The notes below the pieces were generated by a model. The model was given only the letters and a program-made list of their open reading frames with translations. It ran no database searches and was not told where the DNA came from. A stretch of DNA of 61,318 nt from Sulfurimonas sp. GTDB taxonomy: Bacteria > Campylobacterota > Campylobacteria > Campylobacterales > Sulfurimonadaceae. The DNA is taken from assembly GCF_018698455.1 (NCBI RefSeq), contig NZ_JABIOQ010000022.1:1-61318 (forward strand). Reading direction: 5' to 3'. Below, piece after piece: positions 1-61,318 of the stretch (positions are counted from its first letter, which is position 1; every line of letters starts with the position of its first letter). A program made the position numbers and the translations under genes.

Positions 1-161
1 ATAAACATAATTTGTTAAAATTAAGTCTTCTTACTTGCTTAGTTTTCAATGATCTCAAACTCTCGAACTCTCTGTCTTTCGACTAAGTGTCTCTGTTTGT
101 GGATGGGAATTATAGGGGGTTGTAGCTTAATGTTCGCTTAGCTCTAAAGAGATTCTAGGTT
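1..161. other. Intergenic, nothing recognised
   Basis: AT-rich stretch between the window edge and the stop codon of mnmA. I see no open frame with a start site, no tRNA and no clear repeat. It may hold the 3' untranslated end of mnmA and upstream sequence of a gene outside the window. Confidence 0.5.
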
Positions 162-1196
162 TTAGTTGGATTCTATAATCCAACCGCCACCTAGAAGTTT
201 ATTATCATTATAAAAAACGGCTGCTTGACCTACGGCTACACCGAAAACACTTTCTTTTAAAGTAACATAAGCCTTATTATTTTCTATCTTTACATGACAC
301 TGCACAGCCTTTGTTCTATATCGTAACTTTACAGTTGTATCAAACTCAAGTTCTGTATTAAACATATTTAAATTATTTAATACAACACTATTACAAGCTA
401 AGTCTTCTTTTTTTCCAACTACTATTTCGTTTCTCTTGGCATCTATACTCAAAACGAAATGTGGATCATGTGCACCATTGACAGTAAAGCCTTTTCGTTT
501 TCCAATGGTGTAATGCATATAACCTTTATGTTCCCCTACAATATTTCCCTCTTTGTCTAACACATCGCCTGTTTTATCTACATCAACATATTTTTTAAGT
601 ATATCTGTGTAATTAGTTTCAACAAAACATATCTCACTTGATTCAGCTTGTGAGGAAAATGATTCTAGACCTTCTATTGAAGCTGCCATCTTTTTTATAT
701 CTTTTTTATGTTTTTCCCCTAATGGAAACTTTAATCTAGGAAGAGCATCTTTATTTACATAAAATAAAAAGTAACTCTGATCTTTTGTATCATCTTCTGC
801 TTGATAAAAATATTCACCATCTGTTTGTATATAATGACCTGTTGCTAAATATGCAGCCCCAACCTTATCTGCAAAGTCAATCATTTCACCGAACTTCATC
901 GTTCTATTACACAGTGCACAAGGGTTTGGTGTTTCACCTTTTTCATATGTATCTATAAACGGCTGAAAAACTTCTTCTTTAAACCTTTCTTGAAGATCTA
1001 GAACATGAAGTTTAACACCTAGCTTATCTGCAGCTTTTTGAGCACGTGCTTGATGTATTTCATGATAACCTGGTTTGGAGTGAAGTTTCATGTATAAGCC
1101 TTCTACTTCATAACCTTCTTCTTTTAATAAAAGTGTTGTAATTGTTGAATCAACACCGCCGCTCATACCTACTAATACTTTTTCATGACTTAGCAT
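162..1196 (-). CDS. mnmA: tRNA-specific 2-thiouridylase MnmA
   Basis: Adenylates and thiolates U34 in the wobble position of Lys, Glu and Gln tRNAs in the cytoplasm. The sequence shows the PP-loop GMSGGVDST near residues 10-18, the NPCALCN motif with the catalytic Cys93 and Cys96, and the second catalytic Cys190 in SSEICFV. The length of 344 residues is normal for the bacterial family. ATG start, three bases from the stop of the upstream LOG gene, so probably co-transcribed with it. A perfect 8-bp hairpin at 165-184 covers the last codons, but no T-run follows. tRNA-Lys and tRNA-Glu, two of its substrates, lie at the other end of the window. Confidence 0.95.
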   Translation of the reverse strand: MLSHEKVLVGMSGGVDSTITTLLLKEEGYEVEGLYMKLHSKPGYHEIHQARAQKAADKLGVKLHVLDLQERFKEEVFQPFIDTYEKGETPNPCALCNRTMKFGEMIDFADKVGAAYLATGHYIQTDGEYFYQAEDDTKDQSYFLFYVNKDALPRLKFPLGEKHKKDIKKMAASIEGLESFSSQAESSEICFVETNYTDILKKYVDVDKTGDVLDKEGNIVGEHKGYMHYTIGKRKGFTVNGAHDPHFVLSIDAKRNEIVVGKKEDLACNSVVLNNLNMFNTELEFDTTVKLRYRTKAVQCHVKIENNKAYVTLKESVFGVAVGQAAVFYNDNKLLGGGWIIESN

Positions 1197-1198
1197 TA

Positions 1199-1939
1199 TT
1201 ATTTCCTTAAACTTGATAATGATTTATAATATGAAGTATTTTCCAGTCCTACATCTTCTAAAACTTCAATTTGCTTTGAAAGAGACACTTCAATCTCATC
1301 TACAACACACTCTAAATCATCTGTTAGCTTTATTATCTCTAAATCTTCTTTATTTATCATTCCATCTGCAAATAGCTTCTCTTTAATAAAATTTAATAAA
1401 GGTTGGTAGAATTCTTTTCCAATTATAAATATTTTCACACCAGTTACTTTTTTAGTTTGCACAAGTGTCAATGATTCAAAGAGTTCATCCAATGTTCCAA
1501 ATCCACCAGGAAAAATAACATAAGCCATTGAATATTTCACTAACATAACCTTTCTAGAAAAAAAGTAATCAAATGTCAGTTCTTTAGTTGTAAAAGGATT
1601 TAAAGTTTGCTCAAACGGCAAGTCAATATTAAGACCTATAGACTCAACATCATGTTCTTTTGCACCCTTATTTGCTGCTTCCATAATTCCAGGTCCACCA
1701 CCTGTCATAATATTATATCCACGACTTCCAAGAAGAGATGCTAACCGTAATGCTTTTTTATAATATTTATTATCTTTGTCTGTTCTGGCACTACCAAAAA
1801 TAGTAACTGTAGGACCTAAGTCTCCAAGTTCATCAAAGCCCTTGACAAAATCAGCAAGAATTTTAAATACACTCCAAACATCAGCAGACTTTATGTCTTT
1901 AATATATTTTTTTGTTAACTCATTATCTTTTCTACTCAT
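1199..1939 (-). CDS. LOG family protein (TIGR00730-type Rossmann fold)
   Basis: Carries the family hallmarks GGGPGIMEAANKGA and PGGFGTLDELFE (the PGGxGTxxE nucleotide-binding motif). Characterised relatives hydrolyse nucleoside 5'-monophosphates to release the base (phosphoribohydrolase; cytokinin-activating LOG in plants); they were earlier misnamed lysine decarboxylases. At 246 residues it is somewhat longer than the shortest LOG proteins, with an N-terminal helical extension. It sits one base downstream of fliY and just before mnmA, so it is likely read through from the flagellar operon. The substrate cannot be deduced from sequence. Confidence 0.85.
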   Translation of the reverse strand: MSRKDNELTKKYIKDIKSADVWSVFKILADFVKGFDELGDLGPTVTIFGSARTDKDNKYYKKALRLASLLGSRGYNIMTGGGPGIMEAANKGAKEHDVESIGLNIDLPFEQTLNPFTTKELTFDYFFSRKVMLVKYSMAYVIFPGGFGTLDELFESLTLVQTKKVTGVKIFIIGKEFYQPLLNFIKEKLFADGMINKEDLEIIKLTDDLECVVDEIEVSLSKQIEVLEDVGLENTSYYKSLSSLRK

Positions 1940-1940
1940 A

Positions 1941-2804
1941 TTAGCCCTTTAGTTGTGAAAGTCTCTCATATTTACTTCCTATAGATGTAATTTGTACACC
2001 AAAATTACCATCAACAATAACTACCTCACCTTGAGCAATAATATGATTGTCTACAAGAATTTCTAGTGGATCATTTGCCAATTGATTTAGCTCTATTACT
2101 GAACCTATATCCATATTCAAAACATCTTTTAAAAGCATTTTCTTTTTACCTATGCGTACTCTTACCGGAAGCTTAACATCCATAATTAATGCAATATTAT
2201 TCATTTCATCATGACTTAGCTCAACATTCTCACTATCTGTGTTAGATGTTTTATATTCAGTTGATTCAAAACTTTCAATATTTTTATCAGTCTTTCCACT
2301 AAGAGCATTATCAAGTTTTTCATCAATAATAAACATGATAAGAGATTTTAAAGGGTCCACTACAAAATCATAGATAAACATTTTTGTAAATTCTTCAAGA
2401 CTAACTTCTGAATCACTATCAATTTTTTCTACATTTACCACAGAGAATGAAAGAATTGGAAGTTCACTTTGTGCAGATAAATTATTTGAAATTGCTCCAA
2501 ATATATTCGAAATAATTTCTTTGGTTGCATCTAAATCATCTTCACTCACATCTTCTCTATCGCTAGCTTCCTCCCCCATCATCATATCTGAAAGGGATGC
2601 GGCAAGGTTAGGAGGCAATGCAATCATTACGTTAGCATCAACTGCTCCAGAAACAGTTACCTTTACCAAAACAATAGGGGGAACAATTTTTGAGATAATA
2701 CTAAGTTCTTGTTCTTCTTTAAGTTCTAAACTTGGAACCATTCCGACTAAAGCTTCTATAGTACCAATAGTTTCAGTCTCAAATAATTTTATAAAATCAC
2801 TCAT
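1941..2804 (-). CDS. fliY: Flagellar motor switch phosphatase FliY
   Basis: C-ring protein that combines a CheC/FliM-like middle region (about residues 30-170) with a C-terminal SpoA/FliN domain (about 205-285, VKLPVRVRIGKKKMLLKDVLNMDIGS region). The first residues, MSDFIKLFETETIGTIEALVG, match the FliY start known from Campylobacter. In other bacteria FliY can dephosphorylate CheY-P; whether this one does cannot be judged here. It follows fliM after four bases and precedes the LOG gene, in the order fliA-fliM-fliY. Confidence 0.92.
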   Translation of the reverse strand: MSDFIKLFETETIGTIEALVGMVPSLELKEEQELSIISKIVPPIVLVKVTVSGAVDANVMIALPPNLAASLSDMMMGEEASDREDVSEDDLDATKEIISNIFGAISNNLSAQSELPILSFSVVNVEKIDSDSEVSLEEFTKMFIYDFVVDPLKSLIMFIIDEKLDNALSGKTDKNIESFESTEYKTSNTDSENVELSHDEMNNIALIMDVKLPVRVRIGKKKMLLKDVLNMDIGSVIELNQLANDPLEILVDNHIIAQGEVVIVDGNFGVQITSIGSKYERLSQLKG

Positions 2805-2808
2805 CGTC

Positions 2809-3894
2809 TTATTCCTTTACTTCACTGTTTATTATTTTCTTTACACCTAATATTTTGTCTTTTCTTTTTATTTCAAAGTTTTCAAGTGCACGCTTAACAG
2901 CATCTCTTTCAGTATCAACCATTTCTGTAATTTGAATTGACTTTCTAAATCTTCTTAGGCCTATTTCACCTTTAAACCTGTCTTTTCCGTCAACAGATAC
3001 TGTCACTATATCATCAGCAGGAGTCGCAAGTCTTAAAATATCTCCAATTTTAATTTCTAGTATATCCATCAAACTTATACTTGCACTACCTAGATTTGCT
3101 TCAACTTCCACCTTCGCCCCACCAAGAAGCACTTGAAGTTCAGTATTTCTACTCTTTTTAGAACTTGTTTCATTTAACATCAAATCACGAGATGCTAATT
3201 TTGGAAGTACAGGTTCTAATGCAATAACTGGATAACAGATATTCATCATTCCTGAAGAATGTCCAATAATTATTTCCATTACAACCATAACAACAATTTC
3301 ATTTTGAGCAACAATTTGAACAACATTTGGACTTGATTCTTTATTTTCAACAACTGGAAATATCTCCATTACTGGGGCCCATGCTTCTTTTAATGTACTC
3401 ATCATAACACGGAGTACCGTTTCAAAAAGGCTCAATTCAATATCTGAAAACTCTCTTGATGCATCAAAAGGCTCGCCTTTTCCACCAAGTAGTCTATCAA
3501 GCATAGGAAACGCAATAGATGGATTAATTTCAATAACTCCACTTCCTTCTAAAGGTTTTACTGAAAATACATTAAAACTAGTAGGGTTTGGAAGAGACAT
3601 TAAAAATTCACCATATGTCATCTGATCAACTGAATGAAGTTGAATTTCAACAATAGAACGCATAATAGATGAGATTTGAGAAGCGAGTGAACGTGCCATT
3701 TTATCGTGAATTCCACGAAATGCACGTAACTGTTCCTTAGAAACTCTATTTGGACGCTTAAAATCATACAGTGTTACCTGTCTTTGATGACCACCACCAC
3801 CTCCATCATCTTCTGATTCAAGGACATCATCACCCTCATCATCAACAACATCAAGTAATGCATCAATCTCTTCTTGCGAGAGTATATCAGCCAT
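2809..3894 (-). CDS. fliM: Flagellar motor switch protein FliM
   Basis: C-ring switch component that binds CheY-P and sets the direction of rotation. The N-terminus MADILSQEEIDALLDVV is the conserved CheY-binding peptide. It is followed by an acidic/Gly-rich linker with a GGGGG run (about 20-36), the CheC-like middle domain with the GGKGEPF signature, and a C-terminal SpoA domain. 361 residues is normal. The stop of fliA (3895) directly abuts the start, so the two are translationally linked. Confidence 0.96.
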   Translation of the reverse strand: MADILSQEEIDALLDVVDDEGDDVLESEDDGGGGGHQRQVTLYDFKRPNRVSKEQLRAFRGIHDKMARSLASQISSIMRSIVEIQLHSVDQMTYGEFLMSLPNPTSFNVFSVKPLEGSGVIEINPSIAFPMLDRLLGGKGEPFDASREFSDIELSLFETVLRVMMSTLKEAWAPVMEIFPVVENKESSPNVVQIVAQNEIVVMVVMEIIIGHSSGMMNICYPVIALEPVLPKLASRDLMLNETSSKKSRNTELQVLLGGAKVEVEANLGSASISLMDILEIKIGDILRLATPADDIVTVSVDGKDRFKGEIGLRRFRKSIQITEMVDTERDAVKRALENFEIKRKDKILGVKKIINSEVKE

Positions 3895-4584
3895 CTATAC
3901 TCCTACGCTTTCTTTTATTTTCTGGATAACTGATTTATGAATTTGAGATATTCTAGACTCTGTAATTTCAAGAACTATACTGATCTCTTTGAGTGTAAGT
4001 TCTTCAAAATAGTAAAGTTGAATTATCATTTGTTCTCTCTCTTTATATGATGAAAGTATTTTTTTAATCACTTGAACAAGTTCATCCTTTTCAATAACTG
4101 CTAGTGCTGCACCTTCGTCACCAACATGCAGTTGATCATGAAGTGGCATTACTGTGTAAATACTAGAAGCTACACGTGCTTCATGAACTTTTTCGACACT
4201 CTCTTCTAGTTTTTCAGCTAGTTCTTCATCACTTGGTTCTTCATCATGTGTTAGCATATGTTCTTCAACTGTATAATTTATAGCTTTTACAAGTTTTCTA
4301 TTCGCTCTGCTAAGGATATCTAAACTTCTTAGATAATCAAGCATAGCACCATATACTCGTTTTTTGGCATAACCCCAAAATGAATCGTTTAAAGCCTCAT
4401 CATATCTACGTGCTAATTTAATTAATTCTTCAGTTCCTATTGCTGAAAGATCAGAAAAATCTATAGAACTCGGAAGCCTTTCTTTGAGTCTAAATGCCAT
4501 TGCTTTAACTGCAGGGAGATATTGCAGTGCTAATTCATCTTCTTGATATTTTAAATCTTGCTTATAGGCATTTTCTATCATCAC
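3895..4584 (-). CDS. fliA: RNA polymerase sigma-28 factor FliA
   Basis: Alternative sigma factor for late flagellar genes. Region 2 is seen around residues 20-100 (FSDLSAIGTEELIKLARRYDE, FWGYAKKRVYGAMLDYLRSLD) and region 4 with a helix-turn-helix near the C-terminus (LKEISIVLEITESRISQIHKS). 229 residues is typical. It overlaps the small membrane-protein gene upstream by four bases (ATGA), and fliM follows directly. Confidence 0.96.
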   Translation of the reverse strand: MMIENAYKQDLKYQEDELALQYLPAVKAMAFRLKERLPSSIDFSDLSAIGTEELIKLARRYDEALNDSFWGYAKKRVYGAMLDYLRSLDILSRANRKLVKAINYTVEEHMLTHDEEPSDEELAEKLEESVEKVHEARVASSIYTVMPLHDQLHVGDEGAALAVIEKDELVQVIKKILSSYKEREQMIIQLYYFEELTLKEISIVLEITESRISQIHKSVIQKIKESVGV

Positions 4585-4913
4585 TGCTGTCCATCTAAAC
4601 TTTCTTCGTTCATTTTAATTGCTATATCAGTTACTTTGCAAGCAGTATCAACAATATGATCTCTTTTATTAATTTCTCCAGCATAATAATCTAGTTCTAC
4701 TTCATGTGCACTTCTTAAGAAAAAATCTGCCTTAGATGTAAGTGTTTTATAATAAAGTGCAATGATAATATGTGAAAACAAATAAAAGAAAGCTGTGATA
4801 AACAAAGTATATACAAATAAACTATCTGCATCAAAAGATTTTAGTATCCCAAATATTACTCCAACAAAGAAGCCTTGAACAGTAAAAAAGTATACAAAGT
4901 TTTCACCTAACAT
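4581..4913 (-). CDS. Small membrane protein between flhG and fliA
   Basis: 110 residues with two hydrophobic segments (about 8-25 and 31-54) and a charged C-terminal half predicted to be cytoplasmic. I do not recognise a family outside Campylobacterota. From memory, a small integral membrane protein occupies the same place between flhG and fliA in Campylobacter, so the position seems conserved. Start overlaps nothing upstream; the stop overlaps the fliA start by four bases. A flagellar role is inferred from position only. Confidence 0.75.
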   Translation of the reverse strand: MLGENFVYFFTVQGFFVGVIFGILKSFDADSLFVYTLFITAFFYLFSHIIIALYYKTLTSKADFFLRSAHEVELDYYAGEINKRDHIVDTACKVTDIAIKMNEESLDGQQ

Positions 4914-4934
4914 TTATTGACCTTTAAATTTAAC

Positions 4935-5819
4935 TTAAAAATGTTCTATTAATCTCTTAAATAGCCCAGATAGACCACTTTCATTAGAGGTAACCAGCAC
5001 ATTCCGTTCCAGTTTAGAGACGATTTTATTAACTATTTCCCCAATATCTCTTCCTACTTGAGAAGTTGGATATTCAGCACTAAAAAGTGCACGCTTTTTT
5101 ACAGATGATGAAACTTTTATATCAGCATTTATTTTGCCTATTAGTCTTAAATCAAGTCCTTTTCCTATATTTGCATCTGCTACTTTTTTAATCTTACCAA
5201 ATACAGCAACTGCCTCTTTCTCATTTTTCACTTGATTTAGAATCATACTAATATCATTTCTCAGAGTTGCGATAGTCTTAATTGTTGCATATGCATCTGT
5301 GATAGCTGCTGGATCAGGTACAGTAACAACAATAACATCATCAGCTGCATTTAAAAACATTTGTATATGCTCTCCAATTCCTGCCCCCGTATCAATTATC
5401 ATCACATCTAACTTATCAAGAACCTGTGCTTCTTCCATAAAACGCTCAAATAGTGCCATATCAGAATACTTCAGTATCTCATCACCACTCTCACCTGGAA
5501 TCAATATAAGATTCCTCGTAATAGGAATTAAAATATCTGCTACAGTTGCTTCCCCTTTGAGTACATGTAGAATATTTTTCTTTATCTTTACATTAAACAT
5601 GACATCAAGATTTGCAAGACCAATATCTGCATCAAAGATACCTACATTGATACCTTTTTGAGAGAGACAATAAGCAAGGTTTGAGCTAATTGTACTTTTT
5701 CCTACACCGCCCTTACCACTAGTTATAGCAATAAAACGTGTCTTTTTAGATTTTTTTACTGATTCTTTAGCACTTGCAGAGACTAACTCTTCAAGCTTCT
5801 CTGCCTGATGACCTATCAT
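4935..5819 (-). CDS. flhG: Flagellar number regulator FlhG (MinD/ParA-type ATPase)
   Basis: SIMIBI-class ATPase that limits flagellar number together with FlhF. It has the deviant Walker A TSGKGGVGKST at about residues 33-43, the switch region DIGLANLD, and a Walker B-like MIIDTGAGIG. The N-terminal extension includes the HQAEKLEELV segment, resembling the DQAxxLR motif through which FlhG stimulates FlhF. 294 residues. It overlaps flhF by four bases (ATGA). No MinE partner or cell-division neighbour is present, which supports FlhG over MinD. Confidence 0.94.
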   Translation of the reverse strand: MIGHQAEKLEELVSASAKESVKKSKKTRFIAITSGKGGVGKSTISSNLAYCLSQKGINVGIFDADIGLANLDVMFNVKIKKNILHVLKGEATVADILIPITRNLILIPGESGDEILKYSDMALFERFMEEAQVLDKLDVMIIDTGAGIGEHIQMFLNAADDVIVVTVPDPAAITDAYATIKTIATLRNDISMILNQVKNEKEAVAVFGKIKKVADANIGKGLDLRLIGKINADIKVSSSVKKRALFSAEYPTSQVGRDIGEIVNKIVSKLERNVLVTSNESGLSGLFKRLIEHF

Positions 5820-7105
5820 GTTTTACTCCGATTAAAACCATTTAAAAGACAATCCACTAAAAAGTCACTGCTTGCACAAACTAAATCTTCGGGAACTTCT
5901 TGACCTACGGAGAAGTAACTTATAGGTTTTTTTGTCTCATATGCGAGAGAAAATATATTTCCAAATCCTCTTGTCTCATCTAGTTTAGTAAACATCAAAC
6001 TATCTACCCCTAAACTTGAAAAGTTATCATAAGTACTTTTTAAATCTTCATATTTAATAGAACTTGGCATTACAAGAGCAACTTCTACATTATATTCCGT
6101 TTTATTTGTACTTAAACACTCATATATTTTTTCTATCTTACCTTTATCATACGGGCTTGACCCCATAGTATCAATAAGAATATAATCACAATATCGCAAT
6201 GCTTCAAGAGCGCTTGTAAACTCAGGAGGGTCTACGACAGTTTCAATACCAAGTTTCATCATCCTTGCAAATTGCATCAGTTGCTCAACTGCTCCTATTC
6301 GATATGTATCTAAGACAACAAGCCCTACTTTATACTTCTTTTGTAGTAAAAAAGAGTAACGAGCTGCTAGTTTTGCGATACTTGTTGTTTTTCCAACTCC
6401 TGTTGGACCAACTAACATTATCACTTTTTTACTTCCAATAGCTAGAGTCGGTTCCTGTTTAATAGCTACCATTTTACGTAGTATTGTTTGAAAGTATCTT
6501 TTAACCGTAGTGGAATTTTCACGCATTTTAAAAGGCATATGTTCTAGAGTAATTTTCATCAATTCATCTAGATGATCTGTGTTCATTCCACTTTGAGAAG
6601 CTAGTCTATATATCTCAGCAAACTCTGAAGGAATTGGAGAATCAATAGCTGGAGATTTCTCATCCCAAAACATATTTTGAATTATTTTTACTTTGTCTGT
6701 AAGCTTGTTTATTTCTACTTTTATCTCTTTAAGCTCTTTTGGCTCTTTTTCTGCAACAGGAGCTACTTGTTGGACTACTGCAGGAGACATATATTCAGCA
6801 AGAGGATCATTTGTTACTGTCGATATTTTAGCTATTTGCTGTGCAGCGTTTGAAATGTCGAAAAGCACATCTTTACTTTCTTGCCTAAGAGGTTTTTGTT
6901 TTGAAAGTGGTTTCATAGAATTTTGATATGTATTTTGTATCATATCGTTTTCAATTCCTATAACTATCTCATAAAGAGCTTCTCTACCCAGAGCTTTTTT
7001 TCGTATCTCTTTTGTTTCGATGAGCATTCCCTCATCGCCTATTTCCATTTTTGCTTTTTTAAGTGCTTCTGATGGTGTTTTTCCAGTAAAGGTTAATATT
7101 TTCAC
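5816..7105 (-). CDS. flhF: Flagellar biosynthesis SRP-type GTPase FlhF
   Basis: Marks the flagellar assembly site and is required for flagellar gene expression in this phylum. The C-terminal NG domain shows P-loop GPTGVGKTTSIAKL, DTYRIGA, and the TKLDETRGFG guanine-specificity region. The N-terminal B domain begins KILTFTGKTPSEALKKAK. I chose the GTG at 7105: it gives the normal FlhF N-terminus VKILTFTG, has a GGGGG Shine-Dalgarno tract upstream, and overlaps the folK stop as GTGA. A longer frame starting at 7153 would add 16 residues unlike the family. 429 residues. Confidence 0.93.
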   Translation of the reverse strand: MKILTFTGKTPSEALKKAKMEIGDEGMLIETKEIRKKALGREALYEIVIGIENDMIQNTYQNSMKPLSKQKPLRQESKDVLFDISNAAQQIAKISTVTNDPLAEYMSPAVVQQVAPVAEKEPKELKEIKVEINKLTDKVKIIQNMFWDEKSPAIDSPIPSEFAEIYRLASQSGMNTDHLDELMKITLEHMPFKMRENSTTVKRYFQTILRKMVAIKQEPTLAIGSKKVIMLVGPTGVGKTTSIAKLAARYSFLLQKKYKVGLVVLDTYRIGAVEQLMQFARMMKLGIETVVDPPEFTSALEALRYCDYILIDTMGSSPYDKGKIEKIYECLSTNKTEYNVEVALVMPSSIKYEDLKSTYDNFSSLGVDSLMFTKLDETRGFGNIFSLAYETKKPISYFSVGQEVPEDLVCASSDFLVDCLLNGFNRSKT

Positions 7106-7590
7106 GATTGAATCCCCCAAAGTGGAATTAATACACTCTCGCGTTGATGCCAAGCAGGATGAGGAATGGTTAATTTTTCTGTATTTATAACACGATTGTC
7201 AAAAAATATAATATCCAAATCTAATGTCCTTGGTGCGTTTGCAAAACTTCTTACTCTTGCAAACTTTTTTTCTAATCTCATTAAATAAGCTAAAAAAGGT
7301 TTTGCTTGCATTGAAGTTTTCAAAACTATAATTGAGTTAAAAAAATCATCTTGCTCTTCATAACCAAAGGGAGGATTTTTTAAAATCAACGAGCTCTCAA
7401 TAATATCTACTCTTTTATCTTTTTGTAATCTAAAAAAAAGATGTTCAAACCTGCGTTTAACATCTCCTATATTTCCACCAATACCTATAACCGTTTTATG
7501 TCTATGAGAAGAAACTTTAGAGGTAAGGTATGGAAAATGCAAACTATGAAAAACAGAAAGCTTTTCATTAAGTATGCGTTTTGTGTACAT
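7102..7590 (-). CDS. folK: HPPK, 2-amino-4-hydroxy-6-hydroxymethyldihydropteridine pyrophosphokinase
   Basis: Transfers pyrophosphate from ATP to the pterin in folate synthesis. The motifs IGIGGNIGDVKRRFEHLF and RTLDLDIIFFDN (the HPPK signature with metal-binding Asp residues) are clear. 162 residues is normal, with a short N-terminal extension before the first strand. It sits directly behind aroQ and in front of flhF; the aroQ-folK-flhF arrangement is known from Campylobacter. folB, the preceding step, lies separately at 30199. Confidence 0.93.
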   Translation of the reverse strand: MYTKRILNEKLSVFHSLHFPYLTSKVSSHRHKTVIGIGGNIGDVKRRFEHLFFRLQKDKRVDIIESSLILKNPPFGYEEQDDFFNSIIVLKTSMQAKPFLAYLMRLEKKFARVRSFANAPRTLDLDIIFFDNRVINTEKLTIPHPAWHQRESVLIPLWGIQS

Positions 7591-8064
7591 CTACTGTACT
7601 TGAGCTTTTTGTGCTTCTTGAGCGGCAGTTATTTCATTTATGATTTGCATCATTCCCATCATCGCAAGATGATAACCAAAAGGACCAAATCCAACGATAG
7701 AAGAAGAACAAACAGGTGCTATCATATTTTCTTTTCTAAACTCTTCACGTCTATGAATGTTTGAAATATGAACTTCAATAGTTGGGAGATTGACAGCGGC
7801 AATAGCATCACGAATAGCGATAGAAGTATGTGTATAAGCTGCAGCATTTATTATAATACCATGAGCTTCACCGTAACATTCTTGAACTTTATCTACAATT
7901 TCACCCTCTAAATTACTTTGAAAAAATTCTATCTCAACACTATTTTGTGTTGCCACTTCTTTCATCTGAGCATGAATTTGCTCTAGTTTCATTGGACCGT
8001 AAATATTTTGTTCGCGAACGCCTAACATGTTTAAGTTAGGACCTTGAATCACAACTATTTTCAT
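7591..8064 (-). CDS. aroQ: 3-dehydroquinate dehydratase, type II
   Basis: Third step of the shikimate pathway. Shows [18 protein letters not shown], the catalytic Tyr in that loop, [26 protein letters not shown] and [12 protein letters not shown], all type II signatures. The start was set at the ATG at 8064 ([12 protein letters not shown]), which has an AAGG Shine-Dalgarno sequence; the frame is open for 38 more codons upstream, but those encode an unrelated hydrophobic stretch. 157 residues, family-typical. Confidence 0.95.
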
Positions 8065-8205
8065 TATAAACCTTTTTTTAATATTTAAGAGATTTATTTT
8101 ACCTAAATTAAGATTAAAAATTACAATCTTGATTAGTAATATTAATATATGGTAATACAAAACAGTGTATAATCTCACTCTAAATAATCAAAAAAGAATA
8201 TAAAA

Positions 8206-9438
8206 ATGAAAATAATTACACCACACTATATACTAATGAGGGATAGAGTAAGTACTAACTTATCTATCGCATTTGACAAAACAATAGAGAAAATTGCACC
8301 CTTAGATGAACTTATAGAAATGTATCCAGATGCACAAAGAACTACTCTAAGAGAAAATTCTCTACTTATGCCAGGACTTATAAATGCCCATGTACACATA
8401 GAGTTTTCTGCTAACAAGACAGAACTAAGTTATGGTGATTTCATGAGCTGGCTTTACAGCGTGATAGAAAATCGGGAAGAGCTTATAGGCGGTTGTAATA
8501 TAGAATGTATGAAAAATGCTTGTGATATGATGCTCGAAAATGGTATCACAACATTTGGTACCATTAGTTCTCATGGAATGGATTTGGATGCTTGTGTGTC
8601 AGCAAAACAAAATGTTGTATATTTTAATGAGGTTATAGGTTCCCAAGCAACTATGGCTGATGCCTTATATGCTGACTTTCTATCGCGTTTAGATGCTTCA
8701 AAGTCAGTTAAACGCGAAGGTTTCTACCCAGCAGTAGCTATCCACTCACCCTATTCTGTTCACCCAGTCTTAATCAAAAAAGCACTAAAAATTGTCAAAG
8801 ATGAAAAGTTAAAAATTACAGCTCACTTTATGGAGAGTCAAGCCGAGAGAGACTGGCTAGATAATAGTAATGGTGAGTTTAAAGAGTTTTTTCATAAACT
8901 TGTAAAACAAGAATCTAACGTATCTAGTGCAAAAGAATTTTTAGAGTTGTTTAATGAAAGTGAAACCCTTTTAACACATGTTGTGCATGCAAATGAAGAA
9001 GAGTTAAACACTGTAGCTAAAGCCAAACACACTGTTATTCATTGCCCTATTTCAAACAGACTTTTAGGTAATCCAACACTCAACATAAAAGAACTTAATG
9101 ACAAAAATATACGATGGATAGTGGCCACGGATGGTCTAAGTTCGAACTACAAACTTGATCTTTTTGAAGAGATGAAAATGTCTCTCTTTATGCATTCTGA
9201 TGCACCACTTTTAAAATTTGCGCAAGCACTTTTGGATGGAGTCACCATACATGCTGCACAAGCTTTGGGTTTAAATACAGGCGAAATTGCTGAAGGAAAA
9301 AATGCAGATATGATTGTCTTAGACTTAGATAAAGAACCAACACAAGAGTTAGCAATACACCTTATACTTCACCGCTATAATATCTCTAAAGTTTACATAA
9401 ATGGAACACTTACAAAGGAAACAAATGAATCTCATTAA
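8206..9438 (+). CDS. mqnX: Amidohydrolase, probable 6-aminodeoxyfutalosine deaminase
   Basis: Metal-dependent amidohydrolase of the ATZ/TRZ type. Metal ligands are visible as HxH in INAHVHIEF, His in ITAHFMES, His in THVVHANEEE and Asp in VATDGLSSN. In Campylobacterota, members of this group deaminate aminodeoxyfutalosine in the futalosine route to menaquinone; assignment to that reaction here is by family and phylum rather than by a residue test. 410 residues. It begins a plus-strand pair and its last codons overlap the start of sppA. A TATAAT at 8168-8173 may serve as its -10. Confidence 0.72.
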   Translation: MKIITPHYILMRDRVSTNLSIAFDKTIEKIAPLDELIEMYPDAQRTTLRENSLLMPGLINAHVHIEFSANKTELSYGDFMSWLYSVIENREELIGGCNIECMKNACDMMLENGITTFGTISSHGMDLDACVSAKQNVVYFNEVIGSQATMADALYADFLSRLDASKSVKREGFYPAVAIHSPYSVHPVLIKKALKIVKDEKLKITAHFMESQAERDWLDNSNGEFKEFFHKLVKQESNVSSAKEFLELFNESETLLTHVVHANEEELNTVAKAKHTVIHCPISNRLLGNPTLNIKELNDKNIRWIVATDGLSSNYKLDLFEEMKMSLFMHSDAPLLKFAQALLDGVTIHAAQALGLNTGEIAEGKNADMIVLDLDKEPTQELAIHLILHRYNISKVYINGTLTKETNESH

Positions 9439-10294
9439 AAAAACACTCTTATTTATCACTCTACCTATGAAGTTTATACAAGATCACTTCAAAGCTATGC
9501 TCTTTTTACTTTTACTATTTCTTCTTTTTGCACCTAAAAGTGAACAAGAATTAACATCTAATAATTTAGAAGAGATCGCTTTAGTTGGTCCAATCATGGA
9601 TGCAACAGAGATCGTAAATAGAATTGATGAAGTAGCGAATAACGACTCAATAAAAGGAGTACTATTAAGCGTAAATTCTCCTGGTGGTGCTGTTGCTCCC
9701 TCGCTTGAGATAGCGTATGCCATCAAACGTTTAAAAGAAAAAAAGCCTGTTGTAGTTTATGCAAAAGGCACTATTGCAAGTGGAAGTTATTATGCTAGTA
9801 TCTGGGCAGATGAGATTATGGCAAATCCTGGAAGTATGGTTGGTAGTATCGGTGTGATTATGCAAGGTGCAGATATTAGTGACCTTATGAGTAAACTAGG
9901 TATTAAAACACAGAGTGTTCAAGCTGGTAAATACAAACGTATAGGCACACCAGATAGAGCATGGAGGGACTATGAAGTAAATGAACTAAACAAAGTGATA
10001 CAAGGTACCTATGAAATGTTTACTCAAGATGTTGCAAAAGCGAGAGGTCTAGACATAAGCATACGCGACACTTATGCCAATGCACATATATTTACGGCTG
10101 CTCAAGCAAAAGAAATCGGTCTTATTGATAGCTTAGGGGTTGGTTATGATGCTAGGGCAAAAGTAGTAAAACTTAGTGGTGTATCAGATCCTGTATGGAA
10201 CAAAGAAGATAAGTTTGATAAACTTCTAAAAAAACTATCTGCTTCAACAGCCATGACACTTCATACTTACTTTCCAGCTATTACACTGAAGTAA
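9425..10294 (+). CDS. sppA: Signal peptide peptidase SppA, short form (S49)
   Basis: Membrane-anchored serine protease that degrades cleaved signal peptides on the periplasmic side. A hydrophobic segment lies at about 22-37; the catalytic Ser is in GTIASGSYYAS and the catalytic Lys in AGKYKRIGTPDR. At 289 residues it is the single-domain form. The start at 9425 (MNLIKKTLLF) has AAAGGAA five bases upstream; the frame could begin at 9401 but without a better ribosome site. It overlaps the amidohydrolase gene by 14 bases. Confidence 0.93.
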   Translation: MNLIKKTLLFITLPMKFIQDHFKAMLFLLLLFLLFAPKSEQELTSNNLEEIALVGPIMDATEIVNRIDEVANNDSIKGVLLSVNSPGGAVAPSLEIAYAIKRLKEKKPVVVYAKGTIASGSYYASIWADEIMANPGSMVGSIGVIMQGADISDLMSKLGIKTQSVQAGKYKRIGTPDRAWRDYEVNELNKVIQGTYEMFTQDVAKARGLDISIRDTYANAHIFTAAQAKEIGLIDSLGVGYDARAKVVKLSGVSDPVWNKEDKFDKLLKKLSASTAMTLHTYFPAITLK

Positions 10295-10299
10295 TTAAA

Positions 10300-10320
10300 A
10301 GCCACTTGTAGTTAGTGGCT
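10300..10320. terminator. Bidirectional hairpin terminator
   Basis: Perfect 7-bp stem AGCCACT/AGTGGCT with a 7-base loop, placed between the convergent sppA and 10330-10929 genes. An ATTTTT run follows on the plus strand and a TTTT run follows on the minus strand, so it can act in both directions. Confidence 0.75.
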
Positions 10321-10329
10321 CTATAATTT

Positions 10330-10929
10330 TTATAGAGTTTCTACTTCAACCACAGCGGTTAAATTTTCAAATATTCTTTGTACTCTATCTTGCCAAAGTT
10401 TTCCAAATTCTTTTATATCATCTTCTGATGCATCACCAGAACTTAGCTTAGACATTAGTTTCATCATCATAGGATTTGGTTTTACTGCTTCAGGGTTATA
10501 TGTAACATCAACACTCATGCCATTATCAACTCTAGTAAATCTAGCAGATGAATCAATCTCTTCATTAAAACTCATAAGAGAGTGACGAGAGAACTGACCT
10601 TGAAGTCCTTTAAAACCACTTTTATCAGTCGCTCCTGTTATCTGAGAAATTACATTCGATATAACTCCGGTTACACCATCTTCTAAGCCCTCTTCAAACT
10701 CTACTTTTACATTTCCTCTTACTGCTCTCTTATCTGGATACAAAGCTTTTAATGCTACTAGAGTAATTATATATGCACCTGCGACAGTTGGACAAGAGTG
10801 GCCAGCTGATTTAACCACATCTAGATATGTGAACTCATACTCACCTTTAAGAAATGCACCTAAAACCTGAGATAATGGATCTTTTACTTTAATAGTCTCT
10901 ATTGTGTCAAAAAATTTTGGATAACTCAT
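10330..10929 (-). CDS. Conserved protein with FmdE-like GHSCPT motif
   Basis: 199 residues, no signal peptide or membrane segment. The segment KSAGHSCPTVAGAY at about residues 41-54 resembles the Cys/His metal-binding motif of the FmdE family (formylmethanofuran dehydrogenase subunit E-like). The rest is not recognisable to me. A homologue follows sppA in Campylobacter, from memory, and here too it lies next to sppA but on the opposite strand. It overlaps the xseA stop by four bases. Substrate and partners unknown. Confidence 0.7.
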   Translation of the reverse strand: MSYPKFFDTIETIKVKDPLSQVLGAFLKGEYEFTYLDVVKSAGHSCPTVAGAYIITLVALKALYPDKRAVRGNVKVEFEEGLEDGVTGVISNVISQITGATDKSGFKGLQGQFSRHSLMSFNEEIDSSARFTRVDNGMSVDVTYNPEAVKPNPMMMKLMSKLSSGDASEDDIKEFGKLWQDRVQRIFENLTAVVEVETL

Positions 10930-12206
10930 AATATAGTCTCTTTTTTTATAACTCTTGCACTTACAACCATACTATCACTCTGAGCTTCAAATAAATCATC
11001 AACTTTTAATGAGTCGATATCTATTACTTTTGAGTCTTGTGAGAGTTGAGCAAAACCTTTTTTACTTTTAAATTTTGGATTATTTGATTCTAACATTTTT
11101 TGTAAGTTAAGTAACTCACTTTTATAAATGTTTAGATTGGATTCCATAGCTTGAGGGAGTCTATTTTTAGTATACTCTAGCTCTTTTTTAAATCCACTAA
11201 GTTTAAACTCTATACTTTGAGAATAAACTTCTTTAAGCTGTGATATTTCTTCTTTTTTTTGTCTTAATTTTTTTTCTACAGAGTGTTGTTTATAAGAGTT
11301 TTCAAGATGACTTAATTCCTGTTTTTTTGACTCTATCTTAGAAAACAGTAACTGCTGCATTTGAGTTTGTAACAAATCTAGAGTTTGATACAGTTCATTT
11401 GTATCTGGTAAGATTATCTCCATAGCTGCACTAGGAGTAGCCGCTCTTAGGTCAGCAACAAAATCACTAATAAGCCAGTCTATTTCATGCCCAACTGCTG
11501 AGACTATAGGAGTTTTTGCATTAAAAATAGCATTTGCTACTATCTCTTCATTAAATGCCCATAAATCTTCCATACTTCCTCCACCGCGACCAACAATTAT
11601 AATATCATACTGATGAGTATCTGCAGCACTAATTGCATTTGCTATATCTCCAGCTGCATTTACACCTTGAACTAAAACATCGTAAACATCAATCTCCAAG
11701 AGTCTGTATCGACTGTTTGCTACTCTTAACATATCTTGTAATGCAGCTCCAGTTTGGGATGTAATAAGTGCTAAACGCGATGGAAATTTTGGAAGTTGCT
11801 TTTTTCGCTCCTGTGCAAAATACCCCTGTCCTGAAAGTTTTTCTTTTAACTGCTCATAAGCTAAGGCTAAAGCACCCTGTCCTGCTGGTTCTATTGAAAA
11901 ACAGTTTATTTGGTAAGAACCACGAGGTGTATAAAGAGTAAGTGCTGCGTTTATAATAACTTTCATACCCTCTTCAAGGCGAAACTTCAACTTCGTAGCA
12001 TTTCCCCTAAACATCACACCACTAATACTAGAAGAGTTGTCTTTTAGAGTAAAATAGATATGTCCAGAGTTATGAAAAGTAATACGGGAGAGTTCACCCT
12101 CAACAAGTACCTGATTAAAACTTGCTTCGAGAAGACCTTTTATCTGCTCATTGAGTCCTGAAACGCTAAGAGTATATACCCCAAGGGCACTTCCTGCGGG
12201 GCGCAT
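10926..12206 (-). CDS. xseA: Exodeoxyribonuclease VII large subunit
   Basis: Degrades single-stranded DNA with the small subunit XseB. An N-terminal OB-fold is seen (LSVSGLNEQIKGLLEASFNQVLVEGELSRITF), then the catalytic core with ALITSQTGAALQDML, VGRGGGSMEDLWAFNEE and PIVSAVGHEIDW, then a long helical/coiled region (about 270-390). 426 residues is normal. The partner xseB is not in this window. Start ATG at 12206; MRPAGSALG precedes the usual YTLSVSGLN start by ten residues, so a slightly later start is possible. Confidence 0.94.
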   Translation of the reverse strand: MRPAGSALGVYTLSVSGLNEQIKGLLEASFNQVLVEGELSRITFHNSGHIYFTLKDNSSSISGVMFRGNATKLKFRLEEGMKVIINAALTLYTPRGSYQINCFSIEPAGQGALALAYEQLKEKLSGQGYFAQERKKQLPKFPSRLALITSQTGAALQDMLRVANSRYRLLEIDVYDVLVQGVNAAGDIANAISAADTHQYDIIIVGRGGGSMEDLWAFNEEIVANAIFNAKTPIVSAVGHEIDWLISDFVADLRAATPSAAMEIILPDTNELYQTLDLLQTQMQQLLFSKIESKKQELSHLENSYKQHSVEKKLRQKKEEISQLKEVYSQSIEFKLSGFKKELEYTKNRLPQAMESNLNIYKSELLNLQKMLESNNPKFKSKKGFAQLSQDSKVIDIDSLKVDDLFEAQSDSMVVSARVIKKETIL

Positions 12207-12209
12207 ACT

Positions 12210-12947
12210 TTACTTACTTTTGCGAGCTATTAAAAGTGTTGAGATATCCATAGAAAAGCTTTTAGTGTAGAGCATTTCAAATCCAGCAGATTCTAATTCA
12301 TTTTGCATATTTTTCACAGTTGAAAAATCTTCAATTGAGTTGGGTAGGTACTCATAAGCTTCAAGATTTTTAGAGATGAATCCACCTACTTTTGGTAAAA
12401 TCTTATTAGTATAAAAATTCATTATTTTTCCTAGGAATGAAGGATTCTCATTTTTCATAAATTCTAAAATAACAACAAGACCATCTTTTTTCAAAACACG
12501 ATTAAACTCTACTAATGCTTGCTCACGTTCCACAACATTACGTATACCATATGTAATACTCAGAATATCTGCACAACTATCTTCTAGTGGTATCTCAGTT
12601 GCCTTACTGATGTGATAATTAAATTTTGGATATTTTTTACGAGCTACATCTACCATACCATTTGATGGATCGACACCAACGATTTCCCCAATAGCAATAC
12701 CAGACTTTTCAGCACGATTATGCCAAAAGTCCATCATATCACCTGTTCCACAAGCTACATCAACTATTTTATCAATAGAATCTCTTCCTGTATAAGTATA
12801 AGCTAAATCACAAGCTTTTCTTCTCCATGACTTATCTATACCCATACTCATCACACGATTAGCTGTATCATAAGTTGGTGCTATATCATCAAACATAGAG
12901 ACAATTTTTTCTTGTTTTTGTGTATTTTGTTTACCTTGAGAGCTCAT
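12210..12947 (-). CDS. ubiE: Demethylmenaquinone methyltransferase (UbiE/MenG)
   Basis: SAM-dependent C-methyltransferase that completes menaquinone. Family signatures DDIAPTYDTANRVMSMGIDKSWRR and ITYGIRNVVEREQALVEFNRVLKKDG, with the SAM loop VVDVACGTGDM at about residues 62-72, are intact. 245 residues. Since this phylum uses menaquinone, the MenG reaction is the likely one; it complements the mqnX-like gene at 8206. Three bases separate it from xseA. Confidence 0.93.
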   Translation of the reverse strand: MSSQGKQNTQKQEKIVSMFDDIAPTYDTANRVMSMGIDKSWRRKACDLAYTYTGRDSIDKIVDVACGTGDMMDFWHNRAEKSGIAIGEIVGVDPSNGMVDVARKKYPKFNYHISKATEIPLEDSCADILSITYGIRNVVEREQALVEFNRVLKKDGLVVILEFMKNENPSFLGKIMNFYTNKILPKVGGFISKNLEAYEYLPNSIEDFSTVKNMQNELESAGFEMLYTKSFSMDISTLLIARKSK

Positions 12948-12950
12948 AGT

Positions 12951-13958
12951 TTATATCCTTTTCATCCACATAATTATATCTTTATCAACTTGATACATAT
13001 TTAAAATTTCAAACTTAGAATTTTCTACAGAAAATCCTTCTTTACCACCAAAACTAGGTGCAACATAACATAAATAATAATCAACAATATCACGAGTCAG
13101 TTCATACATATTACTCGTTCCTTCAATCATAATATTTTTATAGTTATCAAGCTTTTTAAAGTCACTCTCAATATACACTTTTCTACCTTTAACATTAAAT
13201 AAAGGAATAGTCCTGTCAAAATTATCATTTCTAGAATAAATTAAAATATCTGGAGCCTTTCCATCAACATCTCTTGCATCAAGTGTTGGTCTATCTGTTC
13301 GTACAGTATTACCACCTATAACGAGTAAGTCACACACATCTCTCATGGCATGAACATTTTTTCTAGACTCTTTAGAACTTATTATTCCATCATCGGTCGT
13401 GGCATTTAAACGCTGTGCCCACTTGAAAAAAACAAACCTTGAGTCTAAGAATTTTGTAAATGGAAAAAGAAGAATATCACATTCTTCTTTTAAAACCTTA
13501 GTCTGAACCTCACAAGAATTATTTTGAAGTATCAAATTTCCATTTTTTGCTTCTCTATTTGTATCAGAAGAACCAACAAAAACTTTTTTAATTCCAAGTT
13601 CACTGATAAGAGTAGCACAAGAAGGTGTTTTCCCTGTATGAGAGCATGGTTCAAGAGTTGTAAAAAGAGAAATGTTTTCAAAAATAGCATTATGATTTTT
13701 TAGGAGATAGTTATGAATATCATGAGAGTTTTGAAGTGATAAAATATAAGAATCACTAGTGAGTTTATAATAAGCAGTTTGAAGTGCATTTACTTCTGCA
13801 TGTGGTTTTCCAGCTCTATGATGAGCCTCCACAGATAATATCTCGCTATTTTCTCCAACCACTACACAACCTACTGCAGGATTTGGATAAGTAAGACCTT
13901 GATATTTCCAAGCCTCTTTAAGAGCTAGGCTCATAAAAAAACTATTATCTATTAACAC
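12951..13958 (-). CDS. ribD: Riboflavin biosynthesis protein RibD (deaminase/reductase)
   Basis: Bifunctional pyrimidine deaminase and reductase of riboflavin synthesis. The deaminase zinc site is HAEVNALQ plus TLEPCSHTGKTPSC; the reductase half follows from about residue 155 (FFKWAQRLNATTDDG). 335 residues. The frame opens with GTG at 13958 giving VLIDNSFFMSLALKEAW, which matches the usual offset of the SLALKEAW helix from the start; a later ATG at 13934 would cut eight residues and is less likely. The C-terminal reductase part is rather short. Confidence 0.9.
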   Translation of the reverse strand: MLIDNSFFMSLALKEAWKYQGLTYPNPAVGCVVVGENSEILSVEAHHRAGKPHAEVNALQTAYYKLTSDSYILSLQNSHDIHNYLLKNHNAIFENISLFTTLEPCSHTGKTPSCATLISELGIKKVFVGSSDTNREAKNGNLILQNNSCEVQTKVLKEECDILLFPFTKFLDSRFVFFKWAQRLNATTDDGIISSKESRKNVHAMRDVCDLLVIGGNTVRTDRPTLDARDVDGKAPDILIYSRNDNFDRTIPLFNVKGRKVYIESDFKKLDNYKNIMIEGTSNMYELTRDIVDYYLCYVAPSFGGKEGFSVENSKFEILNMYQVDKDIIMWMKRI

Positions 13959-13967
13959 GGTTAGTTA

Positions 13968-14417
13968 CTACCACTCAAAGTAAGTTTTAGCTTTTACAAC
14001 ATCGTTAAATTCTACTTGAACTTCTTCATCTTCTGTTTTCACAGTAATTTTAGAACCTTCAACATTTAACAAAATCCCTCTAACTTTTACTTTATCAGTG
14101 CAAAGTAGAGATACTCTTTCACCAATAGACTTTTTATAATGGTTAATATTTGCTAGTTTTCGCTCTATTCCAGCTGTACCAACTTCAAGTCTATATTCTC
14201 CAGAAACAGGAGGTGTTACATCTAAAAGTGGAGAAATCAAATGTGTAACATCAACACATGTGTCAAGACTTACACCCTTGCGTTTAGAATCTTGCATTTC
14301 GCTAGAAATAATACTAACACGGTAAATAGTTTCATCATTTTCACTAACAACAGTTGCATCATAAAGTTCTAACCCAACTGATTTTATAACTGATTCTATA
14401 TCACTTTGTAGGCTCAT
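13968..14417 (-). CDS. rimP: Ribosome maturation factor RimP
   Basis: Assists 30S maturation. The 149-residue protein shows the RimP pattern: N-terminal helix (LQSDIESVIKSVGLELYDATVV), then LDTCVDVTHLISPLLD and the signature GEYRLEVGTAGIERKL. It overlaps the rbfA stop by one base (TAATG), part of the classic rbfA-infB neighbourhood. Confidence 0.93.
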   Translation of the reverse strand: MSLQSDIESVIKSVGLELYDATVVSENDETIYRVSIISSEMQDSKRKGVSLDTCVDVTHLISPLLDVTPPVSGEYRLEVGTAGIERKLANINHYKKSIGERVSLLCTDKVKVRGILLNVEGSKITVKTEDEEVQVEFNDVVKAKTYFEW

Positions 14418-14782
14418 TACTCTTCCTCTTTCTTATCTTTAGCTATTTGCTTAAACAGATCATCTAATTTTTGTGACTTTGCAAATTGTTCATCAAATTC
14501 AAAAGTAAATTTAGGACAACGGTACCAACCCTGATCTTTAAGACAGTATGTTTCAATAATAGGACGAGCATTTCTTAAAAGTTTAAGATAGTCACGTTTT
14601 TCTTGTTCTTTGAATTCATTGGGATTTATATAAACTTTTGCATCACTTTTTCCACGTGAACAGACAACTTCTATAATACTTAAATCATGAAGTCTTTTGT
14701 CATTCATCGTACCAAGTGCTTTGGAAATTAATTCTAAGAGAACTGCTTCTGTTCTCTTGAGTTTTATTTGTGCTTCAGTCAT
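14417..14782 (-). CDS. rbfA: 30S ribosome-binding factor RbfA
   Basis: KH-fold protein for late 30S assembly and cold adaptation. The 121-residue sequence has the expected N-terminal helix (KLKRTEAVLLELISKALG), the VVCSRGKSDAKVYINP strand region and the DQGWYRCPKFTFEFDEQF end typical of the family (usual form: R..P.L.F..D). It shares single-base TAATG junctions with infB upstream and rimP downstream, so the three are translationally coupled. Confidence 0.92.
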   Translation of the reverse strand: MTEAQIKLKRTEAVLLELISKALGTMNDKRLHDLSIIEVVCSRGKSDAKVYINPNEFKEQEKRDYLKLLRNARPIIETYCLKDQGWYRCPKFTFEFDEQFAKSQKLDDLFKQIAKDKKEEE

Positions 14783-17394
14783 TAGAGACTAACTTTTTGC
14801 TCAACTTTTCTGAAAGTTTCAAGGATATCACCAGGTACAACATCATTATAACCACTGATAACAACACCACACTCATAACCGTTACCAATCTCTTCAACAT
14901 CATCTTTGAAACGTTTAAGTGAAGTAAGTTCACCTTCGTAATGTACAACACCATCACGAATAACACGAACCATACCACCACGAATAAGTCTTCCTTCCAC
15001 AACAACAGAACCAGCAACAATACCTTTAGGTATTTTAAATACTTCACGAACTTCTGCTTGACCTGTATTTTCTTCAGTATATTTTGGAGACATCATACCA
15101 GTTAACATACCAGTAATATCATCTATTAGTTGATAGATAATTGAGTAGGTCTTAATCTCAACACCTTTTTGTTTAGCTGATGCTTTGACTGCACCTGTAG
15201 GACGAACGTTAAATCCAAGTAATACACAGTTTTCAGAGTTGTTAACAAGTTCAACATCACTTTCACTAATTCCACCAACACCAGAACTAATAATGTTAAC
15301 CTTAACTTCATCGTTTCTAAGTGCCGTAATAGAAGTTCTAATAGCTTCAAGAGTACCGTGAACATCAGTTTTAAGTACAACTTTAAGAGATTTAAGTTTA
15401 CCCTCTGCTATCATAGCTGTCATATCTTCAAGAGACGATTTCATAGAGATTGAAAGTTCTTTATGTCTATCATATTCATGGCGCTTTAGAGCAAATTCTT
15501 TTGCAGCTTTCTCATCTTCCATAACTGTCATAACTTCACCAGATGCTGGGACTATGTTTAAACCAGCAACAACAGCTGTATGAGATGGTAAAAGTGCTTT
15601 AACTTGTTTACCATGCTCATCTAACATCGCTTTAACACGACCATAAGCTGCACCACAAACTACATAATCTCCAACTTTAAGAGTACCATTTTGAACGATT
15701 ACCGTAGCAACTGGACCACGGCCTTTTTCTAAAGAAGACTCAATAACAGAAGCTTTAGCCAATGTATTTTCATTTGCTTTAAGCTCTAAAATTTCAGCAG
15801 TAGTAAGGATGTTTTCAAGTAAATCATCAATACCTAATCCTGATTTTGCAGATACAGGAACAAATTCTATATCCCCACCCCAATCAACTGGATTAAGACC
15901 ATGTTCAGCCATTTGACCCTTAACCATATCTGGTTGAGCAGTCTCTTTGTCCATTTTGTTTAGTGCAACAATAATAGGAACATCTGACTCTTTTGCCATT
16001 TTAATAACTTCAAGAGTTTGAGGTTTAACACCATCATCAGCAGCAACAACAATAATAATAATATCTGTAATATCAGTACCCTTTTGACGCATGTGACTAA
16101 AGGCGGCATGTCCTGGAGTATCAATAAATGTAATTGCTTTACCATGTTGTTCAATTGTATAAGCACCGATATGCTGAGTAATTCCACCAGCTTCGCCATC
16201 AGTGACTTTTGCTTCTCTAATTGCATCAAGAAGTGAAGTCTTACCATGGTCAACGTGCCCCATGATTGTAATAACAGGTGCACGTTCAGTTGCATTCGGA
16301 TCTTCTTCTATATCTTCTTCATCATGAGTAAAATCATCTTTAGGGTCAATAATAGTTACTTCAACTTCGAACTCTTCTGAAAGTATTTCAATTTCATCAT
16401 TTCCAAGGAAATCATTTTTAGTCATCATCATACCAAGATCAAAAAGAACTTTAATGATATCAGTGATGGGACGGTTAAGAGCTTCTGCAAACTCATAAAC
16501 ACGTATATCTTCTGGAATCTCTACATGAGTGATTACTTCATCTTCTTGAGTAGATTTAGTATACTTTTTACGTTTATCTTTACGTACTTTTCTACCACGA
16601 GGTGCTGCTTTTTTGTTTGCATTACGACCTGCTGGTTTTGGAGCACGAGGTTTTCTAGGCATTTCTGGAGGTAGAGGAGCTCTCTCTGTTGAATTTAAAT
16701 CAAGAAGTGTTACTTGACCATCCATATCCATAGATACATCAGACATGGTGCCGCCGAAGATATCCATTTTTTTACCCTGCTCTTGCTTAGAAGCTGTTCT
16801 AGAACTTTGTTTAGTTTTTTTCTTTAGAGCAAGTTCTGCTAGAACTTCAGCACTCATTTTTCCGTATGAAGAAACAGAAGCATTCTTTTGAGGTAAGTCA
16901 AACTTCTCCTCAACTTTAGGCTTTTTCTTTTTAACAATTTTAAGTCCGGATCTTTTAAGCACTGGTCTTATAGAAGGTTGAACTACTTTAAGAGTACTTA
17001 CAGGTTTAGCCTTCTCTGGTGTATCTGTACTGACTTCTTTAGTTTCTGTAGGCTTTTGCGTATTTTTCACATCTTGGGCTACTGGAGTTGGAGTCTCTGT
17101 TGGAGTTACAACTTCTTTCTCTGAAGTTTTAGCTTCCGTAGTAACAACTACTTCTGCTATTTTTTCTTTTGGAGTATCACTTTTGACTTGTTTAGGTTTT
17201 GGAGCTGCCACAGGAATCTCTTTTTCATCATCGCCATTCATAATGTAGTTGGCAATATTTTCTGCTTCTTCCATAGTAACTTTACTTAATGCAGCTTTTA
17301 CTTCGATACCCATGCTCTTTGCTTTTTCTAAAACATCTTTAGAAGAAATTCCAAGTTCGTCTGCAATCTCTTTAACGCTAACTTTATCTGTCAT
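14782..17394 (-). CDS. infB: Translation initiation factor IF-2
   Basis: GTPase that brings initiator tRNA to the 30S subunit. At 870 residues it has an N-terminal IF2_N helix ([22 protein letters not shown]), a long K/P/T-rich linker (about 60-270), a second IF2_N-like unit near 290-340, then the G domain with [20 protein letters not shown] and NKMDK, and domains II-IV. Start ATG at 17394 lies inside the ylxR gene (11-base overlap). High similarity to other bacterial IF-2 proteins throughout the G domain. Confidence 0.97.
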
Positions 17395-17641
17395 CAGTGA
17401 TGATCTCCTTTAGTTTGTTCATAATTTTGTCTTTGTCCCCACTTCTGCATTGACGCATAAGTGATTTAGATACCTTCTTGGTATCAGCAAGACAAGTTGT
17501 ACATAAGTAAAAGCTTCGACCTTTACCATCAAATGAACTTAACTCCCCATCAACACATTGTAACCGACTAAGGCTACTCTGAATATCTTTCTCTCTACAA
17601 GAGATACACATTCTAGTTGGTTGATGAAAATTTTTCGCCAT
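17384..17641 (-). CDS. ylxR: YlxR-family (DUF448) nucleic-acid-associated protein
   Basis: 85 residues with the family opening [11 protein letters not shown] and a basic C-terminus; a second CxxC pair (YLCTTCLAD) suggests a small metal site. Homologues sit between nusA and infB in many bacteria and bind RNA or DNA. Here it precedes infB with an 11-base overlap, the usual neighbourhood. The conserved GRG(A/S)YxC motif appears as GKGRSFYLC. Confidence 0.88.
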
Positions 17642-17672
17642 TATATCTAAATATTGCTTGATTTAATAGGCT

Positions 17673-18554
17673 TTAACGCTCTATTATCAATCCATCATTA
17701 TCAAAATCAAGTGTTTTTACTATAAAATCAGGAAATTTTTGTGTAAACTTGTTTGCAATCATTGATGCATCATCATCATACACAAGAGAAAAGAATGTAC
17801 TTCCACTTCCAGAAAGAGTACTCATTAAAGCACCTGCTTCATATGCAACCTTCTGAACTGAAAAAAGTTCAGGAAGCATTTTCATTCTTGCTTTTTGATG
17901 AAATCTATCTTGAGTAGCAAGCTTTAACATTTCCCAATCTTCATTAAAAAATGCGGCAACAGTTAATGCTGTGTGAGAAAGGTTATAAGTTGCGTTCTCT
18001 TTAGAATATGATTTTGGTAAAACTGTACGAGATTTTGCAGTATTCATCTGCTTGTTTGGTATAACAACGACAGCTTTGAGATAATCCGGCAAATGTTTAC
18101 GTTGAGAAAATACTTTATTTTTTTCAATAGTCGCTGCGTTAAAACCACCCATTACAGCTGGTGTTATATTATCAGGGTGAGATTCATACACTAGAGCATG
18201 GTTGAGTATACGGCGTTTAGAAACTCTGATTCCTGCTGCTTCATGTGCGCTTGCAATTGCACTTACTATAACAGCCGATGAACTACCAAGTCCTCTCGAC
18301 ATAGGAATAGAGTTATGAAATGTAAACTTGAAGTTTTGTCTCTTTGTTGTGAGGCGCGCATAATGGTCGTTAAAGATACTAATGAAAAGATTATTCCCTT
18401 TTAAACGTGGATTATTCTCTCCCTCACCTTTTATGCTGACACTAAAAAATTTTGATGGATGGAATTCAACTTTATTTCGTAAATCAACTGCTAGACCTAA
18501 AGAATCAAATCCAGGCCCAAGGTTAGCTGATGTTGCAGGTACACTTATTATCAC
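17673..18554 (-). CDS. thrB: Homoserine kinase
   Basis: GHMP kinase that phosphorylates homoserine in threonine synthesis. N-terminal [18 protein letters not shown] and the ATP-binding loop [17 protein letters not shown] are diagnostic; the C-terminal GHMP motif appears as [16 protein letters not shown]. 293 residues. Transcribed with tsaB and lpxC upstream and ylxR-infB downstream, an order also seen in Campylobacter as I recall. Confidence 0.95.
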
Positions 18555-18568
18555 TTATCATTTCCTAT

Positions 18569-19030
18569 TTATCCAACAGCACCTATCATATATAGCGGTG
18601 CTGTATTTGTGCTAAACTCATTATAATCAAGTACATCTGGAAGCATAAAAATAGCTTCTGGCACAGTTTCTAATTTTTGAGTTCTTATTTCTGTTGCAAT
18701 TTTAACAAAACATAACTTGCCAATCGCTTTTATGGGCTTATTATTATTAAATTTAAATGCATCTGATGCGAAAAGTGGTACTTTATGTAAAATACTTAAA
18801 CTTTTTAAAAATATATAAGCAACTTTAATCGCCATAAAGCTTCCCGGACCATTTACAAAGTAAAAAGCTTTTACACTATACTCTTTAAAAATGTCTCTGT
18901 ATATTACTGCAAGAATATCTGAACTTTTTTTGTCTGATTTTATCGTCTTTATAAGTTTACCATTTTCATATAAACCCACTTTAATAGGTGAGTTCACAGC
19001 AATTAATAGTATATCTATCTCTTTAGGCAT
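18569..19030 (-). CDS. tsaB: TsaB-like tRNA t6A synthesis protein
   Basis: 153 residues of the ASKHA fold. [21 protein letters not shown] corresponds to the GPGSFTGLRIG motif of TsaB, a non-catalytic partner of TsaD in N6-threonylcarbamoyladenosine formation. It is shorter than the usual 220-230 residues and lacks much of the C-terminal lobe, and the TG in the motif has become MA. Short forms between lpxC and thrB occur in this phylum. Overlaps lpxC by eight bases. Confidence 0.78.
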
Positions 19031-19907
19031 ATGCTTTTTCTAACTCTTTATTTTTTTCACCAACTAGTTCCACTACTTCATAATTATCTTTATCTTTGAG
19101 TAATTCTAGTGTAAGCTTATGGTTTAAGTCATGACTACCAGCAAGAGCCTCATAATTTCCTAAAAAATTCATCCCTATAAGTGACATATCACCTATTGCA
19201 TCAAGGATTTTATGTCGCACAAACTCATTCTCAAAACGTAATCCCTCAGGGTTGAGTATTTTCTTGTCATCGAGAACTATCGCGTTTTCAAGAGAACCAC
19301 CAAGTGCTAGACCTTTAGAACGAAGGTACTGTACCTCGTGTAAAAAACCAAAAGTTCTAGCTCGTGAAATCTCTTTTTTGTAACTTTCTTTCGTAAACTT
19401 CAGAACATATTCTTGTTTTTGAATAACAGGGTGTGGAAATTTAATAGTAAAATCGTACTGCAAATCAGGGGAAGGTGAAAGTTTGACATATTTATCACCT
19501 TCTCTTACTTCTATCTCTTTTTTAATGCGCATGATTTTTTTAGGTGCATCTTGTTCTAAAAGACCGGCTTCATCCAAAAGCATACAAAAACTTGCACTAC
19601 TTCCATCCATAACTGGAACTTCATCAGCATCTACAATTACTCTGAGATTGTCAATTCCATAAGCATAAACAGCAGATAACATATGCTCTATAGTAGAAAT
19701 CACATGCCCATCTTTTCCTATAACTGTTGCCATTTTTGTATCAACTACATTCTCTGGAATGAGAGGTATAGAAACCGCGACATCACTTCTATAAAAGACT
19801 ATACCACTATTGGTAGATAAAGGTTCCAATATAAGTTTTACAGGTGAACCTTTATGGAGACCTATTCCAACAAGTTGGACACTTTTTTTAATAGTTGTCT
19901 GATACAT
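19023..19907 (-). CDS. lpxC: UDP-3-O-acyl-N-acetylglucosamine deacetylase LpxC
   Basis: First committed step of lipid A synthesis, zinc-dependent. Seen: [16 protein letters not shown] at the start, [14 protein letters not shown] (zinc His), [24 protein letters not shown] and the second zinc site [11 protein letters not shown]. 294 residues is normal. Confirms a Gram-negative outer membrane, consistent with bamA and the two porins in the window. Confidence 0.96.
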
Positions 19908-19915
19908 AATTTCTC

Positions 19916-21280
19916 CTAGTTTCTGTCTATAATATTTTTAGCTTCTTGAATAATCTTGTTAATATTTAGGTTTATCCATTGACAATCCATCCATTCTTGA
20001 GGACGAACTTCTATACCTTGTACTAAAACACCAAAGTGCAAATGATCACCCATTGCATACCCGCTCTTTCCTGTGTTAGCTATCACTTCTCGCTTTGCAA
20101 CATTATCAGAAGTATTTACTTTTACACTTGAACAGTGGCCATAAAGTGTATAAAGTCCTAATCCATGATGAATAAGTGGCATATTTCCATAAAGTCCATT
20201 ATAGTCACTAAAAACAACCTCTCCACCATTTTGAGGTTTAATACTCGCCATAGAATTACTTGCTAAGTCAAGTCCAAGGTGGTAAGAATAAGAAATATTT
20301 TCTCCATTGTAAGAGTACTCTCTATGATCACCAAATGTTGCAACAACCTGTCCATTTTTCAGTGGATACATTTTGTTTATATTAAAGTTGTCAATCTTCT
20401 TTGTGTTTATTTTCGAAGTAAGATCGTGAATGAGTTCTTCATTTTTTGCTCTTACATCTTCGTTAATGATTTTAAACTGTTCTATTGAATCTTGGACACC
20501 TTGCGTCTCAACAAATTCTTCTGCTAAATCTGCAATTTTTCCCTTTAAAAACTTATCACTAAGCTTCATATGTGAAACTTTGTAGTTCTTTTGTTTTAAG
20601 TATAGAGGTATATATGCTTTAGCGATATTTCCAGCCTTGTCTTTTGCTATTACTGTTGCTTTAAAGTTTTTATCAACTACAGGCCAAGCTAAAAGAGAAA
20701 TGTAATAACCCTCTTTATAAAAAGGTTGAGGATGAAAGACTTTGTCATTATTTGATTTAATGTAAATATCTTGAAGGTTTTCATCATCAACTTTAAAAAT
20801 AACAATAGCACTCCCACCACGAGAAATTTTATATGAGTTATTTACTATGTTTAATTGTGGTCTTTTTTTATCAATAATATATTTAAAAGTCTTCTTAGCC
20901 TTGTTTCCTTTTAAAAAGTTCCACTTGCTAAGGTCTGTCGCTTCTACAACTATCTCAACACTAGATTTAATAGTGTAAGTACTTCTTGGTGGCTTTATTT
21001 CTAAAGCAAGAGAATTTTTAGGGTCTATGAGTTGTTCATACTGAAGCACTTTTTCTTCATCACCATTTTTCATTACTACTTTATAAGACTTCACACCACT
21101 CTCATCATCTATCTTGATATTTAAAGATGTTTTGAGGTTCCAGTACTCACTATGGTCTATCACTATTGTTGGTGCATTTCTCTCAAACATTGAAGAGAAG
21201 TATATATATATTCCAGCACCGAAGAGGACACTTAGGACTATCGTTAAGACTAATGAAGTATTATTGCTTTTTTTGCTCAT
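19916..21280 (-). CDS. Membrane-anchored M23 family metallopeptidase
   Basis: 454 residues with one N-terminal transmembrane segment (about 10-29), two Ig-like beta-rich stretches (about 35-225) and a C-terminal LytM/M23 domain with zinc ligands in [10 protein letters not shown] and GDHLHFGV. It likely cuts peptidoglycan cross-links in the periplasm. Homologues in Campylobacter and Helicobacter shape the cell; this architecture (TM, beta-rich, M23) resembles those, but which shape protein it matches cannot be settled here. Overlaps the upstream DHH-like gene by four bases. Confidence 0.85.
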
Positions 21281-21945
21281 TTTTTTATTTCCTTGATTAA
21301 CATTCTTTTATTTTTATCATACTCATATAGCATGACTTTGTTAACATTGACGAGACTTAAAGCCTCATTCATTAACAAATATGCATCTTTCATAGATGCC
21401 CCACTCTCTTGTAGTTCACCTTCACTTACATAGAGCTCAGCAACAGTTGCACTATCAACCAGAAGCATACTTTTAAAGAGTAATGCTTTTAGTCTTAAGT
21501 ACGAAAGAGGAACTCTATTTCGCATATACTCATTTGCAGCACGATATTCTGCATTTAGTGCTATTAATTCACTAGAAATAGCAAATATTGTACCATCACA
21601 ATCATCGCTAACAAACACATTATATCGTTTTAATATGCCTGCATATAGAGAAGTTGCCATTTTCGGGTTAATCTTTATATTGTTCTCTTTAAAAAACAAA
21701 AACAAAGCCTTTGTATCGGCTGTCGCGTTTAAAGTATACTCAGCGGAAACAGCCTTAGAACTCCTCGCTTTATCAAACCAAGGTAAGAAAGAAAGATTAC
21801 TATCAATAGTTTCTACATAATGCATTGAGACTTTTTTATGAAGTGTTAATATATAAGAGTATAAAGCATTTGCATTTGCAAATGAATTATCATCTGTAGT
21901 TATGAGAATATGACTTGCATCGAGTATTTTATTTAGTTCTAACAT
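21277..21945 (-). CDS. Degenerate DHH-phosphoesterase-like protein
   Basis: 222 residues without signal peptide. The opening ILDASHILITTDDNSFANANALYSYI looks like the start of NrnA/DHH-type phosphoesterases (HILI-T-H-x-D-x-D), but the metal-binding Asp/His pattern is not kept: no DHH triplet is present. It may be a structural or regulatory descendant of such an enzyme. Sits between flhB and the M23 peptidase gene, which it overlaps by four bases. Family assignment is weak and rests on the N-terminal resemblance. Confidence 0.45.
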   Translation of the reverse strand: MLELNKILDASHILITTDDNSFANANALYSYILTLHKKVSMHYVETIDSNLSFLPWFDKARSSKAVSAEYTLNATADTKALFLFFKENNIKINPKMATSLYAGILKRYNVFVSDDCDGTIFAISSELIALNAEYRAANEYMRNRVPLSYLRLKALLFKSMLLVDSATVAELYVSEGELQESGASMKDAYLLMNEALSLVNVNKVMLYEYDKNKRMLIKEIKK

Positions 21946-21972
21946 AAGTTCACTTTTAATTAGAATTATATA

Positions 21973-23025
21973 CTATTTTTTCTCCATTTTATAAACATAT
22001 GCTAATATCTCTGCGACAGCTGCAAACAGAGCTTCTGGAATAGCCTTGTTTAACTCTACCTCTGCATACAAAGAACGTGCAAGTGGTGGATTTTGTACGA
22101 TATGTACATTACTTTCCCGAGCAATTTTTTTAATCTGCTGTGCCATATTGTCAATACCTTTTGCCACAACGATAGGTGCTCTAGAAACACCTTCATCATA
22201 CTTTATGGCTACTGCATAATGAGTAGGATTGGTAATGATAACATCTGCGTTTGGAACTTCAGACATCATTCGTTGACGTGAGAGTTCCATCTGTTTTTGC
22301 TTTATTTTTGACTTTATAAGAGGATCTCCCTCCATATTTTTCATTTCATCTTTAATTTCTTGTTTACTCATCTTAAGCCCATCAAAGTACTGTTTTCTAA
22401 CTATAACAATATCTATCAGTGCAAATATAAAGATAATAAGGAGCATAACAAGGGCTATGATAATCATTTTATCTTTAAGCCAATCTAACTGGTCAGGCAG
22501 ACTAAAAAGAGCAACGGTCGGAAGTTCTTTTATAAAGTAAAAAAAGAAAATAAAACCTACACCTAATGTCGTAAATGCTTTAAAAGTAATTTTTACGCCC
22601 TCTATGACTTTTTTCATCGAAAAGAGATTTTTTGCACCTTTTATTGGATTGATTTTTGAAAACTTTGGCATGATTGCATCAGTAGTAAAAAGAAATCCAA
22701 ATTGGGCAAGAGCTGCTATAACACCAGAGACAGCAACTGCTATAGCCAAGGGAATAACCATAAAAAGTCCCTCTCTCATAGTTATAAATGCAACTTCAAG
22801 CATAAACTCTTTATCTAAAGGTCTTCCAAGCAATGAAAAGTAGTACTTAAAAAGGTTTAGCATATGCTCAGCAATGAAAGGAAAGAGAATTAAAACTGCT
22901 AAAATCGCAACAAAAAGAGTTATAACACCCGCTGCATCTTGAGACTTAGGGACATTTCCCTCTTTTCTTGCATCTTCAATCTTTTTATCGGTGGGTTCTT
23001 CCGTTTTTTCTTGATCGTCAGCCAT
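21973..23025 (-). CDS. flhB: Flagellar type III export switch protein FlhB
   Basis: Four-helix membrane protein of the export gate with a cytoplasmic C-terminal domain that autocleaves at NPTH, visible in ADVIITNPTHYAVAIKYD. The N-terminus MADDQEKTEEPTDKKIEDARKEGNVPKSQD is the standard FlhB opening. 350 residues. It stands apart from the fliY-flhF cluster, and seven bases downstream of the LPP20/DUF4384 gene. Confidence 0.96.
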   Translation of the reverse strand: MADDQEKTEEPTDKKIEDARKEGNVPKSQDAAGVITLFVAILAVLILFPFIAEHMLNLFKYYFSLLGRPLDKEFMLEVAFITMREGLFMVIPLAIAVAVSGVIAALAQFGFLFTTDAIMPKFSKINPIKGAKNLFSMKKVIEGVKITFKAFTTLGVGFIFFFYFIKELPTVALFSLPDQLDWLKDKMIIIALVMLLIIFIFALIDIVIVRKQYFDGLKMSKQEIKDEMKNMEGDPLIKSKIKQKQMELSRQRMMSEVPNADVIITNPTHYAVAIKYDEGVSRAPIVVAKGIDNMAQQIKKIARESNVHIVQNPPLARSLYAEVELNKAIPEALFAAVAEILAYVYKMEKK

Positions 23026-23032
23026 TTAAACT

Positions 23033-24034
23033 CTAGTGCCTTGGTTTTGTGACAACTTTTAAAGTTGTAAAATGTTTATTATCTAAAAATTCCATAAGTT
23101 CATCAAAGTTTTTATATTTTTCTTCATTTACAAGTTCTGAATCTGCATAAGCATAACTATCAAAATGAATCTTTTTTGTAGAATGTATTGCAACATATAA
23201 GTCATAAGTCTCGACCCCACTCTCTATAAGTCCAGCCTCAGCAATCGATTCAAAATCTTCATCGGGAATATTTTGCATTTTGTTTTTATCTATTTTAATA
23301 TTTCGCACAAGAGTCGAAACTGTTCCATCTTCATAAACCGTAAGTATAGAGATATAACCACTCTTAGTTGCGTTCACTTTAAAATAAAATTTATCACCCT
23401 CATAAAGTATGTTATTTCTCTTGTTTGTATTTAACTCAAGTCCTGCATTTGAAACTGAACTGAAAAACTTTTTGAAATCTTTTTTATCTAAGACCTGTAG
23501 TATATTTTCATACTTTATAAACCACTTTGTATCTTTTCTAACAAGTGCGAACTCTATCTCTTTATGTAACTCTCTTTTAAGTAAACTTGCCATCTCTGAG
23601 TGTTTAAGATAACTATTGCTCACACCATTTTTCTCTTTTAAAAAGAACTTACTTCTTTTCACTTTTCTTATAAACTTATCAATCGATGGAATGTTTTCAT
23701 ACGAAAGTGATACATAATACTTACCATCACTATATTCTGATTTTAGTAGTTTATAGTCTTGTATCGAAGATTTTGCTCTTTGCATAGTACTTTTCTCACT
23801 CACATCACTCAGATTTCCATTATCATCTTTGATGTGACTAGAAAACCTAGTATCTACTTCTACAGATATTTGAGAAGCTATGTCACTCAAAGCTTCATGT
23901 TTTGCTGCGACTTCACTCTTTGCACTTCCAAAACCAACATAAGAACTAGGGGTTTTTTGTTCTATGTTATGGTACCAAGTAGGTGCTGCGTTTAACAGAG
24001 ATACGAGCAGTAAAATGAGTGCTAGATTTTTCAT
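23033..24034 (-). CDS. Secreted LPP20-like / DUF4384 protein
   Basis: 333 residues with a signal peptide (MKNLALILLLVSLLNA). Residues about 17-115 resemble the LPP20 domain (PTWYHNIEQ...YVGFGSAKSEVAAKHEALSDIASQI), known from Helicobacter lipoprotein Lpp20 and flagellar relatives, but there is no lipobox Cys. Residues about 205-290 match the DUF4384 pattern (YEGDKFYFKVNATKSGYISILTVYEDGTV). DUF4384 often accompanies caspase-like proteases, and here the gene begins at the base after the caspase stop, so the two products probably work together in the periplasm. Function unknown. Confidence 0.75.
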   Translation of the reverse strand: MKNLALILLLVSLLNAAPTWYHNIEQKTPSSYVGFGSAKSEVAAKHEALSDIASQISVEVDTRFSSHIKDDNGNLSDVSEKSTMQRAKSSIQDYKLLKSEYSDGKYYVSLSYENIPSIDKFIRKVKRSKFFLKEKNGVSNSYLKHSEMASLLKRELHKEIEFALVRKDTKWFIKYENILQVLDKKDFKKFFSSVSNAGLELNTNKRNNILYEGDKFYFKVNATKSGYISILTVYEDGTVSTLVRNIKIDKNKMQNIPDEDFESIAEAGLIESGVETYDLYVAIHSTKKIHFDSYAYADSELVNEEKYKNFDELMEFLDNKHFTTLKVVTKPRH

Positions 24035-25843
24035 CTAAAGACTCAACCTAAAGTTACCATCAACAGTAGGCTCTTGCGTTCTACTATCACCATATTCTTG
24101 CATCGAAGCATCATATGTTTGTGCTTTAGTATCTTTAAATAGTGTCTTAATATCACTATCTCCCTTGATAATATTTTTCATCAAGTAAAAACTAAAGAGT
24201 CTATGCCCTTTTTTATCATAACCATTTGAGTACTGGTTTGCTTTTCCTGCACTCATAACTACCATTTTTTCTTTGTCAAACTTAACAGATTTTGCTACCA
24301 TTTTAGTAGCTGCTACACCTTTTAGTACTGACTTTGCATCTGTCACACCAGAGAAACAACTATCGACAAACGCAACAACTTTACTTGCTTTGGACTCACT
24401 CAGTTTTGCATAGATGTTTTTGAGACTAAAAAATGACTCATCTGCTATGTAATCTGGTTCAGAGTTTGAAGCCAGCATAAAAGGTTCGTTTTTTAGACTC
24501 GGTACGGGGATACCATGACCGTTGTAGTAAAAGTAAATAGTGTCACCTTTCTTAACTCGTCTAAGCATCTTTCTCATTTTTGTTTTTATCTCTGCTTGTG
24601 TTGCATTGTCATTTAGTAGTACATATGAGTTGCGTTTGGGAACACCAAGTCTTTTTTGAGAAGTTTTAGCGAACATTTTTGCACTTCTTGTTGCATAGCT
24701 AATGTTGTCTGTGTACTCGTACTTTTCTATTCCCACTACGAACAGCCATTTTTTATTATTTGTTTTTACTTGTTTTGATTTTTTAAGAAGATTGTCGAGT
24801 TCAGCATAGTTTCTCAAACCACTAGCATCGAAACTACCAACTGCGTTTGCAGCTATAGATATTTTAGTATCTACGGAGTTATCAAGTTTTAAGTCGTCAT
24901 TTTTTATGTTCACTGCAACTCTTGTCTCAGCTATATTTAGGTCAGTAAAAAGTGCTGCATAAGTTTTACTCTTGTAGGGAATGCGAATATCTTTAAGCAC
25001 TATGTTCTTCCCATCAAAGTCAAAAACTGCCTGAGGCTTCAAAGAAGAAAACTCATTTTTAAAAGCTCTTGCATCTTTTCTTTGGACTTTTATAGCTACT
25101 TTTTTTTGAAAACTTTTTTTTGCTTCAAAGCTTATTTTTGCCACAAAGTAGCCATTGTCTGCGTCATATTGAAGGTTCGAGAGAAGAGGTTTTCCCCAAG
25201 TCATTTCAAGAGCTTTTTTTATCGAATTCTCTTTCGCTTTTGCTTGGGAAGAAGCATATTTCTTTTTGTATTTTACTATCTCTCTTTTTTGAGAAGCTTT
25301 TGTTTTTTTAACTCTTGCATTAAACTCAGTTGTACTTTCAAACTCATCCCTTATAAGACTAAGTTCACTTGGTGGTTTTGGGATGTTTTTTAACTCTTTT
25401 TCTATTAAGGTTGATATTAAATTTTCAAAGTTCAAAGTATCAGATTGTCCTGCCCTAGCACACCTGACATAATACTCATATGCCTTATTGCCGCCGTTGG
25501 AATTGCCACCCTTAAAGTCTACACCCCAAGCACCCTCAGAACGTGAAACAACCGACGAAGAAGACCAATAAAAACTAGAAGTACTGTTGTTAAATTCTTT
25601 CTTTATGGATGGATTATATTTACTTTTATCAGTAATGGTTAGGAGTTGCTCATGACTTGGTAAAAACCAATCTTCATGCCCATTGAGTTTTAAATCTTTA
25701 CAGTAGTTTTTAGCACCATTCCAGTCTTTTTTTACATTTTTAGCATCATAGTTATCTTGCCACATAAGGTTTGTTTTCTTATCTACGACTACATTTGCTA
25801 CACTTAGACTAAAACCTATCATAATCAAAAGGATTGTTTTCAT
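24035..25843 (-). CDS. Secreted caspase-like protease with N-terminal DUF1566 (Lcl) domain
   Basis: 602 residues with a signal peptide (about 1-17). Residues about 18-133 form a DUF1566/Lcl (C-type-lectin-like) domain (KTNLMWQD, HEDWFLPS, FYWSSSS, YYVRCARAGQ). A helical, Lys-rich stretch follows (about 140-215), then a beta-rich region, then a C14/metacaspase-type domain at about 364-600. The catalytic dyad is visible as His443 in YYNGHGIP and Cys496 in FVDSCFSG. Predicted to be periplasmic or surface exposed. Residues 92-133 coincide with a putative DGR variable region (see 25444-25573). It starts a pair with the DUF4384 gene; a GGAG Shine-Dalgarno precedes the ATG. Confidence 0.85.
   Translation of the reverse strand: MKTILLIMIGFSLSVANVVVDKKTNLMWQDNYDAKNVKKDWNGAKNYCKDLKLNGHEDWFLPSHEQLLTITDKSKYNPSIKKEFNNSTSSFYWSSSSVVSRSEGAWGVDFKGGNSNGGNKAYEYYVRCARAGQSDTLNFENLISTLIEKELKNIPKPPSELSLIRDEFESTTEFNARVKKTKASQKREIVKYKKKYASSQAKAKENSIKKALEMTWGKPLLSNLQYDADNGYFVAKISFEAKKSFQKKVAIKVQRKDARAFKNEFSSLKPQAVFDFDGKNIVLKDIRIPYKSKTYAALFTDLNIAETRVAVNIKNDDLKLDNSVDTKISIAANAVGSFDASGLRNYAELDNLLKKSKQVKTNNKKWLFVVGIEKYEYTDNISYATRSAKMFAKTSQKRLGVPKRNSYVLLNDNATQAEIKTKMRKMLRRVKKGDTIYFYYNGHGIPVPSLKNEPFMLASNSEPDYIADESFFSLKNIYAKLSESKASKVVAFVDSCFSGVTDAKSVLKGVAATKMVAKSVKFDKEKMVVMSAGKANQYSNGYDKKGHRLFSFYLMKNIIKGDSDIKTLFKDTKAQTYDASMQEYGDSRTQEPTVDGNFRLSL
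25444..25573 (-). repeat. Putative DGR variable region VR1 (in caspase gene)
   Basis: Bases 25444-25479 are identical to 26004-26039 (36 bases, encoding most of EYYVRCARAGQ). The adjoining 94 columns (25480-25573) align without gaps to 26040-26133 but differ at 28 positions. Eleven codons differ at both positions 1 and 2 with the third base (C or T) conserved, which is the pattern left by adenine mutagenesis of AAY codons in a DGR template. The constant anchor would correspond to the initiation-of-mutagenic-homology end. No template copy was found in this window. Confidence 0.7.
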
Positions 25844-25864
25844 TTATATCTCCTACACTGTTTT

Positions 25865-25978
25865 TTAATTTAACACTATTGTATACTTCTCATACTTCCC
25901 AAAAGACTTCACTATAGTTTCAATATATACATTAAAATCTAAGGTACTTTTATAGATTGGTAAGTTGTCATACTGCAT
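25865..25978 (-). pseudogene. Truncated avd-like DGR accessory gene
   Basis: An open frame of 37 codons starting at the ATG at 25978 with a GAGG Shine-Dalgarno eight bases upstream. The product begins MQYDNLPIYKSTLDFNVYIE and continues TIVKSFGKYEKYTI, which matches the first helix-turn-helix of Avd/four-helix-bundle proteins (usual form LPIYK..L.L...IE.....F.KY.KYTLG). The frame then ends after three unrelated residues, where Avd proteins normally run on for some 80-90 more. It lies just behind the DUF1566 gene, the usual variable-protein-then-avd order, and its 3' part seems deleted up to the leader of the caspase gene. Confidence 0.6.
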
Positions 25979-26001
25979 CTTAAAACCTCAAATTTTCAAA
26001 T

Positions 26002-26484
26002 TTATTGTCCTGCCCTAGCACACCTGACATAATACTCATTCGTCTTATTGAAGTTGCCGGAAAAGCCAGACTGAAAGAGTACATTCCAAGCATTCTTAGA
26101 ATCTGAAACACTTGACGAAGAAGACCAATAACCACTAGAAGTAACATTCTTAAACCCATCTTTTATAGCTGGATTAACCTTTGTAGTATCTGCTAGAGTT
26201 TCTAACTCTTTTATGCTTGGCAGATGCCAATCAGAGTATCCTGCAAGGGTTAAGTTTTCACAATATCCTTTTGCATCTTGCCAATTTTTCTTTACACTTT
26301 TTACAGCACTATTATCTTGCCACATTAAACCTGTAACATTATTTACTACAAGCTCTTTAGCATCATTTCTTGTAAAGGTATCACCCCATTTAGCTCTTGG
26401 TGCCTCACTCGTTTTGTCTATAACTATCTCGTATGAGAATAGTGTTGTTAGTAGCAGTGTTGTTAGTAGTAGTTTTTTTATCAT
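26002..26484 (-). CDS. Secreted DUF1566 (Lcl) protein, putative DGR variable protein
   Basis: 160 residues with a signal peptide (MIKKLLLTTLLLTTLFS). The whole mature part is one DUF1566 domain: NNVTGLMWQD, YSDWHLPSIKEL, GYWSSSSS, AWNVLFQSG, and the C-terminal NEYYVRCARAGQ followed by the stop. DUF1566 proteins with a variable C-terminus are common targets of diversity-generating retroelements. The last 43 residues correspond to the putative VR2, paralogous to residues 91-133 of the caspase gene product. A ParE-type toxin gene ends two bases upstream. Confidence 0.8.
   Translation of the reverse strand: MIKKLLLTTLLLTTLFSYEIVIDKTSEAPRAKWGDTFTRNDAKELVVNNVTGLMWQDNSAVKSVKKNWQDAKGYCENLTLAGYSDWHLPSIKELETLADTTKVNPAIKDGFKNVTSSGYWSSSSSVSDSKNAWNVLFQSGFSGNFNKTNEYYVRCARAGQ
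26004..26133 (-). repeat. Putative DGR variable region VR2 (3' end of DUF1566 gene)
   Basis: Partner of 25444-25573. The 36-base anchor lies at the very 3' end of the gene, the standard place for a DGR variable region. Differences from VR1 include GGC/TTC, GGC/AAC, AAC/GGC, AAT/TTT, GGT/TCT, GAC/CTC, GGT/AAT (twice), CGT/GAT, GTT/AGT and TTT/GGT codon pairs (VR1/VR2). At 19 of 28 differing positions one copy has A on the coding strand; at the other nine neither copy has A, which mutagenesis of both copies would allow. Confidence 0.7.
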
Positions 26485-26485
26485 T

Positions 26486-26779
26486 TTATTTCTCTTCTTG
26501 AAGTGGTAGATTTTTATGAAATATTTCTAAAATCTCTACAATTTTTTCATCTTCTTTTATTTTATAGATTATTGTATAAGCTTTAAAAGTCATATCTCGA
26601 ATTGTTTCATTTTCATAATAGTTTGATTGTCGGTATTTATAAGGAAAATTAACTAAGTTATTTATCTGTTTATCTAAATCTTTTTTAAATTTAACAGCAG
26701 CACTTACTTTATCTTGTGCTATATAATTTAAACTATGTTGAAGTGTCAGAATAAAATATTTTGTTCTAACTATTAGCAT
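26486..26779 (-). CDS. ParE/RelE-superfamily toxin
   Basis: 97 residues of the compact RelE/ParE fold: HSLNYIAQDKVSAAVKFKKDLDKQINNLVNFPYKYRQS followed by IRDMTFKAYTIIYKIKEDEKIVEILEIFH, the pattern of ParE toxins (R-x-x-x-F-x-x-Y-x-I-x-Y). It overlaps the upstream antitoxin gene by 14 bases, as is typical of type II toxin-antitoxin pairs. Whether the target is gyrase (ParE) or ribosome-bound mRNA (RelE) cannot be told from sequence. Confidence 0.8.
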   Translation of the reverse strand: MLIVRTKYFILTLQHSLNYIAQDKVSAAVKFKKDLDKQINNLVNFPYKYRQSNYYENETIRDMTFKAYTIIYKIKEDEKIVEILEIFHKNLPLQEEK

Positions 26780-27038
26780 ATTTTAATTCTAAGTCTTGCA
26801 TAAAAGAGTCCATCTCCTTATCATACTCATCTTGCTCATACATCTTCATACTGCCATCATCAACAGCGGCTATAGTTTTGTCAAGATGTGCTTTTCTTTC
26901 ATAGAAGTAAGGGTCATACTCTAGGTTTGGGTCTTTTTGTAGTTCTATTTTTTCAAGCATTATATCTTTCACACTTCCTAACAAATCTAAAATATTTTGA
27001 GTGTAACCATCTTTTACCTGTAGTTGTATAGTCTGCAT
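26766..27038 (-). CDS. Antitoxin of the ParE-type pair
   Basis: 90 residues starting MQTIQLQVKDGYTQNILDLL, with acidic C-terminal half (YDKEMDSFMQDLELKYANS) likely to wrap the toxin. I set the start at the ATG at 27038 because it has AGAAGGA just upstream and because the neighbouring antitoxin at 27633 begins almost identically (MQTITLQ). The open frame extends 28 codons further upstream, but that part is a decayed copy of the nadC 3' end in another context. Confidence 0.75.
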   Translation of the reverse strand: MQTIQLQVKDGYTQNILDLLGSVKDIMLEKIELQKDPNLEYDPYFYERKAHLDKTIAAVDDGSMKMYEQDEYDKEMDSFMQDLELKYANS

Positions 27039-27059
27039 ATCAAATCCTTCTCTATGTAC

Positions 27060-27109
27060 ATTATAGCATATAACAAATTTTAATCCATCTTCATAGACAA
27101 GTCTATCCA
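27060..27109 (-). repeat. Decayed copy of nadC 3' end
   Basis: Fifty bases that match 27651-27700 (the nadC stop region and its downstream leader) at 42 positions without gaps. The copy sits in front of the second toxin-antitoxin pair exactly as the true nadC end sits in front of the first. This suggests that a nadC-tail plus toxin-antitoxin unit was tandemly duplicated, or inserted next to nadC with target duplication, and has since diverged. Confidence 0.75.
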
Positions 27110-27127
27110 ACCTGCATTGCATCTACT

Positions 27128-27406
27128 CTAGTTTGAGCATACATTTAAGTATATATCTCCTCGATTGTTTGCATTAACCATAAGTATCACTAGTTCATCA
27201 TCTATGATTTCATATATAAACCTATAGTTATTTACTCTTAGTCTATAAAAGTCAGTATTTGAAAGTTTTTTTATATCTAAAAGTGAATTTGGGTAAGGAT
27301 TGTTTTTTAGCATTGATAGATTTGAATCTATATTTTTCTTATCTTGTTGGCTTCGTTTATTTATAAACTTGATAGACTTTTTGTTTAAGATAAGTTTATA
27401 TGACAT
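27128..27406 (-). CDS. RelE-family toxin
   Basis: 92 residues: SYKLILNKKSIKFINKRSQQDKKNIDSNLSMLKNNPYPNSLLDIKKLSNTDFYRLRVNNYRFIYEI is a clear RelE pattern, with the conserved basic YRLRVNNYR strand used to bind ribosome and mRNA. It overlaps the last base of the antitoxin gene. The family cleaves translated mRNA; this specific activity is inferred. Confidence 0.85.
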   Translation of the reverse strand: MSYKLILNKKSIKFINKRSQQDKKNIDSNLSMLKNNPYPNSLLDIKKLSNTDFYRLRVNNYRFIYEIIDDELVILMVNANNRGDIYLNVCSN

Positions 27407-27633
27407 TAAACCTTGTATTCCTCAAAGTCAGCACTCATACCATTTTTATAATCTAGTGTAGATTTTTTCATTTTGAGAAGTTCATCTTCAGATACAAAAT
27501 CAAAATCATCTTGCGATAATTTTTTTAAGTCTATGTCATTTACAATTTTTATCTCATTTTTAGAAAAATGTTTTAGTAGCCAAGAAAACTTATCAAAAAT
27601 ATTATTTTCTATTTGTAATGTAATTGTCTGCAT
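27406..27633 (-). CDS. Antitoxin of the RelE-type pair
   Basis: 75 residues beginning MQTITLQIENNIFDKFSWLLKHF, with an acidic tail (MSADFEEYKV). The first segment resembles that of the second antitoxin in the cluster, pointing to a common origin. It precedes and overlaps the RelE gene. I recognise no standard DNA-binding domain (RHH or HTH) with certainty; the N-terminal strand could form a ribbon-helix-helix. Confidence 0.75.
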   Translation of the reverse strand: MQTITLQIENNIFDKFSWLLKHFSKNEIKIVNDIDLKKLSQDDFDFVSEDELLKMKKSTLDYKNGMSADFEEYKV

Positions 27634-27670
27634 AAATACTCCTTTTTATAATTATAGCACATAAGAAGTC

Positions 27671-28486
27671 CTAGTCCATCTTCATAGACAGGTCAATCCA
27701 GTTTGCTTGGTGGATGAGTGAACCTGAGCTTATGGCGTTTACACCTGTTTTAGCATATGATTCTATTGTCTCAAGAGAGATATTTCCACTTGCTTCAAGA
27801 AGTATATGAGGATAGTTTTCATCTCTAAACGCGACTATTTTGACTATCTGCTCTGGAGTCATATTGTCACACATTACTATGTCACATTGTGCTTCAAACG
27901 CGAGTTGTGCCATCTCAAAAGTCTCAGCTTCTACTTCTATTTTAGCTGTAAAGGGAATCTTTTTTCTTGCATTTATAATGTAAGTACTTAAGTTTTCAAT
28001 GGTTTTTAAATGGGTATCTTTTATCATCAATGAGTCATCTAAACCCATTCTGTGGTTTACGGCTCCACCCGTTCTTGTAGCATATTTTTCAAACACACGA
28101 AGTAACGGGCGTGTTTTTCTTGTGTCTAAAAGCTTTACACCATAAGGCTCTATTATCTTTACATACTTACGAGTAAGAGTTGCTATGGAACTTGCATGGA
28201 GTAAGATGTCTAAAACTGTGCGTTCACATCGAAGAAGTGTATGTGAGTCTGCCTTTAGAGTAGCGAGAGTGTCACCTTTTAAAAATGTATCACCATCATT
28301 TTTAAGCCACTCTATTTCAAACTTTTCTAAGTCTGCTAGTACATTTATGTATGTAACTCCAGCGACAACACCATCACTCTTAGCGATGATCTTTGCACTC
28401 GCTGTTTTTGCAGGTTCAACCAGTGCATATAAATCTCCACGGCCAACATCTTCTCCAAGTGCCTCGAGTACAAACTTTTTTATCAT
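27671..28486 (-). CDS. nadC: Nicotinate-nucleotide pyrophosphorylase (quinolinate phosphoribosyltransferase)
   Basis: Converts quinolinate and PRPP to nicotinate mononucleotide. Seen: LGEDVGRGDLYALV, KSDGVVAGV, RTVLDILLHASSIATLTRKYV, DTRKTRPLLRVFEKYATRTGGAVNHRMGL and CDIVMCDNM. I set the start at the ATG at 28486 (MIKKFVLEALGED), which overlaps the nadA stop as ATGA; the open frame to 28522 adds residues that belong to nadA's 3' end in another frame. 271 residues, family-normal. Confidence 0.94.
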   Translation of the reverse strand: MIKKFVLEALGEDVGRGDLYALVEPAKTASAKIIAKSDGVVAGVTYINVLADLEKFEIEWLKNDGDTFLKGDTLATLKADSHTLLRCERTVLDILLHASSIATLTRKYVKIIEPYGVKLLDTRKTRPLLRVFEKYATRTGGAVNHRMGLDDSLMIKDTHLKTIENLSTYIINARKKIPFTAKIEVEAETFEMAQLAFEAQCDIVMCDNMTPEQIVKIVAFRDENYPHILLEASGNISLETIESYAKTGVNAISSGSLIHQANWIDLSMKMD

Positions 28487-29481
28487 AGTGCCAACATTCG
28501 CTCTAGTGCTATCTTCGCCCATTTCTGAGTTTTTTCATCTATAGTTATCTCGTTTATTGGCTCGCCATCATCTATGGCCTTGAGTGTCACATACACATCT
28601 TCAAGTGTTGTTTCATTCATAGTTGGACATTCTGGTTTTGTTGAGCTTAGTACATAAGTGTTTTCTTTACGTAAACGGTTTACAAGGTTAAACTCTGTTC
28701 CAACTGCCACTTTTTGATCTAGAGGAAGTTCAGCTATATACTTGATAAGTTGAGATGTAGAACCAACAAAATCACTTGCATCACAAATAGCTGGATCACA
28801 TTCAGGGTGGGTAGCTATTAAAATACCTGGGAATTTCTTTCTATAAAATGCGATGTCATCAACACTAAAGAGCTGATGCACAGAACAAAAACCATCATAA
28901 CAAAGAATGTCACACTCTGCGGGATTACCTTCTTGACCTATTATCATAGACTTAAGACCCATCTGGTTTGCTATGTTTTGACCTAAACATCTGTCTGGAA
29001 CAAAAAGAATCTTTTTACCTTCTTTGAGTGCCGCTGTTATGATAGTCTTCGCGTTTGAGCTTGTACAAACCATTCCACCCATCTCACCAACTTTTGCTTT
29101 GACATCTGCGTTTGAGTTTATATAAGTTATGGGAAGTATGTCTTCACTTTTAATGCCATTCTCATTTAAAAACTTTACAGAATCATCAAAATAAAGTGAG
29201 TCAATCATACGAGCCATCGAGCAACAAGCTATTTTAGGCATCACTACACGTTTTTCTGGGCTCAGAACTTTTACACTCTGTCCCATAAAACCAACACCAC
29301 AGAAAAGTACAAACTCAGCATCATCAGCCTTCGTTCGTATAGCTAGTTCAAGAGAATCACCTGTAATATCTCCCATTTCAAACACTTCATCGCGTTGATA
29401 AAAGTGCGCAACAACTGTTACGTCTAACTTCTTTTTTAATTCATTAATTTTTATTTTAAGTTCATTATTTGTAAATTGCAA
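28483..29481 (-). CDS. nadA: Quinolinate synthase A
   Basis: 4Fe-4S enzyme that condenses iminoaspartate and dihydroxyacetone phosphate. Motifs: VVAHFYQRDEV, YINSNADVKA, CTSSNAK (cluster Cys), FVPDRCLGQN, HPECDPAICDASDFVGSTSQ and EFNLVNRLRKE, TKPECPTMNET (cluster Cys). 332 residues. It forms the standard nadA-nadC operon. The L-aspartate oxidase nadB is not in the window. Confidence 0.96.
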   Translation of the reverse strand: MQFTNNELKIKINELKKKLDVTVVAHFYQRDEVFEMGDITGDSLELAIRTKADDAEFVLFCGVGFMGQSVKVLSPEKRVVMPKIACCSMARMIDSLYFDDSVKFLNENGIKSEDILPITYINSNADVKAKVGEMGGMVCTSSNAKTIITAALKEGKKILFVPDRCLGQNIANQMGLKSMIIGQEGNPAECDILCYDGFCSVHQLFSVDDIAFYRKKFPGILIATHPECDPAICDASDFVGSTSQLIKYIAELPLDQKVAVGTEFNLVNRLRKENTYVLSSTKPECPTMNETTLEDVYVTLKAIDDGEPINEITIDEKTQKWAKIALERMLAL

Positions 29482-29584
29482 AATATTTCCTGTATTTATA
29501 ATTATGTGATTATACCAAAAAACTTTATATGCTTATTAAGATAGAAAGTGTAAAATGTCATACAAAATTTAATTAAGGTTATTT

Positions 29585-30199
29585 ATGGATTTTTTATTTA
29601 ATACAAATGTACAGTTTTTTATTGCTGCTTATCTCGTTGGTGGTATTCCATTTGGACTACTTTTAGCAAAACAGTTTGCTGGAGTAGACATTAAAGCAAG
29701 TGGATCAGGAAGCATAGGTGCAACAAATGTTTTACGTGTAGTTAAAGAGACTAATCCTTCATTAGCAAAAAAACTAGGTATTGCTACACTAGCTCTTGAT
29801 GCACTCAAAGGTGTACTAGTTGTTGCAATTGCATATTTACTAAATATGAGTGAAGCTACTTTATGGGCCATTGCTGTTTTAGCAGTTGTTGGTCACTGTT
29901 TCTCTCCTTACTTAAACTTTGAAGGTGGAAAAGGTATAGCAACAGGTATGGGTGTTATGATGTTTTTAATACCTTTTGAAACACTTATTGGTATTGTTGT
30001 GTGGGCGGTAATGGCAAAAACTTTAAAAATATCTTCTATCTCTTCACTTACAGGTGTCGCAGCACTTGGTATTTCAAGTTTTATTATTCATCCAGAGATG
30101 CCTCATGCTCCCGTTATGTTTATAGTGTTTTTACTATTTTACAAGCACATTCCAAATATCATTCGTCTTATTAACGGTGAAGAGAAACGTGTAGTTTAA
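29585..30199 (+). CDS. plsY: Glycerol-3-phosphate acyltransferase PlsY
   Basis: Integral membrane enzyme using acyl-phosphate to acylate glycerol 3-phosphate. AAYLVGGIPFGLLLAKQFAG, SGSIGATNVLRV and FEGGKGIATGMGV are the three conserved cytoplasmic motifs. 204 residues with five hydrophobic segments. Its stop overlaps the folB start by one base, the pairing plsY-folB being common in this phylum. Confidence 0.95.
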   Translation: MDFLFNTNVQFFIAAYLVGGIPFGLLLAKQFAGVDIKASGSGSIGATNVLRVVKETNPSLAKKLGIATLALDALKGVLVVAIAYLLNMSEATLWAIAVLAVVGHCFSPYLNFEGGKGIATGMGVMMFLIPFETLIGIVVWAVMAKTLKISSISSLTGVAALGISSFIIHPEMPHAPVMFIVFLLFYKHIPNIIRLINGEEKRVV

Positions 30200-30528
30200 T
30201 GACTATTTATATAGAAGATCTAAAATTTCAAACAATTATTGGAATTTTAGACTTTGAACGTGAGACTCCACAAGATGTCATAATAAACATAGAACTCGAA
30301 TATGAATATATTGCAGAGTTTATAAACTATGCAGATGTATCTGAGCTGATTAAAAGTACTATGATTAAATCCGAATTTCTGCTCATAGAAGATGCTTTAA
30401 AAGATTTATCACTTAAACTTAAAAAAGAATTTTCTAAGATTCAAATTTTAAGCTTAAAGATAACTAAACCTTCAATTTTACCTGACTGCATTGTAAGTGT
30501 AGGCAATATCTATAAATTCAATTCTTAA
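30199..30528 (+). CDS. folB: Dihydroneopterin aldolase-like protein
   Basis: 109 residues of the tunnelling FolB fold: IYIEDLKFQTIIGILDFERETPQDVIINIELEY matches the G(I/V)xxxER start with the active-site Glu, and ITKPSILPDCIVSVGNIY matches the conserved end (K.P.......VGV). It would make 6-hydroxymethyl-dihydropterin, the substrate of FolK at 7102. The sequence is divergent, so confidence in substrate is moderate. Confidence 0.82.
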   Translation: MTIYIEDLKFQTIIGILDFERETPQDVIINIELEYEYIAEFINYADVSELIKSTMIKSEFLLIEDALKDLSLKLKKEFSKIQILSLKITKPSILPDCIVSVGNIYKFNS

Positions 30529-30590
30529 TCCAAACTTTACTTTTATTTAAAGAAAGTTGAAAAAAACTTTAAATCAACCTAAAACTGTGC

Positions 30591-30596
30591 TATAAT
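30591..30596 (+). promoter_or_regulatory. -10 element before cosR/hsrA
   Basis: Perfect TATAAT in the 98-base gap between folB and the regulator gene, 31 bases before its start codon. No good -35 is present, as is usual in Campylobacterota. A 5-bp inverted repeat GTTGA/TCAAC (30556-30560 and 30574-30578) lies just upstream and could be an operator. Confidence 0.5.
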
Positions 30597-30626
30597 TTCA
30601 CAAAATATTAACACAGGAAATAATTG

Positions 30627-31301
30627 ATGCGCATTCTTATAATTGAAGATGAAGTTACATTAAACAAAATGCTTGCTGAGGGACTAAAAGAATTTGGTTA
30701 CCAAAGTGATGTTGTTGAAACACTAAAAGATGGTGAATACTATCTTGATGTCCGTAATTACGATTTAGTTCTTATGGATTGGATGCTTCCTGATGGAAAT
30801 TCTATTGACATTATTGGAGATATTAAAACAAATACTCCAAAAACTTGTGTAGTTGTACTTTCAGCAAGAGATGACAACGAAAGTGAAATTGGAGCTCTTA
30901 GAGCTGGTGCTGATGACTACATCAGAAAACCATTTGACTTTGATGTTTTAATAGCTCGTATTGAAGCGAGACTACGTTTTGGTGGAAGTAACATCATCGA
31001 AATCGAAAACTTAATTATCAATCCTGAAGAAGAAAAAATCACTTATAAAGAGAATGACATAGAACTTAAAGGTAAACCTTTTGAAGTACTTACTCACCTT
31101 GCTCGTCACCGTGATCAAATTGTTTCTAAAGAACAACTGCTTGACGCAATCTGGGAAGAGCCAGAACTGGTTACTCCAAATGTTATTGAAGTTGCTATTA
31201 ACCAAATTAGACAAAAAATGGATAAGCCATTAGGAATCACAACTATTGAGACTGTTCGTCGCCGTGGTTATAGATTTTGTTTTCCAAAAGAAATCAACTA
31301 A
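30627..31301 (+). CDS. cosR: Response regulator of the CosR/HsrA family
   Basis: 224 residues: receiver (1-120) and OmpR-type winged helix (about 125-222). The DNA-binding half (KGKPFEVLTHLARHRDQIVS, EVAINQIRQKMDKPLGI, VETVRRRGYRFC-like) closely resembles Helicobacter HsrA (HP1043) and Campylobacter CosR, essential regulators of metabolism and oxidative stress. Those are atypical orphans; HP1043 lacks the phospho-acceptor. Here Asp51 in LVLMDWMLPDG is present, as are the acidic pair EDE and the switch Lys in YIRKPF. The frame opens with TTG at 30624, but ATG at 30627 with AGGA upstream is the better start. Confidence 0.92.
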   Translation: MRILIIEDEVTLNKMLAEGLKEFGYQSDVVETLKDGEYYLDVRNYDLVLMDWMLPDGNSIDIIGDIKTNTPKTCVVVLSARDDNESEIGALRAGADDYIRKPFDFDVLIARIEARLRFGGSNIIEIENLIINPEEEKITYKENDIELKGKPFEVLTHLARHRDQIVSKEQLLDAIWEEPELVTPNVIEVAINQIRQKMDKPLGITTIETVRRRGYRFCFPKEIN

Positions 31302-31322
31302 TAACTTTTAGTTTTAAATGAT

Positions 31323-31351
31323 ATAATCCCCATATTTCAATATGGGATTAT
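31323..31351 (+). promoter_or_regulatory. Hairpin hiding the ribosome site of the histidine kinase
   Basis: Inverted repeat ATAATCCC-C-ATA / TAT-GGGATTAT (11 pairs, one bulged C, six-base loop) ending three bases before the kinase ATG at 31355. The 3' arm contains GGGA, the only plausible Shine-Dalgarno sequence. No T-run follows, so an effect on translation is more likely than termination. Confidence 0.55.
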
Positions 31352-31354
31352 TCA

Positions 31355-32653
31355 ATGCTCTATCAACACAGTATACGTCGTAACTTTCTTATCCAGCTAA
31401 TTATTTCTTTAGCATCTCTCATATTAATCTTCTCATCAATACTTTACTTTTTTATTGAAAACTCCATTTATGATAATAAACACCATGAACTTATTCAGTA
31501 CGCTAAAAGTATCGCTAGTAGTAACCCTATTTTTAAAGATGATGAGCACTTAAATGAAGATATATTTTCTTTGAAAGTTGAAATCCTCTCCTCTGAAGAA
31601 AAGTTAGAACTTTCACAATTCCAAACAATAATAAATACCCATACATACCTAACAATTGTATATCCATATAACATTCAAAATAATACATATTTAAAAATTA
31701 CCGAAGATATCAGTAGTACTAAGTATCTACTATCCAAGATTCTTAACTATATATTTATTATTAATATAGCAGGTTTTATCCTTGTTCTAATATATGCCAT
31801 TGCATTGTCTAAGATGCTTGTTTCGCCATTAAAAACAATAAATGCCAAGTTGTCAAATATGAATGAACATTTAATGAAACCCATAGAGATAGATAAGCTT
31901 CCAAAAGAGTTTTCCGATTTAGGAATAACTATTAATCATCTCATTTCTAGAATACAAAACTTTGTGAAGTATCAAAAAGAACTTTTTATAGGAACAGCGC
32001 ATGAACTCAAAACACCATTAGCTGTGATAAAACTAAAAAATCAAGTTACACTTATTAAAAAGCGTTCTCCTGAAGAGTATATAGATACACTTAATGTCAC
32101 TAACAGAACTATTGATGAAATGAATATTATTGTTTCAAATATCCTTAATATTGGACGCCAAGAAGGTGCGCAACTTGATAAACCTACAGAAGTGGACGTT
32201 ATCCAAATTCTTAAAGCTAAAGCTGATGACTTTCATCTTTTAGCAGAGAATGAGCAAAAAAAACTTAATATAAGTTTTGAACCAAATGGCTTTATGGCAA
32301 TGATGCAAGTTACACTTCTAAATCAAATAATACAAAACTTCCTACAAAATGCCATAAAGTTTACACCAAAAGGTAAATCTATAATGCTTAGAAGCTCTCA
32401 AGATGAAGTCGGTCTTCTTATAGAAGTAATAGATGAAGGTTGTGGTGTTGATGATAGTGTCGACCTTTTTGCACCTTTTAAACGCCAAGGTAATAAACCT
32501 GGAGTGGGATTAGGTCTTTTTTTAGCAAAAAGTGCAGCAGATGCTCTTGGTGCTAAAATAAATATAAAAAATAGAGAAGATAATATTGATGGAACTGTCG
32601 CAAGTTTACAGTTAAACTCAAAGTTATCATGTATTCTTCCAAGACATAACTAA
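31355..32653 (+). CDS. Sensor histidine kinase next to cosR/hsrA
   Basis: 432 residues: transmembrane segments at about 13-33 and 126-150 enclosing a short periplasmic sensor, a HAMP-like linker, a HisKA domain with phospho-acceptor His216 in GTAHELKTPLAV, and an ATPase domain with N box QNFLQNAIKF and G boxes DEGCGV and GVGLGLFLAK. It follows the response regulator by 53 bases in the same direction. In Helicobacter and Campylobacter the homologous regulators have no dedicated kinase, so this may be a cognate partner; pairing is inferred from position. Confidence 0.88.
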   Translation: MLYQHSIRRNFLIQLIISLASLILIFSSILYFFIENSIYDNKHHELIQYAKSIASSNPIFKDDEHLNEDIFSLKVEILSSEEKLELSQFQTIINTHTYLTIVYPYNIQNNTYLKITEDISSTKYLLSKILNYIFIINIAGFILVLIYAIALSKMLVSPLKTINAKLSNMNEHLMKPIEIDKLPKEFSDLGITINHLISRIQNFVKYQKELFIGTAHELKTPLAVIKLKNQVTLIKKRSPEEYIDTLNVTNRTIDEMNIIVSNILNIGRQEGAQLDKPTEVDVIQILKAKADDFHLLAENEQKKLNISFEPNGFMAMMQVTLLNQIIQNFLQNAIKFTPKGKSIMLRSSQDEVGLLIEVIDEGCGVDDSVDLFAPFKRQGNKPGVGLGLFLAKSAADALGAKINIKNREDNIDGTVASLQLNSKLSCILPRHN

Positions 32654-32738
32654 TAGTTTGATAATTTAAAAAGCAATAAAGCTTTATTTTGCTATAAATC
32701 AACTACAAAATAATAACTATAAAATGTAAGGTTTTTTA

Positions 32739-32993
32739 ATGGCTCTAATTATAAATGATGAATGTATAGCATGTGATGCTTGTCGCGAAGAATGTCCAAC
32801 AATAGCAATTGATGAGGGTGACCCAATTTACTATATTGACCCAGATAGATGTACTGAGTGTGTAGGTATCTATGATGAACCTGCATGTATTTCAGTTTGT
32901 CCTGTTGACTGTATAGTTCCTGATAAAGATAATGTAGAATCAATAGCGGAACTACAGTTTAAAGCTAAACATCTAGAGATGGAAGAGCAATAA
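32739..32993 (+). CDS. 2[4Fe-4S] ferredoxin, YfhL type
   Basis: 84 residues with CIACDACREECPT for one cluster and CTECVGIYDEPACISVCPVDC for the other; the longer spacing in the second motif and the C-terminal helix are typical of the Alvin/YfhL group. Acts as a cytoplasmic electron carrier. It stands alone between the kinase and ppx genes, three bases before the latter. Confidence 0.92.
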   Translation: MALIINDECIACDACREECPTIAIDEGDPIYYIDPDRCTECVGIYDEPACISVCPVDCIVPDKDNVESIAELQFKAKHLEMEEQ

Positions 32994-32996
32994 ACT

Positions 32997-34466
32997 TTGG
33001 CTAAGAGAGTCGCTATAATAGACATAGGTTCTAATTCTATTAGAATGGTTGTTTACGAAAGAACTTCTCGCTTTGCGTTTCATCTTCTTCATGAAGAAAA
33101 AAGTAAAGTGAGGCTCTCTGAAAATGCTTACCGTTACGATGGTAATCTTCAAGATATACCAATGCAAAGAACATTCGATGCTCTTGCAAACTTCCTCCAG
33201 ATAAGTGAATCCTTCAAAGTCCGAAAACTCTTATGTGTAGCTACTTCTGCCCTGCGAGATGCACCAAATCAAAAAGTATTTCTTACAAGAATAAAAGAAA
33301 AACTCAAACTCGACATTAAAGTAATTAATGGAGAGCAAGAAGCTTACTATGGAGCTATTGCTTGTGCGAACTTACTTCCAAAACAAAAAAATGCTCTTAG
33401 TATTGATATTGGTGGCGGATCCACAGAATTCAGTGTTATTGATGAAGATAATGTTTCAGAGACCATCTCCTTAAAACTTGGTACAGTACGCTTAAAAGAA
33501 CTCTATTTTGATAGTAACGATATAAACGGTGCAGTAGTATATATAGACAATGAGTTGGATAAACTACAAAATAAACAACTTGATACACTCATAGGCATTG
33601 GTGGAACTTTTAGAGCTGTTTCAAATGCCATACTAAAACGCGATGAGTATCCTTTAAATAAAATACATGCATATGAATACAGTGCTGGTAAACTACAGAA
33701 GTATATAGATAAACTTCTTTGTGCTTCTAATGAAGCATTAGAAAATTTAGGTATAAAAGAAAATAGATATGATGTTATAAAACCAGGTGTATTAATCATT
33801 CAAAGAGTGCTAAATAAACTTAAGATGTCTAAAATCATTACAAGTGGGGTTGGAGTACGTGAAGGAGTGTATCTTAGTGACTTACTAAGAAACTCTAAGC
33901 ATAAGTTTCCTCATAACTATAATACCTCAGTTAAATGTCTTCTTGACTCGTATGTAGATGACACTCACTTCTCAACTCAGTTAAACTCACTTTGTAAAAA
34001 ACTTTTTGATTTAACAAGTGAGCATTTTAACATTGAGAATAAATATAGATACGAATTAGCAATTGCAGCAAAACTGTACCCTATAGGAAGTAGTGTTCAT
34101 TACTATTCTCAAAACAAGCATACGTACTATCTTATACAAAATGCATTAGAATATGGGTTTTCTCATCAGACCACAACACTTATAGCGACACTAACTAAGT
34201 ATGCAAAGAATAGACTTCCAGCTTATTCTCACTTAGAAAAATATGCTGAGCTACTTCCAGAAATAAATGTAACTAATTATCTGAGTTATATACTCTCTCT
34301 TAGTATTACACTGCTAAGTCACAGACCACGAAATATAGATTTTGAGTTGTCTTTTGAAGAAGGTATTTTATCTGTAGAATCTAAAAATAACTTATATATA
34401 GCAAAGTATGCTACAGGTAAGTTAGAGTGTAACAACAAAGAGTTTAGAGTAAACTTTAACTCTTAG
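32997..34466 (+). CDS. ppx: Exopolyphosphatase / pppGpp phosphatase family (Ppx/GppA)
   Basis: 489 residues of the ASKHA fold with phosphate loops IDIGSNSIRMVVYE at the N-terminus and SIDIGGGSTEFSV near residues 138-150, followed by a C-terminal helical HD-like part. Hydrolyses polyphosphate and/or the 5' phosphate of pppGpp. Start is TTG at 32997, four bases after the ferredoxin stop with GGAAGAG upstream; no ATG gives the conserved N-terminal motif. Its stop overlaps the convergent bamA stop by four bases. Confidence 0.9.
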   Translation: MAKRVAIIDIGSNSIRMVVYERTSRFAFHLLHEEKSKVRLSENAYRYDGNLQDIPMQRTFDALANFLQISESFKVRKLLCVATSALRDAPNQKVFLTRIKEKLKLDIKVINGEQEAYYGAIACANLLPKQKNALSIDIGGGSTEFSVIDEDNVSETISLKLGTVRLKELYFDSNDINGAVVYIDNELDKLQNKQLDTLIGIGGTFRAVSNAILKRDEYPLNKIHAYEYSAGKLQKYIDKLLCASNEALENLGIKENRYDVIKPGVLIIQRVLNKLKMSKIITSGVGVREGVYLSDLLRNSKHKFPHNYNTSVKCLLDSYVDDTHFSTQLNSLCKKLFDLTSEHFNIENKYRYELAIAAKLYPIGSSVHYYSQNKHTYYLIQNALEYGFSHQTTTLIATLTKYAKNRLPAYSHLEKYAELLPEINVTNYLSYILSLSITLLSHRPRNIDFELSFEEGILSVESKNNLYIAKYATGKLECNNKEFRVNFNS

Positions 34467-36700
34467 AACCTCTGTCCCATAGTAAACTCAAAACTTGATA
34501 CTCTATCACCCTCTTCTGTAAAAAGAGGATTTGCAAACATTAGCTGTATTGGTCCAACAGGCGAAAACCATTCTAGTCCAGCACCATAACCACCACGAGA
34601 TATTTCAGAAATTGATTCATCTCCTATCATTCCCCAATCTATATAAGTAACTATACGCATCTTTGCTTTAGGAATAAGAGGAAGACTAAGTTCAAGTGAG
34701 TTAGAAAATGTTTTTTCACCACCAAGACGTCTTACAACTCCTGCACCATCTATACTTGTAGGAGCTAGTGAGTAAGACTCATATCCTCTAACGCTACCTA
34801 TTCCACCCATGTAAAACTTCTCAGCAAGAGGAATAAACCCATTATCAATCACTACATTTAAACGTGCTTTATATCTAAAAATAGCATCAAATCCTATCCA
34901 CTCTTCTAAACCTGTATATTTACCATAATTAGTTCTTGACTTAAGAAAATTACCATTCCCGCCAAGACCACTTTTCTCGAAACTCTGAGAAAGGTCAAAA
35001 CCTTCACGGGCAAGATAAAAGTCATCCGTATTGTCCCATTTAACATTCAGACTAACTGTACTCTTTGAATAATCTTCAAAATAAAACGCATCGAAGTTTG
35101 CTAAATCAACCCCACTCTCAAATTCATAAGAATTACTTGAAAAACCATAACCAACATAACCACTTACATAGCGAGAGAAACGATGTCCTGTTCCGACACT
35201 TACTCCATCACTAAAGACAGAGTAATCATTATAATCATAAGCTGAGTGAAAAATCGAGAAGTTACCACTAAAGTCACTATCATTTAGTCTGTTATTTGAG
35301 ATGTTAAATGAATAATTCTGAGTTGTTTCTGATTTTTCAGCTTTAAGACCAACATTTATTCCACTTCCCCAGATATTTCTATCATTTACTCCTATACTAA
35401 GGAGTAGTCCACCATAACTTCCATATCCACCACCAAGCTGAATGTTTCCAGTTGATGCTTCTTTGAGTTTTACAACAAGATCCATACTTTCATTGTCAAT
35501 ACGTTTTTCTTCTATAGTTGTACCATCAAAAAATCCTAAACGCCCTAATGCAGCACGGGAATCTTTTAAGTCAGTTAAAGAGTACATATCACCCGGCCCT
35601 AGATAAAGCTCTCGTCTAATGATTCTATCAAGTGTTCTAGTATTACCAGATATAACAACATTTCTAATTTTAACTTTGTCACCTGGATTGATCTTAAACA
35701 CAACCTCTACGGTATGGTCTTCTTTATTCTTTTTGAGGTCTGGTACAACTTGTGCAAATGCATAACTCAAATCTGCAATGGCAGTTTTAATATTTTCTGC
35801 ATCTCCACGAAACTTTTTAATATCAAACACTTCACCTTTTTCTAAAGTAACAAATTCTTTAAGCTCGGACTCTTCCATGACTTCTTTACTCTGAAAGAGA
35901 GAAACTTTACTAATAGTATATGGTTGACCTTCAGACACCTGATAACTCATATCTGCTGTATAGTGATTAAAGTTTACTCTTACAAATGGTTCATTTACAA
36001 CAGCATCTAAATACCCATACTGCATGTATAAATCTTTAATTCTTAGGTTGTCATATGGGAGATCTCTCAAACTCATTTTTCCATCATTTTGTCCCCAAAA
36101 CCAACCTACATAGTCCTCTTCTTTATTTGCAATAACAGAATCAAAGTCATCACTATCTAAGCCCTTAACACCATTGTATGTTAGCTTACTAATAACAATT
36201 TCTTCACCTTCACTCACAACAAAAGTAACTTTAATACTTCCATTTTCAAGGTATTCTTTTTGAATCTCTACCACACTATCTATTTTTCCCTCTTGAGATA
36301 TCGCTTCAATAATTCTTTTTTTAGCAGCTTCTAACTTAGTTTCATCGTATAAAGAACCTTTTTTAATTTGAACAATAGCAGATTGTTCATCTTCATCTTC
36401 ATCTTCTTTCCATCCAGATAGTACAACTTTAGAGATAATTGCCTTTTCTTTAAAGTAAAATGTCAATTCACCATCTTCAAGTTCTGTCCAAATGTCATTA
36501 AAGTAACCCTGTTCAAAGTACTTTTTTATGGCAGTATCAACATCTTCAACCTCTATGTCATCACCAGTCTCAAAGGTAAGCATTCTAAGTGCAACATTCT
36601 CTGAGAGATGCACTAAACCGTCGTATTTAATTGTTTTAATCAGCTGTCCATATATATTAGTCGCAAATATAAATAAAAAAAGAGGTAAAAAGAGTTTCAT
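34463..36700 (-). CDS. bamA: Outer membrane assembly factor BamA
   Basis: Core of the beta-barrel insertion machine. Signal peptide (about 1-19), POTRA repeats over about 20-410 with an unusually acidic insert (EDEDEDEQ near 95-102) in the second, then a C-terminal barrel. The barrel holds VRGYESYSLAP (the VRGF/Y motif of lid loop 6) and ends in the OMP signature FTMGQRF. 745 residues. The frame opens at TTG 36703, but ATG 36700 has GGAA at proper distance. Confidence 0.94.
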   Translation of the reverse strand: MKLFLPLFLFIFATNIYGQLIKTIKYDGLVHLSENVALRMLTFETGDDIEVEDVDTAIKKYFEQGYFNDIWTELEDGELTFYFKEKAIISKVVLSGWKEDEDEDEQSAIVQIKKGSLYDETKLEAAKKRIIEAISQEGKIDSVVEIQKEYLENGSIKVTFVVSEGEEIVISKLTYNGVKGLDSDDFDSVIANKEEDYVGWFWGQNDGKMSLRDLPYDNLRIKDLYMQYGYLDAVVNEPFVRVNFNHYTADMSYQVSEGQPYTISKVSLFQSKEVMEESELKEFVTLEKGEVFDIKKFRGDAENIKTAIADLSYAFAQVVPDLKKNKEDHTVEVVFKINPGDKVKIRNVVISGNTRTLDRIIRRELYLGPGDMYSLTDLKDSRAALGRLGFFDGTTIEEKRIDNESMDLVVKLKEASTGNIQLGGGYGSYGGLLLSIGVNDRNIWGSGINVGLKAEKSETTQNYSFNISNNRLNDSDFSGNFSIFHSAYDYNDYSVFSDGVSVGTGHRFSRYVSGYVGYGFSSNSYEFESGVDLANFDAFYFEDYSKSTVSLNVKWDNTDDFYLAREGFDLSQSFEKSGLGGNGNFLKSRTNYGKYTGLEEWIGFDAIFRYKARLNVVIDNGFIPLAEKFYMGGIGSVRGYESYSLAPTSIDGAGVVRRLGGEKTFSNSLELSLPLIPKAKMRIVTYIDWGMIGDESISEISRGGYGAGLEWFSPVGPIQLMFANPLFTEEGDRVSSFEFTMGQRF

Positions 36701-36790
36701 CAAGATTCCGTATCATAAAATTAGTAGTGATTCTACCCATTATGTGGTTAATAATAAGTAAAAAGAGAAAATAAATGCTAAAATATTGGT

Positions 36791-37720
36791 ATGAAAATTC
36801 TTATATCTTGTTTTCTTCTCTTTTTATCTGCAAATGCACAAATGCAGAGTAGAACAAAGGCTTTAATGGGAACATTTATAACCATAAGTCTCCAAAAAAA
36901 TGATAAGCATTATTTTAACGGTGCATTTAGCATTTTAAATAATGTTGATAAATCCCTTTCGTCTTACAACAAAGAATCCCCTATTTACCGTCTCAATAAA
37001 AATAAAAAGGTACAGCTAAATAAATACAGCTACGAAGCACTCTATTTAAGTCAAATATACTATAAAAAATCTCATACCTATTTTAACATTGCAATTGGTG
37101 CTATAACTAAAGATTTATATAGGTTTGGGGAAGAACAAAGGCTTGTAAGTAAGGAAGCCCTTTTAAATAGTAATAGTTCTTTTTATGATTTAGAATTTAC
37201 ACCGACTCATGCAAAAATTTCTAAAAATATTAAAATTGATTTAGGTGGAATGGGTAAGGGTTTTGGAGTAGATAAAGTCGCCGAGTATTTAAAGAAAAAG
37301 TCTGTATCAAAAGCAATCATTGCATTAAGTGGAGACATACGCTGTTTACATAAATGCTATATCGATATAAATGACCCATTCTCAGAGCAACCACTTATCT
37401 CATTTAAAACTTTAAAAAGAGATACAGGAATATCTACGAGTGGGAACTATAATCGTTATGTTGAGAGTACAAAAAACAACCATCTCATCAATCCAAACAC
37501 AAAAACTTCTCAGCAGAATTTCATATCAATCACTCTCATATCAAATCTGCCAAGTAGTGCATTAGATGCTTATGCTACAGCTAGTAGTGTGATGCCTAAG
37601 ACAGAAGCTTATGACTTTCTAAACAGTTTAAACCTTGCATACATCATACTCGAAAATGACAAGAGTTTACATATGAGTGATAACTTAAATTTATTCGTAG
37701 AAAATACTCGAGCCAAGTAG
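36791..37720 (+). CDS. apbE: FAD:protein FMN transferase ApbE
   Basis: Periplasmic enzyme that splits FAD and attaches FMN to a Thr/Ser of target proteins. Signal peptide at 1-16 without lipobox; LMGTFITISL, DLGGMGKGFGVDKVAEYL and the metal site DAYATASSVM are family motifs. 309 residues. It runs convergent to the 37691-40443 operon, whose third product is an FMN-binding protein with an ApbE target sequence, an obvious substrate. The last 30 bases overlap the end of the convergent gene. Confidence 0.92.
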   Translation: MKILISCFLLFLSANAQMQSRTKALMGTFITISLQKNDKHYFNGAFSILNNVDKSLSSYNKESPIYRLNKNKKVQLNKYSYEALYLSQIYYKKSHTYFNIAIGAITKDLYRFGEEQRLVSKEALLNSNSSFYDLEFTPTHAKISKNIKIDLGGMGKGFGVDKVAEYLKKKSVSKAIIALSGDIRCLHKCYIDINDPFSEQPLISFKTLKRDTGISTSGNYNRYVESTKNNHLINPNTKTSQQNFISITLISNLPSSALDAYATASSVMPKTEAYDFLNSLNLAYIILENDKSLHMSDNLNLFVENTRAK

Positions 37721-38137
37721 CCAAAAAATATACAGCAACAAACTTTGGAATACTATAAATGAAATGAGCTTAATATAAGCAAAAAATTCAAATCCATACA
37801 GTATAAAAAAAGATGAAAATAACTCAAAAAAACCACTTATAAATGTAGCTATTATTACAATATATATGTATTTTGATTTATTGTAACTAGTAAAGATTAA
37901 AAAGTGTAAAACTACCATTATAAAGAGACCAAATCCAAAAATGTGTGGTAAGAGAACCTTCAATAAACCTGTTGTTGTTTTAGAACTCTGAAATAGTACT
38001 TCATTCCCTAAATAATAATTTATCACTTCCCTGTGTGAAAATCCAATTTTTTCTTCAAAAAGAAAAACACTGCTTGCCAATAGAAGTAGACTAAATAATA
38101 AAAAGTAGATAACAGAGTATTTATATGCATTTTGCAA
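37691..38137 (-). CDS. Small integral membrane protein, flavin operon (4 TM)
   Basis: 148 residues with four hydrophobic segments (about 8-27, 63-83, 90-115, 120-142). Two His residues fall in or near one helix (LLPHIFGFGLF, VVLHFLIF), which could ligate haem, but this is only a possibility. I know no named family. It is last in an operon with 38121-38603, the FMN-binding protein and the porin, overlapping the gene before it by 17 bases. Confidence 0.7.
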   Translation of the reverse strand: MQNAYKYSVIYFLLFSLLLLASSVFLFEEKIGFSHREVINYYLGNEVLFQSSKTTTGLLKVLLPHIFGFGLFIMVVLHFLIFTSYNKSKYIYIVIIATFISGFFELFSSFFILYGFEFFAYIKLISFIVFQSLLLYIFWLLGSSIFYE

Positions 38138-38603
38138 AACTTAAACTCCATATGCAAAAAATAGCCATATAAAATGCCACGATATGCCAAATAAAAAAAG
38201 TGATAACATATAGTGATATATAGTCTTTTTCAACATAGTAAGAAAGACCAAGTAATATTAGTGACATAAAAGCACTCACTAAAAGAGTGTTTACTGCAAA
38301 AAGAGAGTAAGATAGTTTAAATGCTAAACGCATATATACAGTACTGAGAGTAAAAATAATCATCATCATAAAAAATATTTGAGTATGTATAAACTCCAAA
38401 AAAATGGACTTACTCATAGGGTCTAAAAATTCATCTTTATCTCCGTATAAAGTCTTGTAAATCTCTTGTTCAAAAAGTCCTAAAGAACTTTTGATTACAA
38501 ATAAATCAGCAATAAGATACATAATAGTAAATATGAGTAGACCATTAAGAATCGGTCTCATGCTCCTATCTTGTTTTAAATCTTTTATAATTGTAAAACG
38601 CAA
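38121..38603 (-). CDS. Small integral membrane protein, flavin operon (4 TM, His-containing helices)
   Basis: 160 residues, four hydrophobic segments (about 19-36, 70-90, 96-119, 129-155). His in LEFIHTQIFF and in FIWHIVAFYM lie at membrane boundaries. Directly follows the FMN-binding protein gene and overlaps the next gene. The arrangement suggests a membrane electron-transfer partner for the flavoprotein; no family match is claimed. Confidence 0.7.
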   Translation of the reverse strand: MRFTIIKDLKQDRSMRPILNGLLIFTIMYLIADLFVIKSSLGLFEQEIYKTLYGDKDEFLDPMSKSIFLEFIHTQIFFMMMIIFTLSTVYMRLAFKLSYSLFAVNTLLVSAFMSLILLGLSYYVEKDYISLYVITFFIWHIVAFYMAIFCIWSLSFAKCI

Positions 38604-39128
38604 CTATTTTCCTTTTAGAAGTTCATTGTAAATTGCAAAAGCTATGCGTGATCCATCAGTTACACTCCTAGCACTCATTGTTGCGCCAGTTACACTTGGA
38701 ATGTCACGATTAAGTTGAAGCATTGTGTCTGTTTTTATGTTTTTAAACTGAGAGTTCCATTTTTTTGTAGGAATATACTCTAGTGGTTCATTAAATGCAA
38801 TAATCTCTATATTTAAAAGAATTGCATCCTTTATGAAGTAAAGTACCACTGTATTTTTAGAGCGGACTTTTCTATTTATTAAAATACCATAACCTAAAAC
38901 TTTATCAGCTCTTGTAGCTGTGTAGATTCTGTATATTTTTGTATCAAGTTTTGCAGCTGCATTTTTTTGAATGTTTTGAAATTTAGCCTTACTTAGAAGA
39001 ACATTTTTTTTCATAACTGTCGCGTTTAAGTCATAGTTCTCTTTCATCGCATCAATTGGAGATATTAGTACTTGAGCCCAAAGTTGTGAGCTTAATGTAA
39101 GTAATAAGGTGAATAGTATTTTGTTCAT
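38604..39128 (-). CDS. Periplasmic FMN-binding domain protein (covalent flavin)
   Basis: 174 residues with a signal peptide (MNKILFTLLLTLSSQLWA) and an FMN-binding domain like those of RnfG, NqrC and NosR. The flavinylation site DIPSVTGAT ends at Thr150, the residue expected to receive FMN from ApbE; apbE is two genes away on the other strand. The start was set at ATG 39128 because it yields the signal peptide; the open frame to 39269 runs back into the porin gene. Confidence 0.85.
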   Translation of the reverse strand: MNKILFTLLLTLSSQLWAQVLISPIDAMKENYDLNATVMKKNVLLSKAKFQNIQKNAAAKLDTKIYRIYTATRADKVLGYGILINRKVRSKNTVVLYFIKDAILLNIEIIAFNEPLEYIPTKKWNSQFKNIKTDTMLQLNRDIPSVTGATMSARSVTDGSRIAFAIYNELLKGK

Positions 39129-39201
39129 ATTTTGTCTTTTGTATTTAAGTGCGCAAATTATAACTAAACTTGCGCGACTTGAGAGGATATTGTGGAAAGT
39201 T

Positions 39202-40443
39202 TTAAAAAATGAAACCCATAGATAAACTTGCAGTTTTATCTGTTTTCCCATTTTGAGCAGAAAGAACATAATCTGCTTTTAAAACAACTTGACTATGTGG
39301 AAAGTAGTTTATGCCCATAGATATATTTTGGGTTGCATGTTGAGAAGTGCCAGTTATATCTTTAGTGCTACCATCTTCAAATTTAGCTTGAGGATTAATA
39401 TTTTCATACTGAACAAATACTGGAAGTTTTGTATCCGTCTTGATTAAAGAAAACACATCATAACTTGCATTGATATAACCACCTCTAGCATCTGTAACAT
39501 CAGTCGAAGTATTTGTATCTGTACGATTTGTTTGCGTATACACACCGTAAACTCTAGCCGCACCTACTTTATAGTCCGCATGGACATCCCACATTGTAAG
39601 AGCATTGTCACCATAAGCAGAAGCACCAACTAAAAGACCATTAAGTCCACTGTAGTCAACTCTTCCTACAATAGCTCCCTCAGGATTTTTATTTTTAAAA
39701 GAACCACCTCTTCCATTTCTTAACCACTTCTCACCATCTGCTTGAGCACGAAGAGCTGTTAATCCCATTACCTTATAGTCAAGACCATCGGTAATCTTAC
39801 CGTACGCCATAACACCACTCTCATGCCATGTTGAAGGTATTAGAAGATTTTCTGTTGTAGGACGTTGCACCGTAGTAAATAGTGTTGGTTCATGTCTCTC
39901 ATTTACTAAGCCCATAGGTACAAGCATATTACCCACTCTAAGATTTATGTTTTTGTGCATTAAAAAGTCAAGGTACATAAACTCAACTTTTGCATAACCT
40001 CCAGTTCGCTCATCTAGACCATCGCCATCATCAGAACCACCATGCTCAAACTCAAGCTCTGTATTTAAAATAATGTTTTCTGTAAACTTATATCCTATGT
40101 AAGGAACAAATCTATATACATCTACTACAGACCTTTTTGTTCCAACAGCTTCTTTAGTATTTGAATAGTACATTTCACCATAACCACCTATACTTAATGG
40201 TGATTTTGAGTAATAAACCTTTGAGGCTGCCGCACCTAAGCCACTGTATGTTTTTGTTTCATCTACAGTCGTATAGTTAAACCCTGTTTTAAGATCACTT
40301 GTTTCATCTACAAGTACTTGAGTCATTTCTTGAAGCTCTTTTACTTGTTGTTTTAACTCAGCAATGTCTGATTTATCATCTGCGAAAGATGAAGTGCTTA
40401 TTAGTAAGCTTGCACATAGTGCTAACGATAATGTTTTAGTCAT
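39202..40443 (-). CDS. Outer membrane porin with N-terminal coiled coil
   Basis: 413 residues: signal peptide (1-21), a short coiled coil (about 24-50, DIAELKQQVKELQEMTQVLVDE), then a beta-barrel with repeated amphipathic strands and a terminal Phe (SMGFIF). The type resembles anion/phosphate-selective porins (OprO/OprP-like) that anchor to peptidoglycan by the coiled coil. It leads an operon with the FMN-binding protein and two membrane proteins, and a Fur-like box lies 23 bases before the start. Substrate not determinable. Confidence 0.82.
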   Translation of the reverse strand: MTKTLSLALCASLLISTSSFADDKSDIAELKQQVKELQEMTQVLVDETSDLKTGFNYTTVDETKTYSGLGAAASKVYYSKSPLSIGGYGEMYYSNTKEAVGTKRSVVDVYRFVPYIGYKFTENIILNTELEFEHGGSDDGDGLDERTGGYAKVEFMYLDFLMHKNINLRVGNMLVPMGLVNERHEPTLFTTVQRPTTENLLIPSTWHESGVMAYGKITDGLDYKVMGLTALRAQADGEKWLRNGRGGSFKNKNPEGAIVGRVDYSGLNGLLVGASAYGDNALTMWDVHADYKVGAARVYGVYTQTNRTDTNTSTDVTDARGGYINASYDVFSLIKTDTKLPVFVQYENINPQAKFEDGSTKDITGTSQHATQNISMGINYFPHSQVVLKADYVLSAQNGKTDKTASLSMGFIF

Positions 40444-40465
40444 TTATTTTTCCTTTTGTTGCTAA

Positions 40466-40480
40466 TGATATTTATTATCA
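40466..40480 (-). promoter_or_regulatory. Candidate Fur box
   Basis: TGATATTTATTATCA differs at one position from the 7-1-7 Fur consensus TGATAATnATTATCA. It is 23 bases upstream of the porin start codon, overlapping where a promoter should be. The region is very AT-rich, so chance similarity is possible. Confidence 0.5.
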
Positions 40481-40653
40481 TAATTAATTTATACTGGAAT
40501 TTTATAGAAAAAAACTTAAAATTTAATTAATTTTAATAATTACTATCAATTACAAATAATACTAATCCCGTATATCTTCTTTTAATTAATCAATTAAAGT
40601 ATTTACTTTATGTAAACTGAGTATAATTTAAAAAATTATATGAAAGATAATAA

Positions 40654-41484
40654 ATGAAAATAGCGATTATTGGCTTAGGGTTAATGGGCGGTTCTCTTGC
40701 TCTAAGTTTAAAAAAACAAGATTACATAAAGAGTATCGTCGGATACGATCATAACCAAGACCATACAGTTCAAGCTCTTAAGCTTGGTTTAGTCGATGAG
40801 ATAGTAAGTTTTTCTCAGCTCAAAAAGTGTGATGTTATCTTCTTAGCAATTCCTGTTGATGGACTCATTGCAACACTTGCTACACTTACAGATGTAAGTA
40901 AAGAGACGACCATTATAGACCTTGGAAGTACTAAGGCTAAGATAGTTACAAGTATACCACCAGTTATACGAAAAAACTTTGTAGCAGCACACCCTATGAC
41001 TGGAACTGAAAATTTCGGTCCATCTGCAGCGGTTGAGGGTTTATATGATGATAAAGTAGTTGTCTTATGTGACCTTGAAGATAGTGGAAAACTTCAAAGT
41101 GATACTGCTAAAAAAATATTTACATCTATAAATATGCGTTTAACATTCATGAGAGCGAACGAACATGATAGACATGCCGCATTTATCTCTCATATGCCCC
41201 ATGCTATCTCTTACTCCATTGCAAATGCAGTTATGAAACAAGAGAACAAACACAATATTTTAGCACTTGCTGCTGGTGGATACCGCTCTATGAGTAGACT
41301 CGCAAAAAGTTCTCCAAATATGTGGGAAGATATTTTTAGGCAAAATAAAGATAATATTCTTGAGGCAATTACCCACTTTGAAGAAGAGCTTACTCAACTC
41401 AAAAATGCCATCGCTACTGATGACTGGGAAAAAGTACATCAAGAGATGAGTGATGGGAATAAACTTCACGATATTTTAGACTAG
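40654..41484 (+). CDS. tyrA: Prephenate dehydrogenase
   Basis: NAD-dependent step to tyrosine. Rossmann motif IAIIGLGLMGGSLALSLK at the start; FVAAHPMTGTENFGPSAA and ISHMPHAISYSIAN contain the conserved catalytic His residues. 276 residues, no ACT domain or chorismate mutase fusion. A TATAAT at 40622-40627 may be its -10. Monocistronic, convergent with the histidine kinase gene. Confidence 0.93.
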   Translation: MKIAIIGLGLMGGSLALSLKKQDYIKSIVGYDHNQDHTVQALKLGLVDEIVSFSQLKKCDVIFLAIPVDGLIATLATLTDVSKETTIIDLGSTKAKIVTSIPPVIRKNFVAAHPMTGTENFGPSAAVEGLYDDKVVVLCDLEDSGKLQSDTAKKIFTSINMRLTFMRANEHDRHAAFISHMPHAISYSIANAVMKQENKHNILALAAGGYRSMSRLAKSSPNMWEDIFRQNKDNILEAITHFEEELTQLKNAIATDDWEKVHQEMSDGNKLHDILD

Positions 41485-41495
41485 TTAAGGAAAAA

Positions 41496-41518
41496 CCTCG
41501 TTCCGTTTACAATCGAGG
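41496..41518. terminator. Weak hairpin between tyrA and the kinase gene
   Basis: Stem CCTCG/CGAGG with a 13-base loop in the 40-base gap between two convergent genes. An AAAAA run precedes it, giving a T-run on the minus strand, so it could stop transcription from the kinase operon. Short stem, low confidence. Confidence 0.35.
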
Positions 41519-41524
41519 ATGAGC

Positions 41525-43483
41525 CTAAAGTTTTATACTCAAAGTTACACTACTTCCTTGTCCTAAACCATTACTACTTATACTTATGGTAGCTCCTATC
41601 TCTTGTGAAAGATGCTTACAAAGAGAAAGTCCTAATCCACTTCCTTTGTTCTTGGCATTTTTAGCATTTTCTAGTTGTGTAAATTCATCGAAGACTCTAC
41701 TTAAATCCTCACTAGAAATACCCACTCCAGTGTCTTGAACTTTAATCTCTAAAGTATTTTTACTCAGTAAAGCTGCAATGGAAATATAACCATCATCTGT
41801 AAATTTTATCGCGTTTGATATGAGGTTGATTATGATTTGCTTAAATATTTTTTTGTCACTGAGTATCTTAAGCTCTTTAATTGTCTCAATATCTATTATA
41901 AAACGGAGGCCTTTATCTTCAACTAATGCTTGTGTTATATCCATGGCCTCTTCAAGCTGATCATATATATTTGTATTCTCTATTTTTTTCTCTATTTTTC
42001 CTGCTTCTATTTTTGCTATGTCAAGTATGTCATTTATAATGTTTAGTAGATGGTATGCTGCTGTTTCAACTTTAGCTATGCTATCAACTTGCTCATCGCT
42101 CATCTCTTCATAAGTGATAAGGTATTGAGAATAACCAATGATGGCGTTGAGAGGAGTACGTAGCTCATGACTCATTGCAGAGATAAATGCAGACTTTGCA
42201 CTTGAAGCAGAGTTTATCTTCTCTATCAATGAGATTCTCTCTAAATGATTTTTCATCATTAGTACCACGGACTCTATAAAAATTACTTCTTGTGTATTTA
42301 GACTATCTGCATTTTTCACATTTAAGTAACCAACAAACTTTTCACTATTGTCCACAAAGTCTTTCATGGTAAGTTTTTGAATACTGTTTGTGTCTATTGT
42401 GTCTATACTAATCTCACAGGCTAAGTTCCTTCTCATAGCTCTGAGGGAAAGTGCTATTGAATCTTCATAGGAGTCAGACTGCGATATAGCATTAAAAGTA
42501 TCACTAAGCCCTATATAGTTTTTTAGTCGTACTTCATTCTCTAACTTTAACTTCTCTAAAAGTATACCCGTCGTCTCAAAGAGTTCATTAAAACTATCTG
42601 CCAATTCATCAAATTCATCAATACTTTGTGTTTGTATCCGAAGATGAAAGTCTTTTGTCTCTACAATCATTTTAGCGGTCTCTTTAAGTGCATAGATTGG
42701 TCGTGTAACAATTGCTGAGAGTTTACCGCTAATGTATATAATCATTAAAAGTCCGAAAATTGTTACAATAGATAGATAATACAGAAAATCATTAATAGAA
42801 TCTAATGATTTTTTCTTATCCACTAAGTAACTTATTTCATACCCATTGAGTACATTCAACAAACCAATTCGTCCAGTATAAAAGAGCTTATTTTCAGTAG
42901 TTGTCTCTTCTTTTTGTACAACTTTATTTATCGTATATCTAACGTGTTCATCACTTAATAAATAAGTATTTAAAGTATCCATTTTTAGGATTGCGACTAA
43001 ATATCCTAAGTGTGACTCATCAAAACTTGCATGAACCTCTTTTACAATGTATATATCAGAACCTTGGATAAAGACTCTTTTTTTTAAGTCCGTTTCCCCC
43101 ATTCCAAACATCTCGTTTATACTCTTTATCTCAGAACTAGCAATGACCTTTTGCTCTAAATTTATAGAGTAGAGTTTTAAGTACTTTCTACCTGCTTTTA
43201 TAGACTTTTTTTCTAAAAGTCGTGATATTTGCAAGTCAGTATCATTTGATATCATATCATCAAAAATTTCTAGTTTTGATAAAAAACTCATCTCTTCTTC
43301 AAGGCTTATCAGTGCATTTTGCATAATCTTTTCTGCATGTTTTGCTTGAAGTAGGCTATCTTGTTTAACCCTTTGAATGATTTTATTTTTTTCCCAGTAA
43401 CTAAAATAACCAACAACAAAAATGTATGGAGTTATCCCTACGAGTATAAATGTCAGTAAAAGCCTAGTTTTAATACTCTTCAT
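41525..43483 (-). CDS. Membrane sensor histidine kinase of the chitin locus
   Basis: 652 residues: N-terminal TM (about 7-27), periplasmic sensor region (about 28-230), second TM (about 235-255), HAMP (about 256-310), a GAF-like middle part (about 320-415), HisKA with His439 in AMSHELRTPLNAIIGYS, and an ATPase domain with SNAIKFTDDG, DTGVGIS and GSGLGLSLCK. It is the last gene of the porin/binding-protein/receiver operon and overlaps the receiver gene by one base. Ligand inferred only from the neighbourhood. Confidence 0.9.
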   Translation of the reverse strand: MKSIKTRLLLTFILVGITPYIFVVGYFSYWEKNKIIQRVKQDSLLQAKHAEKIMQNALISLEEEMSFLSKLEIFDDMISNDTDLQISRLLEKKSIKAGRKYLKLYSINLEQKVIASSEIKSINEMFGMGETDLKKRVFIQGSDIYIVKEVHASFDESHLGYLVAILKMDTLNTYLLSDEHVRYTINKVVQKEETTTENKLFYTGRIGLLNVLNGYEISYLVDKKKSLDSINDFLYYLSIVTIFGLLMIIYISGKLSAIVTRPIYALKETAKMIVETKDFHLRIQTQSIDEFDELADSFNELFETTGILLEKLKLENEVRLKNYIGLSDTFNAISQSDSYEDSIALSLRAMRRNLACEISIDTIDTNSIQKLTMKDFVDNSEKFVGYLNVKNADSLNTQEVIFIESVVLMMKNHLERISLIEKINSASSAKSAFISAMSHELRTPLNAIIGYSQYLITYEEMSDEQVDSIAKVETAAYHLLNIINDILDIAKIEAGKIEKKIENTNIYDQLEEAMDITQALVEDKGLRFIIDIETIKELKILSDKKIFKQIIINLISNAIKFTDDGYISIAALLSKNTLEIKVQDTGVGISSEDLSRVFDEFTQLENAKNAKNKGSGLGLSLCKHLSQEIGATISISSNGLGQGSSVTLSIKL

Positions 43484-43842
43484 TAATGCAGCAAACTCCG
43501 TATCTCTTTTAGCATATTTGGCAGATTTATAGGTTTTGTAATGTAGCTATCTGCACCTAAATTCATCGCTTTATCAACACTTACCTCATCAGATAAAGCA
43601 CTTAACATTACTATTCGTATACTACTATGAAGTTCTTGGCGTATATGCTTTATGACATTAAAACCATTAATCTTTGGCATCATTATGTCTAGTAAAACCA
43701 TATCGTATTGAGTACCTCTTAGTAATTCAATAGCTTCGAATCCATCAACCGCTTCAAATGTCTCAAAGTTTTCTTTTTTTAAAACTTTTACAAGTATATC
43801 CCTGTTGCTAATCTCATCATCTACAATTAGTATTTTTTTCAA
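43483..43842 (-). CDS. Single-domain response regulator (receiver only)
   Basis: 119 residues, CheY-like: acidic pair in LIVDDE, phospho-acceptor Asp52 in VLLDIMMPK, Thr/Ser switch in VMLSALSD and Lys in YITKPI. No output domain. Overlaps the binding-protein gene by four bases and the kinase by one, so it is surely a partner of that kinase, perhaps as a phosphate sink or relay to another regulator such as the one at 49854. Confidence 0.9.
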   Translation of the reverse strand: MKKILIVDDEISNRDILVKVLKKENFETFEAVDGFEAIELLRGTQYDMVLLDIMMPKINGFNVIKHIRQELHSSIRIVMLSALSDEVSVDKAMNLGADSYITKPINLPNMLKEIRSLLH

Positions 43843-44246
43843 TCTTCAACCTTTAAAACATGTAGATTTTCGATTGCTATACCTTTTGGTACATAAGCAA
43901 TTGCACCCTCAACACTAGAAAGATATGAGAGTATATTTTTGTTTGATTTTAAAACCTTTGGTGGTCTGATACCTTTGTAGTGTGCCTTTTGCCAGTAGTT
44001 TTTTAAGTTTTGTGGATTCATTACTAAAACCATCTTCTCAAATTCTCTTCGCAAGTGATTACTCGAAGAGATATTTATTGCAAATATTTTTACACCCGAA
44101 ATATATGTTACTTTTTTTAAATAAATACTTTTGAGTTGTTTTTTACTTAAGCTCTTTAGAGGGAAGGAGTCGTTCACTAACACATCAAAACTGTTTGCAT
44201 GTAATGTGTTAAAGAGTATAAATAAAATCAAGAAAATATGTTTCAT
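43839..44246 (-). CDS. Small periplasmic substrate-binding-like protein (PstS-like half domain)
   Basis: 135 residues with a signal peptide (1-18). SLSKKQLKSIYLKKVTYISGVKIFAINI and KNYWQKAHYKGIRPPKVLKSNKNILSYLSSVEGAIAYVPK follow the PBP-like family seen in short phosphate-binding-protein relatives, about half the length of a full PstS. Such proteins often stand next to porins and histidine kinases and may act as periplasmic sensors. No transport genes are adjacent. Confidence 0.75.
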   Translation of the reverse strand: MKHIFLILFILFNTLHANSFDVLVNDSFPLKSLSKKQLKSIYLKKVTYISGVKIFAINISSSNHLRREFEKMVLVMNPQNLKNYWQKAHYKGIRPPKVLKSNKNILSYLSSVEGAIAYVPKGIAIENLHVLKVED

Positions 44247-44258
44247 AGCTACAATTTC

Positions 44259-45245
44259 CTAAAACATTACAGATACAGAAGTACGAATTTGATTTTCATT
44301 TTGATACGAATGATCTCTGTACTCTATCTTAAATGTAAAGGGAGATACTGGTCTGTATGTATAGCCAAGTACTCCAACTACTTCTTCTCTAAAAGCCCCT
44401 TCGTCTATCTTGTATGCTTCTATCCTAGTAACTAGATCATGTTCTTGTGTTAAGTGCCAACTTCCTTGGAGATAAAAAGAGTAAGGTACACTAAACTCTG
44501 TTTCATTTCTTCTGCTTCCTGCTTCTGCGAATATTTTATATTTTGGAGCTTCATATGAGAGTGCCAGGAGTGCATAGTAGTAGTCACGGTTATCTATAGT
44601 ACTAAAAAAGTAACCAATATTTGCTTTTGATTTTAAAGAGTCACTAAAGAAGTGCTCAATACTAGCTAGGTAATGTTTATCTATTGCTATATTATTATAT
44701 GTATCATCTAGGTCTTCATTGTGCTGTATAACTACACTATATTCTGTGTCACTATATAAAGAGTTTGCATATTTTACTTCCAAACCACTTGTAAACCTTG
44801 GAAAAACTAAAAAAGCCGTATAAGGTATAGATGATGTCTCTCTAAAAATGTTTATTGGTTCCATATTCCAGTAGCCTGCTGGTGTATTAAACTTTCCAGC
44901 TCTTACTCTAATGGAATCATTAACTTGGTAGTCTATGTAGAGTCTTTCAATGCTTATAGTGCTATCGGTCGTACTACTATCATCAGATCCCCACTCTTTG
45001 ATATAGCTATCTCTCAGACCAAAATCAGCCATATATGAAAACCTGTCATTACTGCCATAAGAGAGTATAGATAGCTCATCTACACGAAATCTATTATAGT
45101 TATCCGCACGTGAGACATAATCAAGAGTTGCATACCCCCCTACATATATAGGAGTGTGAGGTATGTTTATACCTTCACCAAAGTTGTACTCATCAGCTGC
45201 TAGGTTTATGTTTAAAAAAAGTAATATTAAAAAAAATAAACGCAT
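44259..45245 (-). CDS. Outer membrane beta-barrel protein (porin) of the chitin locus
   Basis: 328 residues, signal peptide 1-17 (MRLFFLILLFLNINLAA), then repeated amphipathic strands (YVGGYATLDYVSR, RFSYMADFGLRDS, VRAGKFNTPAGYW) and a terminal Phe in TSVSVMF. It starts an operon of four genes (porin, binding protein, receiver, kinase). Divergent from the chitinase gene and behind a copy of the same promoter box, so possibly a channel for chitin oligosaccharides; that substrate is inferred. Confidence 0.82.
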   Translation of the reverse strand: MRLFFLILLFLNINLAADEYNFGEGINIPHTPIYVGGYATLDYVSRADNYNRFRVDELSILSYGSNDRFSYMADFGLRDSYIKEWGSDDSSTTDSTISIERLYIDYQVNDSIRVRAGKFNTPAGYWNMEPINIFRETSSIPYTAFLVFPRFTSGLEVKYANSLYSDTEYSVVIQHNEDLDDTYNNIAIDKHYLASIEHFFSDSLKSKANIGYFFSTIDNRDYYYALLALSYEAPKYKIFAEAGSRRNETEFSVPYSFYLQGSWHLTQEHDLVTRIEAYKIDEGAFREEVVGVLGYTYRPVSPFTFKIEYRDHSYQNENQIRTSVSVMF

Positions 45246-45291
45246 TGTTACTCCATGTCCTATAGATTTAGTATATCTGTTTATATTTGAA

Positions 45292-45323
45292 ATAATAGAA
45301 CAATATTATGAAGAGTTTATGAA
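45292..45323 (-). promoter_or_regulatory. Regulator box and -10 for the porin-kinase operon
   Basis: On the minus strand, TTCATAAACTCTTCAT (45323 to 45308) is followed 11 bases later by the hexamer TATTAT (45297 to 45292), five of six matches to TATAAT. The box is the exact inverted copy of the one at 45355-45370. The TTCAT-6-TTCAT spacing gives an 11-base direct repeat, as bound by OmpR/PhoB-type regulators in place of a -35. Confidence 0.7.
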
Positions 45324-45354
45324 AATCTCAGTAATCGTTAAAAAATTCTCAATC

Positions 45355-45386
45355 TTCATAAACTCTTCATCTTAGTACCTCATACT
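45355..45386 (+). promoter_or_regulatory. Regulator box and -10 for the chitinase gene
   Basis: TTCATAAACTCTTCAT at 45355-45370 followed after the same interval by CATACT (45381-45386), a weak -10. The start codon is at 45412 with AAGGA upstream. Together with the inverted copy it forms a perfect 16-base inverted repeat with a 31-base spacer in the divergent intergenic region. Confidence 0.7.
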
Positions 45387-45411
45387 GTCATCATCAAAAA
45401 AAGGATTACAG

Positions 45412-48400
45412 ATGAATACGACAGTTAAAAAGAGAGTTATACTTTCATTACTCGCTTCACTGATGCTTGTAACTAGCTCTTATGCAAGTCCTACCAAAGC
45501 TGAGTTAGACTCACATAAGAAAATTGTTGGATACTTTCCAGAGTGGGGAATATACAGTGCACATAACAACTATACTCCAGCTGATACACCGTTTGACAAA
45601 CTAACACATATTAACTATGCATTTGCAAGAATTATTGATGGTGAAGTTGCCATTTTTGATGACTGGGCAGCTACTGGTGTTTCTCATGGTGAACCATGGA
45701 ACAGCCAATATAGCGGAAATTTAGGACAGTTTAAAAAATTTAAAAAAGACTTTCCAGATACATCTGTTTTAATCTCAGTTGGTGGATGGACACAGTCAGC
45801 TGGTTTTCACGATGCCGCAATCAATGAAGTAAGTCGTCAAAAATTTGCAGACTCATGTGTAGAATTTATTCGTCAATGGGATTTTGATGGTGTTGACATT
45901 GACTGGGAGTTTCCAACTCAAGTTCGTCAACCAGACACTATAGATACTGCTGGCGATACAGGTACACCTAATGCTGATGCAGCCGAAAAACAAACTTTTA
46001 CTCTTCTTCTCAAAACAATACGTGAGACTTTAACTGCAGCAGGCGAGCAAGATGGTAAATACTATCAACTCACAGCAGCTGTTGGTGCAAGTGTTACCAC
46101 TATTAATAATGTTGAGACAGACAAGTACCATCAGTACTTAGACTTTATAAACATCATGACATATGATATGCATGGTGCATGGGAAAATAAAACAAACCAC
46201 CAGTCAGCTCTTTTTTCAAATCCTGATATTACAGACCCTTTTAAATTAACTATCGATAATGCTGTAAAACTGATGATAAAAGCAGGTGTTCCTGCCTCTA
46301 AACTTGTTATAGGTTCTCCATACTATTCACGTGGTTGGAAAGGTGTTAAAAATAATGGTCCAATTGACTCTCTACCTGGTCTTGATGCAACTGCTACTGG
46401 CGGGGCTAAAGGTATATGGGATGGTGGTCGAGCAGCTGGGATAAACCCATACTATCACATAAAATCTCAAATGGAAAATGACACTTCATTTGTTAAGTAT
46501 CGTGATCCTTACACTAAAACACCTTACCTTTACTCTGAGTCTAAGGGCGAAATGTATACTTATGAAGATGAAGTATCCGTTGGTGTAAAAGCTGAGTATG
46601 TAAACAATAACTCTTTGGGCGGTGTTATTTTTTGGGAGCTAAGTGCTGACTTTCCATCAAAAGGTTCATCTTTAACAAATGTACTCTTTAATACTTTACT
46701 AGATGGTGTTCACCCAAGATATACAAATGCGGATATGTTAAATACTGGTGACACTACAAATAATGACACACAAACTGAAACTGAAGTAACAGTTGAAGTA
46801 GAAGTTGAAGTTGATACTAATGGTGTAGAGATTTACAACTCTTTATCTACTTACCAAACAGGTGCCCAAGTTAGTTATAAGGGTGTTATATATACTTCTT
46901 TATGGTGGACACAAGGTAATACACCAGGGATAGCATCATCAAATGTATGGACAAGTGATAAAGAAACTACTGATCAAACAAATGAAACAGATACAACGAC
47001 AGATACAACAACTACAATAAATGAAATTGATACAGCAACTAACTTAGAAATCTGGAATCCTACTAGAGTCTATTTTGCAAATGATAAAGTAATTTCAAAC
47101 TCTGTTGTTTACACTGCTTCGTGGTGGACAAAAGGAAACATTCCTGGGTCTGAGCAATGGGGTCCATGGAAAATAGATTCCTCATCTTCCGTAGAAACTG
47201 ATGAGACTATAACAGATGACACTACTACAGATGACACTACTAATGAGGGTCAAGATACAGTTATTGCGGGTGAGTACCCACTATGGAACGCAGGTGACAT
47301 TTATTTAACTGGAGATATTGTTTTATACAATGGTTCATTATATAAGTCACAATGGTGGAGCTCAAACAGTATTCCTAAAAATCAGAAATATTCACCTTGG
47401 GAAAAAATAGGCATTAATGATACTACATCTGAAATAAATGACAACAACGACACATCAACTGATGTAAATACGACAGAAACAGTTGCGAGCACAGTTGAAA
47501 ATAATGTAACAACAGCAATAAGTTCCTATGCGCTAACTCTAGCACAACTAAGTGCGACAGAAACAGCACTTACAAGTTCACAGCTTATGAGTGATGTGAA
47601 AAAATCCATTAGAACATTAGATAATCTTGAAGTAGAAAAAATCTATGCTACAAGAGTAGAAAATCCATCAAATGTAAAAAGAGTTGAGTCAATCATCTCA
47701 GAAGCCGATTGGAACTATGTATTTGCTAAACGCAGTGTTGAGTACACTTATGAGAACTTCTTAAAAGCTGTTGGTAAGTTTCCATCATTTTGTGGAGACT
47801 ATAGTGATGGTCGAAATGAACAACAAATCTGTTCAACATCTTTAGCAACTATGTTTGCACACTTTACACAAGAGACTGGTGGACATACTTCTCACTGGGA
47901 TGTTGAAGAATGGAGACAGGGTCTAGTTCATGTAAGAGAAATGGGCTGGAATGAAGAGATGCGAGGTGGATACAATAGCGAATGTAACGATGCAATCTGG
48001 CAAGGTCAGACATGGCCATGTGGAGAGTTTGATGATGGTGAGCACAAAAGTTACTTTGGTCGCGGTGCTAAACAACTAAGTTACAACTATAACTATGGTC
48101 CATTCTCTGAGGCAATGACAGGAAGTGTTCGTACACTTTTAGATAATCCAGAGTTAGTTGCAGATACTTGGTATAACCTTGCAAGTGCAGTGTTTTTCTT
48201 TGTCTACCCACAACCACCAAAACCAAGTATGCTTCATGTAATAGATGGAACATGGCAGGCAAATGAGCAAGATATTGCAGCAGGATTAACAAAAGGTTTT
48301 GGTGTAACAACACAGATTATTAATGGCGGAGTAGAGTGTGGGGGAAGTACTGAGATTCAACAGTCTCTTAACCGCATAGAGTACTACAAAAACTTTGCTA

Positions 48401-48648
48401 ACTTCATAGGTGTAACTATACCTTCAAACGAAGTTTTAGGATGTAAAAATATGCAACAGTTCGCTGAGGGAGGAAATGGAGCACTAGAAATTTACTGGGA
48501 ACAAGACTGGGGATATGATGCAACAAAACCTGAGGGAAAAACATATGCTTGTAAACTTGTTGGCTATCAAACACCATTCTCGGCATTCAAAGAAGGCGAC
48601 TATTCACAATGTGTACAAAAGCACTTTGGAATAGAAGTAATACAATAA
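45412..48648 (+). CDS. Secreted two-headed chitinase GH18-CBM5/12(x3)-GH19
   Basis: 1078 residues. Signal peptide to about residue 26. GH18 domain about 36-435 with SVGGW at 122-126 and catalytic DGVDIDWE at 159-166 (acid/base Glu166). Thr/Asp-rich linkers join three CBM5/12-type modules at about 468-517, 544-591 and 621-668, each with the WWT/WWS core and W-Y aromatic spacing. After a helical linker, a GH19 domain spans about 765-1075 with catalytic Glu821 in FTQETGG and the family signature FGRGAKQLSYNYNYG. GH18 retains and GH19 inverts, so the enzyme has two mechanisms in one chain. It would be exported to the surface or medium. Confidence 0.93.
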   Translation: MNTTVKKRVILSLLASLMLVTSSYASPTKAELDSHKKIVGYFPEWGIYSAHNNYTPADTPFDKLTHINYAFARIIDGEVAIFDDWAATGVSHGEPWNSQYSGNLGQFKKFKKDFPDTSVLISVGGWTQSAGFHDAAINEVSRQKFADSCVEFIRQWDFDGVDIDWEFPTQVRQPDTIDTAGDTGTPNADAAEKQTFTLLLKTIRETLTAAGEQDGKYYQLTAAVGASVTTINNVETDKYHQYLDFINIMTYDMHGAWENKTNHQSALFSNPDITDPFKLTIDNAVKLMIKAGVPASKLVIGSPYYSRGWKGVKNNGPIDSLPGLDATATGGAKGIWDGGRAAGINPYYHIKSQMENDTSFVKYRDPYTKTPYLYSESKGEMYTYEDEVSVGVKAEYVNNNSLGGVIFWELSADFPSKGSSLTNVLFNTLLDGVHPRYTNADMLNTGDTTNNDTQTETEVTVEVEVEVDTNGVEIYNSLSTYQTGAQVSYKGVIYTSLWWTQGNTPGIASSNVWTSDKETTDQTNETDTTTDTTTTINEIDTATNLEIWNPTRVYFANDKVISNSVVYTASWWTKGNIPGSEQWGPWKIDSSSSVETDETITDDTTTDDTTNEGQDTVIAGEYPLWNAGDIYLTGDIVLYNGSLYKSQWWSSNSIPKNQKYSPWEKIGINDTTSEINDNNDTSTDVNTTETVASTVENNVTTAISSYALTLAQLSATETALTSSQLMSDVKKSIRTLDNLEVEKIYATRVENPSNVKRVESIISEADWNYVFAKRSVEYTYENFLKAVGKFPSFCGDYSDGRNEQQICSTSLATMFAHFTQETGGHTSHWDVEEWRQGLVHVREMGWNEEMRGGYNSECNDAIWQGQTWPCGEFDDGEHKSYFGRGAKQLSYNYNYGPFSEAMTGSVRTLLDNPELVADTWYNLASAVFFFVYPQPPKPSMLHVIDGTWQANEQDIAAGLTKGFGVTTQIINGGVECGGSTEIQQSLNRIEYYKNFANFIGVTIPSNEVLGCKNMQQFAEGGNGALEIYWEQDWGYDATKPEGKTYACKLVGYQTPFSAFKEGDYSQCVQKHFGIEVIQ

Positions 48649-48655
48649 GGATAAT

Positions 48656-48847
48656 ATGATGAAAAATTTAATACTAGTAGCTTTAACAGCCATAACAATT
48701 TTAAGTGGGTGTGGTGGCAGTTCATCTTCTGACACGGCACAAACAAATACTACACCTAATTCAGGTCTAATAATAGAGAACCAAGTGAAGTCAAACACAA
48801 GCTATACTCACGGAGCAGCAGCTGGTGCAAGGTATAAGACGAACTAA
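48656..48847 (+). CDS. Small lipoprotein downstream of the chitinase
   Basis: 63 residues: signal peptide with lipobox LSGC (Cys19), then a Ser/Thr/Asn-rich tail ending GAAAGARYKTN. It begins eight bases after the chitinase stop with AAGGA upstream, so is probably co-transcribed. No domain recognised; it could be a short surface lipoprotein or the truncated start of a longer one. Confidence 0.6.
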   Translation: MMKNLILVALTAITILSGCGGSSSSDTAQTNTTPNSGLIIENQVKSNTSYTHGAAAGARYKTN

Positions 48848-48966
48848 TTCATTTATATGCTCAAAACTATTTCCGCAGACTTCAACCATCGCTGTCTCGA
48901 AATAGTGAAGAGTATCATCTGTTATTTTAACCCTATTTTTAAATGAGGCTCTAATAATTTCAAATT

Positions 48967-48998
48967 TTCATAAAGTCTTCATCTTAACTTTGTATAAT
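48967..48998 (+). promoter_or_regulatory. Regulator box and -10 for the CBM lipoprotein-regulator operon
   Basis: TTCATAAAGTCTTCAT (48967-48982) differs by one base from the chitinase box and is followed 11 bases later by a perfect TATAAT at 48993-48998. Bases just after the box (CTTA) also match the chitinase promoter. The start codon is at 49028. The rest of the 184-base gap (48848-48966) shows nothing I can assign. Confidence 0.7.
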
Positions 48999-49027
48999 AG
49001 TTAAAAGTTTTAATATTAGGATTTGTT

Positions 49028-49852
49028 ATGTATAAAATGATTGGAATAGCTTTTTTAATACTTTTTACAGGGTGTGGCAGTGACGATACGAAGAGTGATA
49101 CCTCTAATGACTCCAAAGATAATAACTTTACAATTATAAGAGGAACAGTCCCTGGTACACTCATTGAAGCAATCTGTGACTCAAATAAATACTTTTCAAC
49201 AAATTCTATCAATAATACTACTAACAGGCATCCTTTTGCACTAGAGATAGAATCATCACTTAACTGCAAACTTGTTATGACTACAAATGAAGGAACCAAT
49301 GATAATATCATTACAAACATAGAGTTTAATGAAAACAATGCTACAAACAATACCTTCAAAGCACTAGTAAAAACAATAAACCTCGGAAATATAGCTCTAG
49401 CATTAGATAAGTCCAGCATTATTGATGACAACAATGATTCTATTGTCGACACTCCTATAACTTTGTCTGTTATTCAACACATTGATGTTCTTGATGTTGA
49501 TGATAGTGGTTCTTTAGAACAAAACTCTTATGAAGAATATAATACAAGTAAAAACTATGCCTATGCAGATAGAGTCACATTTAACAATGAAAACTTTGAG
49601 GCCAAAGAAATCACACTAGGTAACGAACCAAACTATGATCAAAATGGAAAATGGATACCTCTCTCATTTTCTTCGGATGCATCTACTTATGAGGAGCACG
49701 ACATCACAAAAAATTACGCTTACCCAAACCGTGTAAAATACTTTAGTGTTGTCTATCAAGCAAAGCATCAAATTGATGCAAATAACATTAATCCAGAAGC
49801 TTTTCCTTATGACTTAAACACCTCATTTTGGCAACGTTTAGGGGACTTATAA
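49028..49852 (+). CDS. Lipoprotein with two CBM5/12-like modules
   Basis: 274 residues. Lipobox FTGC gives Cys16 as the lipidated residue. An N-terminal domain (about 35-150) is unrecognised. Two repeats follow, at about 176-220 and 225-274, with the form Y(E)E(Y/H)-x-x-(S/T)KNYAY-x-x-RV..(F/Y)....(F/Y)-x-A.....W, resembling the aromatic layout of CBM5/12 chitin-binding modules. A surface anchor or sensor for chitin fits the context. It ends one base before the response regulator gene. Confidence 0.72.
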   Translation: MYKMIGIAFLILFTGCGSDDTKSDTSNDSKDNNFTIIRGTVPGTLIEAICDSNKYFSTNSINNTTNRHPFALEIESSLNCKLVMTTNEGTNDNIITNIEFNENNATNNTFKALVKTINLGNIALALDKSSIIDDNNDSIVDTPITLSVIQHIDVLDVDDSGSLEQNSYEEYNTSKNYAYADRVTFNNENFEAKEITLGNEPNYDQNGKWIPLSFSSDASTYEEHDITKNYAYPNRVKYFSVVYQAKHQIDANNINPEAFPYDLNTSFWQRLGDL

Positions 49853-49853
49853 G

Positions 49854-50519
49854 ATGAACTTACTTTTAGTAGAAGATGATGAGCTCTTAGCTGGGCATAT
49901 AGCAAAGCTTTTATCTAAAGAGAAGTACAAATGTGATGTTGCTAGTAACTCTGCTCAGGCCAGAGAACTTTATGATAACAATAGCTATCAGTTAATACTT
50001 ATGGACTGGAACCTTCCAGATGGAACAGGTTTAGACTTAATAAAAGAGATTCGTGAGTATAACGATAATGTATCAGTACTTATGTTATCAGGAAGAGAGA
50101 GTGTAGATGAGAGAGTCCAAGCTTTAGATGTTGGAGCTGATGACTACCTCTGTAAACCATACTCAAATATTGAACTACTCGCTAGGATACGTGCAATTTT
50201 ACGACGAGAATCCAGTCAAAAAACTACTATAATTAAGCATAAAAATTTAATGATTAATTTAGTTGCAAGAGAAGTATCAGTCAATGAACAGATAGTTTCT
50301 TTAACAGAAAAAGAGTTTGAAATATTAGAACTATTAATGTTACACAAAAATAAAGTCTTATCAAGATTTGAGATAAGTGAGCTACTAGCAAAGAGTTTTG
50401 ATGCCATAAAGTCTAGTAACTATGTAGATGTCCATGTCAAAAACATCAGGAAAAAGACAGGTATAAGCGATGTCATTGCAACAGTTCGCGGCATTGGGTA
50501 CTCAGTAAAAGATGCATGA
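49854..50519 (+). CDS. OmpR/PhoB-type response regulator of the chitin locus
   Basis: 221 residues: receiver with acidic pair in LLVEDDE, Asp51 in LILMDWNLPDG and switch Lys in YLCKPY; C-terminal winged helix about 128-220 (LTEKEFEILELLMLHKNKVLS, YVDVHVKNIRKKTG, VRGIGY). It has no kinase partner beside it; the nearest is at 41525, in an operon under the same promoter box. It is the best candidate to bind the 11-base direct repeats at 45292-45386 and 48967, its own promoter included. Confidence 0.92.
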   Translation: MNLLLVEDDELLAGHIAKLLSKEKYKCDVASNSAQARELYDNNSYQLILMDWNLPDGTGLDLIKEIREYNDNVSVLMLSGRESVDERVQALDVGADDYLCKPYSNIELLARIRAILRRESSQKTTIIKHKNLMINLVAREVSVNEQIVSLTEKEFEILELLMLHKNKVLSRFEISELLAKSFDAIKSSNYVDVHVKNIRKKTGISDVIATVRGIGYSVKDA

Positions 50520-50529
50520 TTTGGAACTC

Positions 50530-51969
50530 TTAAGAGTTTATTTCATACTTCTTGATAATACTTTTTAAAGCTTTTTTATCTATCTCTCTTTTCTCTTTTG
50601 AGTAAAGATTACTTTCTAAAATATCCACTATCACTTGAACTTCTTCATCATCTTTAAACTCTAGAAGTTTCATTAACAATACTTTTTCATCTTTAATATC
50701 GATTTTTTTCTCTCTATTTGAAAGCTTAAAGTTTTTCACTAACATCAGAACTACCCCTAGCATAATTCCTATTACAAATGCTATAGCACTATAGAGTATT
50801 TCATTGTTTGTTTGTGTCTGTTCTATAGCATTAGAGTTAGCAGTTTCTTCTACTTTCGTATCTGTTGTATCGCGTTGTATCTTTAATGGTGTTTTTTCAA
50901 CACTTCCTATCACTTTTATATCTATCTTATCTGTTGTAATGATTTCTACTTTTTTGCTCACAGGATTAAAAAATTCTAGTTTAAAACTAGGTATCGTGAA
51001 GTTATTATCGCCTACAAAAACAAGCTTTTGGGAAAGTTCATCTCCATCAATAATAATTTTTTCATCAAAAACATTTACTCTAGACACAAAAGGTTTAAAA
51101 CTTTTCATATCTTCTAGATTTCCACTTCCACTGACACTAAGTAAAAGATTTACAGCTTCATTTGGATGTATCTCTTTTTTATCTACTCTCGCGTTTATAG
51201 TGAAGTTTCCTATGATTTTACTAGCATTTGGAAGTGCTTTAGCTGTGATACTCAACTCATTTGAGTAGTAAGTTTTCCATCTAACTTGAGGTATCAATGT
51301 TCCCCAATTATTCCTGCCTATTCGAGTAGCTATCTTAAGCTCTGCAGGACTTACAGTGAGAGTACCCTCTCTTTGTGGGGCTAACTTATAAAGTACCTTT
51401 GTACTTATGTAAACGCCATCATTAGCTACCTCTGGTTCAGATTCACTTTTTTTCCAAAAGCCCTTAAAATCTGGTGTAGTAAATTTATTGTCAACTGCTT
51501 GTGCTCCTACTTTTTGTTTTAAAGTAAGAAGTAACTCAAAAGGCTCACCTACATAAAGTTCTTTTTTAGTAGTTTGGAGTGAGAGTATAAAGTCAGGATT
51601 TGTATTTATTTGCATCTTTTTAATTTCAAGGTTTACACTATTTGACTTTTCTATAACACCGTTTATACTTAACTCTACACCATCTATCTTACAAGACTTT
51701 TTTGGTGTGAACTGATAACTTAATGTATAACTTTTTGCATATTTTCCATTGATGGACTGTATGCTAGTTTGTGAAGAAGTCGCTGTTACATTATTCCCAC
51801 AGATTGTACTTATCCTTGGTTTTTCAATGTTTTCACCACTAACAGTTAAGATGTAACTAGCACTATCTCCACTATAAAGTACTCTAGGTTCAACCTTTGC
51901 AGTCACACCTGCTTGTAAAAATGTAGCTGTAACTATTAAAAGTAAATATAACTTACCAAGGTTTTTCAT
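50530..51969 (-). CDS. batD: BatD-like periplasmic protein (copy 1)
   Basis: 479 residues: signal peptide (MKNLGKLYLLLIVTATFLQA), repeated Ig-like beta domains (about 22-370; GVTAKVEPRVLYSGDSASYILTVSG is the usual BatD opening), one TM at about 395-415 and a cytoplasmic tail rich in charge. BatD proteins accompany vWA proteins in Bat (aerotolerance) operons; exact function is unknown. The start overlaps the preceding vWA-TPR gene by 17 bases. Confidence 0.85.
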   Translation of the reverse strand: MKNLGKLYLLLIVTATFLQAGVTAKVEPRVLYSGDSASYILTVSGENIEKPRISTICGNNVTATSSQTSIQSINGKYAKSYTLSYQFTPKKSCKIDGVELSINGVIEKSNSVNLEIKKMQINTNPDFILSLQTTKKELYVGEPFELLLTLKQKVGAQAVDNKFTTPDFKGFWKKSESEPEVANDGVYISTKVLYKLAPQREGTLTVSPAELKIATRIGRNNWGTLIPQVRWKTYYSNELSITAKALPNASKIIGNFTINARVDKKEIHPNEAVNLLLSVSGSGNLEDMKSFKPFVSRVNVFDEKIIIDGDELSQKLVFVGDNNFTIPSFKLEFFNPVSKKVEIITTDKIDIKVIGSVEKTPLKIQRDTTDTKVEETANSNAIEQTQTNNEILYSAIAFVIGIMLGVVLMLVKNFKLSNREKKIDIKDEKVLLMKLLEFKDDEEVQVIVDILESNLYSKEKREIDKKALKSIIKKYEINS

Positions 51970-53764
51970 CTCTATTCTCCTCTGTATTTTCTTTATTTAA
52001 ACGATACATATATGTGTTTTTCTCTTTTCCTAACTCTTGTAACCACTTAGCTTCTTCTTCATCACTCATCATATTTTTAATATCTTGAGGTTTTTGCTCA
52101 GAGGCATCATCTTTCATCTCTTGTGCCTCTTTATCTTTCTTGTCTTGCTCTTTTTCTTTTTTACTTTCTTCTTCTGCATCTTTTTTGTCATCTTTATCTT
52201 TTTTGTCATCTTTATCTTTTGACTTTTCATCTTTGGACTTTTTGTCTTTTGAGCTCTCATCTTTTTTATCAGACTTTTTATCTTTATCTGACTTTTTGTC
52301 CTTGTCAGACTTCTTATCATCATTTTTATCAGACTTTTCTTTATTATCTTTTTTGTCTTCTTTCTTTTGCTCTTCTTCTTTTTTCTCTTGCTCTTTTATA
52401 GCTTTTTTTACAGCTTCTAAATTCTCTTTTGTTTGCTTATCCTCTTTGAGTTTAAGTGAGTTTTCATAAGATTCTAAAGCTTTTTTCAGATTCTCTTTTG
52501 TTGGCTCTTTTGCGTAAGAATTTCCAATATTTGCATACTTCTTAGCATCTAAGTCATCATTTTCAAACTGAGCACTTTCATATGACTTTATTGCTTCTTT
52601 ATATTTATTTTCTTTATACAAAGTATTACCTCTGTTGTAGTTTGACTCTGGTGTATCAAACTTTTCATATATCTGACCTCTCTTATCATACTCGCCGTGT
52701 TTATAAGCTTCTTTTGCCTCTTTTAACTCCATAAAGTCTAAAAGTCCCGCGTTAGCGTCTTCTATGCTAAACATAAATGTTGCCAAAACAAAAAGCTGTA
52801 CAGTTTTCTTAAAGGAAAAAGACGAAAAAGCTATCAGTAAGAAAAAAAGTGCGAAGCCCAAAGGGTATTGAAAAAGTGGTGTGTATCGTGGTATCTCTTG
52901 AGATTTAAACTCTTTTTTCTCGCCAATAGACTCTATTTCGCTAAGTACCGCTTTTACGTCTTCATTTGAGTTTACACTCTGTATGTAAACGCCACCACTA
53001 CTAGTTGCTAACTCTGCTATGTCTTCGTTTAGTTTAGAGACCATAACTTCACCCTCATGCTTGATAAACTCGCCACTTGAGTTCTTAACAGGGGCACCCT
53101 TACTTGTACCAATACCTAAAATAAATATAACTATTTTATTCTCTTTAGCAAACTCTATCTCTTTTGAAAAGTTGTCTTTATCTCCACCGTCACTAATGAT
53201 AAGTAAGTACTTTACAGCATCAGTTACAATAGTATCCTTGACACTTTGAAGCATTGAAAGAAGATTTGTCCCCTTTTGTGTAATGGAGTCTGTGTTGAGC
53301 TCTCCTAAAAGAAATCGCACCGCGTTATGATCAAAACTCAGAGGTGACACAAGGTAAGAGTTCTTTGCAAAACCCATCACCCCTACTCTTTCTTTCGGAG
53401 AAAGTTTTAAAAGTTCTATAGCCTTTTGTTTAGCGAGTTTTAAACGGTTTGGATAAACATCCTCAGCAAGCATCGAGTCTGAGATATCAATGGCTATCAT
53501 AATGTCTGAACTCTTGGACTTTATCTCTACAACTCCATCATTTATAACAGGTTCACTGAGCGCGGCTATTAGTAAAAAAGCAGTTATCATAAAAAGTATA
53601 TTTCTTTTTTTAGCACTCAAGTGCTTCGATGAAACTCGGAGTTTGTTTAGGACCTCTTTACTAAAGTATGAAGTTTCCAACTCTTTTTTGACAAATAACA
53701 TTATAAAAAACAGAAGTGTAGGAACTCCAAGGTAATAAAAAAATTCAGGATGTAAAAAACTCAT
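51953..53764 (-). CDS. batB: vWA-TPR membrane protein, BatB/BatC fusion (copy 1)
   Basis: 603 residues. Two N-terminal TMs (about 8-24, 53-70), a vWA domain (about 86-275) with MIDAS DISDS starting at Asp93, a TM near 300-320, then TPR repeats (about 355-445; ANIGNSYAKEP, ALESYENSLKL). A Lys/Asp/Glu/Ser-rich low-complexity tract follows (about 455-565), and the C-terminus ends DEKPW. In Bacteroidetes the vWA and TPR parts are separate (BatB, BatC); here they are fused. Probably couples to the MoxR ATPase. Confidence 0.88.
   Translation of the reverse strand: MSFLHPEFFYYLGVPTLLFFIMLFVKKELETSYFSKEVLNKLRVSSKHLSAKKRNILFMITAFLLIAALSEPVINDGVVEIKSKSSDIMIAIDISDSMLAEDVYPNRLKLAKQKAIELLKLSPKERVGVMGFAKNSYLVSPLSFDHNAVRFLLGELNTDSITQKGTNLLSMLQSVKDTIVTDAVKYLLIISDGGDKDNFSKEIEFAKENKIVIFILGIGTSKGAPVKNSSGEFIKHEGEVMVSKLNEDIAELATSSGGVYIQSVNSNEDVKAVLSEIESIGEKKEFKSQEIPRYTPLFQYPLGFALFFLLIAFSSFSFKKTVQLFVLATFMFSIEDANAGLLDFMELKEAKEAYKHGEYDKRGQIYEKFDTPESNYNRGNTLYKENKYKEAIKSYESAQFENDDLDAKKYANIGNSYAKEPTKENLKKALESYENSLKLKEDKQTKENLEAVKKAIKEQEKKEEEQKKEDKKDNKEKSDKNDDKKSDKDKKSDKDKKSDKKDESSKDKKSKDEKSKDKDDKKDKDDKKDAEEESKKEKEQDKKDKEAQEMKDDASEQKPQDIKNMMSDEEEAKWLQELGKEKNTYMYRLNKENTEENRDEKPW
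52140..52400 (-). repeat. Low-complexity Lys/Asp/Ser tract within batB
   Basis: Imperfect tandem repeats of short units encoding KSDKD, KKDK and similar, making a highly charged segment over roughly 90 residues. Such simple-sequence stretches change length by slippage, so this part probably differs between strains. Confidence 0.7.
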
Positions 53765-53768
53765 AAGA

Positions 53769-54695
53769 CTACCTTCTTCTTCTATTTTTCAAGTATACAT
53801 ACAACATTAGTGTTATAAACGCGAGTGTCAGTGGATAACGATAGTAGTACTGAACATAAGAAAAAGTCTCATTCTTGATGTCAGACTTTTCAAGAGCATC
53901 TATTTTTTCGTATACATTTTTCAACTCATTCGCATTTGATGCTCCAAACGCGACACCATTCGTCTCTTTAGCTATTTTCATAAGTACCTCTGAGTTGTAC
54001 TCATTTTTCATACCTATGCCTATTGGGTAAACGCGAACCCCTTCTTTTTTTGCTATCTCTATTGCAACATCTAAAGGGATTTTATCTTTGCCTGGTGTTG
54101 AGTAACCATCTGTCAGGAGTATGGCTACCTTAGACTTTGATTCACTCATTTTAAGTAAATGGACACCCTGTGCTAAGGACTCATAGAGTGCCGTAAACCT
54201 TCCAGCCATACCTATGCGAAGCTGAGACACTATTCCTGATAGGATGTGTTCATCATAAGTTAGAGGAGAAGCTATAAATGAGTAGTCTCCAAACACAACG
54301 AGTCCCATATTGTCTTTTTTTCGCTTACGTATGAAGTCAGAAACTATTGACTTTACCACATCAAAACGACTCGCACGGGGATTATTTTCATCAAAGCCTT
54401 GTGCTTGCATAGATTGTGAAGCATCTATGATTATTGCAAGTTCATGACCTTTTTTTGGTTCTAATTCATAAACTTCATCTTTGAGAGGAGACATAAATGC
54501 CATAAGTAAAAGTGAGAGTGTTGCCCATTTAAGCAAAAACAGAATTTTAGAACTCCCTACACTGTTTTTCATAAACTGTGCAACTTGAGGAAAGTATAAA
54601 GATGGAACTTTCAACTTACAAAAGTAAGCACAAAAAATGAAAGGTATTATTAAGAGTGCAAGATAAGGAAATGCGAAATAAATTCCATCAAACAT
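53769..54695 (-). CDS. batA: vWA membrane protein BatA-like (copy 1)
   Basis: 308 residues: N-terminal hydrophobic helices (about 8-26 and 55-70), a vWA domain (about 82-270) with MIDAS DASQS (IIDASQSMQAQG) and conserved Thr/Asp (LLTDGYSTPG), and a C-terminal TM (about 285-303). It overlaps the DUF4381-like gene by eight bases and is four bases before batB. Confidence 0.88.
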   Translation of the reverse strand: MFDGIYFAFPYLALLIIPFIFCAYFCKLKVPSLYFPQVAQFMKNSVGSSKILFLLKWATLSLLLMAFMSPLKDEVYELEPKKGHELAIIIDASQSMQAQGFDENNPRASRFDVVKSIVSDFIRKRKKDNMGLVVFGDYSFIASPLTYDEHILSGIVSQLRIGMAGRFTALYESLAQGVHLLKMSESKSKVAILLTDGYSTPGKDKIPLDVAIEIAKKEGVRVYPIGIGMKNEYNSEVLMKIAKETNGVAFGASNANELKNVYEKIDALEKSDIKNETFSYVQYYYRYPLTLAFITLMLYVYLKNRRRR

Positions 54696-55098
54696 GTAGT
54701 AAAGCCATGTAGTTTTTCAAACTAGTTTTTGTTTCTTCATCAAAAGAATCAACATTTTTTCTATACTTGTAAGTCTCAAGATTATTTTGTAAATGCTCAT
54801 ATGCCTCTTGATGCTCTAAAGAATCATTTTGAAAACTTTGTGCATAGTAGGTAATGTCGTAAGCCGCTTTTTTTGCATCACTAAACTCCACTGCGTTTAA
54901 GAGTTTCAAATGCTCTTTTCTCAAACTAAATTTATTTCTATTTTTTATAAATCTTATGAGAGCAAAAATCAAGAGTGTAAAAAGAATCACTCCTACAATT
55001 ACAGTCACTATGAGATAGTACAAAGAGTATTCTGGTACATCTATTAGGGGTTTAATATCATGAAGGGGTATGTCAAATATTTCTGGTTTATGTTGCAT
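54688..55098 (-). CDS. Membrane protein, DUF4381-like
   Basis: 136 residues with one strong TM at about 28-50 and a helical cytoplasmic part (LRKEHLKLLNAVEFSDAKKAAYDITYYAQSF). The position between DUF58 and batA, the N-terminal IPLHDIKP motif and length fit DUF4381 proteins of Bat operons. Two bases from the DUF58 gene. Confidence 0.7.
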   Translation of the reverse strand: MQHKPEIFDIPLHDIKPLIDVPEYSLYYLIVTVIVGVILFTLLIFALIRFIKNRNKFSLRKEHLKLLNAVEFSDAKKAAYDITYYAQSFQNDSLEHQEAYEHLQNNLETYKYRKNVDSFDEETKTSLKNYMALLHV

Positions 55099-55100
55099 TA

Positions 55101-55931
55101 TTATTTTCCATCAAATAGTCTACGAAGTGCTACTGTAGGGTTCGAGTCTGTGTATACTTTTGTAAAACGCACCTGTTCACGTCTGAGTACCTTGAATAAT
55201 TCTCTATCGTGTGCTTGTACTTTTTGTGCATAAGTTTCTACACTTTTTGCATTAAAGTCACCTTCTAGGAGTGCTCCACTTTCGGGATCTACTAAAGAAG
55301 AAAAACCCATTTTTGGTGGTTTTTCTTCAAGGTGGTCACGCACTATGATTGCGATGATCTCATGTTTTCTTGCAAGTAGTTTAAAGTCTGGAATCTCAAA
55401 AAAATCCCCCACTATCAAAATAACAGACTTACGCTTGAGTCTTTTAAAAAGAGTGTCAGATAAAACTGAAAAGTCTACTTTTTGATTGAGTGCATTAAAC
55501 TTTAGAACCTCATCAACACTCTTTTGAATGTGACTTAGCTTTTTACTCGGTCTATTATGAGAGATCATCTTATCTGTAAAAATGTATGAACTGAGTAAGT
55601 CCCCATTTTTTATAGTTGAGTACCCAAGTAGTGCCACTAGCTCAGCAATTACTTCTTGTTTAAACTTCTTTGCTCCAAAATGAACACTTCCATTTAAAAC
55701 AGAAGCTATAACTATGTTAAGCTCTCTCTCTTCACGAAATATCTTTATGAATGGCTTTTGCATCTTCGCTGTGATATTCCAGTCAATATGACGGATATCA
55801 TCACCTGGTGCATATTCACGAAGCTCTATAAAGTCATAACCCTCACCATGAAATATAGAAGCATTGTTTCCAACCATTTCACTAAAGACTTGGCGACGAG
55901 CCTTGACTAGTATTTTTTGTAATTTACTCAT
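55101..55931 (-). CDS. DUF58 protein
   Basis: 276 residues. Motif YDFIELREYAPGDDIRHIDWNITAKMQKPFIKIFREERE is the DUF58 signature; the rest has a vWA-like fold with an altered MIDAS. No TM segment, so cytoplasmic. DUF58 genes almost always follow a MoxR ATPase gene, as here with 13 bases between. Confidence 0.9.
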   Translation of the reverse strand: MSKLQKILVKARRQVFSEMVGNNASIFHGEGYDFIELREYAPGDDIRHIDWNITAKMQKPFIKIFREERELNIVIASVLNGSVHFGAKKFKQEVIAELVALLGYSTIKNGDLLSSYIFTDKMISHNRPSKKLSHIQKSVDEVLKFNALNQKVDFSVLSDTLFKRLKRKSVILIVGDFFEIPDFKLLARKHEIIAIIVRDHLEEKPPKMGFSSLVDPESGALLEGDFNAKSVETYAQKVQAHDRELFKVLRREQVRFTKVYTDSNPTVALRRLFDGK

Positions 55932-55944
55932 AACTATCGCTTGA

Positions 55945-56892
55945 CTACGGTATCTTCACAGTCTCAAGAACTTTTTGAATCATCTCATCAGTAGTAACAC
56001 CTTCTGCCTCTGCTTCATATGTAAGCACTATACGGTGTCTCATTAACTCTTTTGCTATGTATGCAACGTCTACAGGTGTAACAAAATCTTTTCCTCGCAT
56101 AAATGCCATCGCTTTTACTGCTTTGAACATATCTATACTCACACGAGGAGATGCACCAAATTGTATGTACTCTGCTATGTCATCTAAACCATATGCACTT
56201 GGGTTTCTTGTTGCACTCACTAGCTCTATCATGTACTCTTCAACTTCCTCGTCAATATGAACACTTCTTACAGCCTCTTTAAGTTCTTCTAAATCATCTG
56301 GAGTAAGTACTGCATTTATCTCTTGTGAACTAGCACTTGATATACGACGAGCGATTTCTAGTTCTTCTTCTTTTGTGTTGTAATCAACAACAAGCTTTAA
56401 CATAAAACGGTCAAGTTGTGCTTCTGGAAGTTGGTAAACACCTTCTTGTTCTACTGGATTTTGAGTTGCCATAACGAAGAAAGGAGGTTCTAGTTTAAAA
56501 GTAGTGTCTCCTAAAGTCACTTGCTTTTCTTGCATAACTTCAAGAAGAGCAGATTGGACTTTTGCAGGTGCACGGTTAATCTCATCTGCTAGTAAAAGGT
56601 TTGTAAAAATAGGACCTTTTTTAATTTTAAACTGGTTGTTTTGTGGATCATAAATTTCTGCACCCAAAATGTCTGCAGGAAGTAAGTCAGGAGTAAACTG
56701 AGCACGTTTAAAGTTCAGACCTAAAGCTTGAGAAAGTGCATTCACTGTTGTAGTCTTTGCAAGACCAGGAACACCTTCTATAAGAATATGTCCCTCACAT
56801 AAAAGAGCTATTAGAAGAGAGTCTATCATTTTCTCTTGTCCTACAACAACTTTTGCAACTTCTTTTTTTACATTTTGTATTTTATTCATCAT
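55945..56892 (-). CDS. moxR: MoxR-family AAA+ ATPase
   Basis: 315 residues: Walker A EGVPGLAKTT, Walker B LLADEINRAPAK, sensor 1 FFVMATQNPVEQEG, arginine-finger region QLDRFML, and C-terminal lid. MoxR proteins act as chaperone-like ATPases that work on vWA partners, of which four are encoded here. ATG start at 56892 has a second ATG directly behind it. A 71-base gap separates it from the BatD copy 2 gene and may hold a promoter. Confidence 0.95.
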   Translation of the reverse strand: MMNKIQNVKKEVAKVVVGQEKMIDSLLIALLCEGHILIEGVPGLAKTTTVNALSQALGLNFKRAQFTPDLLPADILGAEIYDPQNNQFKIKKGPIFTNLLLADEINRAPAKVQSALLEVMQEKQVTLGDTTFKLEPPFFVMATQNPVEQEGVYQLPEAQLDRFMLKLVVDYNTKEEELEIARRISSASSQEINAVLTPDDLEELKEAVRSVHIDEEVEEYMIELVSATRNPSAYGLDDIAEYIQFGASPRVSIDMFKAVKAMAFMRGKDFVTPVDVAYIAKELMRHRIVLTYEAEAEGVTTDEMIQKVLETVKIP

Positions 56893-56963
56893 TTTCTAAC
56901 AAACCTTTTTTTTAATCGTTTAATTATAATCTTTTGGAGTAAATAGTTATTAAATATCTAAAC

Positions 56964-58073
56964 CTAGTACCTTTTCAATACTTCTTTTTTTGCTTTACCC
57001 AGAGAATTAAACTCATCTGAGTCTATCTTTGAAATTATCTCATTATACTTTGTTGCATCTTCTAAGACAAGAAAAAAATTCAACTCTTTGAAACTTTTCA
57101 TATTTTCTACCTTTCTCTCAAATATATCTCTTTCGCTCAATGAAGTCACATTTTTTTTAAATTTTATTTTACCAAGTAAAAAACCAAGAATAAAAACTAA
57201 AGCATAGTAAAGATAGTCGCTTTTAAACTCAAAGCTATTCTTCTTTTCATCTAATAACTCTTCTTTTTTATAGAGTGCTTTTTCTACTGTCACATCAATA
57301 CTATCCATATGTAAAGTTGTTAATCTCTTTACCTCTAGGTCAAAATACTCCAAATCAAAACTAGGAATACTAAAATTCTTTTGGGCTACAAAGGCAAACT
57401 TTTTACTCCACCTACCCTCATAACCAGATTTAGTAAGTGCAACATCTAGTGTTGTGTCTCGAGCAAAAACTTTTACACCATCTAATTTGTATAATATTTC
57501 GGGAATCTCTGAAAAATCTGCATTACCCTTTAAGATAAATTCTAAATGATACGGTTCATAAGCCTTAATATTTTGTGTATCTTTATTTGTTATAAGTTCA
57601 AGTTTACCCACAACATTACTCATAGAGTCTTTTACATCTATTGTTATTGCTTCATGTTTTATTATTTTGAGGGTAAATTCTTCATAGTCAATATTATCTC
57701 GTCCCAAAACAGTATTTTCTATAGAGTCTTTGTTTGTCTTTTTCATTCTTGCATTAAGTTTTAGTTTAAATGGACCAGCTTTTTTTATAAAAAGAACAAA
57801 CTCAAACTCATTTATTTTTTTCCCGTCTATTATTTTTTCATCTTCTCTGAGAACTTCTAGTCTATACTCTGGGGTATCCGCCTCTTCTTTAAACTCAACT
57901 CCATATAAACTTGCCTTATCCTTGAATTTGCAAATATACTTTAAGTAAATAGCCTCATTTGTATGTGCCGTTTTACTATAATCGTTGAGGCTCCATGTAT
58001 AATCTACAGCATAAAGTTCTATGCTTAAAAACATACTTATTATTACAAATATTTTACCAAGGTTTTTTTTCAT
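56964..58073 (-). CDS. BatD-like protein (copy 2)
   Basis: 369 residues, signal peptide (MKKNLGKIFVIISMFLSIELYA), Ig-like beta domains and one TM near 285-305, then a short charged tail. Shorter than copy 1 and diverged, but FAFVAQKNFSIPSFDLEYFD parallels LVFVGDNNFTIPSFKLEFFN in copy 1. Start overlaps the previous gene by 20 bases, in the same way as in copy 1. Confidence 0.78.
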   Translation of the reverse strand: MKKNLGKIFVIISMFLSIELYAVDYTWSLNDYSKTAHTNEAIYLKYICKFKDKASLYGVEFKEEADTPEYRLEVLREDEKIIDGKKINEFEFVLFIKKAGPFKLKLNARMKKTNKDSIENTVLGRDNIDYEEFTLKIIKHEAITIDVKDSMSNVVGKLELITNKDTQNIKAYEPYHLEFILKGNADFSEIPEILYKLDGVKVFARDTTLDVALTKSGYEGRWSKKFAFVAQKNFSIPSFDLEYFDLEVKRLTTLHMDSIDVTVEKALYKKEELLDEKKNSFEFKSDYLYYALVFILGFLLGKIKFKKNVTSLSERDIFERKVENMKSFKELNFFLVLEDATKYNEIISKIDSDEFNSLGKAKKEVLKRY

Positions 58074-59499
58074 CTATTTTCCTTACATTTATAAGTTCAT
58101 ATTGTTTGGAACTTAGTTTTGCCTTTCCTGAATTAAGATCTATTTGTGAGGCCTGTTTACTCTTCTTACCCTTGTTCTTTTCACCACCACTCGTAGAGCT
58201 ACTAACTTTCATATTAGAGCTTCCTCCACTATCACTTTTTTTAGAGTTTTCTCTTTTTTTCGCCAAGTCTTTTTTATGCTTTGCTTTTTGCTGACCAGTA
58301 CTCATCTCTCGTCTCTCACGAACACCCTTAATATACTGCATGTTTTCATCCGCTTCTTTAGTATAAACAAGGGTCAAGGATTTTATAAAGTACTCTCTCG
58401 CTTTTGCAAATTTTTGCATTCTTATGAGCGCGTTCCCACAGTTATAGTAGACATTTGCTTTCACACTAGCCTTATGAGACTCTACACTCTTAAACATCTC
58501 CAAAGCCTTCTCATACTCACCCTCTTCATAAAGCAAAACAGCTTTCTCATAAAGAACTCTATTCTCATCTTTTATAATGTCTAAAACATTTGCGTTTAAT
58601 GTTATTCCAAAAAATAACAAGAGAGCTAGAATATACTTCTTTAAAGTAGTCACTCCGACTAAAAATATCACTATCGCCAACAGTACAAAATAATAAAAGA
58701 GTTCTATGTTTTGTACAACTACGACATTTGACTTATACTCCGCGTTTGACTGTGAGTCCAAAGCAGATAAGATCTCATCTATATCGTGAGAATAAACACC
58801 ACCACTTTTTGAACATATGAGAGAAATAGCACTATTTTTTCTACTGACGACTATGTCTCCTAGTTCATCAGTTAAAAGCTCACCTTTTGCATCTTTAAGC
58901 GTTGACCCAATATTTGTCGCTAACATTAGAACATTGACTATAAGATGGTTCTCTTTTGCATATAAGGCTTCCTCTACATACTCAAACTCATCTGCACCAT
59001 CGGTGAGAAGTATCACACTCACATCTCTTGAATGTGACATTTTTCTAGCTAAACGCAAGGCTGGCATCACAGCACTACCTTTGGTAATAATAAATTTTTC
59101 ATCTATAGCATTAAAAAGATGAAGTAAAAGTTCACTGTCTTGGGTTAAAGGAGAAAGGATAATGGCATTTGTTGTAAATCCCAGTACTCCAAAACGATTT
59201 TGTGTTTTTGACCTTACAAGATTAGTTAAAACCTCTTTAGCAAACTCTAATCGTGTTGGCGATATATCTGTCGCCTTCATGGAGTAAGAAAGATCTACAC
59301 CTATTATGACATCACCTAACACTTCTTGTGACTCTACTGGTGTCTGTTCAATAACCGGACGGCTCAAGGCAAAAATAATAAATAAAAAACTTATCATATA
59401 AGCATATGAACGAAAGCCTATACTTTTAAAATCATTTTTTATAAAAATTGCGACTATAAAGAGAACAAGCCAAAAATACTCAGGATTTAAAAAACTCAT
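58054..59499 (-). CDS. vWA-TPR membrane protein (copy 2)
   Basis: 481 residues: N-terminal hydrophobic segments, vWA (about 65-245) with MIDAS DLSYS (GVDLSYSMKATD) and LLTDGADEF, TM about 265-300, TPR-like repeats (about 305-390), a Lys/Ser/Gly-rich tract (about 395-450) and the end KKPW. Same layout as batB but with a shorter low-complexity part. Overlaps the vWA gene before it by four bases. Confidence 0.85.
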   Translation of the reverse strand: MSFLNPEYFWLVLFIVAIFIKNDFKSIGFRSYAYMISFLFIIFALSRPVIEQTPVESQEVLGDVIIGVDLSYSMKATDISPTRLEFAKEVLTNLVRSKTQNRFGVLGFTTNAIILSPLTQDSELLLHLFNAIDEKFIITKGSAVMPALRLARKMSHSRDVSVILLTDGADEFEYVEEALYAKENHLIVNVLMLATNIGSTLKDAKGELLTDELGDIVVSRKNSAISLICSKSGGVYSHDIDEILSALDSQSNAEYKSNVVVVQNIELFYYFVLLAIVIFLVGVTTLKKYILALLLFFGITLNANVLDIIKDENRVLYEKAVLLYEEGEYEKALEMFKSVESHKASVKANVYYNCGNALIRMQKFAKAREYFIKSLTLVYTKEADENMQYIKGVRERREMSTGQQKAKHKKDLAKKRENSKKSDSGGSSNMKVSSSTSGGEKNKGKKSKQASQIDLNSGKAKLSSKQYELINVRKIDEKKPW

Positions 59500-60410
59500 T
59501 TTTTTAACTCCTTATAGAGTAATAAAAGTAAAAAGAGAGAAGCCAAAAGTAAGAGGGCTTGAAAATAATAATCTTTTTCTTTATACTCTTTTGAACTAAT
59601 TTTTGAGGATTCTAACTTGTCAATTGCATTATAAACACTCTGTAAGTCTTTTGCACTTGGAGCGTTGTAGTAAACTCCGCCCGTCTCTTTTGCTATCTCT
59701 CTCATTAAACCGGAATCTGCTTCGCCTATGCCTATAGTATATATTTTAATGTTTGCACTCTTCGCTAAGGCTGTTGCATCTTTTGGAGAGATTCGACCGC
59801 TATTGTGTTCACCATCACTTAGTAGTATCATCACCCTGCTCTTCGCCTTGGAAAATTCAAATGACCTCACACCCATAGCTATTGCTTCACCTATAGCTGT
59901 GTTTTGTCCAGCCATACCTTGAGTCAGATACTCAAGCATATCTGCAACAATTTCTTTTTCATAAGTAATAGGTGAAGCTATAAATGCGAAGTCACCATAA
60001 AGGACCACCCCAACATTATCACTGCTTCTATTGAGTATAAACTCTTTTGCTATCATTTTACTCAAAGCAAAACGCGATAAACGCTCACCACCTGAAAGTT
60101 CATCATCCCTGTCAAAACCACTTGCATTCATAGAACCACTTGCGTCTATTCCAAGAACTATATCTTTACCAAATCTATTTAATGGGTTAGACTTGTCTAC
60201 TATAATTGGCGAAGACAAGGCTATGCATAATAGTATAAATATAATGACCTTTACAATCCACTCTAATTTAAAAAAGCTCTTCTTTACAGATAAAAACTGT
60301 AAGTGGACAAAGTACTTTTGCATCTTAAACTCTTTACAACGAATGAGACAAAAAATGATAGGTAATAACAATAATATTAAAAATGGATACTCAAAACTAT
60401 AATAATTCAT
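59496..60410 (-). CDS. vWA membrane protein (copy 2)
   Basis: 304 residues: hydrophobic N-terminus (about 6-22, 52-70), vWA (about 83-265) with MIDAS DASGS (GIDASGSMNASG) and LLSDGEHNSG, C-terminal TM (about 280-300). First gene of the minus-strand cluster. Equivalent to the 53769 gene (SFEYPFLILLLLPIIFCL versus AFPYLALLIIPFIFCAYF at the N-termini). Confidence 0.87.
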   Translation of the reverse strand: MNYYSFEYPFLILLLLPIIFCLIRCKEFKMQKYFVHLQFLSVKKSFFKLEWIVKVIIFILLCIALSSPIIVDKSNPLNRFGKDIVLGIDASGSMNASGFDRDDELSGGERLSRFALSKMIAKEFILNRSSDNVGVVLYGDFAFIASPITYEKEIVADMLEYLTQGMAGQNTAIGEAIAMGVRSFEFSKAKSRVMILLSDGEHNSGRISPKDATALAKSANIKIYTIGIGEADSGLMREIAKETGGVYYNAPSAKDLQSVYNAIDKLESSKISSKEYKEKDYYFQALLLLASLFLLLLLYKELKK

Positions 60411-60495
60411 ATCTCTTATTTTAGCTAATAAACCTTATAGGCATTGTGCTCTTTGGCATCATTTTACAAAATATTTAAATTCATTACTATTGTTC

Positions 60496-60524
60496 TTGAC
60501 TTATCAAACCTATTTGTCTATAAT
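60496..60524 (+). promoter_or_regulatory. Sigma-70 promoter of the tRNA genes
   Basis: TTGACT (60496-60501), 17-base spacer, TATAAT (60519-60524), followed 28 bases later by the tRNA-Lys gene. The best housekeeping promoter in the window. Confidence 0.85.
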
Positions 60525-60551
60525 TTCGACCTCTTAACATTAAGAGATTAA

Positions 60552-60627
60552 GTCTTGTTAGCTCAGCTGGTAGAGCACGTCACTTTTAATGATGTGGCCG
60601 ATGGTTCGAATCCATCACAGGACACCA
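60552..60627 (+). tRNA. tRNA-Lys (anticodon UUU)
   Basis: 76 bases including encoded CCA. Acceptor stem GTCTTGT/ACAGGAC with two G-U pairs, D arm GCTC/GAGC, anticodon stem CGTCA/TGATG around CTTTTAA, and T arm GATGG-TTCGAAT-CCATC. It is a substrate of the MnmA enzyme encoded at 162. Confidence 0.95.
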
Positions 60628-60643
60628 TTTCCAAAATATTTGT

Positions 60644-60718
60644 GGCCCCGTCGTCTAGCGGTTAGGATCCATGGTTTTCATCCATGTCACAGGAGTTCAA
60701 TTCTCCTCGGGGTCACCA
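60644..60718 (+). tRNA. tRNA-Glu (anticodon UUC)
   Basis: 75 bases with encoded CCA. Acceptor stem GGCCCCG/CGGGGTC, anticodon stem CATGG/CCATG around TTTTCAT, T arm GGAG-TTCAATT-CTCC. It lies 16 bases behind tRNA-Lys in the same transcript. Confidence 0.95.
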
Positions 60719-60856
60719 CTCAATCAACCTATTTTAGGCACTTCCCTACTTTAAGAATACAAACGGTCTCACTTTAGGTCTCATAAATTTCACAATAATA
60801 TTACAAACTCACCCTACTTTCTTTAATACCTGTTTCTATATAAAAGGGTATAACTT

Positions 60857-60872
60857 CTCGGGGGTCACCACT
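60857..60872 (+). repeat. Duplicated 3' end of tRNA-Glu
   Basis: GGGGTCACCACT (60861-60872) repeats the tRNA-Glu 3' end at 60709-60720 exactly; with one extra G the match extends back to CTCGGGG. About 150 bases of AT-rich DNA without a gene separate the copies. Such a repeat is what integration at a tRNA 3' end, or a partial tRNA duplication, leaves behind. Confidence 0.6.
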
Positions 60873-60940
60873 TCACAAAAACCTTACACACTTACTTTCA
60901 AACACTAATAAATTATTTATTACTACAAGTTTTTACTACT

Positions 60941-61190
60941 TTAAAATTTAATTGTAATAGTACGCTCTTCTTTAAAGACTTTATCAAGAATATTTACTTC
61001 CTTTAATGCTAGTCTGCACCCTGCTATAACAGTATCTTCTTGTTTATCAGCTATATTAAGTGAACTACTTGAAACTATATCTTTATCAATCAAAAAACAT
61101 TTTCTAGCACCACTTTTTAAGAAGACCCTTTTTATTATAGTCCTGTCAAACTCTTTCATTCCAGGCGCAATAGCTACAATGCAAAAAACG
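60941..61190 (-). pseudogene. Truncated MreB/actin-like gene fragment
   Basis: The minus-strand frame encodes, after about 26 residues read from insertion-sequence DNA, IAPGMKEFDRTIIKRVFLKS followed by GARKCFLIDKDI. This parallels the MreB segment (V)PSG(I/A)TxxE(K/R)RAxxxxAxxxGAREVxLIEEP. The N-terminal part and phosphate loop are missing and the rest, to KEERTITIKF, is short. The gene seems cut by the insertion element at about 61190. Family call is tentative. Confidence 0.4.
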
Positions 61191-61197
61191 GAGCAAA

Positions 61198-61318
61198 TCG
61201 GACACCTATGACACTTCAGTTCGGACACCCATGACAGTTTCATTCGGACAGTGATAACGGAAATGAATCGGACGCTTTGGTCTAAAAACCGTCAAGAAAG
61301 AAAAATTTAAGAAAGGGA
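61198..61318. mobile_element. Terminal region of an insertion sequence (IS21-like), continues beyond window
   Basis: The repeats TCGGACACCTATGACA (61198), TCGGACACCCATGACA (61221) and TCGGACAGTGATAACG (61244) are spaced exactly 23 bases apart, and a fourth partial TCGGACG follows at 61268. Multiple transposase-binding repeats with this TCGGACA/TGACA look are typical of IS21-family ends. No transposase is inside the window, so family is inferred from the end only. Confidence 0.5.

Follow-up and report, generated by a model that had tools for sequence, protein, structure and literature searches.

Two Lcl_C genes of a Sulfurimonas genome as probable leftover targets of a diversity-generating retroelement

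DUF1566 (Lcl_C) is reported to be the commonest Pfam domain among the targets of diversity-generating retroelements (DGRs) (PMC6642488); the preliminary description of the present locus had named DUF1566/Lcl domains as known DGR targets. The closest described systems are the DUF1566/Lcl_C DGRs, in which an avd gene, a template repeat (TR) and a reverse transcriptase (RT) gene follow one another. The locus reported here, from a Sulfurimonas sp., resembles them in having Lcl_C targets with adenine-specific variable repeats (VRs) in AAY codons beside an identical 3′ anchor, and in having relatives whose RTs bear the motif IGNLTSQ and are accompanied by a bAvd-like gene and a TR. It is unlike them in that TR and RT appear to have been deleted, so that the target genes are left together with one end each of avd and RT.

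Leftover targets have been described before. In Treponema denticola, there are targets with differences at A sites in genomes which lack the core components, and losses have been repeated within the taxon (PMC4891356). Both features are found here as well, but here a physical scar (the start of avd joined to the end of RT) is present at the locus, and the junctions differ among species. DGR fragments of Nanoarchaeota (PMC4372165), cyanobacterial all3226 (PMC7517822) and degenerate loci of Thiohalocapsa (PMC10907252) also comprise VR-like regions without key machinery, and have been read as fossils, as remote targets or as variants fixed after the machinery was removed; for cyanobacteria, it has been proposed that the machinery was removed once a good variant had been selected (PMC7517822). 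The present locus is similar in what it lacks, but involves other targets and phyla and has remnants at the breakpoint in the genome itself. Orthocaspase or caspase-like domains on DGR targets are known from cyanobacteria and Thiohalocapsa (PMC7517822, PMC10907252). There, as on one contig of the present genome (C8, with a C14 caspase), a protease effector and a variable ligand-binding domain share one polypeptide; in contrast, the proteins described here are both predicted to be secreted and belong to Campylobacterales, with Lcl_C at the N-terminus in the 602-aa protein (target gene 2) and at the C-terminus in the C8 protein.

Leftover DGR targets are therefore already known, and what is new is the resolved, recurrent scar. 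A text search of the literature for DGRs together with Sulfurimonas returned nothing relevant. In the literature found, leftover targets were inferred and the way in which cassettes get lost is mostly undescribed; in this genus, the break can be followed at base level, with intact, half-decayed and fully scarred loci side by side. Because these states coexist, the genus allows a direct test of the DGR life cycle and of the proposal that the machinery is discarded after a good variant has been reached. Genome surveys that require an RT will overlook such diversified genes.

Variable repeats and their common template

The window, i.e., the whole stretch of DNA that was analysed (61,318 nucleotides, contig NZ_JABIOQ010000022.1 of assembly GCF_018698455.1), has two Lcl_C genes in tandem on the minus strand:

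24035..25843, minus strand: target gene 2, encoding a 602-aa protein with a signal peptide, an Lcl_C domain (PF07603, E 1.2e-25) with VR1, and a C-terminal caspase-like domain
25445..25579, minus strand: putative variable repeat 1 (VR1), 45 codons, within the N-terminal Lcl_C domain of the caspase-like protein; 3′ anchor 25444-25479
26002..26484, minus strand: target gene 1, encoding a predicted secreted 160-aa Lcl_C (DUF1566) protein (PF07603, E 2.4e-30) which carries VR2
26005..26139, minus strand: putative variable repeat 2 (VR2), 45 codons, at the C-terminal end of the Lcl_C protein of 160 aa; 3′ anchor 26004-26039

The Lcl_C domains of the two genes align without gaps, and their upstream part has drifted in the ordinary way. 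Bases 25444-25479 equal 26004-26039 exactly; of 130 ungapped columns, these 36 are identical and the next 94 include 28 differences. In 11 codons, positions 1 and 2 are both changed while the third base, C or T, is constant, and at 19 of the 28 differing columns one or other of the two copies has A. These counts were all given in the preliminary description and proved exact on recounting. The weight that it placed on the A-rich columns did not survive, as the share is ordinary (19/28 in the VRs versus 55/80 upstream, p=1.0) and was dropped as an uninformative statistic. Its argument that the pattern is unlike ordinary paralogue drift was borne out by codon position: VR1 and VR2 (the last 45 codons) differ at 26 sites in positions 1-2 and at two in position 3, whereas the 198 nt directly upstream in the same genes have 80 differences, 44 in positions 1-2 and 36 in position 3 (Fisher p=1.8e-4). 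A hairpin adjoining the VR ends was sought in the window and none was found.

A third copy of the anchor, for which a genome search next to an A-rich template had been proposed, is present on contig C8 (G000:C8:35452-35587); it belongs to a further VR, not to a template. The 477-aa product of its gene has a signal peptide and combines a C14 caspase domain (E 2.2e-39) with a C-terminal Lcl_C domain, besides a weak PEGA match. Comparison of the three copies gives 30 variable columns, and all 30 are compatible with A in a single common template, which extends to three copies what had been claimed for two. A is visible in at least one copy at 25 of these columns and the remaining five are silent on the point; at non-A sites, variation among the three VRs is 0/87. 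The differences are confined to template-A sites, mostly positions 1-2 of AAY codons, of which the inferred template has 13. Its peptide, SSNYWSSSSNVSNSKNAWNVNFKNGNSNNNNKTNEYYVRCARAGQ, closely matches that of the real TR of a relative, G008 (SNNYWSSTTNANNTSNAWNVNFNNGNTNNNNKTNSKYVRCVRGGE; DNA match E 7.6e-19). The 36-bp 3′ segment is invariant, and VR and TR versions can be distinguished by their ends: in five relatives (G008, G449, G302, G047, G417) the VR ends GGACAR and the TR ends GGAGAR, and all three VRs of the present genome end GGACAA (VR type). The scaffold domain, PF07603 Lcl_C, is present in all three targets, as judged by sequence rather than by fold.

Because the variable sites of the three copies all fit A, and because cassettes of the same genus (TR, avd and RT) carry closely matching template peptides, the identification of the regions within 25444-26133 as DGR VRs in Lcl_C/DUF1566 domains, put forward in the preliminary description, is supported and would extend to the C8 copy. 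Three things carry most weight here: the skew in codon position, the existence of a third copy and the agreement with real templates. A history without any retroelement, in which Lcl_C paralogues diverged in the ordinary way or under positive selection, would accord with how common such paralogues are in the genus and with the unremarkable share of A-containing columns, but it is scarcely credible in view of the skew relative to upstream sequence of the same genes, the invariance of the 87 non-A sites and the same AAY pattern in the real templates of relatives; those templates, together with the avd and RT remnants between the genes, refute it.

The space between the two target genes

In intact relatives, the order of the cassette is target gene, avd, TR, RT, target gene 2, and 1.7-2.0 kb lie between the target genes. 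In the window, this distance is 158 bp, and the region includes:

25809..25880, minus strand: RT remnant, the last ~22 codons (NSVKLKNSVGDINENNPFDYDRF and a stop; E 0.007, 68%)
25865..25978, minus strand: avd remnant, the first ~34 codons (MQYDNLPIYKSTLDFNVYIETIVKSFGKYEKYTI), followed by three further codons and a stop; it is 76% identical to avd from G378 (tblastn E 3e-12)
25876..25882, minus strand: putative deletion junction; AATAG is common to avd and RT of intact relatives at both break sites

The start of avd and the end of RT are adjacent in separate frames, with the strand and order seen in intact cassettes. Read in this way, 25809-25978 represents a deletion scar, at which ~1.6 kb would have been lost, possibly via the 5-bp short repeat AATAG. 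In intact and dead loci alike, the RT tail overlaps, in another frame, the ribosome site, start codon and signal peptide of target gene 2; probably, the tail was kept because it also encodes this ribosome site and signal peptide. Neither the scar nor the third VR had been noticed in the preliminary description.

The assembly (a MAG in 76 contigs, estimated 98.1% complete) has no match to PF00078 (RVT_1), to the RT protein of G008 or to a profile of eight DGR-RT sequences, and the inferred template matches the three VRs only. The absence of RT and template would follow from deletion of the cassette between the target genes. With the last ~22 codons of RT and the first ~34 codons of avd left, and no TR, the working DGR implied in the preliminary description is not supported for this genome; the search for a template and a DGR RT which it proposed succeeded only in relatives of the same genus.

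Very probably, the two genes in the window were targets of a DGR that has lost its core through a deletion. The ancestral order would have been target gene 1 (VR2), avd, TR, RT, target gene 2 (VR1). Errors at adenines would have entered as the RT copied the TR, and the resulting cDNA would have replaced the corresponding 3′ portion of the Lcl_C domain, both in the two genes alongside and in one on contig C8. A deletion of ~1.6 kb would then have joined avd codon ~34 to RT codon ~350, with loss of the TR and of most of avd and RT, so that the three VRs would now be frozen. Beyond what was observed directly (the VR pattern, the third VR, the scar, the absence of RT and TR from the assembly, the intact and dead relatives), this history takes A-specific retrohoming to have occurred in the ancestor, adopts a mechanism of deletion, and has no second cassette acting in trans.

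The lack of drift at the 87 non-A sites implies that homing ended very recently or continues in trans. The latter would mean that the local cassette is scarred and that a second DGR, absent from the assembly, still diversifies the three VRs. We regard this as improbable. Homing to a remote site did happen, given the VR on another contig; remote targets have been described in Treponema denticola (PMC4891356); and MAG assemblies break at DGR repeats, so that one in 76 contigs could miss a cassette. Nevertheless, RT and TR are absent from an assembly that is 98.1% complete, a deletion is visible between the target genes, where the cassette would be expected, and two complete, single-contig genomes (G078 and G398) likewise have VR pairs, that of G078 being clean, with no DGR RT and no TR. 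Considerably less likely again is an assembly chimera, in which the 158-bp junction would have been made from an intact cassette. TR/VR repeats do confuse assemblers, the assembly is a MAG, and in another genome (G064) the VRs coincide with N runs and a contig end; but the junction lies in unique avd/RT sequence outside the TR/VR repeat, with only ~5 bp shared, the missing 1.6 kb is found nowhere else in the assembly, and similar joins of avd start to RT end, with other break points, are present in G074 and G486. Deletion of the core remains the preferred reading.

Intact and decayed loci in the genus

The inferred template was searched against 135 genomes of the genus. Intact cassettes were found in G008, G449, G081 and G463; G302 has the template with a broken RT, and the locus of G498 is cut by a contig end. 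Matches to other kinds of RT in relatives were set aside by motif. In G047, which has the same gene order, the accessory protein is bAvd-like (E 1.3e-7, below the Pfam cut-off). Summed over 13 TR-VR comparisons in intact or partly intact relatives (G463 and G288 excluded), A is in the TR at 211/224 differences and in the VR at 0/224. In G064 (L159, L160), one VR lies in an N run and the second where a contig ends, which may reflect withheld sequence or the effect of VR variants on assembly. Viral contigs had no relative of the 160-aa target and no anchor match; a phage-like contig found by a degenerate template pattern, whose template and RT read as one ORF, was unrelated. A DGR RT 69% identical to that of G008 is present on a contig binned as Gracilibacteria (L220, JALUWO010000079.1), which may be a Campylobacterota contig placed in the wrong bin.

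Scars or decayed RTs are present in at least eight further species of the genus, versus four or five intact cassettes, a ratio biased by the poor assembly of intact DGRs. In G074, avd codon 31 is joined to RT from residue 338; in G486, avd extends to codon 27 and RT resumes at residue 319, with another ORF in between. Only the last ~50 RT residues are left in G451 and G469, about ten, in the overlap, in the complete genome G398, and a tail near the contig end in G458. RTs with internal deletions are found in G302, G455, G471 and a second locus of G486. Because the break points differ between species, they argue for separate loss events. Third-position differences without A, which serve as a rough clock, number 0 in the window genome, G486 and G078, 2 in G451, 3 in G471, 4 in G398 and 5 in G074, compared with 0-2 in intact loci. 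As the window genome has none, its DGR loss looks recent.

Palindromic REP/MITE-like sequences were seen by eye at the site of the lost RT core in G451 (L196:2640-2760) and G469 (L197), which suggests that repeats take part in some deletions. The ORF in the deleted cassette space of G486 (L198:2200-3120) resembles, by eye, 23S-rRNA-intervening-sequence proteins, an Avd-related family. Elsewhere in the present genome (G000:C58:13977-14910, L011) is a tandem Lcl_C pair, near-identical as far as the VR, from which point the copies differ at all codon positions, with an in-frame TGA in the second copy and degenerate RT-tail-like sequence at the gene starts; this is probably an older fossil target pair.

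Perhaps, DGR cassettes in this genus are repeatedly gained, used and excised between their target genes, so that diversified sensors, some of them caspase-fused, become fixed, the dual-coding RT tail preserving the second target; this broader scheme is offered tentatively, and we would not give it an even chance.

Target proteins and neighbouring genes

Each of the three Lcl_C targets is predicted to be secreted, on the basis of signal peptides recognised by eye, and two are fused to caspase-like domains. In the 602-aa protein, the motifs of the putative catalytic His-Cys dyad, YYNGHG and DSCFSG, vary little or not at all among 10 homologues, and His443 and Cys496 are invariant. A profile of its family matches metacaspase-9 structures (E 8.5e-6), and its Pfam hit, Raptor_N, is below the cut-off; both are matches of sequence. 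The targets are likely to act as variable ligand-binding sensors coupled to a protease. In the complete genome G398, the orthologous Lcl-caspase gene (L158:9114-10930) is frameshifted in the caspase part. Downstream of target gene 2 is:

23033..24034, minus strand: LPP20/DUF4384 lipoprotein gene, adjoining target gene 2 and syntenic with the caspase-like gene in G398 and G064

This gene is a neighbour, and membership of the DGR is not implied. On the other side, adjoining the DGR locus, are ParE-like toxin genes at 26486-26779 and 27128-27406; the ORF between them (26766-27122, 118 aa) lacks any Pfam match and might encode an antitoxin.
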